DNA of 64,000 nt from an uncultured Acidobacteriota bacterium. Lineage in GTDB: Bacteria > Acidobacteriota > Thermoanaerobaculia > Gp7-AA8. A program made the translations under genes and the position numbers. The number at the start of each line of letters is the position of its first letter. Within the stretch, counting starts at the first letter, position 1. Below are positions 1-64,000 of this stretch, piece by piece. Below the pieces are notes generated by a model, which saw only the letters and a list, made by a program, of their open reading frames with translations, made no database searches and was not told where the DNA came from. The stretch covers positions 62,001-126,000 of the forward strand of contig CALMZP010000032.1 of NCBI GenBank assembly GCA_937870635.1. Reading direction: 5' to 3'.

Positions 1-1
1 C

Positions 2-241
2 GAAGGAAAGGCGCGGATCCGGGAGATGTTTGGAAAGGAGTTCGCGCAGGCGAAAATGGTGTGCGTGGTCGAAAATCTCTTTGAGGATGGCGAATGGGCA
101 ATTCTCGAATGGAGTGATCCGCTGGGCTTGAGAGGCTGCGGCTTCTTTCAGGTGCGTGGCTCGCTCATTCAGTTTCAGCGCGGCTACTGGGACAAACTCT
201 CATTTCTACGAATGCATCGTCTGCCGCTGCCGCGAGAATGA
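2..241 (+). CDS. NTF2-like (SnoaL-type) protein, 5' truncated by the window edge
   Basis: The frame is open from the window start, so the first residues are missing. The visible 79 residues end in an aromatic-rich strand pattern (GFFQVRGSLIQFQRGYWDK near the C terminus) typical of the last strands of the nuclear-transport-factor-2 / SnoaL-like alpha+beta cone fold, often annotated as nuclear transport factor 2 family protein. An internal ATG at 26 is too late to be the natural start, because the preceding codons fit the same helix. The stop at 239-241 lies 24 bp before an attC core, as expected for the 3' end of a cassette gene. The family binds small hydrophobic molecules or acts as isomerase or hydrolase; the specific role is unknown. 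Confidence 0.65.
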   Translation, partial: EGKARIREMFGKEFAQAKMVCVVENLFEDGEWAILEWSDPLGLRGCGFFQVRGSLIQFQRGYWDKLSFLRMHRLPLPRE

Positions 242-264
242 GTTACACGGTGGGGGCAACATGC

Positions 265-367
265 GTCTAACTCAACGCTGCAGCCGATGCCAACCCGCGC
301 CGCGTGGGTCGTAGTTTGCTACTCTTCCGCGTGCGGGTTGGTGCGGCTGAGTGCTGATCCGTTAGAC
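265..367 (+). repeat. attC recombination site 1
   Basis: Core gtctaac (265-271) and core gttagac (361-367) bound a 103-bp imperfect palindrome. The inner arms cagccgatgccaacccgc and gcgggttggtgcggctg pair with unpaired bases, as in folded attC bottom strands. It separates the NTF2-like cassette from the DUF4160/DUF2442 cassette. Confidence 0.85.
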
Positions 368-425
368 AGTCGCAAAATCCACTCGTCGTAGAGCGGTTCC
401 GTCTCGATGCTACGATCGAGCGCAG

Positions 426-665
426 ATGAGCCCCACAGTTTTTCGCGACGGTCAATTTCGGTTCTACTTTAACTCGCGCGAAGAAGACCGAATACACGCA
501 CACGTCGAGTCGCCTGACGGTCAGTTGAAGGTGTGGCTTGAGCCTCGCATCGAACTGGCGCAGAATCACGGCGTACCGGAGCGCGATGTCACCAAAATTC
601 TCCGCATCCTCGAAGAACGACATGGCGAAATCGAAAAACGCTGGCGCGAACATCACCGACGCTGA
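426..665 (+). CDS. DUF4160 domain protein (cassette gene)
   Basis: This 79-aa protein covers the whole DUF4160 domain: an N-terminal GQFRFYFNSREEDRIHAHVE segment with the family's RxHxHV-type motif, then a strand carrying KVWLEP and a basic C-terminal helix ending REHHRR. Its 3' end overlaps the next gene (start at 622) by 44 bp, so the two are translationally linked and travel in one cassette between the attC sites at 265-367 and 901-1107. DUF4160 and DUF2442 proteins are commonly encoded side by side and are suspected toxin-antitoxin-like pairs; that role is inference, and no biochemical function is established that I can cite. Confidence 0.8.
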   Translation: MSPTVFRDGQFRFYFNSREEDRIHAHVESPDGQLKVWLEPRIELAQNHGVPERDVTKILRILEERHGEIEKRWREHHRR

Positions 666-906
666 AGTCACCAGCATTTCTCGTCATGGTTTCTGGCTCT
701 ATTTGGCCGGCCGAGAGCTCTTCGTCGACTTTCGGGAATTCCCATGGTTTGCCGAGGCGTCGGTTAAGCAGATCGTGAATGTTCGCTGGTCGCCGCCCGA
801 TCAACTTCATTGGCCTGATCTCGACATCGATTTGTCTGTTGAGTCGATCGAGCATCCCGAGAAGTTCCCGTTGTTTTTCGATCCTTCGCGTAGCGACGCT
901 GTCTAA
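622..906 (+). CDS. DUF2442 domain protein (cassette gene)
   Basis: The 94-aa product matches DUF2442: a strand carrying SISRHGFWLYLAGRELFVDF, a segment PWFAEASVKQI, and a C-terminal stretch rich in W, D and L. The start at 622 is chosen because the upstream reading in this frame is only the shadow of DUF4160, and the ATG sits inside that gene's end, implying coupled translation. The TAA stop (904-906) lies inside the attC core gtctaac (901-907), a hallmark of a compact integron cassette gene. It is probably the partner of the DUF4160 protein; function unknown. Confidence 0.8.
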   Translation: MAKSKNAGANITDAEVTSISRHGFWLYLAGRELFVDFREFPWFAEASVKQIVNVRWSPPDQLHWPDLDIDLSVESIEHPEKFPLFFDPSRSDAV

Positions 907-1107
907 CTTCACGCAGCAGCTGTCGCGGCCCGGCGTAGCGCCTGCCATCTGACCCTCCCAGTGTTCGGGCAAGCTAAGATGGAGCACGACTTCGGCACGC
1001 GGAACTGGCCGCGCAGCTGAGCCCAGACGGCAACCGCTGCCACGTGAGTCCCAAGTGCGTTACTCTTCCGCGCGCGGTTGCCGCGGCTGAGCGGCAAACC
1101 GTTGGAC
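901..1107 (+). repeat. attC-derived region 2 (composite or expanded)
   Basis: A good left core gtctaac (901-907) is followed by a left arm close to that of the site at 2155. The matching right core is gttggac (1101-1107), with a right arm almost identical to the site ending at 2747. The 207-bp span is too long for one ordinary attC, and a degenerate core-like gcccagac sits at 1021. It looks like two attC halves brought together by recombination or by loss of a small cassette. Confidence 0.55.
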
Positions 1108-1163
1108 GGCGAGGTCGAAATTCTGAAGACCGCTCAGGCTGTATGGCGGAGAACAGCGGCCCC

Positions 1164-1196
1164 GGTTGGCGCCGGTGATCGCCAAATCCGTTGGAC
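1164..1196 (+). repeat. attC right-half remnant
   Basis: The segment ends in the core gttggac (1190-1196) preceded by an arm ggttggcgccggtgatcgcc that resembles the right arm of the site ending at 1609. No matching left core is visible, so this is a solo right half. Confidence 0.45.
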
Positions 1197-1266
1197 GGGC
1201 GGAATGAGAGTTCTTAGCCAACGAGAAGTCGGTTAGGAACAGCGAAGCGCGGAGCTGGAGGTTAAT

Positions 1267-1419
1267 GTGCTCGAACTACTCATCGTTGTTCTATTGGTTC
1301 TTTGGCTTGTTGGATTCTTTGGACCGGCGCGCATACCTCGAATCCCACGGACGGGGAATCTGATTCACATATTGCTCGTGATCATCCTTGTCCTCATCAT
1401 CGTCAGGTTACTCACTTAA
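1267..1419 (+). CDS. Tiny membrane protein, DUF5670 / lmo0937-like (cassette gene)
   Basis: A 50-aa GTG-initiated frame encodes two hydrophobic helices (about residues 3-19 and 32-49) split by a short polar loop around RIPRIPRTGN. The arrangement, with the second helix opening as GNLIHILLVI, matches the small lmo0937/DUF5670 membrane protein family, whose members keep a G-x-hydrophobic-H-hydrophobic pattern at that point. The start is decided by ggagg at 1257-1261, five bases before GTG. It lies between an attC remnant ending at 1196 and the attC at 1508-1609, so it is the gene of its own cassette. Function unknown. Confidence 0.7.
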   Translation: MLELLIVVLLVLWLVGFFGPARIPRIPRTGNLIHILLVIILVLIIVRLLT

Positions 1420-1507
1420 TCATTTGCCGTGAGTCTCAGACCTGAAGCGGGATCGAGGAATCCGTCTCACGCATGATCGGCCGCGCGCCACACCGAATTG
1501 CCGCGCC

Positions 1508-1609
1508 ATCCAACCTTGCGCTGCACCGGACGTGAACCGCTGCCACATTTGCCGCAGGTTTATACTTCAGTGCGCGCGGTTCACGCCGGTGAGCGCTGGG
1601 CCGTTGGGC
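1508..1609 (+). repeat. attC recombination site 3
   Basis: Left core atccaac (1508-1514) and right core gttgggc (1603-1609) bound 102 bp. Inner arms gtgaaccgctgcc and gcgcggttcacgcc are inverted. Confidence 0.75.
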
Positions 1610-1664
1610 TGACCGAAGAGAGCGCAGAATCGGGTCTGCGTCTTCCCGGTTGTAGGATGACGTC

Positions 1665-1894
1665 ATGACTAAGCGGTACGCGAGCTCTACGAGAAGGCTT
1701 CCCAGCTTTCGGAAAACGACCGGGCGGAACTCGCCGTTCTTCTCCTAGAAACACTTCAGGAGCCTGGCGTTCCAGGAGTGGAGCAGGCATGGGCGAACGA
1801 CATCGAACGTCGCCTTGCTGATTATCGCGCCGGCCGGGTCCGCACGATTTCGTGGCAGGAGCTCCGTTCGCAGCGGCATCGCTCGAGCCGCTGA
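1665..1894 (+). pseudogene. Addiction-module antitoxin-like gene (PF09720 type), frameshifted
   Basis: An ATG at 1665 begins MTKR and then the frame is lost; one frame away the sequence continues as a clear addiction-module component protein (ELYEKASQLSENDRAELAV, then LLLETLQ and a C-terminal segment with RRLADYRAGRVRTISW). That continuation has no in-frame start. A one-base loss near 1677 explains both halves. The family pairs with RelE/ParE-type toxins, and a broken toxin gene follows with a TGATG overlap (1892-1896), so the original was a standard two-gene module in one cassette. A sequencing indel cannot be excluded. Confidence 0.65.
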
Positions 1895-2146
1895 TGCTTC
1901 CATTGCAGTTCTTTGAGAAAGCAAGCCAAGAAATCGAGCACGAGCGGAGCTACTACCGCCAGCGCAGCATCACCGCCGAAACTGCATTTCTTCGCGAGCT
2001 CGATCACGCCGGCAGCGTCATTTCAGAAGCGCTTTCGGTCGTTTCCTTTCTCGCTCGTGTACTTCGTTGAAAGCCAGATAATCTTTGTTGTCTCACTTGA
2101 AAGTCATAGCAAGAGACCGGACTACGGGCGCGAAAGGCTACGCTAG
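1894..2146 (+). pseudogene. RelE/ParE-family toxin gene, internally deleted and frameshifted
   Basis: From ATG 1894 the product begins with a ParE-like helix (FFEKASQEIEHERSYYRQR, then FLRELDHA). The C-terminal toxin signature is in another frame: RFRSFPFSLVYFVESQIIF followed by KRPDYGRERL, matching the family's RRFPFxVVY ... H/S-x-RRPGYWRDR end. The region between them, which in this family holds about 15-20 residues, is shortened as well as out of frame, so this is decay rather than a single base error. It stops 8 bp before the attC at 2155. Confidence 0.65.
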
Positions 2147-2154
2147 TGGCGGCT

Positions 2155-2251
2155 GCCCAACTCCACGCAGTAGTTGTCGCGGCCCGGCTTCGGGTCGGCA
2201 GCCTTCACGTTTCTCGCGCGGGCCGAACCGCCTGAGGTTGGAACGTTGGGC
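2155..2251 (+). repeat. attC recombination site 4
   Basis: Cores gcccaac (2155-2161) and gttgggc (2245-2251) are exact complements of each other and bound 97 bp with inverted inner arms around gtcgcggcccgg and gcgcgggccgaacc. Confidence 0.85.
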
Positions 2252-2644
2252 GGACATGTTTGGAACTCGTCGAACGCGTGTTGCTTGCGTGTGGTGACGC
2301 GCGACAACGCTTCAGCGGGAACTGATACAAACCCAGCGCGTAACGGCGGCATGGAAGACCTGGCTCTCGGTGAGAGCGTCCGGCGCGGTGACCCGACTGT
2401 ACGGAGCTGGCACGCTATTTCCCCGCTGCACGCGGACCCCCACAGGCTTTCAGCGGCTGCGAAACGCGCTGTTCCTGAGCGCCGCGGAAGGTGACAACCC
2501 TACGTGTCTCAATCTCGCGATCGCTCGTCAAACGGGACGAACCGGCCTGATGCTGGGGCTCAGCGAGGTATCGCACGCGCGACCAAGGTCGAGGCGCCCA
2601 ACCCTTCGCGGGCAATTCTCGGCTTGGTCGAGCACTGATCTGCC
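2252..2644. other. Cassette body without a confident gene
   Basis: About 390 bp between two attC sites. The most gene-like reading runs rightward from about 2262 (LELVERVLLACGDARQRFSG) and would continue after a one-base shift as ELIQTQRVTAAWKTWLS, but I recognise no family and see no clean start. An extra gcccaac core-like word lies at 2596-2602. I report no CDS here. Confidence 0.4.
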
Positions 2645-2747
2645 GCCCAACCAGGCCGCTGTATCCGACGGCAACGGCGCCGCGATAGCTCCAAGCGCGG
2701 TAGACTTTCGCGTGCGGTTGCCGCGGCTGAGCGGCAAACCGTTAGAC
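2645..2747 (+). repeat. attC recombination site 5
   Basis: Cores gcccaac (2645-2651) and gttagac (2741-2747) bound 103 bp. The right arm gcggttgccgcggctgagcg repeats in the degraded site ending at 1107, showing common descent of the array's attC sites. Confidence 0.85.
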
Positions 2748-2755
2748 GGGAATCC

Positions 2756-2986
2756 GTGATCGTCGGTCCTCTGAATGACCGCTCTGCTAACCCTGCGGTG
2801 CAGGTTGGATCGCGCTCAGCTAAGCGCGTTGCACTGGCTTCCGTTGCCTTGATGCAGCAGTACCTCGATCCTGCAGTCACCACACCGCCGAGTGGCGCCA
2901 TGAAAGCGGTTCCGGTGGAACTGCGCATTCGGATTGCGGAGAAGGAATGCGGCTATCACTTCCAGTTGGCTCCAGGAGCCGTCTAA
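2756..2986 (+). CDS. Hypothetical cassette protein
   Basis: A 76-aa GTG-initiated frame begins eight bases after the attC at 2645-2747 and ends with TAA inside the next attC core gtctaac (2981-2987). Its placement between attC cores, with the stop inside the core, is the main support. The sequence ends in a short basic-acidic stretch (VELRIRIAEKECGYHFQL); I recognise no domain. The ribosome-binding site is unclear, so the start is uncertain. Confidence 0.5.
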   Translation: MIVGPLNDRSANPAVQVGSRSAKRVALASVALMQQYLDPAVTTPPSGAMKAVPVELRIRIAEKECGYHFQLAPGAV

Positions 2987-2998
2987 CTCACGTCTAAC
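2981..2998 (+). repeat. Duplicated left attC core, site truncated
   Basis: Two left cores, gtctaac at 2981-2987 and again at 2992-2998, follow each other at 11-bp spacing, with no GTTRRRY partner within 200 bp to the right. The cassette array appears to end here by truncation. Confidence 0.55.
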
Positions 2999-3087
2999 TC
3001 CTGGAAGACCGACGTTCACGAAGCCAGAGCGCTCGCCTTGCTCGTCGACGACCCCGTATGTGGGAGGGCGCAGCGTAGAATCTGCGA

Positions 3088-3450
3088 ATGCGCAACGTTG
3101 CCTGCCTTGCTCTATTTGCGGCACTTGCAGCATCGGTCACCGCCAAAACGGTCGGCATCGATGCAACAGTCACAGAGATCGCGCCGGACTGCTACGTCTG
3201 CAGAGTGGCGGCGGTTGGCAAACCTCACGATGTCACCCTGGCCGCTCGAGAAATCAACGTGGAAGAGGGCCGAACAGCGACGGTGACCTGGTCAGAGGAT
3301 CCAAAGCCATCATCGTGGATCGACTACAACGCAACCTGCTCCGTCTCGGCGGACGGTTCCAAGGCCACCGTCGTCGTGAAGATTCGAGCTCGGGATGGAC
3401 AACGAAGATCCGACGGCACCTACACCGCGATCGTGAAGCCGCAACGCTGA
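3088..3450 (+). CDS. Small exported hypothetical protein
   Basis: The 120-aa product begins with a classical signal peptide (basic MR, hydrophobic core to about residue 17, likely cleavage after SVTA) followed by a beta-rich domain of about 100 residues with three cysteines, two of them in CYVC. This suggests a secreted or periplasmic immunoglobulin-like fold. I do not recognise a family. It stands alone, just after the truncated attC, and could be either the last cassette or the first chromosomal gene. No strong Shine-Dalgarno site precedes the ATG. Confidence 0.55.
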   Translation: MRNVACLALFAALAASVTAKTVGIDATVTEIAPDCYVCRVAAVGKPHDVTLAAREINVEEGRTATVTWSEDPKPSSWIDYNATCSVSADGSKATVVVKIRARDGQRRSDGTYTAIVKPQR

Positions 3451-3519
3451 CAGGCCCGGGACCGCAGCGACCATCGCCGCAGAGTGAAACGCGTTTTCAC
3501 CAGCAGAAACGCGCATGGA

Positions 3520-3675
3520 ATGCCCAAAGTTGTCGCCATCATGTCCATGTCACTCGCCGGCTTCGTCGCCGACCGCAACGACGCGTCGCCGAAGTATCGA
3601 CTGGTACTTCCACCCGGGTGACAATCCCACTGTCGGCGTCACGCATCCGCGCTATCCCGTGCGCAAAGCTTAGAG
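3520..3675 (+). pseudogene. Fragment of a RibD-C / dihydrofolate-reductase-like gene
   Basis: The reading starts MPKVVAIMSMSLAGFVADRN, which is the N-terminal strand and active-site loop of the bacterial dihydrofolate reductase-like (RibD C-terminal) family, where MSxSLDGFxAD is the usual pattern. After that the frame shifts and continues as SIDWYFHPGDNPTVG, the next block of the same family, then stops. Only about 50 of some 190 expected residues remain, and the usual Asp in SLDGF is Ala. A complete family member is at 23425-24006. Confidence 0.55.
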
Positions 3676-3750
3676 GGGATCGACGGTATCGACGCGCAAT
3701 GCGACCCCTTGGCTACTCCGCCAGCGCGGTAAACTTCCACTTTCGACACA

Positions 3751-3968
3751 ATGACCACTCTCCTTCTTCTCGCGCTCACCATCGTTACGGCGACACCTGA
3801 GCCGGTAGAACTGACGGTCGACGTCCATCACGAGAATGGCGCGCTTCCCGGAGTGACGATCGAACTTTCACATGGCGGGAAGACAATGGAAGTCATCACC
3901 GATGCGTGCCCGATCCGTTTACATTCAGCGTGACTCCCTGGACCATTCAGGGATATCCGGTCCGCTGA
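3751..3968 (+). pseudogene. Small exported protein with carboxypeptidase-regulatory-like fold, probably frameshifted
   Basis: The frame from ATG 3751 encodes a short signal peptide (TTLLLLALTIVTATP) and then a strand pattern VELTVDVHHENGALPGVTIE, typical of a carboxypeptidase-regulatory (CarboxypepD_reg) beta sandwich. At about 3905 the expected final strand, FTFSVTPWTIQGYPV, appears in a different frame and ends at 3968; the original frame stops at 3933. The gene is therefore either short and unusual or broken by a one-base change. Confidence 0.45.
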
Positions 3969-4078
3969 TCCAGAGCAGAGGGACAACCAATGACCCGAGT
4001 GCGCGCAGTTTGCCGGGTCGGAGAAGGCCATGCATGTGGTGCTCCGGCGAGCCGTAGCGTGGCTGACGGAGAACCGGT

Positions 4079-4106
4079 CACGCGGAGACGCGGAGAACGC
4101 GGAGTG
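4079..4106. repeat. Short acgcggag tandem word
   Basis: Three near copies of acgcggag (8-9 bp period) lie directly upstream of the metallo-hydrolase gene. A weaker related string (gtagagtacgcggagggacc) occurs near 6290-6310 upstream of the GYD gene. Confidence 0.5.
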
Positions 4107-4121
4107 AGCAAGGGGGCAGAG

Positions 4122-5030
4122 ATGATGATCCGTTTCGTCCGGTGGGCGGTTGCACTTCTCTCGTTGTCGCTGTTTGCATCGTCTACGCTTCTCGCGAAGC
4201 CGAAGCCGGAGACGCGGATCACCGTCCTGTCCGATGCGTTCTCCCGCAATTCGAAGCTGGATCTCGATTGGGGTTACGCGGCGCTCGTCGAGCACGACGG
4301 GAAACACATCCTCTTCGACACAGGGAACAACGCCGGCAAGTTCGCAGCGAACGTGCGAGCACTGGGGATCGATCTGTCACGGCTCGATTTCGTCGTAATC
4401 TCTCACCGTCACGGCGACCACACCGACGGCCTGCACCACCTGCTGAGCGTCAACCCGAACGTGCCGATCTACGTCCCTGAAGACGAATACTTCGGGGGGC
4501 CGACGCCACCCGTGTTCTTCTCGCAACCAGTTCCCTCTCTCCCCCGGCACATGCGGTACTTCGGCGGCGCGGTTCCCGACGTCATCCCGCACGGAACACC
4601 GTGGCGCGAGGCCAGGTTTCGGCCGGTTCGCGGAACTCATGAAGTGGCGCCGGGGATCCGGCTCGTCGCGAACCGATCGCAGACCGGCGCCTTCAGCGAA
4701 ACGCCGGAAGTGTCATTGGTACTCGACACTCCCGATGGTCCGATCGTGGTCGTCGGCTGCTCACACCCGGGGATCGAACGGATCGTGGAGTCCGTCAACG
4801 CGAAACAGACCGGCGTTCGCCTCATCGCCGGAGGCCTGCACCTCGTGACGACGCCACCGGCCGAGATCCAGCGCGTCGGTCTGTCTCTTCGTGACAAATG
4901 GAGAGTGAAAGCGATCGCTCCCGGACACTGCACGGGTGAGACCACGTTTGCTTCATTCATGAAGATCTGGGAAGCCGAATACACGTACGCCGGTGTGGGC
5001 ACCGTCATCACGGTGCGCCGGCGCGGTTGA
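4122..5030 (+). CDS. Exported metallo-beta-lactamase-fold hydrolase
   Basis: The 302-aa protein has a signal peptide (about residues 1-24, ending LLAKP) and an MBL-fold domain. The metal motif HRHGDH lies at residues 95-100, a later ligand in GCSHPG and another in GGLHL, with the C-terminal GHCTGE block. These features match the MBL subfamily annotated as 7,8-dihydropterin-6-methyl-4-(beta-D-ribofuranosyl)-aminobenzene-5-phosphate synthase-like, but the true substrate is unknown and export to the periplasm argues for a different role. The start at 4122 is preferred over the upstream ATG at 3990 because it follows aagggggcag and begins the signal peptide. It is monocistronic by spacing. Confidence 0.85.
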   Translation: MMIRFVRWAVALLSLSLFASSTLLAKPKPETRITVLSDAFSRNSKLDLDWGYAALVEHDGKHILFDTGNNAGKFAANVRALGIDLSRLDFVVISHRHGDHTDGLHHLLSVNPNVPIYVPEDEYFGGPTPPVFFSQPVPSLPRHMRYFGGAVPDVIPHGTPWREARFRPVRGTHEVAPGIRLVANRSQTGAFSETPEVSLVLDTPDGPIVVVGCSHPGIERIVESVNAKQTGVRLIAGGLHLVTTPPAEIQRVGLSLRDKWRVKAIAPGHCTGETTFASFMKIWEAEYTYAGVGTVITVRRRG

Positions 5031-5048
5031 TCTCCTTCCGCCGTTCCG

Positions 5049-5510
5049 CTACTTCGTGGCATCCACTGATGTCGGCTGCCCCTCGATCACCACCACGGGA
5101 TGCGTCTGCTCGATCTTCACCGTTCCATCGAGGACCTCCGTGCGATAGCTTCCGGGAGCGACGTTCTCGACACGGGTCACGGCGCCATCCAGGCGGATCT
5201 CGGCGATGCCGTTGCAGTAGCAGCGCACATCCTCCTCGCCGTCCGGCAGCACGAAACGGACTTTCTTCTTCGCGTCGGGCGCGGCGTGAATGACCACCGT
5301 GCCTCCCGGCGTGAGCGCGACGCGAACCTCCGGTCCCGGGATCGTCGTCCTCACCGTCTGGGACGCGTAGCCATTCGCCGAAACAGAGACCCGGTACTCA
5401 CCGTGATCGGCCTCTGATAGCCGCTCTGTTCGGACAGGGCGATGTTCACGTTCGCCGACGGGAGGCCGGCGCCCGTCGCGTCGACCACCTGTCCACTCCA
5501 TTACGCATCC
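5049..5510 (-). pseudogene. 3' remnant of a carboxypeptidase-regulatory-domain gene
   Basis: On the minus strand a C-terminal coding stretch reads YRVSVSANGYASQTVRTTI, then RVALTPGGTVVIHAAPDAKK, and ends at TAG 5049-5051. Upstream, in a different frame, lies the start of a carboxypeptidase-regulatory repeat (SGQVVDATGAGLPSANVNIA). Together they form about 150 residues of a repeat-rich secreted protein with a frameshift near 5410 and no start. Its N-terminal part is gone, and a complete hypothetical gene begins just upstream (5522-6091, same strand). Confidence 0.6.
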
Positions 5511-5521
5511 GGCCGTCCGGT

Positions 5522-6091
5522 TCAGGCGATGAGCCGTGATGGCGGAAGCGACGAGTTTTCCTTCAGCGCCTCGAACGCCCGGATCAGCAGCGACGGATCT
5601 GCCGCGAAGCACAAGACCGGCATCTGCGAGACGTAAGCGAAGCCGAATGCCGCCTCCGCGGCGAAGGCCGAGAGCTTCCTCCGAACGCTCTCTTCCATCC
5701 GGCTGCGCTCCGTGCGCGAAAAATTCTGGTCGAGCACCAGCGTCAGCCGGTGCGGCCGCGCGCGGATGATGCGCAGGAGCTCGTCGCGGAAAATGTAACG
5801 CGCGCTCTTCGCGCCGCTGATGGCGGTGAGCGAGACGCCGTGGTCCGGATCCAGGAGCAGGTTCGGCGCGGTGAGGCACGGCTCGAAATAGGCGGCACGA
5901 TCGATCCCGGTCCGCAACCGTTCGGCCGAAAGAATCGTGGCGTTCAGGAACTTCGCGAGCTGTCCGGCGGCCGCCGGGTCGATCTCACGGGTGAACATGG
6001 GATGAACCGACCACCTGCCAAAGTCCGACAGCCAGTTGATGAACGACTTCCTGACGATGTCGTATGAGTCCCCGGGAAACGGCAGATTCAT
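5522..6091 (-). CDS. Hypothetical protein, 189 aa
   Basis: An open frame with good coding character and a plausible N terminus (MNLPFPGDSYDIVRKSFINW). It has no signal peptide or membrane helix. The middle contains a hydrophobic strand HRLTLVLDQNFSRTERSRM with a basic flank, and the C terminus is helix-rich. I do not recognise the family. The next feature downstream on the same strand is the broken regulatory-domain gene at 5049-5510. The region upstream (6092-6353) has no gene I can support. Confidence 0.6.
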   Translation of the reverse strand: MNLPFPGDSYDIVRKSFINWLSDFGRWSVHPMFTREIDPAAAGQLAKFLNATILSAERLRTGIDRAAYFEPCLTAPNLLLDPDHGVSLTAISGAKSARYIFRDELLRIIRARPHRLTLVLDQNFSRTERSRMEESVRRKLSAFAAEAAFGFAYVSQMPVLCFAADPSLLIRAFEALKENSSLPPSRLIA

Positions 6092-6353
6092 GGACGGGAT
6101 CCATGGTAACTCGGGGATCCGCCCGGCGAACGGCCGAACCCTTCACGTCGCGGCGAGAGCATGCCGTCCTCCAGCGGGTCGCGCCTGTCCGACAATGGCT
6201 CCATGCAAACCGTGGGAAGCGATGCCCGGGCCGTCGGGCTGCCGCGGATCCTGTTCTCTCTGCAAGAGCTACCCGTACACCACAGAGGCGTAGAGTACGC
6301 GGAGGGACCGTAGAGAGCTTCTGCAAGCAATCGATGAACGAAGGAGAAAACCG

Positions 6354-6686
6354 ATGCCGATGTACCTGACCCGGTTCAGCTACACGCCCGAAACGTGGGC
6401 AAAGCTCATCAGAAATCCCGAGGATCGCCGGGCGGCGGCGAAGAAGTACATTGAATCCGTGGGCGGCAAGCTGCACGGTTTCTGGTACGCGTTCGGCGAC
6501 AACGACGGGTACAACCTGTGGGAGGCTCCCGACAACGTGTCGATGGCAGCGACGGCGCTCGCGATCAGCGGCGGCGGAGCGCTCAGCTCCTTCCACACGA
6601 CCGTGCTCCTCAGCGTGGAGGAGACCATGGCCGCGATGCAGAAGGCTGCCTCCATCGGCTACAAGCGGCCTGGAGACGAAGGATAG
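6354..6686 (+). CDS. GYD-domain protein
   Basis: The 110-aa protein covers the GYD domain (PF08734): a ferredoxin-like beta-alpha-beta fold opening MYLTRFSYTPETW and carrying the strand GFWYAFGDNDGYNLWEAPD, where the family's GxYD-like motif appears as DGYNLWEAPD. A C-terminal helix VEETMAAMQKA follows. The family is small, stand-alone and of unknown function, with fold similarity to dimeric alpha-beta barrel stress proteins. Start chosen by aaggag 8-13 bp upstream of the ATG. Confidence 0.85.
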   Translation: MPMYLTRFSYTPETWAKLIRNPEDRRAAAKKYIESVGGKLHGFWYAFGDNDGYNLWEAPDNVSMAATALAISGGGALSSFHTTVLLSVEETMAAMQKAASIGYKRPGDEG

Positions 6687-6877
6687 GTGCGACATTCTCG
6701 ACGATGTCTTCGCCGGCGGAACTCTTTTCCTCGCCGAGATTTTACAGGCCGCGGGGTCGTTCGCGGCCGGACCATCCACGACGAAGATCTACCGCTCGAG
6801 AGCAAGGAGCCGGTCACGCAGGCGGGTGAATCCTTTTTCCACAATCTGGCTCTTCCCTCATGAAAGGGATTGAAGCC

Positions 6878-6970
6878 ATGAACGGATTTTTCACCACGAA
6901 TGAAGGAACCATCGACCGCGTCCTGCGAGTGCTCGTCGGCATCGCTCTCCTCTCCCTCGTCTTCAGCGGC
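6878..6970 (+). pseudogene. DUF2892 (YgaP-like) inner-membrane gene, truncated after its first helix
   Basis: From ATG 6878 (preceded by aaggga) the product starts NEGTIDRVLRVLVGIALLSL, the conserved N-terminal segment and first helix of DUF2892 membrane proteins. The family normally continues with a second helix and a CP-containing end for a total near 60-70 residues. Here similarity ends at about 6963, exactly where the oppositely oriented methyltransferase gene has its stop, and the frame then reads antisense to that gene. The end of the gene has been lost by a junction, not by a point change. Confidence 0.65.
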
Positions 6971-7634
6971 GCGCCAGCCAGACCAGAAAACGATTCCCCT
7001 TGCCGCCCTTCCCCCCGCGCACCTGATGTTCCTCGGCACTGAAACCGGCGCGGCGTAACTTCTTCGTGAACGCCGCGTCCTCGCTGGCAGACCAGATCGC
7101 CAGCATTCCCCCTTCGCGCAGCGCCGTGAACGCCGCGCGCAAACCCGCCGACGTGTAAAGGCGGTTATTGTCTTTCGCGGTGAGTGCGGCTGGTCCGTTG
7201 TCGACATCGAGGACGATCGCATCGAAAGCATCCTTCGCTCCGATGATGAGAGAGGCGACGTCGGCCACGCGCACGGTGACACGCTTATCCTTCAGCGCCG
7301 CACCGTTGATCTCCGCCATCACCCCGCGGTTCCACTCCACGACCTCGGGCAGCAGCTCGGCGACGACGACGGAACTACGCGGACCCACACGGGCAAGCAT
7401 CGCAGCGAGCGTGAAGCCCATTCCCAATCCGCCAATCAGGACTCGGGCCGAGGCAGGATCGCGGAGCCGGTCGGCGACGAGGGTCGAGAGTGCGTCTTCC
7501 GAGCCGTGCACGCGGCTGTTCATCAGCTCGTACGAGCTGACGCGGATGGAGAATTCGCCGCCGCGGCGGTAGAGGCGCATCTCCTCTCCGTCTCCGGGGA
7601 TCGTGGCCGTGGCCAGCAGGGTCCAGGGAAGCAT
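6963..7634 (-). CDS. Spermidine-synthase-like class I SAM-dependent methyltransferase
   Basis: The 223-aa product has the class I SAM fold: ARVLIGGLGMGFTLAAML is the glycine-rich motif I, VVVAELLPEVVEWNRG places an acidic residue at the end of strand 2, and DAFDAIVLDVDNGP is the acceptor strand region. This pattern is typical of spermidine-synthase-like proteins lacking the full polyamine site. The start at 7634 (MLPWTLL) is preferred over 7748, because the extra upstream codons read through an intergenic repeat. Its 3' end coincides with the break in the DUF2892 gene. Substrate unknown. Confidence 0.75.
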   Translation of the reverse strand: MLPWTLLATATIPGDGEEMRLYRRGGEFSIRVSSYELMNSRVHGSEDALSTLVADRLRDPASARVLIGGLGMGFTLAAMLARVGPRSSVVVAELLPEVVEWNRGVMAEINGAALKDKRVTVRVADVASLIIGAKDAFDAIVLDVDNGPAALTAKDNNRLYTSAGLRAAFTALREGGMLAIWSASEDAAFTKKLRRAGFSAEEHQVRGGKGGKGNRFLVWLARR

Positions 7635-7740
7635 GGTTGCGCAGTGTAAGGGGTGTGAGCTGTGGGAGGGAGTGCGGGAGCTTGAAGGTGGTGGGTTCTC
7701 CCCCAGCGAAGACTGGAGACGCCGCGAGGGAGGGAGAATC

Positions 7741-7774
7741 CCATTCACCAGTCACCATTCACCATTCAACATTC
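7741..7774. repeat. Heptamer-word repeat (caccatt family)
   Basis: Four near copies of the 7-bp word caccatt (ccattcaccagtcaccattc then accattcaacattc). The same word family forms the palindrome at 25856-25953. It is preceded at about 7697-7712 by ctcccccagcgaagac, also part of the repeat at 26026-26057. Confidence 0.65.
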
Positions 7775-7816
7775 CCGCTTCCCCTCCTCTACCCCCTCCC
7801 CGAAGGCTGTGGAAAG

Positions 7817-8836
7817 TCACTGCTCCGGCACCGCATACGCCTGCGTCTCCACCGGCGCCGGCTCCCCTTTCAGCGCCGCGGCGATGCGGTCGACGTGGAT
7901 GTGGCTCGTCTCGATGAATGCCGTGGTGCCGCTCACCTGAGTGCCGGCGGCGGCGGTACCGGCGACGTAGAGTCCGGGGACGTCCGTCTCCATCGTCGCT
8001 TCATTGAAGCGTGGACGTCGCTGCGGTCCGACGAGCGTCACGCCCGCGCTCTCGAACAGCGACGAATCCTGTTCGTAACCGGTGAGGAGCAGTACGGAAT
8101 CGGCGTCTATGCGCCGTCCTCCCGGATCGAGAACGACATGCGCGGGTGTGATCTCCCGAAGGGTCGTCCCCGGTAGAAAGGTCATCCGGCTGTCACGGAT
8201 CATGGCGTTGATCTCGGGAAGCAGCCACGGCTTGACGTGCTTTGGATCGAGCTCCGCGGCGCGATACGACAGGGTGACAATCGCCGCCACGCGCACACAC
8301 CGGATCGCTGCTTCGACCGCCGAGTTGCGGCCTCCGACGACGAGCACCTGCCTTCGGAAGTACGCGTGAGGATCGCCGAAGAAGTGGCTGACGTGCGGAA
8401 GGTCCTCGCCGGGGACGCCGAGGAGGTGGGGGCGGTGCATGTCGCCGATGGCAAGGACGACATTTTGAGCAGTTCTCTTCCGCTCGCCGTCCCGTCCGAA
8501 CGCGGTCACCACGAATCCGTCGTCGCCGCGGGTGATCGCGTTGACACGCACGCCCGTTTCGACCTTCAGATCGAATTGCAGGACGACCGAGCGCAAGTAG
8601 GTCAGGTACTCCTCGCGTGTCGCTTTCGACTGATCGAGCGTCTGCAGCGGAACGCCGGCGATGGCGATGCGTTCGGGCGACGAGAAGAACTGCGTCTGTG
8701 GTGCGTACCAGGAGATGGTCGAGCCGATCTGCCCGGCGTCTACCTGCTCGTACGAAATCCGCTCGCGTCTGAGCCGCACCGCGAGCTCGATTCCGATCGG
8801 CCCGGCACCGACGATCAGTACTTCCGGTCCATTCAC
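7817..8836 (-). CDS. FAD/NAD(P)-dependent reductase, YpdA-like
   Basis: The 339-aa protein starts with a dinucleotide-binding GAGPIG at residues 10-15 and has a second binding motif VVGGRNSAVEAA near residue 165 and the C-terminal FAD block VPGLYVAGTAAAG. Size, spacing and the segment ISWYAPQTQFFSSPERIAI match the YpdA family, described as bacillithiol-disulfide reductases in Bacillota. No bacillithiol genes are in view, so only a pyridine nucleotide-disulfide-like reductase role is safe. It is transcribed away from the luciferase-like gene at 8880 across 43 bp, so the two probably share a promoter region. Confidence 0.8.
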   Translation of the reverse strand: MNGPEVLIVGAGPIGIELAVRLRRERISYEQVDAGQIGSTISWYAPQTQFFSSPERIAIAGVPLQTLDQSKATREEYLTYLRSVVLQFDLKVETGVRVNAITRGDDGFVVTAFGRDGERKRTAQNVVLAIGDMHRPHLLGVPGEDLPHVSHFFGDPHAYFRRQVLVVGGRNSAVEAAIRCVRVAAIVTLSYRAAELDPKHVKPWLLPEINAMIRDSRMTFLPGTTLREITPAHVVLDPGGRRIDADSVLLLTGYEQDSSLFESAGVTLVGPQRRPRFNEATMETDVPGLYVAGTAAAGTQVSGTTAFIETSHIHVDRIAAALKGEPAPVETQAYAVPEQ

Positions 8837-8879
8837 GCGACCGACTGTAACTCACGCGGGCCGGATATAGTTCGCGGGC

Positions 8880-9923
8880 ATGGAGCTCGGAATCACCAGC
8901 TTCGGCGAGGTCACTCCCGATCCGCAGTGGGGACGCGCGATCGATCCCGGGACACGCCTCCGCGACGTGATCGAAGAGATCGAGCTCGCCGATCAGGTCG
9001 GCCTGGAGGTCTTCGGGGTCGGAGAACATCATCGTCCCGACTTCTCGGTCTCGGCGCCGGCGGTGGTTCTCGCCGCGGCCGCCGCGCGCACGAAGTCGAT
9101 CCGCCTCGCCAGCGCGGTGACCGTTCTCAGCTCGGACGATCCCGTCCGCGTGTATCAGGATTTCGCCACGCTGGACCTGTTGTCCGGCGGCCGCGCCGAG
9201 ATCTGGGCAGGTCGCGGCTCCTTCATCGAGTCGTTTCCTCTCTTCGGACAGGATCTCGCGGACTACGACGAGCTGTTCACCGAGAAGCTCGAACTGCTGC
9301 TGAAGGTGCGCGCGTCCGAGAAAGTAACCTGGTCCGGCAAACACCGTCCGCCCATCGGCAATCGCGGCGTCTACCCGCGCGCCCAGCAGGATCCGCTGCC
9401 CGTCTGGATCGCGGTCGGTGGAACGCCGCAGTCTGCGGTGCGCGCCGGCACGCTGGGGCTGCCGATGACGATCGCGATCATCGGCGGCATGCCGGAACGC
9501 TTCACGACTTTCGTCGATCTCTATCGCGAGGCCGCGCAGCGGGCCGGTCACGATCCGTCGACGCTGAAGCTCGCAATCAACTCACACGGTTACATCGGCG
9601 AGGATTCCGACGGGGCCGCCGCCGAGTACTACCGTCCCTACGTCGGAATGATGAACAAGATCGGACGCGAGCGTGGATGGGGCGGTTTCGACCGCGCGCA
9701 GTACGAAGCGCTGCGATCGCCGCGAGGTGCGCTGCTGGTCGGCGGCCCTCAGCAGGTCATCGACAAGATTCTGTTCGAGCACGAGCTCTTCGCGAACGAC
9801 CGCTTCCTGCTCCACATCAGCGTGGGAACGCTTCCGCACGACAAGGTGCTGAAAGCGATCGAGCTCTTCGGCACGAAGGTCGCGCCCGCGGTGCGAAGCG
9901 CCGTCGCTGCAGCTAGAGCTTGA
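8880..9923 (+). CDS. Luciferase-like flavin-dependent monooxygenase (LLM class)
   Basis: The 347-aa protein is a full-length LLM-class flavin oxidoreductase (PF00296): [16 protein letters not shown] is the conserved strand-3/4 region, [20 protein letters not shown] the next barrel element, and [14 protein letters not shown] the characteristic block. Such enzymes use FMNH2 or F420H2 and oxygen to oxidise small substrates; the substrate is not predictable. It is divergent from the YpdA-like gene. Its 3' end overlaps the convergent small gene at 9913-10173 by 11 bp. Confidence 0.85.
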
Positions 9924-10173
9924 TCTCCTGATTCCTCGCGCGGACGTTGCACGGCTCGCATACCCAGCCGTGTTCAGCGACCTTGAACGGGCCGTCGCTC
10001 TCGTCGCGGAACAGCGTTCGCGACTCGTGGCACCAGTCGCAGCGGACCGCGTGCGGATTGCCGAAGCTTGGATTGGCGAGAAGAATTGCCGCGGCAACGG
10101 CCTTCTCTCCCTGGAGAAGGTCGTCACTGCGCAGCACCTTTGCCGCCGTCGATCTCACGGTCTGCCGGTTCAT
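9913..10173 (-). CDS. Small CxxC zinc-ribbon-like protein
   Basis: An 86-aa protein with two CxxC pairs, CDWC near residue 45 and CEPC near residue 72, spaced as in a small zinc ribbon. The C terminus ends QEIKL. The ATG at 10173 overlaps the stop of the GH130 gene (ATGA, 10170-10173), so it is the last gene of the leftward glycan operon that starts near 14141. Function unknown. Confidence 0.65.
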
Positions 10174-11138
10174 GTTCGTTCTCCATGCTCGTCCAGCCAC
10201 TCGAGGATTCCGCGGATGCTTCCGGTCGCGAGCGCGATACAGGTATCAGCGGCGCCGTAATAGAGATTGAGCGTGTCGCCGTCGCTGCCGATCGTGTACC
10301 CGCACGGAAACGTCACATTCGCGACGTCGCCATGCGTCTCGTAATCGGCCTCGGGCCCGAAGATCCATTCGTCACCGCGCAGCAGCAGCTGCTCGGGACG
10401 CTCCAGATCGAAAAGGGCAACGCCCAGCCGGTAGAGGCTTCCGGCGGCGTTCGTGCGCACTCCGTGGTAGATCATCAGCCATCCACGCTCCGTCTCGATG
10501 AGCGGTGGCGAGAGTCCGACCTTGTTCGCGTCCCACCATCCGCCCCGCCGCGCCTGCAGCATCATGCGATGACCGCCCCAGCTTCGAAGATCGGGTGAGT
10601 ACGAGATCCAGACGTGCGCGCCGGAGTCGGCGATCGGACGGTGGATCAGTGCCCACATGCCGTCTACACGCCGCGGCAGCAGCGCCGCGTCCTTGTCGTC
10701 CGGCTGCATCACCAGGCCGCATCGCTCGAAGGTCACGAAGTCTTCGGTGAGAGCGAGTGAAACACCGGGACCGCCTTTGCCGAACGCGGTATACGTCACC
10801 GCATACTTGTCGAGCTCCGGGATGAACGTGATGCGTGAATCCTCGACGCCCCACAACTCCTCGGGATGCTTGACGGGGTCAGGCAGGAGAGTCGGCTTGG
10901 GGTCGATGACCCATCCGGTGACGCCGTCCGCGGATCTGGCCGCACAGAGATGCGAGTGCCCCCGGCGATCTTCGACGCGGCACAACAGGAGCGTGGTTCC
11001 GTCGCGCAAAAGCGTCGCGCCGGCATTGAACACGGAATGGACGGGATACGGCCAGTCGGACGCGCTGAGAATCGGATTCCTCCCGCTGCGATGGAAGAGG
11101 GTCTCGTACCCCCGGGCATTTGCGACGGCAACGGTCAT
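10170..11138 (-). CDS. GH130-family beta-mannoside phosphorylase-like enzyme
   Basis: The 322-aa protein has the five-bladed propeller pattern of glycoside hydrolase family 130: NPILSASDWPYPVHSVFNAG at the N terminus, LLLCRVEDRRGHSHL, and EELWGVEDSRITFIPELD, which carries the acidic-arginine region typical of the active site. GH130 enzymes phosphorolyse beta-1,4- or 1,2-mannosides; some are hydrolases, so specificity is open. The start at 11138 is fixed by the ATGA overlap with the upstream glycosyltransferase. Pairing of a GT4 protein with GH130 suggests synthesis and turnover of the same mannoside. Confidence 0.85.
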   Translation of the reverse strand: MTVAVANARGYETLFHRSGRNPILSASDWPYPVHSVFNAGATLLRDGTTLLLCRVEDRRGHSHLCAARSADGVTGWVIDPKPTLLPDPVKHPEELWGVEDSRITFIPELDKYAVTYTAFGKGGPGVSLALTEDFVTFERCGLVMQPDDKDAALLPRRVDGMWALIHRPIADSGAHVWISYSPDLRSWGGHRMMLQARRGGWWDANKVGLSPPLIETERGWLMIYHGVRTNAAGSLYRLGVALFDLERPEQLLLRGDEWIFGPEADYETHGDVANVTFPCGYTIGSDGDTLNLYYGAADTCIALATGSIRGILEWLDEHGERT

Positions 11139-13438
11139 GAGGTGACCGCCACGAGGGTTTCTACAGGTTCGCTGGCCGGGATCTGCATTGCGTTCCACCG
11201 CACTTCGTCGGCGCGCATGTCCATCAGCGCCATGAGAAACGACAGGGTCGATTCGGCTCCCTGGTTCTCATTGACGCGGTCGACGTGCAGCGCATCGCGA
11301 CAGCCGCCCGAGAGCGGGTCGTAGAGCCGCTGCTGCAGCTGGTTCTGTCCGAGGAACCATGTGAATGCGCGGCGGGCGTGCTCGGTCCAGATGTGATCGC
11401 CTGTCGCGCGAAAGGCGTGCATGCAAGCGGAGACCGTGGCACACGCCTCGACGGGCTGCTGGTCGAATGCCGCCGCGGTCATGCCCTTCTCGAAGAAGCC
11501 GTTCGTCCCCACCGGCGCGAAGTAGCCGTCGGCGGTGCGCTGAATCGTGGTCAGCCACTCGAGTGAACGAAGCCCGAGGGCGGTCATCGAAGCGTCGCCG
11601 GTCCAGGAGCCAGTGGCAATGAGTGCCTGCGGAAGGCGCGCATTACAGTACGTGACGCTGTTCTCGCACCACGGCCACTCGGGCTGATCGATGCGGCGAA
11701 AGAGTCCGGCCAGCCGCTCGGCAATCGCCCGCCCCGACGCCTGCACATTCCGATCGCCCTCGAAGGCTCGAAGATACTGCTCGATTCCGAGCAGAGCAAA
11801 AGCCCAGGCGCGCGGGCTGCGGAATTCCGAGACCGCGGAAAGGGCGGAATGGAAGAGCGCTCCGGCTAGACTGTGCCGGCCGGGATCGGACGACCGTCCC
11901 ACCACGGTGCCGAGCGCCCAGAGAGCGCGCCCGTGACTGTCTTCGGACCCGAACTGATCGACCCACAGCCTCGAGTGCGACATGAAGTTGTGAAAACGTC
12001 CTGAGGCAGGGTCGAACGCGTGGCTGACGAATGCGAGATAGCGCGACGAGAGCCTGCGGACCGTTTTGGGATCGGCCGCCTCCGCATCCTCGATGAGCGT
12101 CATCAGAAGTAACGCGCGGGCGTTGTCGTCGAGGCAATAGCCTTCCTCGTAACGCGGGACGTTGTACGCCGCGTGCTGAAGCATCGCCGTGTCGTCGGTC
12201 ATGATCTCGATGTGGTCGAGGTTGACCTGCGGCAGCTCGGCGGGGCGGTTCGCAAGCGTGGCAGCGCGGAAGGTGGTCTGTCTGCGCTCTTTGTGCTCGG
12301 CGCGGGCGCGCTCGAATGATTCGAGATACGAGTTTGCGACGGCCGGCCACAGCATCGTTTCACCGTGCTCGGCCGCGCGGCGGCGAAGCTCGAGACGCTT
12401 CTCCGGATCGTCGAGCAGCCCGATGATCTCGCCAGCGATCGAACCTGCATCCCTCGACGGGACGAGAATCCCGCGCTCGCCGGCGAGCAGCTCCTTCGCG
12501 TAAAGGTATGGGGTGGAAATGACCGCCTTCCCCGCGCCCAGCGCATAGGCGAGCGTCCCGGAGGTGATCTGTTCCGGATTCAGGTACGGAGTGATGTAGA
12601 TGTCTGCCGCTGCCAGAAACTCGGAAAGCTCGGACTGGCTGACGAAGCGGTTGTGAAAGATGACGCTGCCGTCGACGCCGAGCCGTTTGGCCCGGTCTTC
12701 GAGCATCAGGCGATAGGTTTCGCCGTCACGCTCCACGACATGCGGATGCGTCGCTCCGAGGACGATGTAGACGACATCAGGGTAGTGTTTGAGAATTTCC
12801 GGGAGCGCGTCGATGACGTACTCGATCCCTTTGTCCGGCGAGAGCAGCCCGAACGTCAGCACGAGCGGCCGCCCCTCGACCCCCAGCCGGTTCTTGCTGC
12901 CTGATAGAGGCGTCTTCGGGACGCCGTGCGGGATCACGTCGATCTTCGCGGCATCGACACCGTGCACCTGGCGCAGGATGCCCGCGCCGCCCGCCGTCAT
13001 GACGATCAGCCGGTCGGAGAGCGCCGTGATCTCGTTCATCACGCGGCGCTGCTGGAGATTCGGCGCGCTGAGGATCGTGTGAAGGGTGGTGACGATGGGC
13101 ATGCGCAGCTCGCGCAGGAGCGGCAACAGATGCGCGCCGGCCTTGCCGCCGAAGATCCCGTACTCGTGCTGCACCGACACCACGTCGACGGCGTTGACGT
13201 TCAGAAAATCGGCGGCGCGGGCGTACGCGGTGACGTCATGGTCTGGCAGCTCGAAGCGAACGCGCGACGGATATGCGTATTGATGAGTGGCGTCGTTCAT
13301 CGCCAGGACGAAGCAGTCCAGCTCCGGCCCGGCGGTGGAGAGCGCTTCGGCTAGATCGGTCGTGAATGTGGCGATGCCGCAACGGCGGGGAAGGTGATTC
13401 CCGAGCACCGCTACGCGGCGCATGGTTTCTTCAGACAT
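11135..13438 (-). CDS. Two-domain glycosyltransferase: GT4 plus C-terminal alpha/alpha-barrel-like domain
   Basis: The 767-aa protein opens with a GT-B/GT4 domain (about residues 1-390): GNHLPRRCGIATFTTDLAEA, VVSVQHEYGIFGG, a C-terminal Rossmann half starting VLTFGLLSPDKGIEYVIDA and the acceptor block ITPYLNPEQITSGTLAYALG. The second half (about 410-740) is rich in paired helices with EGYCLDDNARALLLM, NFMSHSRLWVDQFGSEDSHG and NENQGAESTLSFL, resembling six-hairpin glycosidase-like barrels. The start at 13438 (MSEETMRR) is preceded by aaagga. It is operonic with GH130 through ATGA. The fused barrel may trim or sense the product; that is inference. Confidence 0.8.
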   Translation of the reverse strand: MSEETMRRVAVLGNHLPRRCGIATFTTDLAEALSTAGPELDCFVLAMNDATHQYAYPSRVRFELPDHDVTAYARAADFLNVNAVDVVSVQHEYGIFGGKAGAHLLPLLRELRMPIVTTLHTILSAPNLQQRRVMNEITALSDRLIVMTAGGAGILRQVHGVDAAKIDVIPHGVPKTPLSGSKNRLGVEGRPLVLTFGLLSPDKGIEYVIDALPEILKHYPDVVYIVLGATHPHVVERDGETYRLMLEDRAKRLGVDGSVIFHNRFVSQSELSEFLAAADIYITPYLNPEQITSGTLAYALGAGKAVISTPYLYAKELLAGERGILVPSRDAGSIAGEIIGLLDDPEKRLELRRRAAEHGETMLWPAVANSYLESFERARAEHKERRQTTFRAATLANRPAELPQVNLDHIEIMTDDTAMLQHAAYNVPRYEEGYCLDDNARALLLMTLIEDAEAADPKTVRRLSSRYLAFVSHAFDPASGRFHNFMSHSRLWVDQFGSEDSHGRALWALGTVVGRSSDPGRHSLAGALFHSALSAVSEFRSPRAWAFALLGIEQYLRAFEGDRNVQASGRAIAERLAGLFRRIDQPEWPWCENSVTYCNARLPQALIATGSWTGDASMTALGLRSLEWLTTIQRTADGYFAPVGTNGFFEKGMTAAAFDQQPVEACATVSACMHAFRATGDHIWTEHARRAFTWFLGQNQLQQRLYDPLSGGCRDALHVDRVNENQGAESTLSFLMALMDMRADEVRWNAMQIPASEPVETLVAVTS

Positions 13439-13458
13439 TTTTTCCTTTGTGTCGCGGG

Positions 13459-13689
13459 TCAGCAGCGCTGTTTCACGATGGCTGAAGCCTGCTGCTCCAG
13501 TGATTCGCAGCAGGTTGTCCACCGTGTATCGAACCAGCCGTTTTCGCGGCCGTTGATGGTGAGCGCGACCACCGACTGTCCGTGGTCGTTGCAGCGGAGA
13601 CTGGCAGCGCGGTCGAGGCGCTCCCGAAGCTGTTCCTGGGCGGAAACGCCGAGGTCTTTGATCGTGACTTTCATGTCGGAGGCCCTCAT
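13459..13689 (-). CDS. Small hypothetical protein
   Basis: A 76-aa protein with strand-helix pattern MKVTIKDLGVSAQEQLRERL and a C-terminal half containing CCESLEQQASAIVKQRC. The start at 13689 overlaps the upstream gene stop as ATGA; an alternative ATG lies five codons in at 13674. It lies 20 bp upstream of the glycosyltransferase start, so it is probably co-transcribed. No family recognised. Confidence 0.55.
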   Translation of the reverse strand: MRASDMKVTIKDLGVSAQEQLRERLDRAASLRCNDHGQSVVALTINGRENGWFDTRWTTCCESLEQQASAIVKQRC

Positions 13690-14141
13690 GGGGTATTCGC
13701 TCCCTGCGCGGCCAGTGCGGTTGCGACCGGGGCAGGAAAACGTTGCTTGACGCGGCGCGGCGGCAGCATCAGGTGCCACCTCCCCGCTTCATCTTTCGGC
13801 AGGACGAACTCGAACGCCTGGCTGTCGGTGCGCAGCCGCAGCACTTCGCGGCCGCCGGCTTCGGTTCCGGTGGCGAGCGCGTCGTCGTATTCGATCTCGC
13901 GGACCCACTGCAGGTCGAGTGCGCCCTGCATGCCGCGGTTTTCGTAGAAAAGTGTGGTGTGTGTGAGAGCGAGCGCGACTTCCGTCCGGCGGTTGCCGTC
14001 TGCGAATTCGGCGCGGGTGACGATGCGCGAGGTCGCTCGTCGTTTCTCAGTCAGTGCCGTGATGCGTCCCCCACCCTGATACAGCTTCCAGGCGAGCAAT
14101 CCGAGTGCGACAACGGCAGCCACTGCCAGCAGTGTGAGCAT
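13686..14141 (-). CDS. Membrane-anchored hypothetical protein
   Basis: The 151-aa protein has one N-terminal transmembrane helix (about residues 2-20, LTLLAVAAVVALGLLAWKLY) and a soluble beta-rich domain of about 120 residues with WVREIEYDDALATGTEAGG and FEFVLPKDEAGRWHLMLPP, which looks PH-like. The start at 14141 is set by aggag at 14149-14153 with 7-bp spacing; ATG codons at 14147 and 14198 fit less well. It appears to be the first gene of the leftward operon ending at 9913. Confidence 0.55.
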   Translation of the reverse strand: MLTLLAVAAVVALGLLAWKLYQGGGRITALTEKRRATSRIVTRAEFADGNRRTEVALALTHTTLFYENRGMQGALDLQWVREIEYDDALATGTEAGGREVLRLRTDSQAFEFVLPKDEAGRWHLMLPPRRVKQRFPAPVATALAAQGANTP

Positions 14142-14168
14142 GAGCATTCTCCTTGTCGCGAAAGCGAT

Positions 14169-14193
14169 GTGGCGCCGGCCATGCCGGCGCCAC
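14169..14193. other. Perfect 11-bp hairpin between RRM gene and operon
   Basis: gtggcgccggc at 14169-14179 pairs with gccggcgccac at 14183-14193 around a 3-base loop; flanking cgatgt/acatcg can extend the stem. It lies just 3' of the RRM gene on the minus strand but lacks a T-tract, so it may be a factor-assisted terminator or mRNA-end hairpin. Confidence 0.5.
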
Positions 14194-14207
14194 GACATCG
14201 GGGCTGC

Positions 14208-14456
14208 TTACGCTTTGCGCGGCTTCGCTTCGTTGACTTTCAGCGCCTGACCGTCGACGTCGCTTCCGTCCAGGCCGGTGATCGCCTTTTTCGCGTCATC
14301 GGCGTTGGTGTATTCGATGAAGCCGAAACCCTTCGATTCACCGCTGCCGCGCTCGGTGGCGACATTCGCAGACACGACCGTGCCGAACGGGGTGGCCATT
14401 TCATTGAGACGCGCGTCATTCACCTTCTTGGAGAGATTTCCGACATACAGTTTCAT
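14208..14456 (-). CDS. Single-RRM RNA-binding protein
   Basis: The 82-aa protein is one RNA-recognition motif: RNP2 is LYVGNL at residues 3-8, RNP1 is KGFGFIEY near residue 44, and the ends show the usual beta-alpha-beta pattern (VNDARLNEMATPFGTV, then AKKAITGLDGSDVDGQALKV). Such stand-alone glycine-poor RRM proteins occur in cyanobacteria, Acidobacteriota and others, where some are cold-regulated; the regulation here is not visible. The start at 14456 follows ggagcctc. It is transcribed away from the kinase gene at 14815. Confidence 0.9.
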   Translation of the reverse strand: MKLYVGNLSKKVNDARLNEMATPFGTVVSANVATERGSGESKGFGFIEYTNADDAKKAITGLDGSDVDGQALKVNEAKPRKA

Positions 14457-14814
14457 TTGAGGCTCCTGCCGGGGTTGCCGGCGTTTTCGTCCGTCGCAAC
14501 GGCGCACCTCAGGCGAGGGTCTGCCAGCTGGCGTTCGCGGGACGGGGAGGCTAAGAGGGTGAATCCAGAGGATCTGACTTAGTTCAGATGACTGAAGAGG
14601 CGAGGAAGTTTCCTCGACCTATCCACACCTTACGCTCTTTCGGCCCCCTTGTCGAATTTTCATGAAAGAAATTAGTCGGCAATGCCGGAGTATTTCGACC
14701 AAGGGCCCCGTTATTGCAGGTAACCCGGCAGCTTTCCCGCTTTTCTCTCTCACGCAGTTGCTCGACTGCCCGCGCCTTGCGATCGCGTCCGGTTGAAGAA
14801 CCAGGAGGCGAATC
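14457..14814. other. Divergent intergenic region between RRM and kinase genes
   Basis: This 358-bp gap must hold promoters for both outward-facing genes. I see a small hairpin cgaggaa-gt-ttcctcg at 14601-14616 and an AT-richer stretch around 14650-14690 that could hold a promoter, but no box I can defend. caggaggcg immediately before ATG 14815 is the ribosome-binding site of the kinase gene. Confidence 0.4.
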
Positions 14815-17229
14815 ATGACTCAGCCGCTCCCATTGCCCGGAACCTCGCCGGAGGCGGTCGTGCCCGCGGTACCCCCCGTCGCCGACCTCCAGAACTTCGG
14901 ACAGGACGTGTTCGACACCGTTCGCGAACCGCTGCTCGTTCTCGATGCCGCACTCCTCGTGCGATCGGCAAACGCGTCGTTCTACAAGAAGTTCCGCGTC
15001 TCACCCGATGAGACCGAAAACCATCACGTATACGAGCTCGGCAACGGCCAGTGGGGCCTTCCCGCTCTCCGCACGCTCCTCGAGGACATCATCCCCCGAA
15101 GCTCAGTCTTCAACGACTTCGTGCTCGAGCATGATTTTCCCGAGCTCGGCCCACGCGTCATGCTTCTGAATGCGCGAAAGCTTCATGCCGAGCTGATTCT
15201 CCTGGCCATGGAAGACGTCAGCGAGCGACGGCGCTCGCAGCATCTGGTCGACGAGATCGAGGCGTATGCGCAGGACGTCGTCGACACGGTCCGCGAGCCG
15301 CTCCTCATCCTCGACAGCACCCTGCGGGTCCACTCCGCCAACCGCGCCTTCTACCAGACCTTCCACGTCTCATCGGAGGAGACCGAGAACCAGCTCATCT
15401 ACGAGCTCGGCAACGGGCAGTGGGACATCCCCGATCTTAGAACGCTCCTCGAAGACATCGTGCCCATGAGCTCGCTCTTCAACGATTTCGAGCTCGAGCA
15501 TGACTTCCCCGTCATCGGGCGCCGGAACATGCTGCTGAACGCGCGAAAACTCCGTCCGGGTAGCCACGCGGAGCTGCTGGTCCTGGCGATGGAGGACGTC
15601 ACCGAGCGCCGCCGTGCCGAAGCCGAAGTGGCCAAGGCGAAGGAAGCCGCGGAAACGGCCAACCGGACCAAGAGCCTTTTCGTTGCGAACATGAGCCACG
15701 AGCTCCGCACCCCGCTGAACGCCATCCTCGGCTTTTCGGAAATGCTGCAGGAGGATGCGGCCGAGCGCAATCTGGAGGACTTCGGCAACGACCTTCAGAA
15801 GATCTCTACCGCCGGAAACCACCTGCTCGGCCTGATCAACGACATCCTCGACCTCTCGAAGATCGAAGCCGGCCGCATGGAGCTCTTCCTCGAAGAGTTC
15901 GACATCCCCGACCTGATCGACGAAGTCACTTCCACGATCCTGATTCAGGTCAACAACAACGGCAACACGCTGGAGGTCTTCTGCGATCCCGGGATCGGCA
16001 AGATGCGCGCCGATCTAGCCAAGGTCCGCCAGGGACTGTTCAACCTGGTATCGAACGCCGCGAAATTCACCCACGACGGCCGCATCAAAGTCGAGGCCGA
16101 GCGTCAGATCATGGACATGACGGAGTGGATCGTCTTCCGCGTGACGGATTCAGGGATCGGCCTCAGCCCCGAACAGATCGTCCGGCTGTTTCAGCCATTC
16201 ACGCAGGCTGACGCCTCCACCACGAGAAAGTTCGGCGGCACCGGGCTTGGCCTGGCCATCACACGCCGCTTCTGCCAGATGATGAATGGCGACGTCACCG
16301 TGCAGAGTGTTCCGAGCGAGGGCAGCGTGTTCACGATCAAGCTGCCTGCCGTCATCGACGATGCGGTTTCGACGCCGGCCGCTGAAGACAGGAGCATCGC
16401 TGACCTGCCGCTTCCGGCCGACGTCGACGACGACGAAGCACTGCCCCCCATTCGCACCTGCGTGCTCGTCATCGACGATGACCCGCTCCAGCGCGACCTC
16501 ATGCAGCGGTACCTGCGCAAGGAGGGGTTCACCGTGCGCACCGCCAGCGGCGGAACTCAGGGACTGCGACTGGCACGGCAGCTCCTGCCCGCCGCAATCA
16601 CTCTCGATGTGATGATGCCGGATCTGGACGGCTGGAGTGTCCTGTCCGCGCTCAAGGACGACGTCACCCTGCGCGACATCCCGGTGATCATGCTGACCAT
16701 GGTCGACGACCCGGTGCGCGGCTTCACCCTCGGCGCCTCGGATTACGCGACGAAACCGGTCAACCGCCGCCGGCTCTCGCAGATTCTGCGGCGCTTCACC
16801 TGCCTCAATCCACCGTGCCCGGTGCTCGTCATCGATGACGATCCGGCCGTCCGCGCGCTGACACGCTCGATGCTGGAGAAGGCGGGATGGTCCGTCTGCG
16901 AGGCGGGCAACGGGGTGGAAGCGCTCGAAGCGATGGAACGCGAGCGTCCTCAGCTGATCTTCCTCGACCTGATGATGCCGAAGATGGACGGCTTCGAATT
17001 TGCCATCGAAGTCAGGCGTCATCCCGAGTGGCGATCGATTCCGATCGTCGTCGTGACGTCGCGCGACCTGACGAAAGAGGACCGGCGCCGCCTCAACGGT
17101 CACGTCGAGACGATCCTGGCCAAACAGACCGATTCGCGCGAGGCGCTTCTTGCGCAGGTGCGCGACCTGCTGGCCGACAACAACGCTCCGCGAGTGCGCC
17201 GCGGGCTGAAGGAAAGCTCGACACCATGA
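14815..17229 (+). CDS. Hybrid histidine kinase, duplicated PAS, HisKA-HATPase, two receivers
   Basis: The 804-aa cytoplasmic kinase has two closely similar PAS-type domains (about residues 24-135 and 142-262; both carry YELGNGQW and a DxVREPLLxLD opening), then HisKA with phospho-acceptor His295 in MSHELRTPLN, a HATPase core (GTGLGLAITRRF near residue 475), receiver 1 (about 550-665, Asp598 in LDVMMPDLDG) and receiver 2 (about 668-785, Asp718 in LDLMMPKMDG). No membrane helix is present, so it senses a cytosolic cue. It overlaps the next gene by ATGA at 17226-17229. Confidence 0.92.
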   Translation: MTQPLPLPGTSPEAVVPAVPPVADLQNFGQDVFDTVREPLLVLDAALLVRSANASFYKKFRVSPDETENHHVYELGNGQWGLPALRTLLEDIIPRSSVFNDFVLEHDFPELGPRVMLLNARKLHAELILLAMEDVSERRRSQHLVDEIEAYAQDVVDTVREPLLILDSTLRVHSANRAFYQTFHVSSEETENQLIYELGNGQWDIPDLRTLLEDIVPMSSLFNDFELEHDFPVIGRRNMLLNARKLRPGSHAELLVLAMEDVTERRRAEAEVAKAKEAAETANRTKSLFVANMSHELRTPLNAILGFSEMLQEDAAERNLEDFGNDLQKISTAGNHLLGLINDILDLSKIEAGRMELFLEEFDIPDLIDEVTSTILIQVNNNGNTLEVFCDPGIGKMRADLAKVRQGLFNLVSNAAKFTHDGRIKVEAERQIMDMTEWIVFRVTDSGIGLSPEQIVRLFQPFTQADASTTRKFGGTGLGLAITRRFCQMMNGDVTVQSVPSEGSVFTIKLPAVIDDAVSTPAAEDRSIADLPLPADVDDDEALPPIRTCVLVIDDDPLQRDLMQRYLRKEGFTVRTASGGTQGLRLARQLLPAAITLDVMMPDLDGWSVLSALKDDVTLRDIPVIMLTMVDDPVRGFTLGASDYATKPVNRRRLSQILRRFTCLNPPCPVLVIDDDPAVRALTRSMLEKAGWSVCEAGNGVEALEAMERERPQLIFLDLMMPKMDGFEFAIEVRRHPEWRSIPIVVVTSRDLTKEDRRRLNGHVETILAKQTDSREALLAQVRDLLADNNAPRVRRGLKESSTP

Positions 17230-17606
17230 CCACGATCCTCATCGTCGAAGACAACGAGATGAACCGCGACATGCTTTCGCGGCGCCTCGCCCGGCGCGGT
17301 TACGACGTCTTGCTGGCCGTCGATGGAGAGACCGGCATCGACATGGCGCGCGCCAACGTCCCTGACCTCATCCTCATGGACATGAGCCTTCCGATCATGG
17401 ACGGCTGGGAGGCGACGCGCAGGATGAAGGCGGATGAGAAGCTTCTCGAGATTCCGATCATTGCGCTGACGGCCCATGCCATGGCGACCGACCGGGACGA
17501 CGCGCTGCGCGCAGGCTGTAACGATTACGACACGAAGCCGATCAACCTGCCCCGCCTTCTCGAAAAAATCGAAACGCTGCTTCCGCCACAGAGGCGTCAG
17601 TCATGA
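17226..17606 (+). CDS. Single-domain response regulator (DivK-like)
   Basis: A 126-aa stand-alone receiver: the acidic pocket is in ILIVEDNEMNRDML, the phospho-acceptor Asp in LILMDMSLPIMDGWEATRRM, Thr in IIALTAHAMA and Lys in YDTKPINLPRLL. The MNRDM and LPIMDGWEAT wording is that of DivK/CheY-like regulators that relay phosphate between hybrid kinases. It sits between and overlaps two kinase genes (ATGA at both ends), which points to a three-protein phosphorelay. Confidence 0.92.
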   Translation: MTTILIVEDNEMNRDMLSRRLARRGYDVLLAVDGETGIDMARANVPDLILMDMSLPIMDGWEATRRMKADEKLLEIPIIALTAHAMATDRDDALRAGCNDYDTKPINLPRLLEKIETLLPPQRRQS

Positions 17607-18997
17607 GCGCCGTCACCAGCCCGCGCCTGGGCCTTCCCGCTCAGCTTCTGCACGACCTGCGAAGCCCGCTCAACCAGATCATCGGCTACTCCGAGATGAT
17701 GACCGATGAGATCGATGCGCCGGAAGGAACGGATGCAGAGAAAATTCGTTCGGCCGGTCTTCACATGCTCTCCATCATCGAGAAGAACTTCATCACGTCG
17801 GAGGCCGAAGTGGCGCTCGTGGATGAGGCCGTTGACGACGATCCGGATGCGGCAGCCGATTTCTCCGCGAGAGTTCAATCGACGACCTCCACCGGTCTCC
17901 TGCTGGTCGTGGACGATGACGCCGGCAATCGCGACGTCCTGTCCCGCCGCCTGGTGCGGCAGGGACACGAAGTGCGAACGGCCAGCAGCGGCCCCGAAGC
18001 GCTGCGGATGATCGGCGAAGAAGCATTCGACCTCGTGCTGCTAGACATCATGATGCCGGACATGGATGGCTACGAGGTCCTGGCGGCCATCAAGGGCGAC
18101 AAGCGCCTGCAGAACATCCCCATCGTCATGATCTCCGCGCTCAATGAAGTTCAGTCCGTTGTCCGATGCCTCGAAGCCGGTGCCGAGGACTATCTCGCCA
18201 AGCCCTTCAACCCCACCCTGCTGAAGGCCCGTATCGGTGCATCGCTCGAGAAGAAGCGGGGACGCGACCGCGAGTCCATCCTCTTCGAGCAGGTCCAGGA
18301 GAACTACAACCGTCTGCAGATCGTCGAGAAACTTCGCGATGACATGCGAAACATGATCGTCCACGATCTACGCACGCCGCTCACGGCGGTCATCGTCGGG
18401 GTGGACATGCTCGAGCTCAACGGCGGGTTGACCGAAGCGCAGCAGGAGATGGTCGACATCGCCGCCAGCAGCAGCAAGACCCTCCTCGGAATGATCAACG
18501 ATCTGCTCGACGTCGAAAAGATGGAGTCGGGCGCCACCGCGTTGCACTTCACGACTCTCTCCGCGAATGCTCTGGTTGCGGGCGTGGCGCGGCAGCTGGC
18601 GGTCCTCGCGAAAGGGTCAGAGACCACGCTGGTGACCGAAGTCGCCGCCGACCTGCCGGCTTTCCAGGGCGATGAGAGCAAGCTCTCACGCACACTCGTG
18701 AATCTGGCGGCCAACGCCATACGCTTCACACCTCTCGGCGTCGTGACGATCGTCGCCGAACGCGCCGGCACCAGTCTCCGCTTCTCAGTCCGCGACAACG
18801 GCCGCGGCATTCCGGCGGCGTCGTTCGAAAAGATCTTCGAGAAATTCGGCCAGCTCGACCCGCGCAGCAAGGTCGGAACAGGCCTCGGACTCGCGTTCTG
18901 CAAGCTGGCCGTTGAAGCGCACGGCGGCCAGATCGCCGTCGAGAGCACGGTCGGGGCAGGAAGCACCTTCTCGTTCACGATTCCGATCGAAAGATGA
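17603..18997 (+). CDS. Receiver-containing sensor histidine kinase with an extra N-terminal HisKA-like half
   Basis: The 464-aa protein opens with an isolated HisKA-like helix (LLHDLRSPLNQIIGYSEM, His17) that lacks its own ATPase domain, then a receiver (about 98-212, LVLLDIMMPDMDGYEVL), then a complete HisKA (IVHDLRTPLTAVIV) and HATPase (GTGLGLAFCKLAVEAHGG). The N-terminal half-site could act as a phosphotransfer or dimer module; that is inference. The start overlaps the response-regulator stop by ATGA. A heptamer repeat array begins at the last base of its stop codon. Confidence 0.88.
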   Translation: MSAVTSPRLGLPAQLLHDLRSPLNQIIGYSEMMTDEIDAPEGTDAEKIRSAGLHMLSIIEKNFITSEAEVALVDEAVDDDPDAAADFSARVQSTTSTGLLLVVDDDAGNRDVLSRRLVRQGHEVRTASSGPEALRMIGEEAFDLVLLDIMMPDMDGYEVLAAIKGDKRLQNIPIVMISALNEVQSVVRCLEAGAEDYLAKPFNPTLLKARIGASLEKKRGRDRESILFEQVQENYNRLQIVEKLRDDMRNMIVHDLRTPLTAVIVGVDMLELNGGLTEAQQEMVDIAASSSKTLLGMINDLLDVEKMESGATALHFTTLSANALVAGVARQLAVLAKGSETTLVTEVAADLPAFQGDESKLSRTLVNLAANAIRFTPLGVVTIVAERAGTSLRFSVRDNGRGIPAASFEKIFEKFGQLDPRSKVGTGLGLAFCKLAVEAHGGQIAVESTVGAGSTFSFTIPIER

Positions 18998-19039
18998 CCG
19001 TTCACCGTTCACCGTTAACGGTTAATTAACGGTTAACGG
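18997..19039. repeat. Heptamer-word repeat (gttaacg / gttcacc family)
   Basis: A 43-bp run of 7-bp words (accgttc, accgttc, accgtta, acggtta and so on) starting at the last base of the kinase stop codon. The same words build the palindrome inside the acyl-CoA ligase gene at 29038-29119. Confidence 0.75.
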
Positions 19040-19088
19040 CTCCACGCCTGACCCTGCCATAGCTTCACCTATTCACCACGCGCTGGCC

Positions 19089-19103
19089 CCTGTACTGTAC
19101 AGG
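19089..19103. promoter_or_regulatory. 15-bp palindrome upstream of the pseudo-receiver gene
   Basis: cctgta-ctg-tacagg is a perfect inverted repeat ending 8 bp before the ATG at 19112. It could be an operator for an unknown dimeric regulator. Spacing CTGT-N5-ACAG is shorter than an Escherichia-type LexA box. Confidence 0.3.
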
Positions 19104-19111
19104 CCGAGGTC

Positions 19112-19507
19112 ATGGCCATGCCGGGCGATGTGCTGGTGATTGATGACGACGAATCGGAGAGCCGGCTTCTGCGCACGGCATTGTCGACCCATGGGATGAG
19201 CGCCGAAGTTGCGATCAGCGCCGGCGAAGCGCAGCGGCTCCTCTCATCTCATCAGTTCAAAGTCGTCGTCGCTGCGTTGAGTGTGTCGGGACCGGAAGTG
19301 ATGGAGACCCTTCGCTCGGGCGCGGCGCGACCGATCGTCATTCTCATCGTTCCGCCACACACCGAGATTCCGCCCGATCCTGCGGACATGGTGTGTCTCG
19401 TGGTCCGGCGACCGCTGGACAACGCGATGGTCGGACAGGTGATCGCGCGGTGCATCCCGCCGCAGATGCAGTCACCGGGGCCGGAACCGACGGCTCAGCT
19501 GTCATAA
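19112..19507 (+). CDS. Degenerate receiver-domain protein lacking the phospho-acceptor Asp
   Basis: The 131-aa product opens like a receiver (VLVIDDDESESRLLRTALS) with the acidic pocket intact, but the strand that should carry the phosphorylated Asp reads FKVVVAALSVSGPEVM, with Ala at the expected position, and the Lys region reads LVVRRPLDNAMV. It is therefore probably a phosphorylation-independent pseudo-receiver. An alternative ATG is at 19118. Its 3' end overlaps the convergent kinase gene by 13 bp. Partner unknown; the flanking kinases are candidates. Confidence 0.7.
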   Translation: MAMPGDVLVIDDDESESRLLRTALSTHGMSAEVAISAGEAQRLLSSHQFKVVVAALSVSGPEVMETLRSGAARPIVILIVPPHTEIPPDPADMVCLVVRRPLDNAMVGQVIARCIPPQMQSPGPEPTAQLS

Positions 19508-20856
19508 CTGCGCGGCAGGATCACCCGAAACGTGGAACCGTGGCCTGGTTTCGTTGCGAGCTCGAGGCCGGCACCGAGCAGCTCGCAGAGGCGCTTGACG
19601 ATCGTCAGGCCTATGCCCTCGCCCGGCTGCTGATTCAGAGGAAGCGCCTCCGATGCGGACGGCAGTGACGTGGCGGCGGCAATGTCGCGCCGGCGGTCGA
19701 GACTCAGCTCGCGGGCTTCGTCTGCCACCAGGGTAGCGCTCAAAAGCTCCTGAGCGAAAGGAGCAGCATGCGCCTCGTCAATGCCGGGCCCCGTGTCCTG
19801 GACGGAAAACGTCCATCGATCCGTATCGCGGCCCCGATCGGAGCTCCACGTGACGGACACGCCTCCCTGCCGGGTGTACTTGACGGCGTTGAGCAGAAGG
19901 TTCTGAAGGATGCGGATGACTTTGCTCCGGTCGCCCCGCACCATCAGTTCGTTCGGCCCATCCATTTTCAGAAAGAGTCCGCGATCCGTGGCCGCCGCCT
20001 GCGAGGCAACGCAGAAATCGTGAAGGACCGAGGCGGCATCGAAGGTGGTGATCTCGCGCTGTTCCTGTCCGGCTTCCAGCCGCGCGAGGCTGAGGAGATC
20101 GTTGAGCATCTCGTTGAGCGCGGCGACGCTCGTGCTGAGCATCTCCGCGACTTCAGCTCGTGCCGGTTCCGGAAGCGCGAGACCTTTCTCGTGAAGAAGC
20201 GTCGTCGCTCCCTTCACGACCGTCACGCTGCCGCGGAGATCGTGCGCGGCGGTGCGCCATCCTTCCGCGCGCGAACGTTCGAGGTCGTGAAGGGCGGATA
20301 ACGCGAGCTGCAGATCGTTCACGTGTCCTGCGGACTCGGCCTGGTGGAGGCGCCAGTACTGCGTCGCGCTTTCGGTCACGCCGTCCGCGCAGAGCTGCAC
20401 CCAGGCCCGCCGGGCCGCCGGCATCACATTCGGGTCCAGATGCGGATGATCGGCGGCGTATCGCTCGAGCTCCTCCGCGACACACATCTGCAGATGACCC
20501 CATTCTCGAATCAGTTCACGCAGCTGGTACCCCTGCTGCCATCGCTGTTGACCATGCTCGCAGACTTTCGCGGCCTGTTCTTCTCCGGTTTTCGCGTCCT
20601 GGAGACCGGGCCACCCCTGAATGGTGTGCGCGAAGCAGTCGAGAACCGCGGGGATGTGATCGTTGAACTGTGCGCGGGACAGCGAAGAGGCGATGTCGCG
20701 ATCGGTCTCGTTCTGACCGGCGACCCGCCATGCGGCGAGGATCGCATCGCGGCGCTCGACCAGGGTCGACGCGAGCGCGCTGAGCTGTTCGCGGACCGGA
20801 TCGGCCGGAATCACGATGTGAACGTCGTTCTCGGCGGCTACTGGATCGGAGGACAT
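19495..20856 (-). CDS. Sensor histidine kinase with RsbRD-like N-terminal helical domain
   Basis: The 453-aa soluble kinase has an all-helical N-terminal domain (about residues 20-170) with the pattern HGQQRWQQGYQLRELIREW seen in the RsbT co-antagonist RsbRD N-terminal domain family, then HisKA (WRTAAHDLRGSVTVVKGA) and HATPase with N box LLLNAVKYTRQGG, DTGPGIDE and GEGIGLTIVKRL. About 45 residues between the last two boxes form an unusually long ATP-lid region. No receiver is attached, so a separate regulator must be used. Confidence 0.85.
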   Translation of the reverse strand: MSSDPVAAENDVHIVIPADPVREQLSALASTLVERRDAILAAWRVAGQNETDRDIASSLSRAQFNDHIPAVLDCFAHTIQGWPGLQDAKTGEEQAAKVCEHGQQRWQQGYQLRELIREWGHLQMCVAEELERYAADHPHLDPNVMPAARRAWVQLCADGVTESATQYWRLHQAESAGHVNDLQLALSALHDLERSRAEGWRTAAHDLRGSVTVVKGATTLLHEKGLALPEPARAEVAEMLSTSVAALNEMLNDLLSLARLEAGQEQREITTFDAASVLHDFCVASQAAATDRGLFLKMDGPNELMVRGDRSKVIRILQNLLLNAVKYTRQGGVSVTWSSDRGRDTDRWTFSVQDTGPGIDEAHAAPFAQELLSATLVADEARELSLDRRRDIAAATSLPSASEALPLNQQPGEGIGLTIVKRLCELLGAGLELATKPGHGSTFRVILPRSYDS

Positions 20857-21013
20857 GGAAGCTCTACTGCAAGAAGCAATCCGCCACGGCCCTCAGCTGA
20901 CGCCGCGATGCGCTCAGCGCTGGCTCGCCAGGTGTCGGCGAAAACGATGATGGGAACGCCGCGCTCCCTGGCAATCTCGATGTACTCCGCGCATCACCGG
21001 AGGCGATTCGCGG

Positions 21014-23017
21014 TCACCGTCCAGTGAGTTTTGCCGCCGCATCGACGAGGTCCGCGGGATCGATCGGTTTGCGCAGATAGAGATCGAGGCCGCTTATCTC
21101 GGCCGCGGCAGTCGCGGCCGGAAAGGCGCTCAGCGCGATGATCTTGAGCATGTCGCCTCCCTTGCGCGCGCGGATCGATCGCGTCAGTGCAAAGCCGTCG
21201 GTCTCGGGCATGGCGATATCAGTGATGAGGAGATCCGGCACTCTCGAATCGAACTCGGTGAGGGCGGCCGCGGCGGAATCGGCGGTGGTCACGTGGGCAC
21301 CGGCCTGACGAAGGAGCGCGCGGACGAGACCACGCGTCTCGCGGTCGTCGTCGACGATCAGGACCCTCAACCCCTTGAGTCGCTCGGGGTCGATGTCTCC
21401 CTCACGCGCATCAGGATAATCTCCCCGTGCATTGCGCGTTTCCGGGGTGATCGCCCCTACCGGCAGCCAGACCGAGAACTTTGCGCCTCGACCGCGCCCT
21501 TCGCTTTCCGCAGAAACGGTTCCACCGTGTGCCTCGACCAGATAACGAACGATCGACAGGCCGAGTCCGAGTCCGCCGTGAACGCGGCTGCGCGGGTTCT
21601 CGGCCTGAACGAAGGGCTCGAACACATGCGGGAGAAAGTGCGGGTCGATCCCGTCGCCGTTGTCCGCCACTGAAAACTCGATGTGTGATGCGGTGCGGCG
21701 CGCACTGAACTCGACCTTGCCCCGGATCGGCGTGAACTTCAGCGCATTGGTGAGAAGGTTCCACAAAATCTGTTGCAGTCGCGTCGGATCGGCGGCGAAG
21801 CTCCCCATGTCTGGAGCGAGATTCACGGTCAGCGTGATCGAGCGGGCGTCGGCCATCGCGCGAACACCATCGACCGCTGCGACGACGAGCTTCCGGATGT
21901 CGACGTTCTCACGCGCCAGGCGTAACTTGCCCGACATGATCCGCGACACGTCGAGTACTTCGTCGATGAGCTGGGCCTGAAGCTTCGCGCTCCGCCCGAT
22001 CGATGCCACCGCGTCCCGGAACATCTCATCGTCCGGCTGAAGGGCCGGGAGCAGGCGCGCCCACCCGAGAATTGCGGTCATGGGGGTGCGCAACTCGTGG
22101 GAGAGCGTCATGAGAAATTCGTCCTTGGCGCGGATCGCTTCCTGCGCCGCGAGGTACGAGGCCTCCACCCGGCGGCGCTCTTCCTCTGCCTGCAGGCGCG
22201 CTTCACGCTGCTCCACGAGAGACTGGCGCAACTCCTCAGCGTGCCTGCGCTCCGTGATGTCGCGTGTGACTTTCGCAAATCCCCGAAGCTCGCCGGTTTC
22301 ATCGAAGACCGCGGTGATGACGACGTTCGCCCAGAATCGAGTGCCATCCTTGCGGACGCGCCACCCCTCTTCCTCCACGCTCCCCTTTTCCTTCGCGATC
22401 TCGAGCTTTCGCGCGGGCTTGCCGCTGCGAATGTCCTCTTCCGTATAGAACAGGGAGAAGTGCCGGCCGATGATCTCCTCGGGCGTATAGCCTTTGATCC
22501 TGTGCGCTCCGGCGTTCCATGTGGCGACGTTTCCCTCGGGATCGAGCATGAAGATCGCGTAGTCACGGACTGATTCGACGAGCAGACGGAAGAGCTCCCG
22601 GCTCTGACGCAGCCGTTCATCCTCAAGGCGGCGGGTGGTCAGGTCCCGCGTGACTTTTGCAAATCCGACCAGCGCACCATGGCCGTCGCGAAGCGCGGTG
22701 ATGATCGTGTTGGCCCAGAAGCGCCGGCCATCGCGGCGCACTCGCCATCCTTCGTCTTCGATGCGGCCCTCCGCGGCGGCGACCTCGAGCTCACGGCGTG
22801 GTTTGCCCGCGCGGAGATCATGCTCGGGATAGAACTTCGAGAAGTGCTGGCCGACGATCTCGTCAGCGGAGTAGCCGGTGATCCGTGCCGCGCCGCGATT
22901 CCAGGTCCGCACTTCTCCATCGGGACCGAGGAGGAAGATCGCGTAGTCTTCGACGGCATCGACGAGCAGGGCAAACTCATCGCCCGTGGGTGGCGACAAC
23001 GGCTGTCGACTGCTCAT
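21014..23017 (-). CDS. Hybrid histidine kinase: PAS-PAS-HisKA-HATPase-receiver
   Basis: The 667-aa protein has two PAS domains with nearly repeated wording (YAIFLLGPDGEVRTWNRGAA near residue 28 and YAIFMLDPEGNVATWNAGAH near 152), each ending in a FAKVTRDxT block, then a coiled linker rich in E, A and R, HisKA (TLSHELRTPMTAILGWAR), HATPase (GGLGLGLSIVRYLVEAHGG) and a C-terminal receiver (LLITDIAMPETDGFALTRSI). PAS wording of this type is common in heme- or flavin-free redox and energy sensors, but no ligand can be assigned. No transmembrane helix. Confidence 0.9.
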   Translation of the reverse strand: MSSRQPLSPPTGDEFALLVDAVEDYAIFLLGPDGEVRTWNRGAARITGYSADEIVGQHFSKFYPEHDLRAGKPRRELEVAAAEGRIEDEGWRVRRDGRRFWANTIITALRDGHGALVGFAKVTRDLTTRRLEDERLRQSRELFRLLVESVRDYAIFMLDPEGNVATWNAGAHRIKGYTPEEIIGRHFSLFYTEEDIRSGKPARKLEIAKEKGSVEEEGWRVRKDGTRFWANVVITAVFDETGELRGFAKVTRDITERRHAEELRQSLVEQREARLQAEEERRRVEASYLAAQEAIRAKDEFLMTLSHELRTPMTAILGWARLLPALQPDDEMFRDAVASIGRSAKLQAQLIDEVLDVSRIMSGKLRLARENVDIRKLVVAAVDGVRAMADARSITLTVNLAPDMGSFAADPTRLQQILWNLLTNALKFTPIRGKVEFSARRTASHIEFSVADNGDGIDPHFLPHVFEPFVQAENPRSRVHGGLGLGLSIVRYLVEAHGGTVSAESEGRGRGAKFSVWLPVGAITPETRNARGDYPDAREGDIDPERLKGLRVLIVDDDRETRGLVRALLRQAGAHVTTADSAAAALTEFDSRVPDLLITDIAMPETDGFALTRSIRARKGGDMLKIIALSAFPAATAAAEISGLDLYLRKPIDPADLVDAAAKLTGR

Positions 23018-23169
23018 CTTCCTCCTGTTTACCGGCAGAGCGCGGCTTCGTCAATCAGGTTCTTCAATAACAGCGGGCGCGGAGTGTGAATGCCGACGTC
23101 GCATGCGCGACCTGCATTCTTCACTCGCTCTCGCGATGGTTCTGTTGCCGCTGCTGGTGGGTTGTGAGT

Positions 23170-23343
23170 CCCTACGATGTCTCCGCTATCCGCGCTACGT
23201 GATCCTGGGCGCCCGCAATCACCCCTCGCACATCAGGCGCTGCAGCAGGAGGCAGACCTCGGGCTCCTTCTTCCCTGCAACGTGATCGTGTACGAGGCGC
23301 GAAGAGGCCGAAGGGCCTCAGGATGCGAGGGCGGCGCACTTTG
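23170..23343 (+). pseudogene. DUF302-family remnant, frameshifted
   Basis: Two pieces of a DUF302 protein are visible: a strand RYVILGAR at about 23185-23208, then, one frame away, [19 protein letters not shown], the most conserved block of the family (usually AHxAL...[14 protein letters not shown]). The frame then runs into the repeat at 23291 and stops at 23343. N- and C-terminal parts are missing. An intact DUF302-type gene is at 50592-50966. Confidence 0.6.
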
Positions 23344-23380
23344 AGGCCCTTCGCCGTCTGCGCGGCTCAGGGTGACGTGA
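23291..23380. repeat. Ggcgcgaag...ggctcagggtgacgtgaa intergenic repeat, uninterrupted copy
   Basis: A roughly 90-bp imperfect inverted repeat starting ggcgcgaagaggccgaaggg and ending cggctcagggtgacgtgaac. A second copy at about 50274-50556 has the same two ends but is interrupted by a 190-bp inverted-repeat element. Confidence 0.6.
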
Positions 23381-23424
23381 ACAGAGACCACGAGCAGAAG
23401 CGGGCGAAGGATAGACTTTCATCG

Positions 23425-24006
23425 ATGAGACGACTGATTTCGCACATGCACGTCACTCTTGACGGATTCGTGGCGGGGCCGGGTGGAGAGCTGGACTGGA
23501 CGGCCGAGTATCACGATGAGGCAATGTGGGAGGAGGTGTTCGACCTGGTCAGCAACGTAGGCGCCGTCCTCTTCGGCCGTGTGACGTACGAGCTCTTCAA
23601 AGATTACTGGCCGGTGGTCCGTCAGGATCCCTCGGCGACCAGACGCGACGTCGAATTCGGTGAATGGATCGACGAGACGCCGAAGCTCGTCGTCTCGCGC
23701 ACGCTCGCGAGCGTGAAGTGGAAGAACACGTCCCTCGTCCGCGGCGACGCCGCGGCGGAGATCGGAAAGATCAAGGAGGCGGACGGAAACGACATCCTGA
23801 TCTTCGGCAGCAGCACCCTCGTCTCATCACTGATGAGCGCCGGGCTGGTCGACGAACATCGCACCAACGTCCATCCCGTCATTCTGGGCGACGGGAAACG
23901 CCTTGCTCCGTCATTGAACGGCGCGCATCCGCTGCAACTCGTCGATGCGCGGAAGATCAATGCCGGAGTGGTCGGCCTGCATCATCGGAAGCTGCAGGTG
24001 AACTGA
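23425..24006 (+). CDS. Dihydrofolate-reductase-like (RibD C-terminal domain) protein
   Basis: The 193-aa product is a complete bacterial DHFR-like RibD-C protein: MHVTLDGFVAGPGGELDW at the N terminus, AVLFGRVTYELFKDYWP as the GRxTYE block, and ILIFGSSTLVSSLMSAGLVD as the NADPH-binding GSxxL region, ending with a strand carrying HHRKLQV. These small reductases are widespread and mostly uncharacterised. The start at 23425 begins the conserved domain; the longer frame upstream reads through the intergenic repeat. Its end overlaps the convergent sigma-factor gene by 50 bp. Confidence 0.85.
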   Translation: MRRLISHMHVTLDGFVAGPGGELDWTAEYHDEAMWEEVFDLVSNVGAVLFGRVTYELFKDYWPVVRQDPSATRRDVEFGEWIDETPKLVVSRTLASVKWKNTSLVRGDAAAEIGKIKEADGNDILIFGSSTLVSSLMSAGLVDEHRTNVHPVILGDGKRLAPSLNGAHPLQLVDARKINAGVVGLHHRKLQVN

Positions 24007-25252
24007 GCTTCGCCGCACGGCGGAGCAGCAGCTCCTTTTCGCGGACGTTACGCGTCATCGAGGCCGCGCGCTCCAGCTCGTGCCGCGCTTCGTCGCTGCG
24101 GCCGAGCTTCGCCAGGAAATCCGCACGGACGCTGGGCAGGAAGTGATACAGCTTCAGGGCGGGCTCAGACGTCAGCCGGTCGACGATGGCCAGCCCGGCT
24201 GCCGGCCCCTCAGCCATCGACACCGCCACCGCGCGATTCAACTCCACGACGGGCGACGGTGTCAGCGCCGCGAGCTCGCCATACAGCGATGCGATCCGGT
24301 TCCAGTCCGTCTCCTCGACTGTTCGCGCTCGTGCGTGGCATGCGGCGATCGCTGCCTGAAGTGTGTAGGGACCATGTCGACCGGCTTTTTCCGCGCGCTC
24401 GAGCGCCGCCAGTCCGTGATGGATGAGGAGCTGGTCCCAGTGCGCGCGATTCTGGTCGAGCAGAAGAATCGGCTCGCCGTCCTGTCCAACGCGCGCCTTC
24501 ATCCGCGATGCCTGGATCTCCATGAGCGCAACGAGGCCGTGAACCTCTCCCTCGCCGGGCAGCAGACCCTCGACGATGCGCCCCAGCCTCATCGCGTCCT
24601 GACAGAGCTCGGGACGGGTCCAGTCATCACCCGCCGTGGCTGAATATCCTTCGTTGAAGACGAGGTAGATCACTTCCAGGACGGAGGTGATCCGCGCGGC
24701 GAGCTCACGCCCCCGCGGGACTTCGAATGGCACACGCGCCTCTCCAAGCGTCCGCTTCGCCCGAACGATCCTCTGCGCGATCGTCGACTCAGACACGAGG
24801 AACGCGCGCGCGATCTCGTCGGTAGTCAGTCCCCCAAGGAGGCGGAGCGTGAGAGCCGCGCGCGCCTCGGCAGTGAGGACGGGATGGCAGGCGATGAAAA
24901 TCAGCCGGAGAAGATCGTCGCCGACATCGTCGTCCGCACTCTCTTCGATCTCCCGCGCCGCCTCTTCCTGTTTCTCTTCGAGGTCGCGGCCGATCTCGCC
25001 GTGCTTCCGATCGAGCATAGCCGTTCGGCGAAGAAAGTCGATGGCGCGATGCTTCGCGGCTCCCATCAGCCAGGCGCCCGGATTGTCGGGGATCCCGCTC
25101 TCCGGCCATTGCTCGAGCGCGGCGATGAGCGCGTCCTGCGCGAGGTCTTCGGCGACGCCGACGTCGCGCACGATGCGCGTCAGCGCCGCAATGAGCTTCG
25201 CGGATTCAATCCGCCATACGGCGTCGATCGTGCGGTGGATGTCGGCAGCCAC
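23957..25252 (-). CDS. ECF RNA polymerase sigma factor with C-terminal helical extension (ECF42 type)
   Basis: The 431-aa product has sigma region 2 (about residues 15-85, DVGVAEDLAQDALIAALEQW and GAAKHRAIDFLRR) and region 4 (about 125-180, LGGLTTDEIARAFLVSESTI), followed by a 240-aa C-terminal SnoaL/TPR-like extension with VIYLVFNEGYSATAGDDW and SPVVELNRAVAVSMAEGPAA. That architecture and the adjacent DGPF gene are the signature of group ECF42. Start codon is GTG. The DGPF partner lies 38 bp upstream, so the two form an operon. No anti-sigma gene is present, as is usual for this group. Confidence 0.9.
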   Translation of the reverse strand: MAADIHRTIDAVWRIESAKLIAALTRIVRDVGVAEDLAQDALIAALEQWPESGIPDNPGAWLMGAAKHRAIDFLRRTAMLDRKHGEIGRDLEEKQEEAAREIEESADDDVGDDLLRLIFIACHPVLTAEARAALTLRLLGGLTTDEIARAFLVSESTIAQRIVRAKRTLGEARVPFEVPRGRELAARITSVLEVIYLVFNEGYSATAGDDWTRPELCQDAMRLGRIVEGLLPGEGEVHGLVALMEIQASRMKARVGQDGEPILLLDQNRAHWDQLLIHHGLAALERAEKAGRHGPYTLQAAIAACHARARTVEETDWNRIASLYGELAALTPSPVVELNRAVAVSMAEGPAAGLAIVDRLTSEPALKLYHFLPSVRADFLAKLGRSDEARHELERAASMTRNVREKELLLRRAAKLSSPAASDDAGRPLRH

Positions 25253-25290
25253 GACGGCTGCCGATCACACCACCAATGAGCGCGCCTCGT

Positions 25291-25707
25291 CTACTTCTTC
25301 TTCATCTGCTCCTGAAGCCCGCGGTGGTGCTCGATGCCCTCACCGGAGCCAAGCTCGTCGAGCTCGTACACCTGGCGGATCTCGATCTCGACGTTGCCGT
25401 TCGCGTCGCTCGTGGGCCAGAGTTTGACCCATTCGATGGCTTCTTCCTTCGATTTCGCCTCGATCAGGGTGAAGCCGGCGATCAGCTCCTTCGCCTCGGC
25501 GAACGGCCCGTCGATGACGCGCGGCTTGCCATTGGAAAATTTGACCTTGGCACCACGCGAGCTCGGATGCAGCCCCATCCCGTCGAGCATGACCCCGCGC
25601 TTCAGCATCTCTTGGTTGTAGTCGGCCATGTCCTGGATGAGCTTCTCACTCGCTTTCGCTCCGGCCTCAGTGTCCTCGTCGGCTTTGCGGATGAGCATGA
25701 ACTTCAT
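25291..25707 (-). CDS. YCII-related DGPF protein, partner of the ECF sigma factor
   Basis: The 138-aa protein opens MKFMLIRKADEDTEAGAKAS and contains RVIDGPFAEAKELIAGFTLI, the DGPFxExKE motif of the YCII-related family that accompanies ECF42 sigma factors. The fold is a dimeric ferredoxin-like domain. Start at 25707 follows the expected N terminus; the longer reading begins in repeat DNA. Cotranscription with the sigma gene is likely, and a role in signal sensing for the sigma factor is inferred from this conserved pairing. Confidence 0.88.
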   Translation of the reverse strand: MKFMLIRKADEDTEAGAKASEKLIQDMADYNQEMLKRGVMLDGMGLHPSSRGAKVKFSNGKPRVIDGPFAEAKELIAGFTLIEAKSKEEAIEWVKLWPTSDANGNVEIEIRQVYELDELGSGEGIEHHRGLQEQMKKK

Positions 25708-25763
25708 GATTTTTCGTCCTCCTGCTGATACGTCGATCGAGGATGGCGCGATTCGACACAATC

Positions 25764-26057
25764 CCTTCTCCCCACCAAAGAGTGGGGGGGGAGAAGGTGG
25801 CCGCGCAGCGGCGGATGAGGGGGCCGGGCCCGGGGAGAGGGTCGAGGGGGCCGGGAATGTTGAATGTTCAATGGTGAATGTTCAATGGTGAATGCTGAAT
25901 GTGAAACCGACTCATTCAACATTCACCATTGAACGTTCACCATTCACCATTCCCGTCCCCTCGACTTTCCTTCGAACACCTTCCCTCGAACCTCGCGCAG
26001 CCCCCTCATCCGGCCTTCGGGGTCACCTTCTCCCCCAGTCTTCGCTGGGGGAGAAGG
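25764..26057. repeat. Nested compound palindrome (294 bp)
   Basis: Fills the gap between the DGPF and MFS genes. Outer units are two gggggagaagg hairpins (25764-25799 and 26026-26057); inside them are inverted gatgagggggc/gccccctcatc words, then gtcgaggggg/cccctcgac, and at the core a heptamer palindrome of aatggtgaatgttc words (25856-25953). The symmetry is strong at four levels. No gene is visible. Confidence 0.75.
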
Positions 26058-26063
26058 GTTGGA

Positions 26064-27299
26064 TCACACCAGCGCCGCTCCTCTCGCCTGACTTCCCCGC
26101 CAAAGCAGGATTGCTCCCAGCACGCAGGCTACGGGGCAGATCAAGAGGGCGTAGCGGACGCCCATCACGTCGCTTGCGCGGCCGATGATCGGAGACCCGA
26201 TTCCGTAGGCGACGATGTTGATGAGCGAGAAAAAGACTCCGATCGCGAGGCCTCGCAGGTGTGGGCCGGCGATGTCGTGAACTTCGGCCGTCCCGGGGCC
26301 GACCCACATCAGCAGCAGTGCGTAGAGAACCACGTTTACGGTGACGAGGAGCCAGATGCTGTCGATGAAGATCACGCCGACCCACAACGGCGCACTGAGA
26401 AGCGCCGCGACGGCGGAGAACGCCATGCGGCCACCCTTCATCTTTCTGCTGAATCGATCCGCGTAGTAACCGCCGAGGATCATGGCAGGGATGCCCACGA
26501 CGACGGAGAGAATGCCGGCGGCCGTTCCGACCGTGAAGATGCTCATCTGGTGCACGCGCACGTAGAACGTCGGGCCCCAGATGCCGAGGTTGTTCGAGGC
26601 GAGGGCGAAGAGTGCAAACCCGGCGTAGAGGTATCGCAGCGGGACCGAACGGAACAGCATTTTCCAGTCGGTGGCGCTGTAGGTGGGCGCGGTCGTCTCC
26701 GTCACGCCGCGCGACCGTTCCCGGAGAAAGAAAACGATGACCGCCAGGGCGATGCCGGGAAATCCGAGGAGATAGAACGCCCAGCGCCATCCGTATGCCT
26801 GGCCGATCCAGCCGCCGAGGAAAAATGCCAGGCCACCGCCGAGCGCGATGCCGGAGGAGTAGATCGACTGCACGGTCGCGCGCATGCGCGTGGGAAAGTA
26901 GTCGCTGATGAGCGACAGCGCGGCCGGACCGAGCGTCGCTTCGCCCACGCCCACCATCACGCGGCAGAAGAAGATCGCCCAGAAACTGTCGGCGAATCCG
27001 GTGAGACCGGAGAAGAGACTCCACACGGCCAGTCCACCGGCGATGAGGTTTTTTCGACTCGTGCGGTCGGCGAGCCTGCCGAACGGGATGCCGAGAAGCG
27101 TGTAGAAGATGACAAAGGACGTCGTGCCGAGCAACGCGAGCTGGAGATCGGTGAAGTGCATCTCCTTCTTGATCGGCTGGAAGAGGATGTAGATGAGCGT
27201 GCGGTCGAGGAAGTTCAGGACATAGACAGCCGTGAGCACGGCCAGCGCGTACCAGGAGTACGCGGGAACCCGATCGCTGCTCGTGCCTTCGACCAACAT
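26064..27299 (-). CDS. MFS transporter, Spinster-like
   Basis: The 411-aa protein has twelve predicted hydrophobic helices. FGRLADRTSRKNLIAGGLA between helices 2 and 3 is the MFS signature loop, and VGVGEATLGPAALSLISDYF is the helix-4/5 motif typical of the Spinster-like branch that carries lipids or organic anions. The start at 27299 (MLVEGTSSDR) is preferred, because the longer frame to 27347 is read through the heptamer palindrome. It follows the TetR gene on the same strand and may be an exporter or importer for the ligand of the lipid-type operon. Confidence 0.85.
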   Translation of the reverse strand: MLVEGTSSDRVPAYSWYALAVLTAVYVLNFLDRTLIYILFQPIKKEMHFTDLQLALLGTTSFVIFYTLLGIPFGRLADRTSRKNLIAGGLAVWSLFSGLTGFADSFWAIFFCRVMVGVGEATLGPAALSLISDYFPTRMRATVQSIYSSGIALGGGLAFFLGGWIGQAYGWRWAFYLLGFPGIALAVIVFFLRERSRGVTETTAPTYSATDWKMLFRSVPLRYLYAGFALFALASNNLGIWGPTFYVRVHQMSIFTVGTAAGILSVVVGIPAMILGGYYADRFSRKMKGGRMAFSAVAALLSAPLWVGVIFIDSIWLLVTVNVVLYALLLMWVGPGTAEVHDIAGPHLRGLAIGVFFSLINIVAYGIGSPIIGRASDVMGVRYALLICPVACVLGAILLWRGSQARGAALV

Positions 27300-27312
27300 A
27301 ACCCTCGTTTTT

Positions 27313-27373
27313 CGAACGATGAACGATGAACGATGGCACTCGCGCATCGTTCATCGTTCATCGTTCATCGTTG
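27313..27373. repeat. Heptamer-word palindrome (gaacgat family)
   Basis: Left arm of gaacgat words (27313-27335) and right arm of atcgttc words (27345-27373) form a near-perfect hairpin with a 9-base loop between TetR and MFS genes. The last codon and stop of the TetR gene (27365-27370) are made of the repeat. Confidence 0.85.
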
Positions 27374-27991
27374 ACCATTCCTCAGCATCCCGTGCCTGAG
27401 GATCCGCGAGATCTCGCCGACCACCTCCTCGGTGCCTTTGCCGAAGTGGTCCTTGACGCCGAAGAGAATCTCGATGGAAAAGTAGTTATAGAAGATGCGC
27501 GTGGCGAGCATGACCGCCGAGGTTGGAGAGAGGCCTTCCTGGAGCTTCTCGCGGAGACCCTCTTCCATGTCGTGCTTCTTCATGAAGGTCTCGAAGCGTG
27601 TAGCCATGTCCTCATAGAACTTGCGGACGTGCGACCCGTCGAACTCGACGACATCGACGTAAATGAGCGCGACGTATTCGCGGTAATTGCGGACGGCGTC
27701 GCGGGCAGCGTGGCCGAGCTCTTCGAGGTTCTCCGGGAAAGTCCCGGTGGCCAGCGCGCGATTGAACGGGAAATCGGGCTGGGACATCGCCACGAAATAC
27801 CGGTCGAGCAGCTCGCGGAAGATCGTCTCCTTGTCGGGAAAGTGATGATAGAGATTTCCCTTGGAAAGCCCCGCTTCCTCGGCGATGTCGTTGACGCTGG
27901 TCGCCCCGTATCCGCGATGCGAGAACAGCTTCAACGCAGCGTCGAGGATGTGCTTGCGGCTCCGTTCGGAGCGTGTCACCTGACGGCTCAT
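27365..27991 (-). CDS. TetR/AcrR-family transcriptional regulator
   Basis: The 208-aa protein has the N-terminal TetR helix-turn-helix (residues about 10-55: ILDAALKLFSHRGYGATSVN, then DIAEEAGLSKGNLYHHFPDK) and a helical ligand-binding C-terminal domain with FPFNRALATGTFPENLEELG. It overlaps the acyl-CoA ligase gene by ATGA and is the sixth gene of the operon led by the TonB receptor. Autoregulation through the 12-bp palindrome ccgaccggtcgg upstream of the receptor is plausible. Ligand is unknown; acyl-CoA is a reasonable guess from the neighbours. Confidence 0.9.
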   Translation of the reverse strand: MSRQVTRSERSRKHILDAALKLFSHRGYGATSVNDIAEEAGLSKGNLYHHFPDKETIFRELLDRYFVAMSQPDFPFNRALATGTFPENLEELGHAARDAVRNYREYVALIYVDVVEFDGSHVRKFYEDMATRFETFMKKHDMEEGLREKLQEGLSPTSAVMLATRIFYNYFSIEILFGVKDHFGKGTEEVVGEISRILRHGMLRNGQR

Positions 27992-29463
27992 GTGAGGGCG
28001 GCGCGAAGACGCGCCTTTTCCACCTTTCCGTACGGGGTCCGAGGTAGTGCATCGACGAAGATGAACTGCCGCGGCACTTTGTACCGGGCGATGCGCATCG
28101 TCAGATATCGGGTGAGATCATCGGCGGAAACGTCGCGCGCCACCACGAAGGCGACGCCCGCTTCGCCCCACGTCTCGTGCGGAACGGCGATCACGGCGGC
28201 GTCGGAGACCGACGGATGGAGAACGAGCTCGGCTTCGATCTCGGCAGGATAGACGTTGACGCCGCCGCTGATAAACATCTCCTTGCGGCGTCCGGCGATG
28301 TAGAAGAAGCCGTCGTCATCGCAACGGGCAAGATCGCCGGTGCGGAACCAGCCGCCTTCGAGATAGCTCTGAGCGGTCTCCACGGGATTGCCCCAGTAGC
28401 CGGTGCTGACGTGCGGCCCGCGGATGTACATCTCGCCGACCTCGCCCGCCCCGACGGAATGACCGTCGGCGTCGCGCAGCTCGACTTCCGTGAACAGCAT
28501 CGGCCGGCCGATCGACCCCCGTTTCGCCCGCGACTCTCCCTCACTCATCGTGAAACAGTTCACTCCCACCTCGGTCATACCGTAGCCCTGCTTGAGAACC
28601 ACGCCACGATTCTCATAAGCCTCGCTGATGTACGCCGGGAGAGGGGCTCCGCCGCTGATGAACCACCGCACACGGTCGAGCGACACGCTCTGAAATTCGG
28701 GAGCTTCCATGAGCAGCTTCCAGATCGTGGGGACACCGAGGACGACGGTGCATCCTTCGCGCTCGATCGTTTTCCAGACCTCCGAAGCGTCGAATGCCTT
28801 GTGCAGCACGATCGTCCCGCCAGCGCAGAAGAGCGGGATGAGGAACACCGCCAGTCCTCCAGCGTGGTACAGCGGTGTGAAGATCGAAGAGACGTCGTCC
28901 TCGCGGAGCCCCCAGCTCATCACGGTGTTGCAGCCGTTCCAGAGCAGCTGGCGGCGCGGGATCATCACGCCCTTGGGCCTGCCGGTCGTGCCGCTGGTGT
29001 AGAGCAGCGCGTACGTGGCTTCATCGTGCAAGGCACGATCGTTCACCGTTAACCGTTCACCGTTAACCGAAGCTTCAACTTGAATCTCGGTTAACGGTTC
29101 ACGGTTAACGGTTAACGATTCTGCGATCGACGCCAGATCTTCTCCATACCAGAGCGCTTTCATGCCGCAGTCGTCGACGATCGCCTGCAGCTCGTGCGCG
29201 GTGGCGCGCGTGGACAGCGGGACGACGATCGCGCCGCATTTCCCGGCGGCGAAGAAGAACGCCACGTATTCGATCGAGTTGTGCGCGAGAATGCCGAAAC
29301 GGTCGCCCGGCTGAACGCCCGCGGCGGCGATCGCTCCGGCGGCCTGTTCCGCGAGCGCATCGAGCTCCCGATACGTGAGGCGCCGTCCGGTCTCGACGGA
29401 GACCAGCGCCAGCCTGTCGGGCGTGATGCGGGCGCGCTCCGCTAGCAGGTCGCCTTCAAACAT
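27988..29463 (-). CDS. Class I adenylate-forming acyl-CoA synthetase/ligase
   Basis: The 491-aa enzyme carries the ANL motifs: A3 phosphate loop LLYTSGTTGRPKG near residue 153, A5 GYGMTEVG, A7 GGWFRTGDLAR, the hinge GRRKEMFISGGVNVYPAEIE and the catalytic-Lys end TPYGKVEKARL. It should adenylate a carboxylic acid, probably a fatty or aromatic acid, and form a thioester. Residues 116-141, just before A3, are encoded by an 82-bp palindromic repeat made of gttaacg/gttcacc words, so this insertion is not part of the ancestral enzyme. It overlaps both neighbours in the operon. Confidence 0.92.
   Translation of the reverse strand: MFEGDLLAERARITPDRLALVSVETGRRLTYRELDALAEQAAGAIAAAGVQPGDRFGILAHNSIEYVAFFFAAGKCGAIVVPLSTRATAHELQAIVDDCGMKALWYGEDLASIAESLTVNREPLTEIQVEASVNGERLTVNDRALHDEATYALLYTSGTTGRPKGVMIPRRQLLWNGCNTVMSWGLREDDVSSIFTPLYHAGGLAVFLIPLFCAGGTIVLHKAFDASEVWKTIEREGCTVVLGVPTIWKLLMEAPEFQSVSLDRVRWFISGGAPLPAYISEAYENRGVVLKQGYGMTEVGVNCFTMSEGESRAKRGSIGRPMLFTEVELRDADGHSVGAGEVGEMYIRGPHVSTGYWGNPVETAQSYLEGGWFRTGDLARCDDDGFFYIAGRRKEMFISGGVNVYPAEIEAELVLHPSVSDAAVIAVPHETWGEAGVAFVVARDVSADDLTRYLTMRIARYKVPRQFIFVDALPRTPYGKVEKARLRAALT
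29038..29119. repeat. Heptamer palindrome inside the acyl-CoA ligase gene
   Basis: Arms at 29038-29070 and 29087-29119 (33 bp each, about 30 matches) built from gttcacc/gttaacc words, with a 16-base loop. It is read through as roughly residues 116-142 of the ligase without breaking the frame. Confidence 0.88.
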
Positions 29464-30284
29464 CGGACGAATTTCTCCGGCTGCTGCCGATGCGGGATGT
29501 GCGCGGCGCCGTCGATGATGCGCAGCTCCGAGCCCGCGATCGCTTTCTGCAACGCCTCCGCATAGGCGAGCGGAAGGACTCCGTCGTCGCGCCCCCAGAT
29601 GAGCGTGACCGGAACCGATAGTTTCGGCAGACGCATGTCGAGGAGGTGCTGCACGATGTCCGGCATCATGAATCGCGACATGGGCAGATCCTTGCGAGCC
29701 AGGAACGCGTCGAGGACGGCGTCCGGCGTCTTGTCGGCCGGCCCGTTCACGGCGCGCATCATCGCCCTGGCTTCTTCGCGATCTTTCGGAAAGAGTGGAG
29801 CTGTGAGCGGCCAGGCCATCCCGCTCGAGTCTTCGAGCACGAGCCGCGCGACTTTGTACGGGTGATCGAGGGCGTACAGCGTGCCGATCCAGCCACCCAT
29901 CGAGTTGCCGGCAATGATGACCTTGCCGGTCGTTTCCTTCGCGATGATCGAATGAAGGCGTTCGAGTACGAGGGTGTACGTGATGATTCCGGTTTTCGGC
30001 TCGCTCTCACCGTGGCCGGCGAGATCGGGAACGATGAGCCGGTACTCGGTCGCGAGTGACGGAACCACGCCGGCCCAGGTGCCGGCCTGATCGTTCACGC
30101 CGTGCAGCAGAACCAGCGCCGGCGCGTCCTTCCCGCCCCCGGTCCAGTAAACGGACCCTTGATCGTCGACGACTTTCGTGAGCCCGGCGCGATCGAGCGC
30201 CTTCCGGCTCAGCTGCGTGTACGTCTCGATCGGATCATCCTGCATTCCGAGGACCATCCATGTGACCGCGAAAAGGACATTCAT
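29442..30284 (-). CDS. Alpha/beta-hydrolase-fold protein
   Basis: The 280-aa protein has the oxyanion region LVLLHGVNDQAGTWAGVVPS, the nucleophile elbow IIAGNSMGGWIGTLYALDHP (GNSMGG), the acidic strand PVTLIWGRDDGVLPL and the His block GAAHIPHRQQPEKF, so the Ser-Asp-His triad is intact. The first 13 residues are hydrophobic (LFAVTWMVLG) and may be a weak export signal or membrane anchor. It overlaps the ligase by 22 bp and the KASIII-like gene by ATGA. Substrate presumably an acyl ester or beta-lactone-type product in this pathway. Confidence 0.88.
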   Translation of the reverse strand: MNVLFAVTWMVLGMQDDPIETYTQLSRKALDRAGLTKVVDDQGSVYWTGGGKDAPALVLLHGVNDQAGTWAGVVPSLATEYRLIVPDLAGHGESEPKTGIITYTLVLERLHSIIAKETTGKVIIAGNSMGGWIGTLYALDHPYKVARLVLEDSSGMAWPLTAPLFPKDREEARAMMRAVNGPADKTPDAVLDAFLARKDLPMSRFMMPDIVQHLLDMRLPKLSVPVTLIWGRDDGVLPLAYAEALQKAIAGSELRIIDGAAHIPHRQQPEKFVRCLKATC

Positions 30285-31303
30285 GCTTCACCGAACAGAC
30301 GCGATTTCTTCGAAGGCATACGGAAAGCCACGGCGGCCTGGTTGTAGCCGACACCGGAACCGATCATCACGACGAGATCGCCCGGGCGCACTTTCTTCTG
30401 CTGCAGCGCGTCGTCGAAGGCCATGGGGATGCACGCAGAACCGGTGTAGCCCCACTTCTCCATCACCATGTGAGTCTTCTCCATGGGGAGGCCGAGCTCG
30501 TTCATGACGAGCTCGATCGTCGGTTTGCGAACCTGCGTCAGGATCATGAAGTCGATGTCCCGCACCTCGAAGCCGCCGTTCTTCGCGGCCTGACGGACGA
30601 TACGGGGCCACCCCTCGTTGTTGATCTCGGGCGGGTAGCGCTCGAGCATTTTCACAGTGGTCCGGCCCTCGCGCAACGCATCGTCCGTCGCCGGCTCGAC
30701 CGTTCCACCAGCTTCGATCAGCCACCGGCGGTGATACGAGCCGTCCGCGGCGAACGCGGCGGAAACGAATCCCGGCTCTTCCCCCCGTTCGAGGATCGCC
30801 GCGCCCGCGCCGTCGCCGTAGAAGAAGACCATCGGGTCATCGGCGTTCGCGAGCTTGTGCATCATGTAGACGCCGACGACGAGGACCACTTTCAGTGAAG
30901 GGTTCGTCGCCATGAGCCCGGCGGCGTTCGACATCGCCGTCGGAAACGAAGCGCACGCGCAGCCGACATCGAACGTCCCGGCGTTCTTCGCTCCCAGCTT
31001 GCTCTGCAGCACGACGGAGGTCGCCGGCGTGATGTAGTCCGGCGAGTCGGTCCCGAGGATAATCAGGTCGAGCTCTTCCGCGGTCCGTCCCGCGCGCTCG
31101 AGCGCCTGGCGCGCGGCACGTTCAGCGAGATCGGATGCCGCCCAGCCGGCCGGCGCGTACCACCGTGTGCGGATCCCGCTCGACGCCTCCATCTTGTCGA
31201 TGAAATCGGGGACTTTGGCGTTGAACCGCTGACGCAGCGCGTCGTTCGAGATCTCGATCTCCGGCAGATAGCTGCCGGTCGAAACGATGTTGGCGTATGA
31301 CAT
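30281..31303 (-). CDS. KASIII-like (FabH-type) thiolase-fold enzyme with altered active site
   Basis: The 340-aa protein aligns end to end with 3-oxoacyl-ACP synthase III. The nucleophile Cys is present (FDVGCACASF, Cys117), but the His of the canonical HQAN motif is replaced (MILTQVRKPTI, Thr256) and the Asn of GNTSAAS is Tyr286 in KWGYTGSACIP. The C-terminal glycine loop IGSGVGYN is kept. It may therefore use a different mechanism from decarboxylative condensation, such as acyl transfer or non-decarboxylative Claisen chemistry. It abuts the SDR gene and overlaps the hydrolase gene. Confidence 0.85.
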   Translation of the reverse strand: MSYANIVSTGSYLPEIEISNDALRQRFNAKVPDFIDKMEASSGIRTRWYAPAGWAASDLAERAARQALERAGRTAEELDLIILGTDSPDYITPATSVVLQSKLGAKNAGTFDVGCACASFPTAMSNAAGLMATNPSLKVVLVVGVYMMHKLANADDPMVFFYGDGAGAAILERGEEPGFVSAAFAADGSYHRRWLIEAGGTVEPATDDALREGRTTVKMLERYPPEINNEGWPRIVRQAAKNGGFEVRDIDFMILTQVRKPTIELVMNELGLPMEKTHMVMEKWGYTGSACIPMAFDDALQQKKVRPGDLVVMIGSGVGYNQAAVAFRMPSKKSRLFGEA

Positions 31304-32029
31304 TCAGGTTCCCATGACCAGGCCGCCGTCGACGGAGATGACGGCACCGTGGACGAACTTCGCGGCATCCGAAGCCAGCCACGCGTATGTGTTCGCGATG
31401 TCTTCCGGCTCGCCCAGTGTTCCGAGTGGCGTATGCGATTTCATCGAGTCGACTACCTTCTCCGGCATGGCCTTGACCATGTCCGTGGCGATGAACCCCG
31501 GCGCGACCGCGTTGACGCGGATCCCGTACTTGCCGAGCTCCCGTGCCCAGGTCTTCGTGAAGCTGATGACCCCCGCTTTCGTAGCGGCGTAATTCGTCTG
31601 GCCGAAATTGCCGTACAGCCCGACGATCGACGACGCGTTGAGGATGACGCCGCGTCCGGCTTTGATCATGTGCGGCACGACCGCGCGGGTGCAGACGAAC
31701 ACGCCTTTGAGATTGACGTTGATGACGGCGTCGAACGTGGCATCGTCCATTGTCGAGACGACTGCACCGTCCTTCGCCTTCACGAGCTGCGCGTCGCGGA
31801 CGATGCCGGCGTTGTTGACGAGAACGTCCACGCGGCCGTGCTTCTCGATCACCGCGGCGAGAGCCTTTTCCACGGATTCGCGGCTGGTGACGTCGACACG
31901 AGGCTCCGTCGTGACGTCCCACACGACGACACGCGCCCCTTCCGCTTCGAACCGCTCGGCGGTGGCGCGGCCGATTCCGGCCGCGCCACCAGTGACGATG
32001 ACGACTTTGTCCCTGAGGTTGAGATTCAC
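31304..32029 (-). CDS. SDR-family 3-oxoacyl reductase (FabG-like)
   Basis: The 241-aa classical short-chain dehydrogenase has the cofactor motif VTGGAAGIGRATAERF, NNAGIV at strand 4, catalytic Ser-Tyr-Lys in NASSIVGLYGNFGQTNYAAT followed by KAG, and the C-terminal SVDGGLVMG. It is FabG-like by size and wording, so a 3-oxoacyl or 3-hydroxyacyl substrate is likely. It starts one base after the TonB-receptor stop and ends flush with the KASIII-like start, showing tight operon organisation. Confidence 0.92.
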   Translation of the reverse strand: MNLNLRDKVVIVTGGAAGIGRATAERFEAEGARVVVWDVTTEPRVDVTSRESVEKALAAVIEKHGRVDVLVNNAGIVRDAQLVKAKDGAVVSTMDDATFDAVINVNLKGVFVCTRAVVPHMIKAGRGVILNASSIVGLYGNFGQTNYAATKAGVISFTKTWARELGKYGIRVNAVAPGFIATDMVKAMPEKVVDSMKSHTPLGTLGEPEDIANTYAWLASDAAKFVHGAVISVDGGLVMGT

Positions 32030-32030
32030 G

Positions 32031-34784
32031 CTAGAAAATCCACCGCAGGCCGAGCTGGAACTCGCGCGGCGGAAGCGTCGCGTTGTACTGCCCGAAGCGG
32101 GGGTTGCGGTTGTAAGCGAGCGCCGGATTCGCCGCGGTCGGACCGCTGAGGAACTCGCCGCTCACGACCGACTGCACGTCATAGTTCGTACGATCGAGAG
32201 CATTGAAAACTTCCGCGATCGCCTGCAGCTGTCCGCCACCCACGGGGAACGACTTTGTCAGGCGGAACGACAGCGACTGGAACGACGGGCCATCCTCTTC
32301 GTTGCGGCCGACACCCATCGGACGGTCGGAGTTCTTCCCGTCTGCGTTGAAGTCGTATCCGAGGCGGTGCGTCCACGGCTGGCCCGAGCCGTACTCGTAA
32401 ATCGGAGCGGCGATGAATCCGAGAGGCAGGTGGAACACGCCGCTCAGGACCACGCGATAACGCTCGTCGCCGCGCGCGCGGCCGTACTCCCCTTCCATGT
32501 CGGCAGGATCGTTCGGATAGCCCGTCGGGAAATCAGGGCTGAAGTCGTCGCTGATGTTCTCCTTGTCGGCGAGGGTCACGGATGCGGTGACGAGGTCGCG
32601 CTGACGGATGTTGCCATTCAGGCTGAAAACGAGAGCCTTGTATTCGGAGCGGCCGTCGTTCGTGTACATGTTGACCTGATCCCATGCTGTGATCGGCCGG
32701 GTGCGCGTCGCGTTGCCGGTCCAGTTCACGTCCCGGATCGTGATCTCGTCTTCACCCTTCACGTACACCGCTTCGGTGTCGAGGAAGAGGCGCGACGCTC
32801 CGAGCTTCATCGTGTAGCCGAGTGAGGCCTGCGTCGACTGCGGAGTGACCAGGTCGGGAGCGAGCAAGGTGATCGACGGCTTCGCGAGGATGCCGGTCGT
32901 GGTCGGATTGTTCGGATCGAGCGCGAGCGCCGGAAGCCCGAGAAGCGCGCCGTTGATGCGGGTCAGGAGAAGTCTTCCACTCTCACCGTTCGCCTGCAGC
33001 TCAGTGAGCGCCGGCACGAGGAGGAAGCGGCCGGAGAAGAGGCCAGCCCCGCCGCGCACGACATTCGTTCCATCGCCGCGCAGGTCGTAGCTGAACGAGA
33101 AACGCGGCTGAATGTTGTTCGAGTCGCGGTCACGGCCGTCGGGAATGAGGGCGTGACGGAAGCCGCTGTTGTTGCCATTGGTGTCGAGGTCGTAGCGGAC
33201 GCCGAGGTTCAGGACGAGATTCGTGTTCGGGCGCCACGAGTCCTCGAGGAAGACGCCGTAGATGTCCGTGTCGCTCTCGACGTCGGCCGAACCGACTCCG
33301 TACGCATAGGCGAGCGGGAGGGCGCGGGTGTCCGTGACGTAGATGAACAGGCCGGTCTCGTAGGTATCGAGGCGGAAACGCTCGTCGATGTGCTGGAACG
33401 AGAGTCCCGCCTTGATGTCGTGAGTTCCGCGGCCGGCGCCGAGGTGATGGTGGAAGGTGTCGCGAAGCTCCCAGGTCGAGCCGTCGCCGAGGAGATCGCC
33501 AAGGATGTTGCCGCCGGTCTGGAGGGTGTTGCCGCTCGAGAACCATTCCGCGACGCCATTGCTGTTGGTGGGCTCGAAGAAGCGGCGCGTTCCGTACTGG
33601 ATGCGCGCGTCGTTCGAGGTCGCCGACGAGAGCGACCAGTTGTGCTCACCGGTCACGTTCCAGTTGCGGCGCTCGAGTTTCTGACCGTAGTCAGGCGCAG
33701 CGACCCCGCCGACACGGAAGTTCTCTTCGTCGTAATTCTCGTAGACCGCGCGAAGCCCGCCGGTCATCTGCGAATTGAACGTCGCGTCCACGCTGCCGAA
33801 GAGCAGGGTCTGGTCGAACGGACGCTCGACGTCGGCCGCCTGCGATGCGTACGCTCCCGAGGGGCGGAAGAGGGTGATGTTCTTCTCGTTGATCTGCTCG
33901 AGTGAAGCGAAGTAGAAGGCCCTGTCGCGTGTGATCGGGCCACCGAGAGTGAAACCGATCTGGCGGCGCGAGTAGTCGTCGTTCTTCTTGAGATCGAGCG
34001 CGCCCCGCGAGCGCAGCGCGCTGTCGCGGAAGAATCCGAAAACACTGCCGTTCATGTTGTTCGTGCCGGACTTCGTGACGATGGAGAGGGCGCCGCCCGC
34101 GGACCCGCCGATCTCCGTGTCGAATCGACTCGTGATGACGCGGAACTCGCGAACGGCATCCTGGCTGAATCGCGCGCGGGCCAGGCCATTGACCTGATCG
34201 GTCATGTCGACCCCGTTGACGAGGATCGTCGCCTGCGATGCGTTGCCGCCCGCACCGACGACGGGGCCGCCGTTGATGAATCGGAACGATCCGCGCTCGC
34301 GCTGCACGCCGGGCGCGATGAAGGCGAGGCGCTGAAAGTCGCGATCGGCGACCGGCAGCGACTCGATCTGCTCCGGAACAATGTTGGTGGAGGAATCGGT
34401 CTTGTGCACGTCGACGACCGGCGCGTCGCCGGTGACGGTGATCGCTTCGCTCGCCGAGGGCTGCATCACGACGCTCACCTTCGCGTTCGCGCCGATGCGG
34501 AGAACGACGTTCTGAGACCGGGCGGCGAACCCTTCGAGGGAGAAGGCCACCTGATACTCACCGGGTGCGAGGGAAGGGAACCGCGCCAGGCCGGCGGTAT
34601 CGGTGACGCCAACGGTCTGGAATCCGGTTTCAGGGCGGCTGACGCTGATGGTCACGCCGGGAAGCGAGCTCTGGGTCTGGTCGAGGGCGACGGCTTCGAT
34701 CGACCCCTTGTCGATCTGCGCACCCGCGGGGAGGGAAATAAAACAGAGGAGTAACAGGACGAGGGTCAGGAAGCGGCGGTTCAT
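32031..34784 (-). CDS. Oar-like TonB-dependent outer-membrane receptor
   Basis: The 917-aa protein has a signal peptide (residues 1-23, ending PAGAQ), an N-terminal carboxypeptidase-regulatory domain (about 28-112, VTDTAGLARFPSLAPGEYQV), a plug domain (about 115-260, VVDVHKTDSSTNIVPEQIES and LVNGVDMTDQVNG, then GGSAGGALSIVTKSGTN) and a beta barrel ending in FQLGLRWIF with the terminal aromatic. This is the Oar/SusC-independent type abundant in Acidobacteriota. As first gene of the operon it probably takes up the lipid-like or hydrophobic substrate of the downstream enzymes. Confidence 0.92.
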   Translation of the reverse strand: MNRRFLTLVLLLLCFISLPAGAQIDKGSIEAVALDQTQSSLPGVTISVSRPETGFQTVGVTDTAGLARFPSLAPGEYQVAFSLEGFAARSQNVVLRIGANAKVSVVMQPSASEAITVTGDAPVVDVHKTDSSTNIVPEQIESLPVADRDFQRLAFIAPGVQRERGSFRFINGGPVVGAGGNASQATILVNGVDMTDQVNGLARARFSQDAVREFRVITSRFDTEIGGSAGGALSIVTKSGTNNMNGSVFGFFRDSALRSRGALDLKKNDDYSRRQIGFTLGGPITRDRAFYFASLEQINEKNITLFRPSGAYASQAADVERPFDQTLLFGSVDATFNSQMTGGLRAVYENYDEENFRVGGVAAPDYGQKLERRNWNVTGEHNWSLSSATSNDARIQYGTRRFFEPTNSNGVAEWFSSGNTLQTGGNILGDLLGDGSTWELRDTFHHHLGAGRGTHDIKAGLSFQHIDERFRLDTYETGLFIYVTDTRALPLAYAYGVGSADVESDTDIYGVFLEDSWRPNTNLVLNLGVRYDLDTNGNNSGFRHALIPDGRDRDSNNIQPRFSFSYDLRGDGTNVVRGGAGLFSGRFLLVPALTELQANGESGRLLLTRINGALLGLPALALDPNNPTTTGILAKPSITLLAPDLVTPQSTQASLGYTMKLGASRLFLDTEAVYVKGEDEITIRDVNWTGNATRTRPITAWDQVNMYTNDGRSEYKALVFSLNGNIRQRDLVTASVTLADKENISDDFSPDFPTGYPNDPADMEGEYGRARGDERYRVVLSGVFHLPLGFIAAPIYEYGSGQPWTHRLGYDFNADGKNSDRPMGVGRNEEDGPSFQSLSFRLTKSFPVGGGQLQAIAEVFNALDRTNYDVQSVVSGEFLSGPTAANPALAYNRNPRFGQYNATLPPREFQLGLRWIF

Positions 34785-34803
34785 CGATCCTCCGAAATAC
34801 CGG

Positions 34804-34815
34804 CCGACCGGTCGG
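34804..34815. promoter_or_regulatory. Candidate TetR operator upstream of the TonB-receptor operon
   Basis: ccgaccggtcgg is a perfect 12-bp palindrome 20 bp upstream of the receptor start and fits the short GC-rich palindromes bound by many TetR-family dimers. The TetR gene is in the same operon. No binding data. Confidence 0.5.
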
Positions 34816-34882
34816 TTTGTAATTTGGGCGATTGTATGGCCGGGACGGCGGGGGATGCAACAGCTGGGTGCGCTTGGTGCTT

Positions 34883-35085
34883 GGGCGGGCGATCCCGTCC
34901 GCGCGACCGCGTGGAGCGGCGGGCGACCTCGCCCGCCGGGTCAGTGGCCGCGGGCGAGGTCGCCCGCGCTCTCCCACCATCCGTCGCGAGTCCGCCCGTC
35001 CGTGTGATCGCGGGCGGGATCGCCCGCGGCTTCACCGTGGGTCCCGGCACTCAGCACCCAGCCCCAAGCACTCAGCACCGGAACG
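34883..35085. repeat. Cluster of gcgggcga/tcgcccgc palindromes and agcactc heptamer words
   Basis: Palindromes at 34916-34937, 34949-34968 and 35009-35028 share the plan gcgggcg-N-cgcccgc, with a partial copy near 34883. They are followed at 35046-35085 by 7-bp words (cactcagcacccagcc, caagcactcagcacc). This occupies most of the 336-bp gap between the receptor and permease genes. Confidence 0.75.
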
Positions 35086-35120
35086 ACGGCACATCCCTTG
35101 CGCAGTAGCCGAGGTCAGCC

Positions 35121-36197
35121 ATGAACGATGCCGACCAGATCCGGGTGTTTGCGAAGAAAGTCGCGATCGTCCTGCTGCTCGTCTTTCTCTGGTTCATCCG
35201 CGACATCGCCGTCCTTCTCATCGTCTCCGGCGTGCTCGCGGCGGGGATCGCGCCGGTCGTCGAGCGGACGCGCGCGCTCATCCGGCTCTGGTTTCGCCGC
35301 CGTATCGCGCGGAGCTCGGCAGTGCTCCTCGTGTACCTCCCTTTCTTCATCCTGGCCGCGCTCACGATCTTCTTCGGTCTTCCGTATCTCTGGGAAGAAT
35401 CGCGGAAGCTGATGGTCGAACTGCCCCGCCTGCTGGACGAGAGGATCTTCATCCCACTGGAGAAATACATTTCGATGGACGGCATCAGGGCGATGCTGCC
35501 CGGTGGCGAGCCGGCGCCCGGTGGCGCGGAGCCTGTCATCACATACGTGACCGCCGCGGCGACCTTCGTCGCCTCGAGCATCGCAGTGCTCTTCATCGTT
35601 TTCTACATGCTGATCGATGCGGAGCGGATCAAGAACCTGATCCTTCTGGCGTTTCCGTCGGGGGATCGCTCTTCGAGGAAGGCGCTGCTTCGACGCGCCG
35701 GCCGGCGCATGAGCGCGTGGTTATCCGCGCAGCTGATCCTCGCCGGCGTCATCGGCGCCGCGACGTTCATCGCGCTTGCCGCGCTGCGCATCCCGTACGC
35801 GCTTCCACTCGCATTGATCGCTGCGGTCGGAGAGATGATTCCCGTGGTCGGCCCGATCGTCGGCGCCATTCCCGCTCTTGCCGTGGCGCTCCTTCAATCA
35901 CCGTGGCAGTTCTGGACGATGCTCGTGGTCGCGGTGGTAATCCAGCAGATCGAGAATCTCGTGCTCGTCCCCCGCCTCATGGGCGACAAACTCCACGTCT
36001 CCCCCCTCGGCATCTTCCTGGCGTTCATGGTCGGCGCTTCGCTGCTCGGCATCATCGGGGCGGTGCTCGCGGCGCCGCTGGCGGCGGTCGTCCAGGTGGT
36101 CTTCGAGGAGCTCTACGTCACGCCGCGAGAGCGCCGGCAGGACACCTCCCGCGCCGGCGCGCTGGTGACCAGCGAGACGCGAGAGAACGAGGACTGA
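35121..36197 (+). CDS. AI-2E family permease (PF01594)
   Basis: The 358-aa integral membrane protein has about eight hydrophobic segments arranged as in the AI-2E transporter family: two N-terminal helices (VAIVLLLVFLWFIRDIAVLL), a long soluble loop, and the conserved late block PVVGPIVGAIPALAVALLQ followed by IENLVLVPRLMGDKLHVSPL. Despite the name, few members move autoinducer-2; some act as sodium-linked antiporters. It stands alone, opposite to the receptor operon. The start follows ccgaggtcagcc. Confidence 0.88.
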   Translation: MNDADQIRVFAKKVAIVLLLVFLWFIRDIAVLLIVSGVLAAGIAPVVERTRALIRLWFRRRIARSSAVLLVYLPFFILAALTIFFGLPYLWEESRKLMVELPRLLDERIFIPLEKYISMDGIRAMLPGGEPAPGGAEPVITYVTAAATFVASSIAVLFIVFYMLIDAERIKNLILLAFPSGDRSSRKALLRRAGRRMSAWLSAQLILAGVIGAATFIALAALRIPYALPLALIAAVGEMIPVVGPIVGAIPALAVALLQSPWQFWTMLVVAVVIQQIENLVLVPRLMGDKLHVSPLGIFLAFMVGASLLGIIGAVLAAPLAAVVQVVFEELYVTPRERRQDTSRAGALVTSETRENED

Positions 36198-36380
36198 GCC
36201 TGGACGTTTCACCACGGCCGCGTCCGTCACAGGGCTGAATCATTTTGCTTGTACTTCAAATGGAGTAGGACTACTTTATTAAGGCCCTGTAACAAGCTGT
36301 TCACCGGTTTCCGTGTAGAGGCGGCCGCCTGTCCAGACGGCCACATCATTAACCTTCTGACGATGTCGGAGATCCTATCT

Positions 36381-37259
36381 ATGTCGTTTTCGCACGTTTG
36401 GCGCCGGTCCCTCGTGGTTGCGGTCGTTCTCGTTGTCTGTGCGGTTCCGATGTACGCGAATCACGCGTGGGGCAGTTATCACTGGGCCCGTACAGCCAAC
36501 CCGTTCACGTTGAAGGTCAACGACAATCTCACGGCGATCTGGGAGCCGTATCTGTCCGAAGCTCAGTCCGACTGGAACCGGTCGACGGTGCTCGATCTGG
36601 ATGTCCGCTGGCAGAACCCGCTGTCGAGCGTCCGTAAGTGCGCCTCCGTCACCGGACAGATCGAAGTGTGCAACGCCAAGTACGGCCAGAATGGCTGGCT
36701 GGGCATTGCCGGCATCTCGGTTAGCGGCAGCCACATCACGAAGGGTTACACGAAATTGAACGATACGTACTTCGAGATGGCGCAGTACAACACCCCGGCG
36801 TGGCGCCGGATGGTGACCTGCCAGGAAATCGGGCACGACTTCGGTCTCGCCCATCAGGACGAAACCTTCGACAACGTCAACCTCGGCTCCTGTATGGATT
36901 ACACGAACGATCCCGATGGCGGAGCCGGGGGCGCGTCGAGCAACGATCCGTCCAACGAGCATCCGAACCAGCACGATTACGACCAGATCCAGACGATCTA
37001 TTCGCACACCGACAGCACGACGACCATCGCGGCCGTGATCGACTCGATGGCGAAAGCGGCCAGCCGCCCGCCGACGATGGTCGAAATCCTCGACGCAACC
37101 GATGACGACTGGGGAACCGCGGTCGGCTACGACGGCCACGGCCGCCCGAACCGCTTTGCCCGCCCGACCGGCATGAACGCGGACGGCGAGCTCGAATTCG
37201 ACCTCACTCATGTCACATGGGCGATCGATGCCCCGGGCAACCGCGGCGATCACCACTAG
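36381..37259 (+). CDS. Exported metzincin-like zinc protease with QExxHxxGxxH motif
   Basis: The 292-aa protein has a signal peptide (about residues 1-26, ending PMYANH) and a catalytic-type segment CQEIGHDFGLAHQDE: Gln148 replaces the first His of HExxHxxGxxH, while His152 and His158 are kept, and a Met-turn follows as CMDYTND (Met172). Several bacterial families share the Gln variant, so it may be a real subfamily rather than a mutation. Two cysteines (87, 97) could form a disulfide. ggag lies 10-13 bp before ATG 36381; ATG 36363 is an alternative. A strong terminator follows. Confidence 0.75.
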   Translation: MSFSHVWRRSLVVAVVLVVCAVPMYANHAWGSYHWARTANPFTLKVNDNLTAIWEPYLSEAQSDWNRSTVLDLDVRWQNPLSSVRKCASVTGQIEVCNAKYGQNGWLGIAGISVSGSHITKGYTKLNDTYFEMAQYNTPAWRRMVTCQEIGHDFGLAHQDETFDNVNLGSCMDYTNDPDGGAGGASSNDPSNEHPNQHDYDQIQTIYSHTDSTTTIAAVIDSMAKAASRPPTMVEILDATDDDWGTAVGYDGHGRPNRFARPTGMNADGELEFDLTHVTWAIDAPGNRGDHH

Positions 37260-37279
37260 TTTCCACGCGACGCAAAACG

Positions 37280-37311
37280 AAAAGCCCCGCGGAAACGCGG
37301 GGCTTTTTTTT
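37280..37311 (+). terminator. Rho-independent terminator
   Basis: Stem gccccgc/gcggggc (37284-37290 and 37297-37303), loop ggaaac, preceded by four A and followed by eight T (37304-37311). It ends the protease gene 24 bp after its stop and would also work in the reverse direction because of the A-tract. Confidence 0.92.
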
Positions 37312-37337
37312 GGAGCGCGCCGACCTCGGGCGCGATG

Positions 37338-37357
37338 CGCGGGCGGGGTCGCCCGCG
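37338..37357. repeat. gcgggcg/cgcccgc palindrome, solo copy
   Basis: cgcgggcggggtcgcccgcg, same plan as the copies at 34916-35028 and 63661-63680. Confidence 0.8.
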
Positions 37358-37379
37358 TTCCACTGCAGCTAACAGGCCC

Positions 37380-37533
37380 GGCGTGTGCATCAGGCGCTGA
37401 TCCCGCGCCCGTCATCGTATGCCCCTCGTGCGCATCAGCCGATCCCGTCGTGCCGGGCATCTCGTGACCGCCATGCTCGTGGCCACCACCGATCTCGACA
37501 CCTTTGGCCAGCGCCGCGGGCAGCAGCGCACCA
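37380..37533 (-). pseudogene. His/Met-rich reading frame without a start, possible metal-binding remnant
   Basis: On the minus strand an open stretch reads ALLPAALAKGVEIGGGHEHG and continues GHEMPG...DAHEGHTMTGA. It has no start codon in frame; an ATG at about 37537 is one frame off. His- and Met-rich strings next to a copper ATPase cluster suggest a broken copper-handling gene. The evidence is composition and position only. Confidence 0.3.
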
Positions 37534-37562
37534 GCGTGTCCTCATCCTCAATTCCTCAGGGT

Positions 37563-38807
37563 TCAAATCCGCCGTCGGGCGACATGAATCTTCTTCCCGG
37601 ACGGCGTTTGCTCCGTCCAGGCGAAGAAGACGTCGGGGCCGGAACGGGCAGTCCGTGCAAATCCCGCCCCGCGGGCCGTGGTGGTGTCGGCGATCCTGCT
37701 CGAGGGCTCGACGCCGCCGGGTGAGACGCGGCGCGCGCGCAACTCTGCGCCGCCAGCTGTCTGTTCGAGCCACGTGACGAGAGCCTTCGCTCCGTCCAGC
37801 ATCAGCACATCGACGCGCCCGGCGGGCTTGCCATCATCGACGACGACCGGGGTTCCTAGTGTCGCTCCGCCATCATCCGAGAAGGCCACATACACACGCG
37901 GCTGCTGATTTGCCTCGGTGAACCAGGCAATGGCCAGACGATCTCCGGCTGCGTCGATCTGCGGTCCGTTCACCGGGCAACCGGCGATCTTCCAGCCGTC
38001 GTCGCGTACGGGCGACGGCTGCGTCCATCCGGTACCGGTGTAGCGAACATAGGAGATGTCGCGGATCTCTGCCAGCGATCGATCGCGATAGACGATGACC
38101 GGACCCGCAGAAGTAGTGGCCATGCCAGTCGCGCAGCATTCGCATGTGCGGGGATCGATCTCGAAGTCGGTGGACAACGTTCCCTTCACATCGACAGTCG
38201 CGTAGCGAAGAGTCATGTCGCCGGCATCGTGCCCTTCCTCGTGATCCCCGCCGCCCGCCATCTTCCGGCCATCGAGCCACGTTGCGGCCACACCACCGCC
38301 GCGCAAGGGAGCAAGGCTGACGAATCCATGTTCGCTCTGTGTGCCGTCACGATTGAGAAGGAACGGTGTGCCCCAGGTCGCGCCGCCGTCGGTCGACGTT
38401 GCCATCTTCACGTCGTACGCATAGGTGCCCTTGCCGCTTTTCTGCAGCCAGTGCGCGAACAGCGTCCCCTTCTCATCCTCGACGATCGAAGGGAAGTCTG
38501 CCCAGTTCACGAAAAGGTCGGCGCGTTGAACGATCGTCTTCGGCTTGGACCATCCGCCGTCGCGATATCTGGCGAAGCGGAGCGCGAAGTCCTTCCCTCC
38601 CGGAACCGGTTCGAGCCAGCTCAGTAGGACGCCGTCGCGCGCGGCAGACAGAAACGGCTCCGCCGCATCCGCCCCCGCCGGAGAAGCGATCTCCTCGACG
38701 TCCGGACCGGTCCGCGCCGCCGCGGCCGTCGGCGCGGGAGGTGTCGGTGCTTCGGCGGAGCAGCCAGTTACGAGAGTCACTAACAGGATCGCGGCAATCT
38801 TCATCAT
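37563..38807 (-). CDS. Sialidase-like beta-propeller lipoprotein
   Basis: The 414-aa protein has a lipoprotein signal (LLVTLVTGCSA, lipid-modified Cys16) and then repeated propeller blades with BNR-like Asp boxes (ATSTDGGATWGTPF and AFSDDGGATLGTPV). A CxCC cluster (DPRTCECCATG) and an HEEGH segment in the middle could bind metal. Exo-alpha-sialidase annotation is common for such proteins but catalytic residues are not evident; a binding or scaffold role outside the membrane is equally likely. It lies downstream of the copper ATPase on the same strand, separated by a heptamer palindrome. Confidence 0.75.
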   Translation of the reverse strand: MMKIAAILLVTLVTGCSAEAPTPPAPTAAAARTGPDVEEIASPAGADAAEPFLSAARDGVLLSWLEPVPGGKDFALRFARYRDGGWSKPKTIVQRADLFVNWADFPSIVEDEKGTLFAHWLQKSGKGTYAYDVKMATSTDGGATWGTPFLLNRDGTQSEHGFVSLAPLRGGGVAATWLDGRKMAGGGDHEEGHDAGDMTLRYATVDVKGTLSTDFEIDPRTCECCATGMATTSAGPVIVYRDRSLAEIRDISYVRYTGTGWTQPSPVRDDGWKIAGCPVNGPQIDAAGDRLAIAWFTEANQQPRVYVAFSDDGGATLGTPVVVDDGKPAGRVDVLMLDGAKALVTWLEQTAGGAELRARRVSPGGVEPSSRIADTTTARGAGFARTARSGPDVFFAWTEQTPSGKKIHVARRRI

Positions 38808-38824
38808 CTGTTTTCTAACACGAT

Positions 38825-38908
38825 TTGGACCCTGGACCTTGGACCTTGGACCTTGGGACTGCGTGTTCTGCGCTTTTCAAGGTCCAGGGTCCAGGGTCCA
38901 GGGTTCAG
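38825..38908. repeat. Heptamer-word palindrome (ggaccct / ggacctt family)
   Basis: Left arm 38825-38854 (ggaccct, ggacctt, ggacctt) and right arm 38879-38908 (aggtcca, gggtcca, gggtcca) form a 30-bp stem. The right arm includes the TGA stop of the ATPase gene (38905-38907). Confidence 0.85.
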
Positions 38909-41343
38909 ATTTTCACCGTCCTCAGGCGGAGGGCGTTAGCGATGACGGATACGGAGCTGAAGCTCATCGCGGCGGCGGCGATCATCGGGCTGAGCAGCAT
39001 GCCGAAGACCGGATAGAGAATGCCCGCGGCGACCGGAACGCCGATGACGTTGTAGATGAACGCAAAGAAGAGATTCTGGCGGATGTTTCTCATCGTGGCG
39101 TTGCTGAGGCGTCGCGCGCGCACGATTCCGCGCAGGTCTCCTTTGACGAGGGTTACCCCGGCGCTCTCCATCGCCACGTCCGTTCCGGTTCCCATCGCGA
39201 TCCCGACCTGAGCCTGTGCCAGCGCCGGCGCGTCGTTGATGCCGTCGCCCGCCATCGCCACGATGTGACCTTGCGATTGCAGCCTCTTCACGACATCGGC
39301 TTTCTGATCGGGCAGGACGTCGGCGACGACCTCGTCGATGCCGAGCTTCGCCGCCACGGCCTTCGCCGTGGTGATGCTGTCGCCGGTGAGCATCACGATG
39401 CGCACGCCGGCTTCATGCAGTCCGGCGATCGCATCCTTCGAGGTCTCCTTGATCGGATCGGACACGCCGACGAGTCCTGCGGGCTTGCCATCGATGACGA
39501 CGAACATCACCGACTGCCCGTCTCCGCGGAGGCGTTCGGCGAGATCGGCGAGCTCGCGCGAATCGACGTCAAGGTCCGTGAGCAATGCCTGATTTCCGAC
39601 GGCGACGACGTGGCCATCCACGTTCCCCTGCACACCTTTGCCGGTGACCGACTGGAATTCCGTCGCGGCCTGCACGGCGATCCCGCGGTTCTCCGCACCG
39701 GCGATGATCGCCGCGGCGAGAGGGTGTTCGCTCGCACGTTCCACCCCGGCCGCGAGGCGAAGCATTTCCTTCTCATCGAATCCGGCCGCAGCGATGACCG
39801 TCGTCAGCTGCGGCCTGCCGACGGTCAGAGTCCCCGTCTTGTCGACCACCAGCGTGTCGACGGTGCGCAGAACCTCGATCGATTCGGCGTTGCGGAACAG
39901 CACTCCCGCGGTCGCGCCCTTCCCCGCCGCGACCATGACCGACATCGGGGTGGCCAGTCCAAGGGCGCAGGGGCAGGCGATGATGAGGACAGCAACGGCG
40001 TTGACGATGGCGTACACGAGCCGCGGCTCGGGACCGAGATAAGACCATACCCCGAACGTGATCGCCGAAACCGCGATCACCGTCGGCACGAACCAGGCCG
40101 ATACCACGTCGGCGAGCCTCTGAATCGGGGCGCGGCTGCGTTGAGCCTGCGCGACCATGTTCACGATCTGGGAGAGGAGCGTGTCCGCCCCGACGCGTTC
40201 GGCCTTCATGAGAACCGACCCCGTGGTGTTGACGGTCGCGCCGATGAGTCTCGCACCGGCCGACTTCTCCACCGGGAGCGGCTCGCCCGTCACCATCGAT
40301 TCGTCGACGTTCGTCGTCCCCTCGAGGACCACGCCGTCCACAGGGACCTTCTCTCCGGGACGCACGCGCAACGTGTCGCCGGGCCGCACTTCTTCGAGCG
40401 GAACGTCGCGCTCGACCCCGTCCTCCACGCGGCGCGCGGTCTTCGGGGCGAGGCCGAGGAGCGCGCGGATTGCGGCGCCGGTGCGGCTGCGGGCGCGAAG
40501 CTCCATCACCTGTCCGAGAAGGACGAGGGTCACGATCGCGGCCGCTGCTTCGAAGTAGACCCCGACGTGTCCCATGTCATCCTTGAACGAGGCGGGGAAC
40601 ACGCGCGGGAACAGCGTCGCAAAAAGGCTGTAGACGTACGCCACGGCGACACCGAGTCCGATCAGCGTGAACATGTTGAGGTGTCTGTTCACCACGGACG
40701 CCCATGCACGTTGAAAGAACGGCCAGCCACCCCACAGCACGACCGGCGTCGCCAGGGCCAGCTCGAACCACGGCGCGTACATCGTCAGTGTGTGACCGAA
40801 CATGTCGTGCGCGCCCGGCATGTGCCGCGCCATCGCAAAGATCACGAGTGGCACGGTGAGAACGGTGCTGACCCAGAAGCGCCGGGCCATGTCCTCGAGC
40901 TCGGGATTCTTCTCCTCGATCATCACGCTGCGCGGCTCGAGCACCATCCCGCAGATCGGGCAGCTGCCCGGCGCGTCCCGCACGATCTCCGGATGCATCG
41001 GGCACGTCCACTCGGTCCTCGTCGCCAGCGCAGTGACCATCTCCGGCTCGAGGGCCATGCCGCACTTCGGGCAGGCGCCCGGACCCTTCTGGCGAACCTC
41101 GGGATCCATCGGGCAGGTGTAGATCGCATTCTCGGCGCCGGCGGGGACCGGCTCCGGCTTCGACGCGGCCGCCTCGCCGATGTATGCCGACGGATCGGCG
41201 TTGAACTTCTTCTTGCACGCGATCGAGCAGAAGTAATAGACCTTGCCTCCAACGCGCGATGAGCCGGCGGCGTTTTCCGGATCGACCGTCATGCCGCAGA
41301 CCGGATCGATGACGGCCGCGGCAGGTTCGTGCTGATGGTTCAT
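38905..41343 (-). CDS. Copper-translocating P1B-type ATPase with YHS and two heavy-metal binding domains
   Basis: The 812-aa pump starts with a YHS domain ([17 protein letters not shown] and [12 protein letters not shown]), then two HMBD modules ([20 protein letters not shown] and [20 protein letters not shown]), about eight membrane helices with the metal site Cys457-Pro-Cys459, phosphorylation site DKTGTLT (Asp501), the SEHPLAAAI His-Pro motif, and [16 protein letters not shown] with these N-terminal modules indicates Cu(I)/Ag(I) export. The start at 41343 follows gaggggga. A broken stand-alone YHS gene lies 17 bp upstream. Control by a CueR- or CsoR-type regulator is not visible. Confidence 0.93.
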
Positions 41344-41360
41344 GGATTCCCCCTCAACTA

Positions 41361-41548
41361 TCACTTGCAGCGCGAGCAGCAGCTGGCCGCGGGAGCGTCC
41401 GTTCCCTCGCGGCCAGCGTAAGCCGCCGGAGCGGAATCGAACTTCGCCTCGCAGCCTCGCGAGCAGAAGACTGTCCCGCAAACTGCGAGGAGCCTACCGC
41501 CTTCTCAGAGTCGGTGCTCATTCCACACACAGGGTCAATGACTTTCAT
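41361..41548 (-). pseudogene. YHS-domain protein gene with one-base frameshift
   Basis: From ATG 41548 the product reads [20 protein letters not shown], a YHS domain like the one in the ATPase. After FAGQ the frame changes; one frame away it continues as [19 protein letters not shown] and ends SCCSRCK at 41361. Inserting one base near 41472 restores a complete 63-residue metal-binding protein with Cys pairs. The start codon also directly abuts a 117-bp inverted-repeat element, leaving no ribosome-binding site, so expression is doubtful. Confidence 0.7.
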
Positions 41549-41665
41549 GGGGTTGTCATGGTGTCAGGTCTGGAAAAGCAACTTTTCTTCCGTTTCTGAC
41601 GACAAATGCCGCCTTCAAAAAAGGAAGAAAAGTTGCTTTTCCAGACCTGACACCATGACAACCCC
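41549..41665. mobile_element. MITE-like perfect palindrome (43-bp arms)
   Basis: Arms 41549-41591 and 41623-41665 are exact reverse complements over 43 bp (ends ggggttgtcatggtgtcagg and cctgacaccatgacaacccc) with a 31-bp loop. No transposase is encoded. The wording gtgtcaggtctggaaaa resembles palindromes linked to REP-associated tyrosine transposases (IS200-like) in other bacteria. It lies between the YHS start codon and the sigma-factor gene. Confidence 0.85.
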
Positions 41666-41702
41666 GATGTAGAATCCATTCTGGACTTCAGTCCATCCCT
41701 CC

Positions 41703-42293
41703 ATGACCGTGGATCCGTTTCATCGCCGGTCCAAAGACACATGGACCCTCACCGCCGCTGCGTTCGAGCGGCTGCTGACACTCCTCCATCCAGAGCGCGA
41801 CAAGGCCGCAGTCGAATACGAGCGGCTCCGCGACCGGATCACAGGCCTCCTCGGATGGTGGGGATCACCGCGGGCAGCGGAGCTCGCCGACGAGACACTC
41901 GATCGCGTCGCCCGCAAACTCGACGAGGGGGCCGAGGTGCGGACCGGGTCACTGGGAGCCTATGTGCGCGGTGTGGCTCGGATGGTTTTCTATGAATCGT
42001 CCCGGCAGCAGCAGACCGATCCGCTGCCGCCCGATCTCGACCTCTCCGTTCCCGTCACCGACGAAGAGCAGAGCCCGGCTCTCGTCTGTTTCGACCAGTG
42101 CCTGGCAAAGCTATCGGCGGCCGATCGAAAGAACCTGCTCCGTTACTACGACGACGCCGGCGAACGGACCATGGACGCGCGACGGAAACTGGCGGACGAG
42201 CTCGGTATCTCGACCAATGTCCTCCGTGTACGGATGCACCGCCTGCGCGACCGGCTGGAACAATGTGTAGCGGGCTGTCGCGCGGACGGATGA
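41703..42293 (+). CDS. ECF-like sigma factor, divergent
   Basis: The 196-aa protein has a sigma region-2-like segment (LADETLDRVARKLDEGAEVR and GSLGAYVRGVARMVFYESSR) and a region-4-like helix-turn-helix (MDARRKLADELGISTNVLRV then MHRLRDRLEQC). The spacing suits an ECF sigma factor, though core-binding residues are weakly conserved, so a related DNA-binding regulator is possible. The downstream gene is an anti-sigma-like membrane protein and then a TPR-CHAT protein, all facing right, a known gene order for such systems. Confidence 0.75.
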   Translation: MTVDPFHRRSKDTWTLTAAAFERLLTLLHPERDKAAVEYERLRDRITGLLGWWGSPRAAELADETLDRVARKLDEGAEVRTGSLGAYVRGVARMVFYESSRQQQTDPLPPDLDLSVPVTDEEQSPALVCFDQCLAKLSAADRKNLLRYYDDAGERTMDARRKLADELGISTNVLRVRMHRLRDRLEQCVAGCRADG

Positions 42294-42331
42294 AACGTTT
42301 TCGCCGATCCCGACATACCTGATGAGGATTG

Positions 42332-43135
42332 ATGTTGCAGAGTCCAGAACTGAGAATCGACGACGAGGCGACACTCCGCGAATACCTCATGGGCAGGCTC
42401 GGGGGGGAGGCGGCCGAATCTCTCGAGTCAGAGCTCCTCGAGGATGAGGATCTCTTCGAGAAGATGCGGATCATCGAGACGGAGCTGTACGACGATTTTG
42501 CCGCCGGACGGCTCAGCTCGACCGACGAGCAGGCCTTTCTCTCCCGATCCCGTGGTCAGGCAGCGCGTTCGCGTTTCGTGTTCGCTACGACTCTTCATGG
42601 CCGCGCCGCCGCGACGCGCATCGCCACCTTTCGTCCGCGCGCGGCCCGCCTCGTCCTGGCCGCAGCTGCGATTGCGGTCGTCGCGATCGGCCTCGCCTTC
42701 GTCAGCTTGCGTAAAACACCGGTGACGGTGCCACCGCAGACGGCGAGAACGACCGAGCCGGCAACCGCAGCCATCCCTTCACCTGCCCGAGCGATCGCTC
42801 TTACCATTACTCTCGGCTCGTCACGATCGGGTGCAGAGAAAAACATCCTTTCGATTCCGGACGGCACCACGAACGTCGAGCTCGGCGTCCGGCTGCATGC
42901 CGAAGATGTCTACGACACTTATGAGGTCGACGTGCGGAATGTGAAGGGCGAATCGATCTGGCAGCAGTCAGGCCTCCGTGCCGCCGCCGCGGCCGACACG
43001 CGCACGATCGTGGCGGTCGTACCCGCCGACCGGATGGGCGCCGGTACTTATGAAATCGCCGTTTCCGGCACGACCGGCACCGCGCCGGCCGAAGATCTCG
43101 GATTCCAGTCCCTGGAGGTTCGTCGCGAGCAGTGA
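42332..43135 (+). CDS. Anti-sigma-factor-like single-pass membrane protein
   Basis: The 267-aa protein has a cytosolic N-terminal domain (about residues 1-85) with LREYLMGRLGGEAAESLESE and ELYDDFAAGRLSSTDEQAFL, a zinc-free anti-sigma-like pattern, one transmembrane helix (about 102-124, LVLAAAAIAVVAIGLAFVSL) and a periplasmic beta-rich domain of about 120 residues. The topology suits a sensor that holds the sigma factor at the membrane. The start at 42332 is preferred over the preceding TTG. It overlaps the CHAT gene by GTGA at 43132-43135. Confidence 0.75.
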   Translation: MLQSPELRIDDEATLREYLMGRLGGEAAESLESELLEDEDLFEKMRIIETELYDDFAAGRLSSTDEQAFLSRSRGQAARSRFVFATTLHGRAAATRIATFRPRAARLVLAAAAIAVVAIGLAFVSLRKTPVTVPPQTARTTEPATAAIPSPARAIALTITLGSSRSGAEKNILSIPDGTTNVELGVRLHAEDVYDTYEVDVRNVKGESIWQQSGLRAAAAADTRTIVAVVPADRMGAGTYEIAVSGTTGTAPAEDLGFQSLEVRREQ

Positions 43136-46100
43136 CGTCTCGTTCGGTTGCAGCAGTCCTGATCGCCGCGGTGGTCGCGGTTCTCGCGTCCGCTGAAGAA
43201 TCGGTACGTCCTCTTTCGCCCGCAACCTCGCTGCGCGGTTCCGTCGCCGCCGGAGAGAGGCACTCCTTCTCGTTCGTCGTCCCTGCCGGAACCGCCTCGC
43301 GGGTGATCGTGTCGGAAGAAGGCGTCGACGTCGAAGCTACTTTGATGCCGGCGGGCGCCGCCGCCAGGACGGCGCGCATCGAGACGTCGAATGGCATCGG
43401 CGGCTCCGAGATCATCGTCGTTCCGATCGCGGATGCGCCGGCGTCGTGGGTCGTCACTGTCGAACCAGCCGCGGCGCAGGCTAGCCGTGGAGACTATGCG
43501 ATCGTTCTCGAGACGAAAGTTGCAGGCGACACAGCACGCCAGCGTGCGGCTGCCCACTCGCGGATCAGCCAAGCGTACGCGCTTCACGGCACGGGCAAAG
43601 GTGACTCCATTCGCCAGAGCGTGGCGATCTACGACGAAGTTCACGACGCGGCGGCGAAGCTGGGTGACCGCCGGCTGCAGGCCGAAGCGATCTATCAGGC
43701 TGCGCGGGCGCTCGACCTTCTCGGTGAGTGGCCGACGGCGATCGAGTACCAGTTGCGCGCGCTTCCGATCGTCGAAGCGCTGCAGTTGCGCGGACGCACT
43801 TCCCGCGTGCTGGACCGTCTCGGAGACATGTCCCGCAAAACGGGTGACGTCGTCAAAGCCGAGGAGTATCTCGCTGCGGCCCTGCCCATCGCGCGCGAGG
43901 TGCGCGACGTCGAGACAGAAGCGGACATCCTCAACAACACCGGGCTGCTCTTCTCGTCGATGGGAAGGTGGGAGGAAGCGGTGGAGATGCTCGAGGGTGC
44001 CATCCCGCTCGCCCAGAAAACCGAATCGTTAGACGTCGAGGCCGCCCTTCACCACAACCTCGGCCAGGCCTTTGGAAACCTGGGCGACTATCCGCGGGCG
44101 ATCGAGGCGTACGAGCGCGCTCTGGTCGTGAAGCGGAAGATGGGATCGCCGCGACGCATGGCCAGCACTCTCAACAACCTCGCGGTCGTTCATTTTTCGA
44201 CCGGTCAGAGTGAGAAGGCGCTGAGCACGATGATGCAGGCCATCGCATTCTGGGAAGAATCGGGCGACCGCGCAGGCCTCGCGAATTCCATCGCATCACT
44301 CGCGCGGATGAAGGACGAGGCTGGCGACACGGCTGCGGCGATCGCGGCGTTCGAGAAATCGATTCCGATTCTCCAGGAAGTCCGCAACCGCGCGGGCGAA
44401 GGAAGCGCGCTGGCAACGTGGGCATCCATCGATCTCGAGTCGGGCCGCACTGAAGCGGCGCTGGAGAAGTTGTCGCGCGCCTTGACGCTGTCACGCGAGG
44501 CCGCCGATCGACGCAACGAGGCCCGCGTGCTGCACGTCCGCGCGAAGGCTCTCGACAAGGCGGGGAACCTCGGCGAGGCCATCGCTTCGGCGGAGGAGTC
44601 GATTGCGCTCGTCGAGAACATGCGCGAGGCGATGAGCCGCCGCGAATTCCGCGACTCCTATCTGAGCATCGTCCGCAGCTACTACGATCTTCTCGTCGAC
44701 CTCCTCCTGCGGCAGGGGAACGAAGAAGGCGTCAAGACGGCGTTCACTGCTGGCGAGCGTGCCCGCGCGCGCACCCTGCTCGAGTCTCTCGCTGAATCGG
44801 CGGCAAAGATCCGGAAGGGGATCGATCCTGCGCTGCGCAGGCGCGAGCGCGAAGTTCAGGCGGCGCTCAACGCCAGGGAGATGTACCGCGCACGGCAGGC
44901 GCCCAAGCGCGGCAGCCAGGCTGTCGCACGCGCGACGGCTGAAGTGAACCATCTGCTCGACGAGCTGCGCGACGTGCAGGCGCAGATCCGGTCATCCAGT
45001 CCGGAATACGCAGCGCTCAAGATGCCTGAGCCCGTCAGCGTCGAGACCGTGCAGCAGTCGCTGCTCGACGCCGATTCGGTCCTCCTCTCGTTTCATCTCG
45101 GGGAGGAGTCCAGCCATGCTTGGGTGATCGACCGAAAATCGATCTCCGTCCACGTGCTGCCGAGGGCAAGAGCGATCGACGCCCTGGCGCGCCGTTATCA
45201 CGAGTCTCTCAGCCAGGAGACCGCCTCGCCGTCCGCCGACGTGGGGAAGACGCTGGCGGAGATGATTTTCCGGCCCGTGTCGGCGCGGGTCCGAGGAAAA
45301 CGGCTGCTCATCGTGCCTGACGGGGCACTTCATTACGTTCCTTTCGCCGCGCTCCCGTCTCCCCGCACCGGCCAGCCTCTGATCGCGGAGCACGAGATCG
45401 TCTACCTCCCCTCTGCGTCGGTGATGCAGAACATCCGGCGGCCAAAACACACCGGCGGAGCGACGTCGGTGGCCGTGTTCGCGGATCCTGTGTTCAATCG
45501 GGAAGATCCGCGACTCAACGCCACCGCGGCTGAGAAAACTGCGTCCGTCAGATCCGCGGGGTTCCAGCGGCTGCGCTTCTCGCGCGGCGAGGCGTCGGCC
45601 ATCGTCGCGGCGGCGGCCGATTCGAAAACGTTCGCAGCGGTCGGATTCGACGCGTCGAAGCGAACGCTTCTCGCCACCGACCTGCGGCGTTACGACATCC
45701 TGCACTTCGCGACCCACGGCGCGCTCGACACGGAACACCCGGAGCTGTCGGGACTGGTCTTCTCCCTCTTCAACCGAGAGGGGCGCACCGTCGACGGCTT
45801 TCTTCGCCTTCATGAGATTTACAACCTCGATCTCGACGCGCGGCTCGTCGTCCTCAGCGCGTGCAAGACGGCGCTGGGCAAGGAAGTTCACGGCGAAGGG
45901 CTGATCGGGTTGACTCGCGGTTTCCTTTATGCGGGAGCGGCCGGAATCGTGTCGACGGTGTGGAACATCGACGACCGCGCGAGCGCGCAGCTCATGTCAC
46001 GTTTTTACGGAGCGATGCTCCGCGACGGACTGCGTCCTGCAGAAGCTCTGCGCAAGGCCCAGCTGTCGATGCTCGCCCAGGCCCGATGGCACGACCCTCA

Positions 46101-46140
46101 TTACTGGGCAGCCTTCGGAATTCACGGGGAGTGGAGATAG
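43132..46140 (+). CDS. Exported TPR-CHAT protein (caspase-like)
   Basis: The 1002-aa protein has a signal peptide (MTSRSVAAVLIAAVVAVLAS), a beta-rich pre-peptidase-like domain (about 25-125), tetratricopeptide repeats (about 140-480, for example YPRAIEAYERALVVKRKMGS), a coiled segment, and a C-terminal CHAT domain (about 700-1000). The caspase-type dyad is present: His862 in HFATHG and Cys911 in LSACKTALG, with the late ALRKAQLSML block. It should be a periplasmic or surface protease or scaffold. Coupling with sigma and anti-sigma genes suggests it cleaves or is controlled by that circuit; unproven. Confidence 0.9.
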   Translation: MTSRSVAAVLIAAVVAVLASAEESVRPLSPATSLRGSVAAGERHSFSFVVPAGTASRVIVSEEGVDVEATLMPAGAAARTARIETSNGIGGSEIIVVPIADAPASWVVTVEPAAAQASRGDYAIVLETKVAGDTARQRAAAHSRISQAYALHGTGKGDSIRQSVAIYDEVHDAAAKLGDRRLQAEAIYQAARALDLLGEWPTAIEYQLRALPIVEALQLRGRTSRVLDRLGDMSRKTGDVVKAEEYLAAALPIAREVRDVETEADILNNTGLLFSSMGRWEEAVEMLEGAIPLAQKTESLDVEAALHHNLGQAFGNLGDYPRAIEAYERALVVKRKMGSPRRMASTLNNLAVVHFSTGQSEKALSTMMQAIAFWEESGDRAGLANSIASLARMKDEAGDTAAAIAAFEKSIPILQEVRNRAGEGSALATWASIDLESGRTEAALEKLSRALTLSREAADRRNEARVLHVRAKALDKAGNLGEAIASAEESIALVENMREAMSRREFRDSYLSIVRSYYDLLVDLLLRQGNEEGVKTAFTAGERARARTLLESLAESAAKIRKGIDPALRRREREVQAALNAREMYRARQAPKRGSQAVARATAEVNHLLDELRDVQAQIRSSSPEYAALKMPEPVSVETVQQSLLDADSVLLSFHLGEESSHAWVIDRKSISVHVLPRARAIDALARRYHESLSQETASPSADVGKTLAEMIFRPVSARVRGKRLLIVPDGALHYVPFAALPSPRTGQPLIAEHEIVYLPSASVMQNIRRPKHTGGATSVAVFADPVFNREDPRLNATAAEKTASVRSAGFQRLRFSRGEASAIVAAAADSKTFAAVGFDASKRTLLATDLRRYDILHFATHGALDTEHPELSGLVFSLFNREGRTVDGFLRLHEIYNLDLDARLVVLSACKTALGKEVHGEGLIGLTRGFLYAGAAGIVSTVWNIDDRASAQLMSRFYGAMLRDGLRPAEALRKAQLSMLAQARWHDPHYWAAFGIHGEWR

Positions 46141-46142
46141 AA

Positions 46143-46169
46143 GTGGAGCGGCGGGCGATCTCTCCCGCG
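46143..46169. repeat. gtggagcggcgggcga/tctcccgcg palindrome
   Basis: Degenerate copy of the gcgggcga/tcgcccgc family with the tggagc flank that also marks the copies at 34911 and 61250. Confidence 0.65.
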
Positions 46170-46209
46170 ATCCCGGCTCACCGACAGCCCGGGCGGTAAA
46201 CTACCCGGC

Positions 46210-48258
46210 ATGCTGAAACGCTCGCTGCTGCTCGTGTCGCTCCTTGCCCTCTTCGCGCCCACACTTCCCGCCGAATCGCTGGCGCGTGGATCTTCGAACC
46301 GGTTCGAGCCGATCGACATCTTCGAGATCGAATGGGCTTCCGACCCGCGCATTTCGACGGACGGCACGCGAATCGTCTACGTGCGCAACTTCATGGACAT
46401 CATGAAGGACCGCTACCGCTCCAACCTGTGGGTGGTCAACCTCGACGGCACCGACCATCGTCCGCTCACCACCGGGATCGTGAACCATTCGGCGCCGCGG
46501 TGGTCGCCGGATGGCAGGCGGCTTCTCTACACATCATCCGAGAGCGGATCACAGCAACTTCATGTTCGATGGCTCGACTCCGGACAGACCGCGATGCTCA
46601 CGCGGCTCGCCCGCGCTCCGCGCCTGGCCACATGGTCCCGCGACGGAAAGCAGATCGCGTTCGTGATGTCGGTCGACGCGGACACCACCTCGTTCGCCAC
46701 GATGCCGAAGGCACCTGAGGGAGCGGAGTGGTCGAAGGCGCCGAAAGTCATCGAGTCGATCCAGTACCGCAATGACGGTGCGGGTTACGTGGAACCGGTC
46801 TTCTCCCAGATCTTCGTCATGTCAGCCGACGGAGGAACGCCGCGGCAGGTGACGCGCGGCGCGGTGCACAGCGGCGGGCGTCCGGAATGGAGTGCCGACG
46901 GCAAATCCCTTCTCTTTTCAGCGAACCGGAACGAAAAGTGGGAACTCGATCCACGCAACAGCGAGATCTACGAAGTATCGTTGAGCGACGGATCCATCCG
47001 CGCGCTGACCAGCCGAAACGGTCCCGATCAGACTCCGATCCTCTCCCCGGACGGCTCGAAGATCGCCTACCTCGGCAGCGATGAACGCTACCTCGGTTAT
47101 CAGCTCACGCGGCTCCATGTCATGAATCGCGACGGGAGCGATTCGAGGCTGATCAGTTCCACTCTCGATCGCGACGTCGACGCCATCCAGTGGGCTGCCG
47201 ACGGGCAAAGCCTCTACTTTCAGTACGACGACCAGGGCAATACGAAGGTTGCCCGCATCGGCCTCACCGGAAAAGTCGAGACGCTGGCCGGCGATCTCGG
47301 CGGCACGTCGCTCGATCGCCCTTACGACGGGGGCAGTTTCTCGGTCGCGCCGTCGGGAACGCTTGTGTACACGATGTCGCGTCCCGATCACCCCGCCGAC
47401 CTCGCCGTCGCGCGTCGCGGTGGCTCACCGGTGCGCATCACGCGCCTCAACGAGGATCTCTTCGGCCACAAGAAACTCGGAGCGGTCGAAGAGATCACCT
47501 ATGCGTCGTCGCACGACAACCGGAAGATTCAGGGCTGGATCGTCAAGCCTCCCGACTTCGATCCGTCGAAGAAGTATCCGCTCATCCTCGAGATCCACGG
47601 CGGCCCGTTCGCGAATTACGGCGACCGGTTCGCCAGTGACATGCAGCTCTACGCTGCCGCCGGATACGTCGTCCTGTACACGAATCCGCGCGGCAGCACG
47701 AGCTATGGCGAAGAGTTCGGCAACTTCATCCATCACAACTATCCCGGAAACGATTACGACGACCTTATGTCGGGAGTCGACGCGGTGATCGCTAAGGGTT
47801 ACATCGACCCGGCGAATCTCTTCGTGACCGGAGGCAGCGGCGGCGGCGTGCTGACGAGCTGGATCATCGGCAAGACCGACCGGTTCCGCGCGGCCGTCGT
47901 CGCCAAACCGGTCATCAACTGGTACAGCTTCGTGTTGACGTCGGACGGCCCCGGCTTCTTCTACCGCTACTGGTTCTCGGCTCTGCCCTGGGACGATCCC
48001 GAGCAATATCTCCGGCGCTCACCGATCTCACTCGTCGGCAGCGTGAAGACGCCGACCATGATTGTCACCGGCGAGGCGGACTATCGGACGCCGATCTCCG
48101 AATCCGAGCAGTACTACACGGCGCTCAAGATCCGCGGAGTCCCTGCCGCGCTGGTACGCATTCCCGATTCGCCGCACGATTTCGCATCGCGCCCCAGCAC
48201 GATGCTCTCGAAGTTCGTGTACACGCTGGCCTGGTTCGAGCGGTACCGGGGAAAGTAG
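46210..48258 (+). CDS. Exported S9-family prolyl oligopeptidase-like peptidase
   Basis: The 682-aa protein has a signal peptide (about residues 1-21, ending TLPAES), a WD40-like beta-propeller domain (about 40-400, repeated SPDGRRLLYTSS, SADGKSLLFSA and SPDGSKIAYL) and a C-terminal alpha/beta-hydrolase (about 420-680). The catalytic triad is visible: Ser543 in TGGSGGGV, Asp624 in GEADYRTP and His656 in PDSPHDF. It should cleave short peptides in the periplasm. It follows the TPR-CHAT gene by 69 bp on the same strand and may share its promoter. Confidence 0.93.
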   Translation: MLKRSLLLVSLLALFAPTLPAESLARGSSNRFEPIDIFEIEWASDPRISTDGTRIVYVRNFMDIMKDRYRSNLWVVNLDGTDHRPLTTGIVNHSAPRWSPDGRRLLYTSSESGSQQLHVRWLDSGQTAMLTRLARAPRLATWSRDGKQIAFVMSVDADTTSFATMPKAPEGAEWSKAPKVIESIQYRNDGAGYVEPVFSQIFVMSADGGTPRQVTRGAVHSGGRPEWSADGKSLLFSANRNEKWELDPRNSEIYEVSLSDGSIRALTSRNGPDQTPILSPDGSKIAYLGSDERYLGYQLTRLHVMNRDGSDSRLISSTLDRDVDAIQWAADGQSLYFQYDDQGNTKVARIGLTGKVETLAGDLGGTSLDRPYDGGSFSVAPSGTLVYTMSRPDHPADLAVARRGGSPVRITRLNEDLFGHKKLGAVEEITYASSHDNRKIQGWIVKPPDFDPSKKYPLILEIHGGPFANYGDRFASDMQLYAAAGYVVLYTNPRGSTSYGEEFGNFIHHNYPGNDYDDLMSGVDAVIAKGYIDPANLFVTGGSGGGVLTSWIIGKTDRFRAAVVAKPVINWYSFVLTSDGPGFFYRYWFSALPWDDPEQYLRRSPISLVGSVKTPTMIVTGEADYRTPISESEQYYTALKIRGVPAALVRIPDSPHDFASRPSTMLSKFVYTLAWFERYRGK

Positions 48259-48275
48259 CGCCGATGTTGATGGAC

Positions 48276-48329
48276 TTTGGACCCTGGACCCTGGACCCTG
48301 GAATAAACACCGGTGCTCCCAGGGTCCAA
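48276..48329. repeat. Heptamer-word palindrome (ggaccct family), short right arm
   Basis: Three ggaccct words (48276-48302) face tcccagggtccaa (48317-48329). The same word family forms the palindrome at 38825-38908. Confidence 0.75.
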
Positions 48330-48344
48330 GATCCCCTCGTCTTC

Positions 48345-48923
48345 TCAGTGTCTGTCGCTGTGAAGGCTGTGGTCCGGTATCGGCTCGGCGACATAGCTCG
48401 AGCGTGGCCGCGCGGGGAGATTGTGCCAGAGGAGGTACACCTCGACGTCGACGTCGGTGATGGTTTTGACCGTACGCAGCGATTTGAGGTCGCGCGTGCT
48501 CAAATGCCCGGATCCGTCGCGGCGGATGTAGAGGATCTCGCCGTTGAAGCCATCAGGAAGTGTCGCCACGAGCAGGAGAAAACGGTCGAGATCCGCGCTG
48601 CCATCGATCACGACCCGGACGACTTCACGCGTGGCCTGCATGACGGGACTGCGAAGCATGCTGTCGAGCAGATCGATGTCCTGAACGAGCAGACAGCGAC
48701 CTTCCTTCTCCGCCTCGGACCAGCGCTCGAGCTCTGAGATTCCGGGAGAAACCAGAGTGGCCACCGCCTGGAATCTGTCGTTGGAAAGTCCCACGGGCCA
48801 ACTCTGCTCCCGTGTGCGCCCGGCAAACGTGTCCTGGATCACGTTTCTGGCAACATCTATGAGCCGGTTCCACTGATTCTTCCGGCGTGACCGGAACGAT
48901 TTTGGTCGTCGGATTTTTCTCAC
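48345..48923 (-). CDS. Hypothetical protein, basic N terminus
   Basis: A GTG-initiated 192-aa frame with a strongly basic start (RKIRRPKSFRSRRKNQW) and a central globular segment (GRCLLVQDIDLLDSMLRSPV, REVVRVVIDGSADLDRFLLL). No signal peptide, membrane helix or family recognised. Coding character is fair but not decisive. The stretch upstream to 49196 (about 270 bp) has no gene I can support. Confidence 0.45.
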   Translation of the reverse strand: MRKIRRPKSFRSRRKNQWNRLIDVARNVIQDTFAGRTREQSWPVGLSNDRFQAVATLVSPGISELERWSEAEKEGRCLLVQDIDLLDSMLRSPVMQATREVVRVVIDGSADLDRFLLLVATLPDGFNGEILYIRRDGSGHLSTRDLKSLRTVKTITDVDVEVYLLWHNLPARPRSSYVAEPIPDHSLHSDRH

Positions 48924-49196
48924 TGTTCGCGGCTTTCGTCCGCGAACGATCTTCTGCGCGCAACGGACCCCGCTGCGATGAGTCGCTTCCTGGATGCCTG
49001 GGCGCGCCCGACTTCGCTGCCCCGTGGCTTCCGGTTCGCGACGGGGCGACCCATCTCATCCTTGCCGCTCTGTCGGAGCGCGGCCTGACAGTCTCGTCAG
49101 CGGCTGGGTGAACGACGCGGAGGTCCTGTCGAACGTCGTCCACGTCGGCGTGCGGTTGGCACACCCGTGGCAGTCGGGGCCGCGGTTCTCATGAAT

Positions 49197-49856
49197 TTAC
49201 GATGAGCCGGTCGCTTCATGTGGGGCGTGAACCGGTTTCGATTCAGGCGATCCCCACTGCCGCAGCCAGATCGATAGAACAACGATTCCGAGAACGGCCA
49301 GGAATTCGCTTTGCCAGTTCTGGAACGACTCGTACCAGAACGCTGAAGTGCCCATGTACTCGATGGGGGTGAGGTTCACCTTCGCACCGTGCTGCAGCTG
49401 CTCTTCGTTGAACTTCCGCGCTCCGGCCCATGCGTGACCCACAAACGAGATCAGGAACAGCGCGGACAAGGCGAGGCCGAGGGAGTTCTTGTAGAGGGAG
49501 AGCAACCAGCCGCCTTTGCGGACCGGACCGGGCGCCTTCGCATCGTCACGATGATCGGCGGGATCCTCGTCCACCTCTTCCCTTTCATCGATCTTCTTCG
49601 ACTCCGCGGAACCTTTCTGACGAAGAAACACCGTCAGGAAAACATAGAACGCCATCTGCAGGAACTCGCTCTCCCAGTTCTCGAAGACCGTCTCTCCGAA
49701 TTCCGGCGAAGCGACGAATTCGAGATACGAGACTTCGGCCTCGTCATGTTCGCGCTGCTCTGCATTGAAATGATGGAGGCCCGACCAGCTGTGGGCGACG
49801 AGACACGCAGCAAACAGGATCGTGAGGACGATTGAGAGACTGTTGTTTCGCCACAT
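49197..49856 (-). CDS. DUF6766-family membrane protein with internal duplication
   Basis: The 219-aa protein consists of two similar halves. Each has a helix, an AHxWxG block (LVAHSWSGLHHFNAEQ and VGHAWAGARKFNEEQ), an FxNWxSEFL block (FENWESEFLQMAFYVFLTVF and FQNWQSEFLAVLGIVVLSIW) and an LRQxGSxESK end, giving four helices in total joined by an acidic linker (KKIDEREEVDEDPADHRDDA). This is the DUF6766 pattern; function unknown. Start at 49856 (MWRNNSL) matches the start of the second half. Confidence 0.8.
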   Translation of the reverse strand: MWRNNSLSIVLTILFAACLVAHSWSGLHHFNAEQREHDEAEVSYLEFVASPEFGETVFENWESEFLQMAFYVFLTVFLRQKGSAESKKIDEREEVDEDPADHRDDAKAPGPVRKGGWLLSLYKNSLGLALSALFLISFVGHAWAGARKFNEEQLQHGAKVNLTPIEYMGTSAFWYESFQNWQSEFLAVLGIVVLSIWLRQWGSPESKPVHAPHEATGSS

Positions 49857-49919
49857 GCGCGCTCTCTCCGCAACCACCGTACCGATCGCCACAGGTGCTG
49901 AGCTTGGTTAATCGCTTCA

Positions 49920-50227
49920 GCACTTTAGAAAGGGTCGGTAACATTATTTGCTGGCACATTCTGGACGCGAACGAACAGCATGTCGCGGTCGCGCAGGAAG
50001 ACTCGCAGGCCATGGCGCTGCTGCGCCGCTTCCTCTCCAACCTGATTCCCCAGTCGTATCACATCCTGGTGAACGGCTCGCCGGTCGCGGAGATCCACCA
50101 GAACTTCAACCCGTTCGTGCTGCATCTGCGGATCGACTTCAGCCTCGACGCGCGCCGCTCCCTCGACCGCCGCCTCGGTCTCGCTCTGGCCTCGATCCTC
50201 GGAACACTCGAGGGAAGGCAGGACTGA
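49920..50227 (+). pseudogene. 5'-truncated remnant of a tubby/LURP-like protein
   Basis: The frame ends in a recognisable C-terminal half: RFLSNLIPQSYHILVNGSPV, then IHQNFNPFVLHLRIDFSLDA and LDRRLGLALASILGTLEGRQ, matching a family of about 200 residues related to LURP/scramblase-like proteins. The N-terminal half is missing; upstream codons back to the ATG at 49832 overlap the divergent DUF6766 start and do not look coding. Probably a fragment left by a junction near 49920. Confidence 0.5.
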
Positions 50228-50230
50228 GTT

Positions 50231-50588
50231 ACTGGTGCGGTGCTTGGTGCTTGATCGCCAGGCACGTCATTAGAAGGCGCGAAGACGCCAAAGGATCTCA
50301 AGATGCGAAGATCGCGTCGACAGAGACCCTTCGCTGTCTTCGCAGTTCAGAGGCTGTGAAAAAATCCAGAGTGGCCCGCGCTGGTGGCGCTTACGGCCCG
50401 AACGCGAGGCGCGAGGAGGAGGCGATGCTGGGACATCGCGGACGACGAGCAACGAAGCGAGCGGGCCGTAACCGCCACCAGCCCGGAGGGCTGTGGGCGG
50501 GACGCACACAACCCGGGCCGCTCTGGATTTTTCACAGCCTCTCAGGCTGACGTGACCGGCAGCACTGAGCACTCCGCACCAAGCACTC
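50231..50588. repeat. Compound intergenic repeat hosting a MITE-like insertion
   Basis: Outer heptamer-like arms (tggtgcggtgcttggtgctt at 50231-50251; inverted cactccgcaccaagcactc near 50569-50587) enclose a copy of the ggcgcgaag...ctcagg-tgacgtga repeat (50274-50556), which is split by the element at 50351-50541. No gene is visible in this 363-bp gap. Confidence 0.7.
50351..50541. mobile_element. MITE-like long inverted repeat (about 190 bp)
   Basis: Terminal arms aggctgtgaaaaaatccaga and tctggatttttcacagcct are inverted, and a second inner pair (gctggtggcgcttacggcccg; cgggccgtaaccgccaccagc) continues the stem around a loop. tcag occurs on both sides (50347-50350 and 50542-50545), a possible 4-bp target duplication. 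The intact repeat at 23291-23380 shows the same junction sequence without the element. No transposase. Confidence 0.7.
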
Positions 50589-50591
50589 TCT

Positions 50592-50966
50592 TTACAGCGT
50601 TTCGAACGCTCGCTGCAGCCGCTCTCGCGAATCGAGCACCGCTTCTTCGATGAATGCATCGGGTCCGGCGGCCTCGAGGGCGCAGAACGGATCGACGGCC
50701 GACACGATGCACTTGCCCGCGGACTCCTCGTAGATCACCACGTTACTCTGCAGGATCGCACCGACATCCGGCTCCCGCTCCACCGCTCGTGAAGAGAGCG
50801 CGGTCCAGGCGCCGAGGAGTGTGCATTTCGGGCCGGTGGAGGGGAGGTTGACCTCGGACACGACATTGAGCGCCTGCTCGGCCAGGGCGCGCTTCGTCCG
50901 CTGGACGGCTTCATCGAAATGCTGATGAACTCTTTTTCTCGTTCCAAAACGGGTCTGCTCAATCAC
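50592..50966 (-). CDS. DUF302-family protein
   Basis: The 124-aa product has the DUF302 layout: an N-terminal helix FDEAVQRTKRALAEQALNVV, then LLGAWTALSSRAVEREPDVG aligned to the family's AHxALxxxPDIGLLLP block, the strand SNVVIYEE and the end IVSAVDPFCALEA. Start is GTG at 50966 after aggagccctccc. DUF302 proteins are small, soluble or periplasmic and of unknown role, often near heavy-metal or redox genes. A broken relative lies at 23170-23343. Confidence 0.75.
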   Translation of the reverse strand: MIEQTRFGTRKRVHQHFDEAVQRTKRALAEQALNVVSEVNLPSTGPKCTLLGAWTALSSRAVEREPDVGAILQSNVVIYEESAGKCIVSAVDPFCALEAAGPDAFIEEAVLDSRERLQRAFETL

Positions 50967-51115
50967 GGGAGGGCTCCTGTGTAACCGGTTACAGTCGTGC
51001 ACGAATCATGTCAACCCTCGATACACTCCGTCAATCATGGGCGAACGTCGGCTGGCCACGGCCATCGAATGGCTCGCCGACGGGAAGGCCATGGACTGGA
51101 AATACGCCAAGAATT

Positions 51116-51203
51116 AGTGCTGGTGCAGGGTGCAGGAAACAAAGCTGGACGCAGCGCCTCAGCACGCAGCACTCAGCACCAGCACCCGGCACCAGCACCC
51201 GGC
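51116..51203. repeat. Heptamer-word repeat (cagcact / cagcacc family)
   Basis: tgctggtgcagggtgcagg (51119-51137) faces cagcactcagcaccagcacc (51168-51187) and further cagcaccc words to 51203. Same word family as 35046-35085 and 50551-50588. The rest of the 333-bp gap (50967-51300) has no gene; the promoter for the riboswitch transcript should lie between 51230 and 51300. Confidence 0.7.
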
Positions 51204-51304
51204 AGACGCCTACAGCCGGGTTCGCCAAATCTCGGATACTCAAGAGCTTACGCCCGAAATAGATCGCGTGTGATATTGTTATACGCACCAACAAGAATCG
51301 CGAC

Positions 51305-51390
51305 CACGCGATAAGGGCAAACCCCCGGTGACGGGGTGACGCAAAGCTACGGGCCTGAATGAGTGGTTCATTCAGGCAGCCGGGCTGCCG
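51305..51390 (+). promoter_or_regulatory. Cyclic-di-GMP-I (GEMM) riboswitch aptamer
   Basis: The segment carries the GEMM-I landmarks in order: agggcaaacc (51314-51323), a stem ccccg/cgggg closed by a GTGA tetraloop, gacgcaaagc (51338-51347), tacgggcct as tetraloop-receptor side, a variable stem cctgaatga/ttcattcagg, and caggcagccgggctgccg. Order and spacing follow the Vibrio Vc2 aptamer closely. It precedes the beta-helix gene and the exopolysaccharide operon, a normal c-di-GMP target. Preference for c-di-GMP over cGAMP is not decided here. Confidence 0.88.
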
Positions 51391-51414
51391 AACGTGAAGC
51401 CTGCAGAACAGGGC

Positions 51415-51443
51415 GTCCGGCACACGTGGTCGTGCCGGAGGAC
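51415..51443 (+). promoter_or_regulatory. Candidate expression platform: hairpin covering the ribosome-binding site
   Basis: gtccggcac (51415-51423) can pair with gtgccgga (51432-51439), and ggac (51440-51443) can extend it. The ggagg ribosome-binding site of the beta-helix gene (51437-51441, ATG at 51448) is inside the right arm, suggesting translational control by the upstream aptamer. Confidence 0.55.
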
Positions 51444-51447
51444 CCTG

Positions 51448-53358
51448 ATGCGATTCCTGGCCGCCGTTGCGGTGTCAGCCTTGTTTGTTCCTGGCGTTGC
51501 GCGCGCAGCGACGTACTACGTCGCCACCACCGGCAACGACGCGAGCAACGGTTCCATCGCGGCACCGTTCCGAACGATCACCAAAGGTGCAGCGGTCGCT
51601 CGTCCCGGCGACACGATCAGCGTCCGTGGCGGCGTTTACAACGAAATCGTGAAGGCTTCCGTGAAGGGAACCGCGGCCGCGCGCATCACCATTCAATCGT
51701 ATCCCGGCGAGAAAGCGGTCATCGACGGCAGCGGCACGGCAGCGTCCACCGATCTCGTGCAGCTCGGGAGCGCCGAATATCTCGACTTCAGCGGCTTCGA
51801 AGTCCGCAATTCAACGCGCCTCGGCATCGCCGGCTGGGGCTCGAAGAATGTCCGCATCCTGAACAACACCGTGACGCGCTCGCACCGCGGCGCCATCTAC
51901 GTCGGGTACACGACTCCCGGCGCGGTCTCCGACATCACCATCGCGGACAACGTCGTCTACAACAACGTGCTCGAGAATCAGCTCCACAATCTCAACGGTG
52001 GATGGGGGCAGTCGATCTCAGTGCAGAACACCGACCGCGCGACGATCACCCGCAACCGCGTGTACGAGAACGACGGCGAGGGAATCGTCGTCGTGTTGAG
52101 CGACAACGTCCTTGTTCAGGCGAACGAGGTCTCCGACAGCTTCAGCGTCGGCATCTACCTCGACAACGCGCAGTACACGACCGTCGACGGCAACTTCGTT
52201 TACAGCACGGGCAACAGCCGCTACTTCCGGTCGGGTTACCCGGCGTCGGGAATCGCCACGGCAAACGAGTCGTACAGCTCTGCGAATCCGCTCACGGATC
52301 TCACGATCACGAACAACATCGTCGTCGATGCCCGTTACGGCTTCTATTACGGTGCGTTCGAAGCCGGCGGCGGCCTGAAGAACACGACGGTTGCGAACAA
52401 CACGTTTTACAAAGCGCGCACGGCCATGGTGTGGCTCGAAGCCGACGCGCACGCGAACAACGCGTTCCAGAACAACATCTTCTTCCAGGCTGGCGGCGGC
52501 GTGATGCACACCGGCACGGTGACCGGCTCGACGTTCCGTAACAACAACTGGTACGGCGGCAACGCCGGTATCGCGGCCGGTGCCGGCGACATCATCGGCG
52601 ACCCGAAGCTCGTCAATGCCGGCGGCCTGCGGGCGGACGACTACAAGCTCGCGGCCCTCTCACCGTCGATTCACACCGCGGTTGACGTGGCCAGCGTCGC
52701 CAAAGACTTCTGGGGCAACACGCGCTCGGCAGCGTATGACATCGGCGCGCACGAGCAGAGCGTCTCTCTCGGCAGCAGCAGCCCGGTTGGCATCGAGCTC
52801 GATGCTCCGTCGGGTTTCCGCGCCGTCGCGCAGAGCGCCGTGTCGGTGCACCTGAGCTGGACGGCCGTCGAAGGGGCGAGCGGCTATCGCATCTATCGCG
52901 ATCGCTCGCTCGTGGGCAGCGCGAGCACGACCTCGTGGAGCGACGACGACCTGACGCCGGTTCGCAGCTATTCCTACGTCGTCACGGCGGTGGCCGGCAC
53001 GAACGAGTCCGCGCCGAGCGCGACCGTTGTGGTGACGACTCCGGCGGCGCGTGAGACCCAGGCCCCGTCGGTGCCGGGAGCTCTGAAGGCCGAGGCATTG
53101 GGCACGTCCCAGATCAAACTGACTTGGGAGCGCTCGACCGACAACAACGGCGTCACGGGGTACGACGTCTACCGGAACGGTGCGCATGTGGCCACGGTCA
53201 CTGCCACGACCTGGATCGACAGCGGCCTCGCCGCCGCAACGACTTACACGTACGAGGTCGCTGCGCATGACGCGGCCGGCAACTACTCGGGGCGGGCCAC
53301 GGCGAGCGCGACCACAGCGGCTTCGAACGGTCGAGCTCGTGTGGCAGGACGCAAATAA
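51448..53358 (+). CDS. Exported right-handed beta-helix protein with two fibronectin type III domains
   Basis: The 636-aa protein has a signal peptide (1-20, ending GVARA), then YYVATTGNDASNGS and PFRTITKGAAVARPGD, the opening of parallel beta-helix (polysaccharide-lyase-like) proteins, and about eight asparagine-rich coils (VRILNNTVTRSHRG, LTDLTITNNIVVDAR, TTVANNTFYKART) to about residue 440. Two FN3 domains follow (about 455-545 and 550-632, VHLSWTAVEGASGYRIYRD and IKLTWERSTDNNGVTGYDVY). As first gene under the c-di-GMP riboswitch it may bind, modify or cleave the exopolysaccharide; no lyase residues are identified. Confidence 0.88.
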   Translation: MRFLAAVAVSALFVPGVARAATYYVATTGNDASNGSIAAPFRTITKGAAVARPGDTISVRGGVYNEIVKASVKGTAAARITIQSYPGEKAVIDGSGTAASTDLVQLGSAEYLDFSGFEVRNSTRLGIAGWGSKNVRILNNTVTRSHRGAIYVGYTTPGAVSDITIADNVVYNNVLENQLHNLNGGWGQSISVQNTDRATITRNRVYENDGEGIVVVLSDNVLVQANEVSDSFSVGIYLDNAQYTTVDGNFVYSTGNSRYFRSGYPASGIATANESYSSANPLTDLTITNNIVVDARYGFYYGAFEAGGGLKNTTVANNTFYKARTAMVWLEADAHANNAFQNNIFFQAGGGVMHTGTVTGSTFRNNNWYGGNAGIAAGAGDIIGDPKLVNAGGLRADDYKLAALSPSIHTAVDVASVAKDFWGNTRSAAYDIGAHEQSVSLGSSSPVGIELDAPSGFRAVAQSAVSVHLSWTAVEGASGYRIYRDRSLVGSASTTSWSDDDLTPVRSYSYVVTAVAGTNESAPSATVVVTTPAARETQAPSVPGALKAEALGTSQIKLTWERSTDNNGVTGYDVYRNGAHVATVTATTWIDSGLAAATTYTYEVAAHDAAGNYSGRATASATTAASNGRARVAGRK

Positions 53359-53423
53359 TTCTGGCCGTCGATTTGCACTGAGGCTCGGCTGGACGTGCAA
53401 AAACGGCACGTGGGTTCCGAGCC

Positions 53424-54167
53424 ATGACCACCTACGACTTCGAATACGAGACTCCCCGCCGCCAGAAGATCGCTCCTCGTTCGCGCAAACAGGCCCGCCG
53501 GGCGAAAGGCATCATCTTTCTCGGTGAAGACACAGCCGCGTACTACTACGATCTTTCCACGCGTCACCCCGTCGGGGCCGCGCTCAAACGCGCGGTCGAC
53601 CTCCTCGGCTCCACCATCCTGATCACCCTCCTCGCGCCCCTGTTTCTCCTGATCATCTTCCTGGTGAAGGCGACCAGTCCGGGCCCGATCATCTTCCGGC
53701 AGCGCCGCATCGGATTCCGCTGTCTCGAATTCGACATGTACAAGTTCCGCACGATGTACGACGGCGCGCACCTGAAGGAGAAGGAGCTGGCCGCCAAGGC
53801 GGGCGGGTCGTTCCTGAAACTGGCGAACGATCCCCGCATCACGAAGATCGGCGGCTTTCTGCGCAAATACAGCCTCGATGAACTGCCGCAGCTCTTCAAC
53901 GTTCTGGAAGGGACCATGAGCCTGGTAGGTCCACGGCCTCTTCTGAAATCGGACCTCGACAAGCTTCCCCGTCGCAGCACGCTTCGTCGTTTCGCGACCC
54001 CTCCCGGCATCACCGGCCTATGGCAGGTCTCCGGGCGCAGCAGTTGCACAGAGCAGCAAAGGCTTCAGCTCGACAGGGAGTACGTCGATCGCTGGAGTCT
54101 GTCTCTGGACCTGCGCATCCTGATCCGCACCATCTCAGTCGTAGTGACCGGACGAGGGGCCGTTTGA
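53424..54167 (+). CDS. Polyprenyl-phosphate sugar-1-phosphate transferase (priming enzyme)
   Basis: The 247-aa protein has one membrane segment (about residues 52-80, VDLLGSTILITLLAPLFLLI) and the bacterial sugar transferase domain: PGPIIFRQRRIGFRC, YKFRTMYDGA, the Asp-Glu block LRKYSLDELPQLFNVLEGTM, SLVGPRPL and GITGLWQVSGRS. It is the short WcaJ/WbaP-C form that starts repeat-unit assembly on undecaprenyl phosphate. First biosynthetic gene of the EPS operon. Its last codons lie in a 31-bp tandem duplication shared with the next gene start. Confidence 0.93.
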   Translation: MTTYDFEYETPRRQKIAPRSRKQARRAKGIIFLGEDTAAYYYDLSTRHPVGAALKRAVDLLGSTILITLLAPLFLLIIFLVKATSPGPIIFRQRRIGFRCLEFDMYKFRTMYDGAHLKEKELAAKAGGSFLKLANDPRITKIGGFLRKYSLDELPQLFNVLEGTMSLVGPRPLLKSDLDKLPRRSTLRRFATPPGITGLWQVSGRSSCTEQQRLQLDREYVDRWSLSLDLRILIRTISVVVTGRGAV

Positions 54168-54201
54168 AAACGTAGTGACCGGGCGAGGGGCCGTTTGAAA
54201 A
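54140..54201 (+). repeat. 31-bp tandem duplication across the gene junction
   Basis: Copies 54140-54170 and 54171-54201 differ at one base (gaccggacgagg / gaccgggcgagg). Each contains gaggggccgtttgaaaa. The first copy supplies the stop of the transferase gene; the second supplies ribosome-binding site gagggg and the TTG start of the Wzz-like gene. Confidence 0.9.
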
Positions 54202-54929
54202 ACCGAAACAGAAACGCAAGACAGAATTTCGTTCCACGATCGGAAGCCGTAGCAGGAGCCGGCTTTTCGGAGCCCGTTCTGGCGACGCCTTCAGCAGCCG
54301 CCCCGGCTTACTCCGCGACACATGCCCAGCCCCCCTTTGCTTCGCGCGATGCCTATGCGGCCATCGGCCGGCACTGGAAGCCGGTCGCGGCGGCGGCGAT
54401 CGCCGGAATGATCGTGGCGTGGCTCTTCACCGCCCTGCAACCCGACCGCTATCGGGCCACTCTGCTCGCCGCCGTCTCCCCTCTCGGCGAGACGTTGAAC
54501 GCTACGGATGTTCTGCGCGGCGTGGAGGTCCTGGAGCAGCGCACCGTCGTCGCGACAGTCGCTGCGCTCGCATCGACACCCTCCACGACCCGGCCGGCGA
54601 CCCAGCCTGACACCGCCGGGTACACGATCGACGCGTCTGTCGTTCCCAACACAAACCTCGTGCGCATTCATGTCGAGGGTCCGGACGCCGCACGCGCCAC
54701 AGCAATCGCGAACGGTCTTCCGGCAATCCTCAGTCAGCACACCCGTTCGATGTTCAAGCTGTACGGAGTAACGCCGGTGTCACCCGCTACGCGGCCGACG
54801 GAGCCTGTCTCCTCGGCCTCGGCGCGCGCGATTCTGGCCGGGTTGCTGATCGGGCTCGTCATCGGCGCTGCCATCGCAATCGGTATCGACAAATCCCGCC
54901 GCCTTTCACCCACCGGAATCCACGCGTAA
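54195..54929 (+). CDS. Wzz-like polysaccharide chain-length/co-polymerase protein
   Basis: The 244-aa protein has two membrane helices (about residues 60-80, PVAAAAIAGMIVAWLFTALQ, and 212-232, AILAGLLIGLVIGAAIAIGI) flanking a periplasmic helical region with LNATDVLRGVEVLEQRTVVA, and a basic tail, as in Wzz/PCP-1 proteins, though shorter. No kinase domain or tyrosine cluster is attached. TTG start after gagggg, both inside the second copy of the 31-bp duplication. An N-terminal extension of about 50 residues is low-complexity and proline-rich. Confidence 0.75.
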   Translation: MKNRNRNARQNFVPRSEAVAGAGFSEPVLATPSAAAPAYSATHAQPPFASRDAYAAIGRHWKPVAAAAIAGMIVAWLFTALQPDRYRATLLAAVSPLGETLNATDVLRGVEVLEQRTVVATVAALASTPSTTRPATQPDTAGYTIDASVVPNTNLVRIHVEGPDAARATAIANGLPAILSQHTRSMFKLYGVTPVSPATRPTEPVSSASARAILAGLLIGLVIGAAIAIGIDKSRRLSPTGIHA

Positions 54930-54966
54930 CGGATCTCAGTGGCAAGGGGGCGCCCATTCGCACTTC

Positions 54967-56355
54967 ATGTCAGCAGAGATCACAACTGCCGCGCGGACTT
55001 ACGCGCGCGCCGAGGCGTCGGCGCAAGGCCTCGATGAGAGCCGCGGCAGCGCTCTGGCGGCATCGCTCGGGCTGCCGATTCTCGCTGCAATCCTTTACCT
55101 GAATCTCTCCGACGTCGTAGCCCGCCGCACCCCGATCCCCTCCCTTCTCCAGCCACTCATTCTTCTCCTGGCGATCGCCGTCATCGTTCACAGAGACCGA
55201 TTTCAGCCACGAGCGATCGCGGCGAGCGCGCTGGCGCTGCTGGCGCTCGTCTACTGCGTCGTCCTGGTCGCCGGCACGTCGTGGTCCGAAAACCCGGCCG
55301 CGGCCGACGCGAAGGTCCTCGAGGGAGTGCGCGGGCTGATCATCCTTCTGATCGCCGGATCGCTCGGCTCGACCTGGACGGCGGTGCGCCGGGCTGTGGC
55401 GGTGATCGCACTCGGCGCGGCCCTGCTCGCGGCACTCACCCTCTTCCAGGGGGTGACCGGGCGCTTCGATCTCGATTTCTTCGGTCTTGCGCGCAGCGAA
55501 CGCGGCCACATCTTCGCGCGGGTCTCGGACATCCGCGCCAGCGGGCCGATCGGGGATCCGAATTTCTATGGACAGATCCTCGTGATGGCTTTCCCTCTGG
55601 CCGCATTCTTCGGCTGGAACGCCGCCCGGCGGCGCGACAGGGTCGTCTTCCTCACGGCAGCGGCTCTCATCGCCGCGGGCACGGCACTGACCTATTCGCG
55701 CGGGTCGCTTCTGGCCCTGGCCATTGCCGGCGCCATGACAGTCGTCGTGCTCAGGGTCAGGTTGATGCACGTCTTCGCGCTCCTGCTCCTCGCGGCGGTC
55801 CTGGCCCCGTCGAACCTGACGCAGCGTTTCCTTTCCCTGGGCGGTACCGAAGGAGTGGTGCAAGGCATCGAGCGCGATTCCTCGGTCGACCGGCGGAAGC
55901 TCGACGCGGCGGTGGCCCTTCGGATGTTCGATGAACATCCTCTGGTGGGCGTGGGAACCGGCGCGTTCAGCCATCACTACGTGCGATACGCGAACGAGGT
56001 TGGATCCAGCGCGCGGCAGTACGGGCTGCTCAATGCTAATCAGGCTGCGCACTCTCTCTATCTCGAGCTGGCGGCTGAAACGGGCCTGGCCGGGCTCATC
56101 GCGTTCGGAACGATGATGGCAGCGGCGTTCGCGATGCTGCTCGACGCACGCCGGAAACTCGTTGCCCGCGGCCTCCCCGGCTACGCGGCAATCACGGCGG
56201 CGCTTTTCATCGCCCTGACCGGCTATCTCGTTTCCAGCATCTTTCTTCACGGCGCTTTTCAGCGCTACCTTTGGCTTCTCCTCGGCCTTTCCGCCGCGGT
56301 GACCCGGCTCGCTTCGCGGGAAAGCGCGGCGTCCGGACCACCGGAGTCGGCATGA
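54967..56355 (+). CDS. O-antigen ligase/polymerase-like membrane protein
   Basis: The 462-aa protein has about eleven hydrophobic helices and the large periplasmic loop of the Wzy/WaaL family (PF04932): YSRGSLLALAIAGAMTVVVL before the loop and ERDSSVDRRKLDAAVALRMF then HPLVGVGTGAFSHHY in it. It probably polymerises or ligates the repeat unit outside the inner membrane. It overlaps the next gene by ATGA (56352-56355). The family is defined by topology more than sequence, so Wzy and WaaL roles cannot be separated. Confidence 0.88.
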   Translation: MSAEITTAARTYARAEASAQGLDESRGSALAASLGLPILAAILYLNLSDVVARRTPIPSLLQPLILLLAIAVIVHRDRFQPRAIAASALALLALVYCVVLVAGTSWSENPAAADAKVLEGVRGLIILLIAGSLGSTWTAVRRAVAVIALGAALLAALTLFQGVTGRFDLDFFGLARSERGHIFARVSDIRASGPIGDPNFYGQILVMAFPLAAFFGWNAARRRDRVVFLTAAALIAAGTALTYSRGSLLALAIAGAMTVVVLRVRLMHVFALLLLAAVLAPSNLTQRFLSLGGTEGVVQGIERDSSVDRRKLDAAVALRMFDEHPLVGVGTGAFSHHYVRYANEVGSSARQYGLLNANQAAHSLYLELAAETGLAGLIAFGTMMAAAFAMLLDARRKLVARGLPGYAAITAALFIALTGYLVSSIFLHGAFQRYLWLLLGLSAAVTRLASRESAASGPPESA

Positions 56356-58655
56356 CGGCGGCGAACGAGTCGGCGCTCAAAGCTGCGCTCCCTGAATCTG
56401 AGGAACAGCCGGCGGTATCGCCCGCAACGGGGCCGCGCGTGAGGACGCCCGTTGCGGTGCTGGTGACCCGGTTCCCGCGCATCGCCGAAACGTTCATCCT
56501 TCGGGAGATCAATGAGCTCGAGCGGCTCGGCCAGCCGGTGGTTCTCGTGCCTCTTCTCAGGAACTACAGCCCCGTCGTGCATGAAGAGGCGAAGCCATGG
56601 ATGGGGCGCGCGCTGTTCATGCCGCTCATGTCGTTCGCCATCCTTCGCGCGAACGTCCTCCGGCTGGTGCGCGAGCCTCGACGCTACCTCGGCCTTCTGC
56701 TCACGCTGATCATCCAGACCCTGATCCGGCCCAGCGTGATGCTTCGAACGATCGCTCTTTTCCCGAAGTCGGTCTACCTGGCTTCCCGCCTTCCGAAGCT
56801 CGGCATCAGGCACGCCCACGCACACTTCGCCGTTCATCCGGCGACGATGGCCTATATCATCGCTTCGCTGAGCAACATCACGTTCAGCTTCACGATCCAT
56901 GGCCCGGATGTCTTCGTCCATCGCCTTCTGCTGCGTGAAAAGATCGCCAAGGCGAAGTTCGTCCGCGCGGTCTCGACGTTCATCAAAGCGTTCGTGAGCG
57001 GCCTCTATCCGGAGGAGAGCGAAGGCAAGATCGAAGTGGTCCACGTCGGCGTGAACCCCGACGTGTACGTGGATGCCGCCATCAACTCGACGAGGCGAAG
57101 CCCGCGCATCCAGATCCTCTCGGTCGCGGCGCTGACCGAGGCGAAGGGGTATCACTTTCTGGTGGACGCGGTTGCGGCACTGGTCAAGGAGGGGGTCGAT
57201 CTCGAATGCCGCATCGTCGGCGACGGCCGGCAACGGGACGCGATCGCCGAACGCATCGCGCAGCATGGAATGGGCGACCGCTTCCGGATGATGGGCGCAC
57301 TGCCCCAGCACGAAGTGGCGCGGCTGCTCGGCGACGCCGACATTTTCGTACTCCCGAGCGTGATTGCCTGGAACGGCCAGATGGACGGGATTCCCATTTC
57401 GCTCATGGAGGCCATGGCCGCCGGCAAGCCTGTGGTCGGGTCCGCAATCTCCGGCATTCCGGAGCTGGTGCAGCATGAGACGAACGGTGTTCTGGTCGAC
57501 GCGACTCATCCGGAACGGATTGCCGCCGCGATTCGAAGGCTGACCGACGATCCCGAGCTGCGGTTGAAGTTCGGCCGGAGTGGCCAGGAGCGCGTGCGTT
57601 CCGAATTCGACGTGAGGGTGACCTCGGCGAAAGTCATCGACCTTTTCTCCAGACACGATCGGCCGGAGCGGTCCGCGCACGAAGAGATCTCCAGACTCAA
57701 CTGGGGCCGGCTCAATACATGCGCGCTCGGCCTGCGCCGCCTGCGCGAGCGCCGCGACTCATTCGTCGCCGAGCTGACCATCACCGACGGAATCTCCTGG
57801 CGCGACGTGGTCGTCAAGAGGCAGCGTGGCCGAAGCGGCGAATCGAGATCAGCGTTCGACCGGGCTCGCGACGAATACCGCATCCTACGGGAGCTGCGCG
57901 AGAAAATGCCCGGTCCCGCCGCCGAACGGGCCGACGACATCTCCTACACGGTTCCACGCCCGCTCGTATTCGACGAGAAGCACGCGGCTCTCATCATGGA
58001 GCGCGCTCGCGGGAAAGCACTGGAAAGCCTGATCCGTTCATCGCGCAACAGCAGCCTCGGCCGAGGACTTCTGACGCCGCTCCGGAGGGCGGGACGCTGG
58101 CTGAAAGCGATGCAGGAGGTGACGCACATCGACGACGACGGGCGCCATCTGCTGACGGCCATCGTTGTCGTCGCCGCGCGGGATCTCGAGCTCGCCGCGG
58201 CAGCTCATCGTCCGCTGCGGCGTGAGCGGGAGAGGATCATCGAGACCTTGAGGATGCTCGAAACGCGTGTGGCGTCGAATCCCATACCGGCCGTGGGGCA
58301 TCATGGCGACTACTGGCCCGGCAACGTCTTCGTCGGAGAGCGCCGAGTGGAAGTGATCGACTTCGAGGGATTTCGCGAGGGTCTTTCGCTCGAAGACGTC
58401 GCATACTTCCTCATCCATCTCAGGATGTACTTCGACTATCCGATCTTCCGCCGTTACCTGCCGCGACTGGAGCAGTCCTTTCTGGACGGTTTCTCCGATG
58501 GTTCGCTGCGGGCCGACGACGACGCGCTGCGGCTCTTCAAGATCGCGAAGGGTCTGCAGGTCCTCGCGCGCGGCGGTGTCGCATCTGCGCGCGGACCGCG
58601 TGCGCGGTGGCATCGCACGCGTCTTCGCGAGCTGATCCTGGAGAGCGCGAGGTGA
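56352..58655 (+). CDS. GT4 glycosyltransferase fused to an aminoglycoside-phosphotransferase-like kinase domain
   Basis: The 767-aa protein has a GT-B domain (about 30-440) with RFPRIAETFILREINELERL, HAHFAVHPATMAYI, LSVAALTEAKGYHFLVDAVA and the acceptor block EAMAAGKPVVGSAISG, then an APH-like kinase fold (about 470-760): VVVKRQRG as the Lys strand, the catalytic loop GHHGDYWPGNVFVG (His651, Asp653, Asn658) and VEVIDFEGF as the metal-binding segment. Both modules look intact. Kinase activity on a lipid-linked sugar is a fair guess. It overlaps the flippase by GTGA. Confidence 0.85.
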   Translation: MTAANESALKAALPESEEQPAVSPATGPRVRTPVAVLVTRFPRIAETFILREINELERLGQPVVLVPLLRNYSPVVHEEAKPWMGRALFMPLMSFAILRANVLRLVREPRRYLGLLLTLIIQTLIRPSVMLRTIALFPKSVYLASRLPKLGIRHAHAHFAVHPATMAYIIASLSNITFSFTIHGPDVFVHRLLLREKIAKAKFVRAVSTFIKAFVSGLYPEESEGKIEVVHVGVNPDVYVDAAINSTRRSPRIQILSVAALTEAKGYHFLVDAVAALVKEGVDLECRIVGDGRQRDAIAERIAQHGMGDRFRMMGALPQHEVARLLGDADIFVLPSVIAWNGQMDGIPISLMEAMAAGKPVVGSAISGIPELVQHETNGVLVDATHPERIAAAIRRLTDDPELRLKFGRSGQERVRSEFDVRVTSAKVIDLFSRHDRPERSAHEEISRLNWGRLNTCALGLRRLRERRDSFVAELTITDGISWRDVVVKRQRGRSGESRSAFDRARDEYRILRELREKMPGPAAERADDISYTVPRPLVFDEKHAALIMERARGKALESLIRSSRNSSLGRGLLTPLRRAGRWLKAMQEVTHIDDDGRHLLTAIVVVAARDLELAAAAHRPLRRERERIIETLRMLETRVASNPIPAVGHHGDYWPGNVFVGERRVEVIDFEGFREGLSLEDVAYFLIHLRMYFDYPIFRRYLPRLEQSFLDGFSDGSLRADDDALRLFKIAKGLQVLARGGVASARGPRARWHRTRLRELILESAR

Positions 58656-60142
58656 CGCGGCAGGGGGGCGTCGCCCGCACGACTGCGCGAGCAGCCGTGT
58701 GGGCTTTCGTATCGACGGGTGGCGCCAAGGTGATCACCCTCGTCGGCCTGATCTTTCTGGCGCGCCTTCTCGCGCCGGCAGAATTCGGACTGCTGGCCTT
58801 TGCCCTCGTCTACATCACGTACGCCGAAACCATCGGCGACCTTGGATCCGGCACCGCCCTGGTCTACTGGCCCGACCGTCGAGAAGAAGCATCGCAGGTC
58901 ACCTTTCTCATCAACCTGGCAGCGGGCACGTTCTGGTGCCTCCTGACGATCCTCATCGCTCCCGCCATTGCCCACTTCTTCAACAGCCCCAACGGCACTC
59001 CCATCGTCCGCACGCTGGCGTTCGGCTTCCTGATCAAGTATCTGGGCAACACACACGACGCGCTGGCGAGGAAAGATCTTCGCTTTCGGGCGCGTGCGGT
59101 TCCCGAGCTGGGGCTGGCCCTGCTGAAGGCCGTGATCTCGATCGCTCTGGCTTACGCGGGGTTCGGCGCGTGGAGTCTGGTCTGGGGGCACCTGGCGGGG
59201 CTTGCCTGCTGGACGGCCTTTCTCTGGTTCATGGTTCCCTGGCGGCCGGGCTTCACCGTGCCGAAAGATCTCGTGAAGCCCATGCTCCGATACGGAAGGG
59301 GGATCATCGCGGTCAACATCATCGCGTCGGTGCTCCATCATGCCGACCTCGCGATCGTCGGCCGGTTCCTGGGAGTGACTTCGCTCGGCCTGTATCAGAT
59401 CGCTGCGAAGATTCCCGAGGCGACGGTGATCGTGTTGTTGTGGGTGGTGAGCAGTGTTCTCTTTCCGACGTTCTCGAAGCTGCACGCCGCTGGCAGCAGC
59501 CTCGAGCGGCCGTATCTGATCGCCACGCGCTATGTATCGGCGGTGACATTTCCGGCGGCCGTCGGCCTGGCGCTGCTCGCGCGCCCATTGCTGCTGCTGT
59601 TCTTCGGACCGCAGTGGGCAAGCGCGGCGCCGATCCTCACCGCGCTGGCAGCCTATTCCGGGCTGCGGTCGATCACGAGCCACGCCGGCGACATTCTCAA
59701 GGCGACGGGACGCGCCCAGGTCTTGGCCGGCATCGCGGTGGTGCAGGCCCTTCTTCTGCTGCCGGCACTCCTCATCGGTGCGATGCGAAGCGCGGTCGCC
59801 GTCGCGGCGGCGCTTGCGATCGTCGAGCTCGTTGCGGCGTCGGTCAAACTGGTGATTGCGTCGCGCCTCATCAACGTTCGCCTGTTCAAGATCGTCCGCT
59901 CCTTTGCCCGCAGCGGAGTGGCCGCGGCAACCCTTGGTGGCTTTCTCCTGGCCTGGAACTACTACTCGGTTGACCTCGGCCCACTGACGCAGGTCATCGT
60001 CGGCGTGATCGGCGGAGGCATCATCTATGCGATCGCTCTCCGGCTGGTGGATCCCACGATCTTCGCCTTCGCCTGGGAAGTCCTTTTCAAGAGAAAAACT
60101 CCGCCGGCCGACGAGCTCGCGAGGGCCACGTCCACCTCATGA
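58652..60142 (+). CDS. Wzx-type polysaccharide flippase (MOP superfamily)
   Basis: The 496-aa protein has about twelve to fourteen hydrophobic helices and the N-terminal MOP signature RAAVWAFVSTGGAKVITLVG, then FLARLLAPAEFGLLAFALVY and LARKDLRFRARAVPELGLAL, typical of the PST/lipopolysaccharide flippase branch. It should move the lipid-linked repeat unit across the inner membrane. The GTG start at 58652 overlaps the upstream stop (GTGA), and its own stop overlaps the next ATG (ATGA at 60139-60142). Confidence 0.92.
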   Translation: MTRQGGVARTTARAAVWAFVSTGGAKVITLVGLIFLARLLAPAEFGLLAFALVYITYAETIGDLGSGTALVYWPDRREEASQVTFLINLAAGTFWCLLTILIAPAIAHFFNSPNGTPIVRTLAFGFLIKYLGNTHDALARKDLRFRARAVPELGLALLKAVISIALAYAGFGAWSLVWGHLAGLACWTAFLWFMVPWRPGFTVPKDLVKPMLRYGRGIIAVNIIASVLHHADLAIVGRFLGVTSLGLYQIAAKIPEATVIVLLWVVSSVLFPTFSKLHAAGSSLERPYLIATRYVSAVTFPAAVGLALLARPLLLLFFGPQWASAAPILTALAAYSGLRSITSHAGDILKATGRAQVLAGIAVVQALLLLPALLIGAMRSAVAVAAALAIVELVAASVKLVIASRLINVRLFKIVRSFARSGVAAATLGGFLLAWNYYSVDLGPLTQVIVGVIGGGIIYAIALRLVDPTIFAFAWEVLFKRKTPPADELARATSTS

Positions 60143-62544
60143 GCGCCGATCGGAAGATGCGTCTTCTGTGGCTGATCGACTCGTTCAACGTCGGCGGCGC
60201 GGAATCGCTGGTCCTGCCGTTCACGCGCAACTACGATCGGAACCGCTACGAGCTCGTTCTCTGCTGCCTGACTTCGATCGGAGGCAATCCGATCGAGCGC
60301 CAGCTCGCCGCGGAAGGCGTCAGCGCAGTCAATCTTGGAGCGAGAAACCTTCGGGATGTCGCGGCGTTTCGCCGGCTGCTCAGGCTCATTCGCAGCGAGA
60401 AGATCGATCTGATTCACGCGCATCTGACTTATGCCGCAACGTGGGCCGCGCTCGCGTCACGCTTGACGCAGGTCCCCTCCGTAGCGACGTTGCATGTTGC
60501 TCCTCCATTGCATGGAGGTGCGGCGGTCCGCGACCGCCTGATGCGTTTCGGGCTGAATCGCTGGTCGTCCAAAGTCATCATGGTCTCCGATGCCCTGCGA
60601 AAGGACTACCTCGAGCGCGGCGGATTGTCGCGATCGAAGGTCGTCGTCGCTCACAACGGCATCGAGGTCGAGCGTTTCCACGGCGACCGGAGCGCAGCGC
60701 GGGCGAAGATCGAACGGGAGTTCGACATTCCGGCCGGAGCGGAGGTGATCGCCACCGTTTCCGTGATGCGTCCGGGTAAGGGGATCGAAGTGCTGCTGGA
60801 CGCGGCGCGCCGAATTCGCGAGCAGCGGCCCCGCGCAATGTTCCTACTCATCGGAGATGGGGAGAAGCGCGCCGAGTGGGAATCGCTCGCCGCCAGCCGC
60901 GGCATCTCCGACTTCGTTCGCTGGGCCGGTCACCGGGCCGACGTGTCGGAACTTCTGCCGGGGTGCGACATCCTCGCGCATCCAACGCTGGCTGACGCGT
61001 TTCCGACGGTCCTGCTCGAGGCGATGGCGGCCGGCCTGCCCGTGATCGCCTCGTCGGTCGGGGGGGTTCCGGAGATCGTCGAGCCTGGGATCACGGGCCA
61101 GCTCGTTCCGCCCGGCGATCCGGCGGCTCTGGCTGCAGCGATCGTCGCGATCCTCGCAGTGGCGGAACCGATGCGAGAGTCCGCACGACGTATCGCGACA
61201 ACCAGGTTCTCGACACGTGCGTGGCTGGCCCGTCTCGACGAGATCTACAGTGGAGCGCGGGCGACCTCGCCCGCGTCCTCAACGGGCACCGCCGGCGAGG
61301 TTTCCCGCGCTCCACGTCCTCCCAGGATCGCTTTCGTCGAATTTGCGGGGAAAGGCGGAATGATCCACTACGCCTTTCAGCTCTGCCGCGGGATGGCCGC
61401 GCAGGGCGCGGACGTCACGCTCGTTACCTCGACCGATTACGAGCTCGAACATCTCCAGGCACCGTTCAAAGTGGAGCGCCTCATCAATCTCTGGGACCCG
61501 AAACCCGCGGGCCTTCTCTCGATGACGCCCTGGGCCGTCGGAGGGCGCAAGCTCCGCCGCATTTTCCGCGCCGCGAGGTATTACGGCCAATGGCTGCGGC
61601 TCAACCGATACATTGCCGAGACGCGTCCCGACATCGTGCTACTCGGAGACATCCGCTTTCCGTTCGACCTTTTCCCTCTCCTTCTGCTCAGAAGGACGGC
61701 CCGGAGCCTCACGGACATCTGCCACAACGTCCACCCGTTCTCCGCCGGTGGGAAGTCGGGCGGCCTATTCGACCGTTCGCGGTTCAAGCGATTGTTTTAT
61801 CGCCGCATCTACCGGCTGTTTGATCGGGTCTTCGTCCACTACGACCGCAATCGAGCGGAATTCATCGAGAGCTTCGGAATTCCCGAGAGGAGAGTCGGCG
61901 TCATCGTCCACGGAAACGAAGAAATCTTCCGCGACCTCCGCAACACCGCTGTCGATGCCGCGGCTCTGCGCCGGCGACATGGCCTCGGCGGCGACCCGGT
62001 CGTCCTGTTTTTCGGGACGCTGTCCCGCTACAAGGGCACCGATGTTCTGCTGCGCGCCTTCCCCTCCATCCGGGCCAAAACGAATGCGAGGCTCGTGCTG
62101 GCCGGCTTTCCGTTCCACGACTTCAACGTGGCCGAGCATCAGGAGCTGGCGCGAACGCTGGGCGTTGGCGACTTTGTGAAATGGGTGGCCGAGTACATCG
62201 ATTCCGGAGAGATCGCGGCATGGATGGAACTTGCCAGCGTCATCGTGTTTCCTTATCGCGACATCTATCAGAGCGGAGCGCTGCACGTTCCTCAGACCTT
62301 CGGCGTTCCGATCGTAGCGAGCGCCGTGGGGGCGATGCAGGATGTCGTCAAAGACGGCGAGTCGGGCCTGCTCGTACCGCCGGAGGACGTCGAAGCGCTC
62401 GCGGCCGCAGTGACCAGACTTCTCGAAAATCGCGAGCTGGCCGCCCGTCTCGGATCCCGCGCCGCGGCCGACGCGCAGGGGCCGTTCTCATGGTCCAGCA
62501 TTGCCACCACGATTCTCGCAAACGACAACCGGAGGACGATTTGA
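60139..62544 (+). CDS. Double GT4 glycosyltransferase, two GT-B enzymes joined by a palindrome-encoded linker
   Basis: The 801-aa protein holds two full GT-B domains. The first (about 1-371) opens LLWLIDSFNVGGAESLVLPF and has VSVMRPGKGIEVLLDAARRI and ALLEAMAAG-like acceptor wording (VLLEAMAAGLPVIASSVGGV). The second (about 395-800) opens IAFVEFAGKGGMIHYAFQLC and has VLFFGTLSRYKGTDVLLRAF and PQTFGVPIVASAVGAMQD. Between them residues 371-393 are encoded by a 66-bp palindrome (61250-61315), exactly 22 codons, so two genes were probably fused by that element. It overlaps the next gene by TTGA. Confidence 0.9.
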   Translation: MSADRKMRLLWLIDSFNVGGAESLVLPFTRNYDRNRYELVLCCLTSIGGNPIERQLAAEGVSAVNLGARNLRDVAAFRRLLRLIRSEKIDLIHAHLTYAATWAALASRLTQVPSVATLHVAPPLHGGAAVRDRLMRFGLNRWSSKVIMVSDALRKDYLERGGLSRSKVVVAHNGIEVERFHGDRSAARAKIEREFDIPAGAEVIATVSVMRPGKGIEVLLDAARRIREQRPRAMFLLIGDGEKRAEWESLAASRGISDFVRWAGHRADVSELLPGCDILAHPTLADAFPTVLLEAMAAGLPVIASSVGGVPEIVEPGITGQLVPPGDPAALAAAIVAILAVAEPMRESARRIATTRFSTRAWLARLDEIYSGARATSPASSTGTAGEVSRAPRPPRIAFVEFAGKGGMIHYAFQLCRGMAAQGADVTLVTSTDYELEHLQAPFKVERLINLWDPKPAGLLSMTPWAVGGRKLRRIFRAARYYGQWLRLNRYIAETRPDIVLLGDIRFPFDLFPLLLLRRTARSLTDICHNVHPFSAGGKSGGLFDRSRFKRLFYRRIYRLFDRVFVHYDRNRAEFIESFGIPERRVGVIVHGNEEIFRDLRNTAVDAAALRRRHGLGGDPVVLFFGTLSRYKGTDVLLRAFPSIRAKTNARLVLAGFPFHDFNVAEHQELARTLGVGDFVKWVAEYIDSGEIAAWMELASVIVFPYRDIYQSGALHVPQTFGVPIVASAVGAMQDVVKDGESGLLVPPEDVEALAAAVTRLLENRELAARLGSRAAADAQGPFSWSSIATTILANDNRRTI
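61250..61315. repeat. In-frame palindrome linking the two glycosyltransferase domains
   Basis: Arms 61250-61271 (gtggagcgcgggcgacctcg start) and 61294-61315 (cccgcgctccac end) match at 20 of 22 positions with a 22-base loop. It belongs to the gcgggcga/tcgcccgc family with tggagc flanks. Length 66 bp preserves the frame. Confidence 0.9.
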
Positions 62545-63467
62545 ACAAAACCCATTTCTGCGCCGCGATGGCCGCGGCATTTCTCTTCACAGCCCTTCCG
62601 CTCTCCGCGCAGCCGCGCGGCCGGAGCACTCCGGGCGGGCTCCGCTCGGAGATGCGCATCCAGGGCTATTACTTCGACAACTTTTTCCACAGCACGCGCC
62701 CGGCGGACGAAGAGAATGTCACGGCGCTGGGAGCGGAGTTGCGCGCCGCCTTCAGGCCTGGTCAGCAGCCGCTGGAGATCTTCGGTCATGTCAGCGCAAC
62801 GAAATACGGTGTCGATGAAGCGTCGAACAGTTACGGCGCGCGGATCGGGACCTCCTTCGACGACGAACGTCATGAATGGATCGTTTTTCTCGACCATGCC
62901 GAGAATCGCCCATCATTCGAAGTCGCGAACACGTTCGCGCGTGCCGATGTGACGACCCTGGCTGGCGAGTACTCGTATCGCCTTTCGAAGGATTGGGAAG
63001 TCGGTGGTGAGACCGCCCTTCAGAGACAGACCTACGACGTGGAGAGCGATCGCGAGAACTCTTACAAGGCCATCGGAGCAAATGTCCGGTATCGCGGATT
63101 CGGGTACCGCATCGCGCCCGAAGCCGGGATTCTCCTGAGCAACCGTGATGTCGAGGACGAGGAAGAGAGTTACGACTCCTTCGACAAGTACCTGCAGGTC
63201 GCCTACATCCCGACGATGGCCGGCGATCCGCTCTATGTCAGCCTCCGTTATCGAATGCGGAATCGCTCGTACACGATCGGAGATCGCGCGGCCGGCAACT
63301 TCGGCCGCGAGGAGAATCGCGGTGCCTGGACAGCACTCGTGGATTATCGCCTCGTCCAGAACGTGAACGTCTGGGTCTATTACTCGACCGAGAGTATCGA
63401 TTCATCGCTGCCGAGCCGCGATTTCAACACGGGGCTCCTGCTGACGGGCATCACGATCGGGTTCTGA
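62541..63467 (+). CDS. Outer-membrane beta-barrel protein of the EPS operon
   Basis: The 308-aa protein has a signal peptide (about 1-27, AFLFTALPLSAQP) and then about ten to twelve alternating amphipathic strands (IQGYYFDNFFHSTRP, LEIFGHVSATKYGV, TTLAGEYSYRLSKDWEVGGE, YVSLRYRMRNRSYTIG) ending in an aromatic C terminus (LLTGITIGF). No family name recognised; an outer-membrane export channel or receptor for the polysaccharide is likely from position. TTG start overlaps the upstream stop as TTGA, with ggagg just before, like the Wzz-like gene. Confidence 0.75.
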   Translation: MNKTHFCAAMAAAFLFTALPLSAQPRGRSTPGGLRSEMRIQGYYFDNFFHSTRPADEENVTALGAELRAAFRPGQQPLEIFGHVSATKYGVDEASNSYGARIGTSFDDERHEWIVFLDHAENRPSFEVANTFARADVTTLAGEYSYRLSKDWEVGGETALQRQTYDVESDRENSYKAIGANVRYRGFGYRIAPEAGILLSNRDVEDEEESYDSFDKYLQVAYIPTMAGDPLYVSLRYRMRNRSYTIGDRAAGNFGREENRGAWTALVDYRLVQNVNVWVYYSTESIDSSLPSRDFNTGLLLTGITIGF

Positions 63468-63688
63468 TGGAGTGCGGCAGCTTGCTCGCTGCCGCAACAT
63501 TCTGTCATCCCGAGCGTGAGCGAGGGAACTGGGGGGCGGGTGGCGCGAACATCATTCCTCGTGCCGCCCATCCCCCAGGTCCCTCGCTCAAGCTCGGGAT
63601 GACACGCTTTTGGATGACACGCTTTTGGAGATTGCCCTCCTTGCTGCCGCACTCCAAAGTCCGCGGGCGGGATCGCCCGCGGCTCCAC
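63468..63688. repeat. Compound inverted repeat after the EPS operon
   Basis: Outer perfect 13-bp arms ggagtgcggcagc (63469-63481) and gctgccgcactcc (63643-63655) enclose inner arms tcatcccgagcgtgagcgag (from 63505) and its inverse (63573-63602), plus a 14-bp tandem (gatgacacgctttt twice). A gcgggcg/cgcccgc palindrome follows at 63661-63680 with gctccac. It may serve as transcription end for both converging genes. No gene visible. Confidence 0.75.
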
Positions 63689-63689
63689 G

Positions 63690-64000
63690 CTATCTCCCCG
63701 CCGCTCTTCGCCGCACCGGCGCCTGCACGTCGTCGTGCGCGGCCACGGCAGCCGAGGTGAGCGCTCCGTCCGATGCGGTGACGCTGCAGCTGACGTTGGC
63801 ACCCGCGGTGAGATGCTGGCGGGCCAGGGCGTCCGTACGCGCGGCATGGGTCACGTCACGGACGACCGTGTCGTTCACGCGCCATTCATAGCGGTAGCTG
63901 ACGACGTCCGTGTCCGGATCGGCAAGAACACTACCGTTCACGCGGCATACCGCCACCTCACTCGATCGAAGGGCATGCGGTTCGAGCGTGACATTCGGCG
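63690..64000 (-). CDS. 3' end of a PKD/Ig-like repeat protein (cut by window edge)
   Basis: The frame is open to the right edge of the window, so the 5' part is missing. The visible 102 residues hold one Ig/PKD-like repeat: CRVNGSVLADPDTDVVSYRY, then EWRVNDTVVRDVTHAARTDA and CSVTASDGALTSAAV, with the conserved Asp-rich turn (ADPDTD), Trp and two Cys. Such repeats occur in tandem in large secreted adhesins and enzymes of this kind of bacterium. The gene faces left toward the EPS operon end and stops at 63690. Confidence 0.75.
   Translation of the reverse strand, partial: PNVTLEPHALRSSEVAVCRVNGSVLADPDTDVVSYRYEWRVNDTVVRDVTHAARTDALARQHLTAGANVSCSVTASDGALTSAAVAAHDDVQAPVRRRAAGR

Follow-up and report, generated by a model that had tools for sequence, protein, structure and literature searches.

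How did two complete glycosyltransferases come to be encoded by one uninterrupted reading frame with a palindrome lying between them? Gene fusion is a main source of multidomain proteins, yet the molecular event behind it can seldom be seen. In the present case the putative agent has stayed at the junction, where it can be identified and linked to a candidate transposase, and the occurrence of two such cases in one genome makes the idea testable. The window, meaning the whole stretch of 64,000 nucleotides analysed, belongs to a metagenome-assembled acidobacterial genome, and the features discussed are collected in Table 1.

The fused open reading frame translates into 801 aa with no internal stop, and its start forms a 4-bp ATGA overlap with the upstream flippase gene (58607-60142). 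The Pfam domains Glyco_transf_4 and Glycos_transf_1 were each found above cutoff in two stretches, one per half, giving both halves the N- and C-terminal domains of GT4 (GT-B) enzymes; both also match solved GT-B enzymes in the PDB. The first half is 57-60% and the second 65-68% identical to separate genes in three related genomes (G015, G004 and G001), and relative-rate tests detected acceleration in neither half. From its sequence, the frame is predicted to yield a working two-domain protein as one chain.

Table 1. Features at the fusion junction, elsewhere in the window and elsewhere in the genome. Plain positions refer to the window; prefixed positions refer to other stretches.
Feature	Position	Strand	Basis or remark
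Single ORF, 801 codons, two fused GT4/GT-B glycosyltransferases	60139..62544	+	ORF listing, translation, Pfam
First GT4 glycosyltransferase, ending in conserved ...RLDEIY	60139..61248	+	Pfam; PDB matches such as 4xso
Stretch without ATG/GTG/TTG in the frame of the second gene	61171..61360	+	Between codons 345 and 408
REPIN, two inverted REP units	61250..61315	+	Encodes (S)GARATSPASSTGTAGEVSRAP(R)
Left REP unit	61250..61275	+	Exact match to family consensus GTGGAGCGCGGGCGACCTCGCCCGCG
Right REP unit	61290..61315	-	3 mismatches to consensus GTGGAGCGCGGGCGACCTCGCCCGCG (older or drifting copy)
GTCCTCCCAGG, sole remnant between REPIN and ATC of second gene	61316..61326	+	Junction comparison; CCC replaces the ATG/TTG start of relatives
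Second GT4 glycosyltransferase, start codon lost	61318..62541	+	Pfam; PDB matches
Degenerate intergenic REPIN-like pair, same superfamily	34911..34974	+	
Single intergenic REP unit	37339..37363	-	2 mismatches
RAYT transposase gene, 180 aa	L161:6620-7162	-	NF047646, 104 bits (cutoff 80)
PTS protein EIIA-HPr-EI-EIIC-EIIB, 1456 aa	G000:C32:22379-26749 = L094:2379-6749	-	

The first-pass annotation had placed a palindrome between two GT-B halves within a single stop-free frame, and it is indeed present. Its arms, given there as 22 bp, had been understated and measure 26 nt, with 23 of the 26 positions paired (88% complementary) around a 14-nt loop. The length of 66 nt does correspond to the 22 codons described, but the element begins at base 2 of codon 371 and so lies one base off the codon register. 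As RNA it folds into one hairpin at -52.4 kcal/mol, whereas 200 dinucleotide-shuffled versions average -28.7 +/- 3.2 (z -7.4), and only one equally palindromic 66-mer was found elsewhere in the 64-kb window. Relatives of the repeat do exist across the window, as had been proposed, yet they are scarce, and their sequences are more degenerate (34911-34974, 37339-37363 and 46143); the strong evidence for a family lies in genome-wide counts and not in the window copies.

The junction element is a REPIN belonging to a REP family with a GTGG tag. More than 40 full-length close copies of it were found in its own genome (4.52 Mb, 171 contigs), where the unit GTGGAGCGCGGGCGACCTCGCCCGCG occurs singly, as tandem copies or in inverted pairs whose spacers are unrelated, mostly 62-79 bp in all. 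Allowing up to 2 mismatches, the 25-nt unit has 370 matches in this genome against 0 for a reversed control, and a single match in total was detected in 147 other genomes of the class; the family therefore spread after the lineage split from every sampled relative. The unit is a 26-nt imperfect palindrome with a GCGGGCGA/TCGCCCGC stem, agreeing with GTAG-type REPs in size (20-40 bp) and in high copy number. Nearly all units open with GTGG, a variant of the GTAG tag that is accepted in the description of that family (PMC3733652). Inverted pairs with a spacer, the arrangement that defines a REPIN, numbered 37 in the census described below; identical 4- or 5-nt flanks, as left by the target-site duplication of a classical MITE, were seen in 0 of these 37. 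No stop codon occurs in the REP unit in any of the six frames.

The same genome encodes a RAYT transposase flanked, as in a REPtron, by exact REPs in inverted orientation (6636-6660 on the minus and 7214-7238 on the plus strand of L161). In the PDB it matches TnpAREP alone, and weakly (E-value 8e-4), and its C-terminal codons are themselves REP-derived (ILSGARATSPAPSRR). This linkage suggests that the REPINs are probably mobilised by this RAYT.

At E <= 1e-80 the GT4 gene pair was found in only four other genomes of the class (149 searched, own genome included), and it is fused in none. Two separate GT4 genes share a 4-bp stop/start overlap, TTGA in G015 and G001 and ATGA in G004 and G018. A fifth, more distant record recovered by contig scan (L055) likewise has a separate pair with an ATGA overlap. 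This record (L055:1475-5324), titled Actinomycetota MAG32, keeps the flippase-GT4-GT4 order, with identities of 39-42%; the pair may be ancient, may have been transferred horizontally or may come from a bin that is mislabelled. The flanks across the fusion junction are syntenic with the relatives. Two expectations set down with the first-pass annotation could be followed up in these genomes: the halves do occur as separate overlapping genes in all five relatives, always by 4 bp, and the linker residues, whose presence there without the palindrome would have spoken against its reading, were looked for and are absent from all five, as is the palindrome itself.

At the window junction the first gene ends in ...RLDEIY and the second resumes with ATC GCT TTC, preceded by CCC AGG where the relatives have (A/T)TG AAG. 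No in-frame ATG, GTG or TTG lies between codons 345 and 408, and a start at codon 408, which falls within the conserved GGMIHYAF motif, would come too late to leave the N-terminus intact. Barring a non-canonical start, the second enzyme can therefore be made whole only via the fusion. With the 4-bp overlap gone and no in-frame start able to produce the second half intact, the comparison marks the fused state of the pair as derived.

The element had been thought to have replaced a stop/start junction. Both codons are indeed missing here, but insertion alone cannot have sufficed. A 4-bp overlap leaves the two genes one base out of phase, so that fusion needs a net change of +1 modulo 3, and the REPIN, at 66 bp, contributes 0 modulo 3. 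From the conserved Tyr codon to the ATC of the second gene there are 20 nt in G015 and G001, compared with 12 nt outside the REPIN in the window (1 before it and 11 after). The junction as read thus combines the REPIN with the loss, compared with these two genomes, of some 8 nt net, stop and start codons included, or with equivalent changes. The idea that REPINs within genes are necessarily 3n long was rejected, as 7 of 15 are not, and flanking adjustments therefore appear to be common.

A second REP-bridged fusion was found in a PTS protein, where a tandem REP array (RGAPGDPARGAPGDPARGARATPPVERGRPRPR) separates EIIA-HPr-EI from EIIC-EIIB. In the closest relative for this protein (G007), the one genome used for the comparison, both parts are neighbouring genes with a one-base overlap, TGATG. 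The stop is gone in the fused form, the first gene's end has given way to the array and the ATG of the second is kept in frame, a state that fits insertion before fusion. At least two REP-bridged fusions were recorded in about a third of one genome. A membrane and GDSL frame (C45:51875-52660) was rejected as a third, as both parts are in one gene in G003 and G018. An 869-aa frame on the plus strand (C45:14393-17002 = L056:14393-17002) has a YfhO-like half, which is truncated, and a glycosyltransferase-like half around a 79-bp REPIN; several relatives encode the C half separately, its N half has no clear adjacent partner, and it is possibly a third REP-bridged fusion.

The census of REP units covered 1.575 Mb in stretches from mostly larger contigs known to carry elements, and is not a random sample; genes were called with a simple purpose-written dicodon gene finder (coding fraction 0.89). 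Of 185 units, 78 (~42%) lie wholly within predicted genes and 107 outside, with genes filling 89% of the 1.57 Mb. The units are accordingly depleted in genes relative to chance and enriched outside, as expected of filtered insertion, yet the share inside is well above what the "mainly extragenic" location of GTAG-type REPs would suggest, and the family, first noted between genes, is not confined to intergenic DNA. Internal in-frame units with coding potential on both sides were found in 31 genes (47 units). Those recognised by Pfam or sequence include LeuRS (two units), PheT, a Glu/Gln-type tRNA synthetase, an aconitase-family enzyme, a UvrD-type helicase, MutS2, DnaX (three units), lipoyl acyltransferase (three units), dihydroorotate dehydrogenase and a PD-(D/E)XK nuclease. 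Thirty-one of the 47 units are read in the two frames giving GARATSPA or AGEVARAP (binomial p = 6e-6 against an expectation of 1/3, the units being not fully independent). In MutS2 and PheT the units occupy linkers or loops that differ from one relative to another.

Fusion of the GT4 genes assisted by insertion of the REPIN is the explanation that we hold to be probable. From an ancestor with two GT4 genes joined by a 4-bp stop/start overlap, a REPIN would have inserted near the 3' end of the first gene, and with it a small deletion, or a frame change to the same effect (net about -8 nt), would have removed stop and start and put both genes in one frame. The outcome would be one chain whose halves are joined by a Gly/Ala/Ser/Pro/Arg linker, and the second gene would be left without a usual start of its own. 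Being free of stops in all six frames, REP copies landing in loops, linkers or gene junctions could be read through. We infer that insertion preceded or caused the fusion: the present frame follows from the sequences compared, the order of steps does not, and that order is not observable since no congeneric genome was found. The main rival reverses the order, with a small indel across the 4-bp overlap joining the genes and the REPIN entering a permissive linker later. It takes this rank because the family demonstrably enters existing linkers, as the 31 genes with internal units (MutS2, DnaX and lipoyl acyltransferase among them) indicate, and it is kept live by the ~42% of sampled units inside predicted genes; REP units occupy length-variable linkers in the non-fused MutS2 and PheT, and the window REPIN alone does not supply the frame change needed. 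Two REPs exactly at old gene boundaries would nevertheless be a coincidence if fusions are rare, a rough argument, and the PTS protein still has its second ATG in frame, with the array in place of the end of the first gene. On balance, fusion before insertion is considered rather unlikely.

Two further explanations concern the fused frame itself. A chimeric join or an indel at a repeat might be suspected in a metagenome-assembled genome of 171 contigs, as short-read assemblies err at repeats. The 66-bp repeat is, however, shorter than ordinary reads, synteny with the relatives continues across the junction, and the start codon is missing altogether instead of lying out of frame; nor would random error be expected to leave housekeeping genes with dozens of in-frame units and no disrupting frameshift. 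An artefact is accordingly very unlikely. The second half could also be a dying gene whose start was removed by the insertion, leaving a non-functional fused tail. The lost start codon would agree with this, and the strong mRNA hairpin (-52 kcal/mol) could hinder the ribosome or attract RNases, but the C half stays open over 408 codons with a high coding score, is 65-68% identical to its split orthologues and evolves no faster, which makes decay similarly improbable.

Known systems share parts of this picture. The REPINs and RAYTs of Bertels & Rainey (2011, PMC3116915) have the same inverted REP pairs, variable spacer, single hairpin and REP-flanked RAYT in the genome, but were defined in extragenic space, whereas ~42% of the units sampled here lie in predicted genes and one REPIN bridges two genes. 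In-frame REPs, singly and as dimers, were reported for GTAG/CGTC families, UvrD helicase and tRNA synthetases included, in several species and at the highest level for GTAG types in Opitutus terrae, whose GTAG-20 mostly has the GTGG tag, as here (Di Nocera et al., 2013, PMC3733652). That paper makes no mention of gene fusion (the words "fusion" and "fused" are absent), whereas a REP bridges fused genes here, and its acidobacterial transposases are TIR-flanked, unlike the REP-flanked RAYT of this genome. The classic case of in-frame insertion is that of the Rickettsia palindromic elements, mobile palindromes found in frame in unrelated genes and translated with them (PMC10969869). The present REP works like an RPE without being one: it enters many unrelated genes in frame (31 genes), but RPE-1 is ~150 bp and RPE-4/6 are CGTC-tagged, compared with GTGG-tagged units of 25-26 bp, pairs of 62-79 bp and a RAYT here, and the two phyla are unrelated. 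Coxiella QMITEs are likewise short mobile repeats from which host genes gain stop codons or additional coding sequence; in the parts of that account consulted (PMC5896051) the changes are mainly terminal and the bridging of two genes, as seen here, is not mentioned. In-frame REPs are therefore already known, while no description of a REP at a gene-fusion junction was found in the open-access papers searched.

These observations add a bacterium of another phylum to the short list of heavy in-frame REP insertion headed by Rickettsia and Opitutus. They also carry a warning for annotation: GARATSPA, AGEVARAP and similar peptides stem from REPs and are not conserved motifs. It is tentatively suggested that in this lineage a stop-free, RAYT-linked REP may act as a recurrent fusion-and-linker engine at coupled stop/start overlaps of operon genes, while decorating dozens of genes in frame. 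If true, REPs landing at such overlaps would turn neighbouring genes into multidomain proteins.

The proposal that all repeats of this genome behave alike was rejected, since in two unrelated families, with 40 and 25 matches, no copy lies within a gene. A palindrome of a different dispersed family (TGTCATCCCGAGCGTGAGCGAGGGA) lies at 63503-63604 of the window, with 40 matches in 1.57 Mb and none in genes. A sister REP subfamily (GTGGAGCCGCGGGCGATCCCGCCCGC; window 34911-35035, 46143-46168 and 63663-63688) has 79 matches in 1.57 Mb, of which 17 fall within predicted genes. At 41549-41665, between divergently oriented predicted genes, there is a very long inverted repeat with 51-nt arms (96% complementary) and a 15-nt loop, AT-richer than its surroundings. 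Intergenic arrays of inverted 6-8-nt words (e.g. GAATGTTCAATGGT, CGTTAACCGTTCACC and GGACCTTGGACC) were also observed at 25855-25952, 27314-27380, 29033-29124 and 38823-38910.
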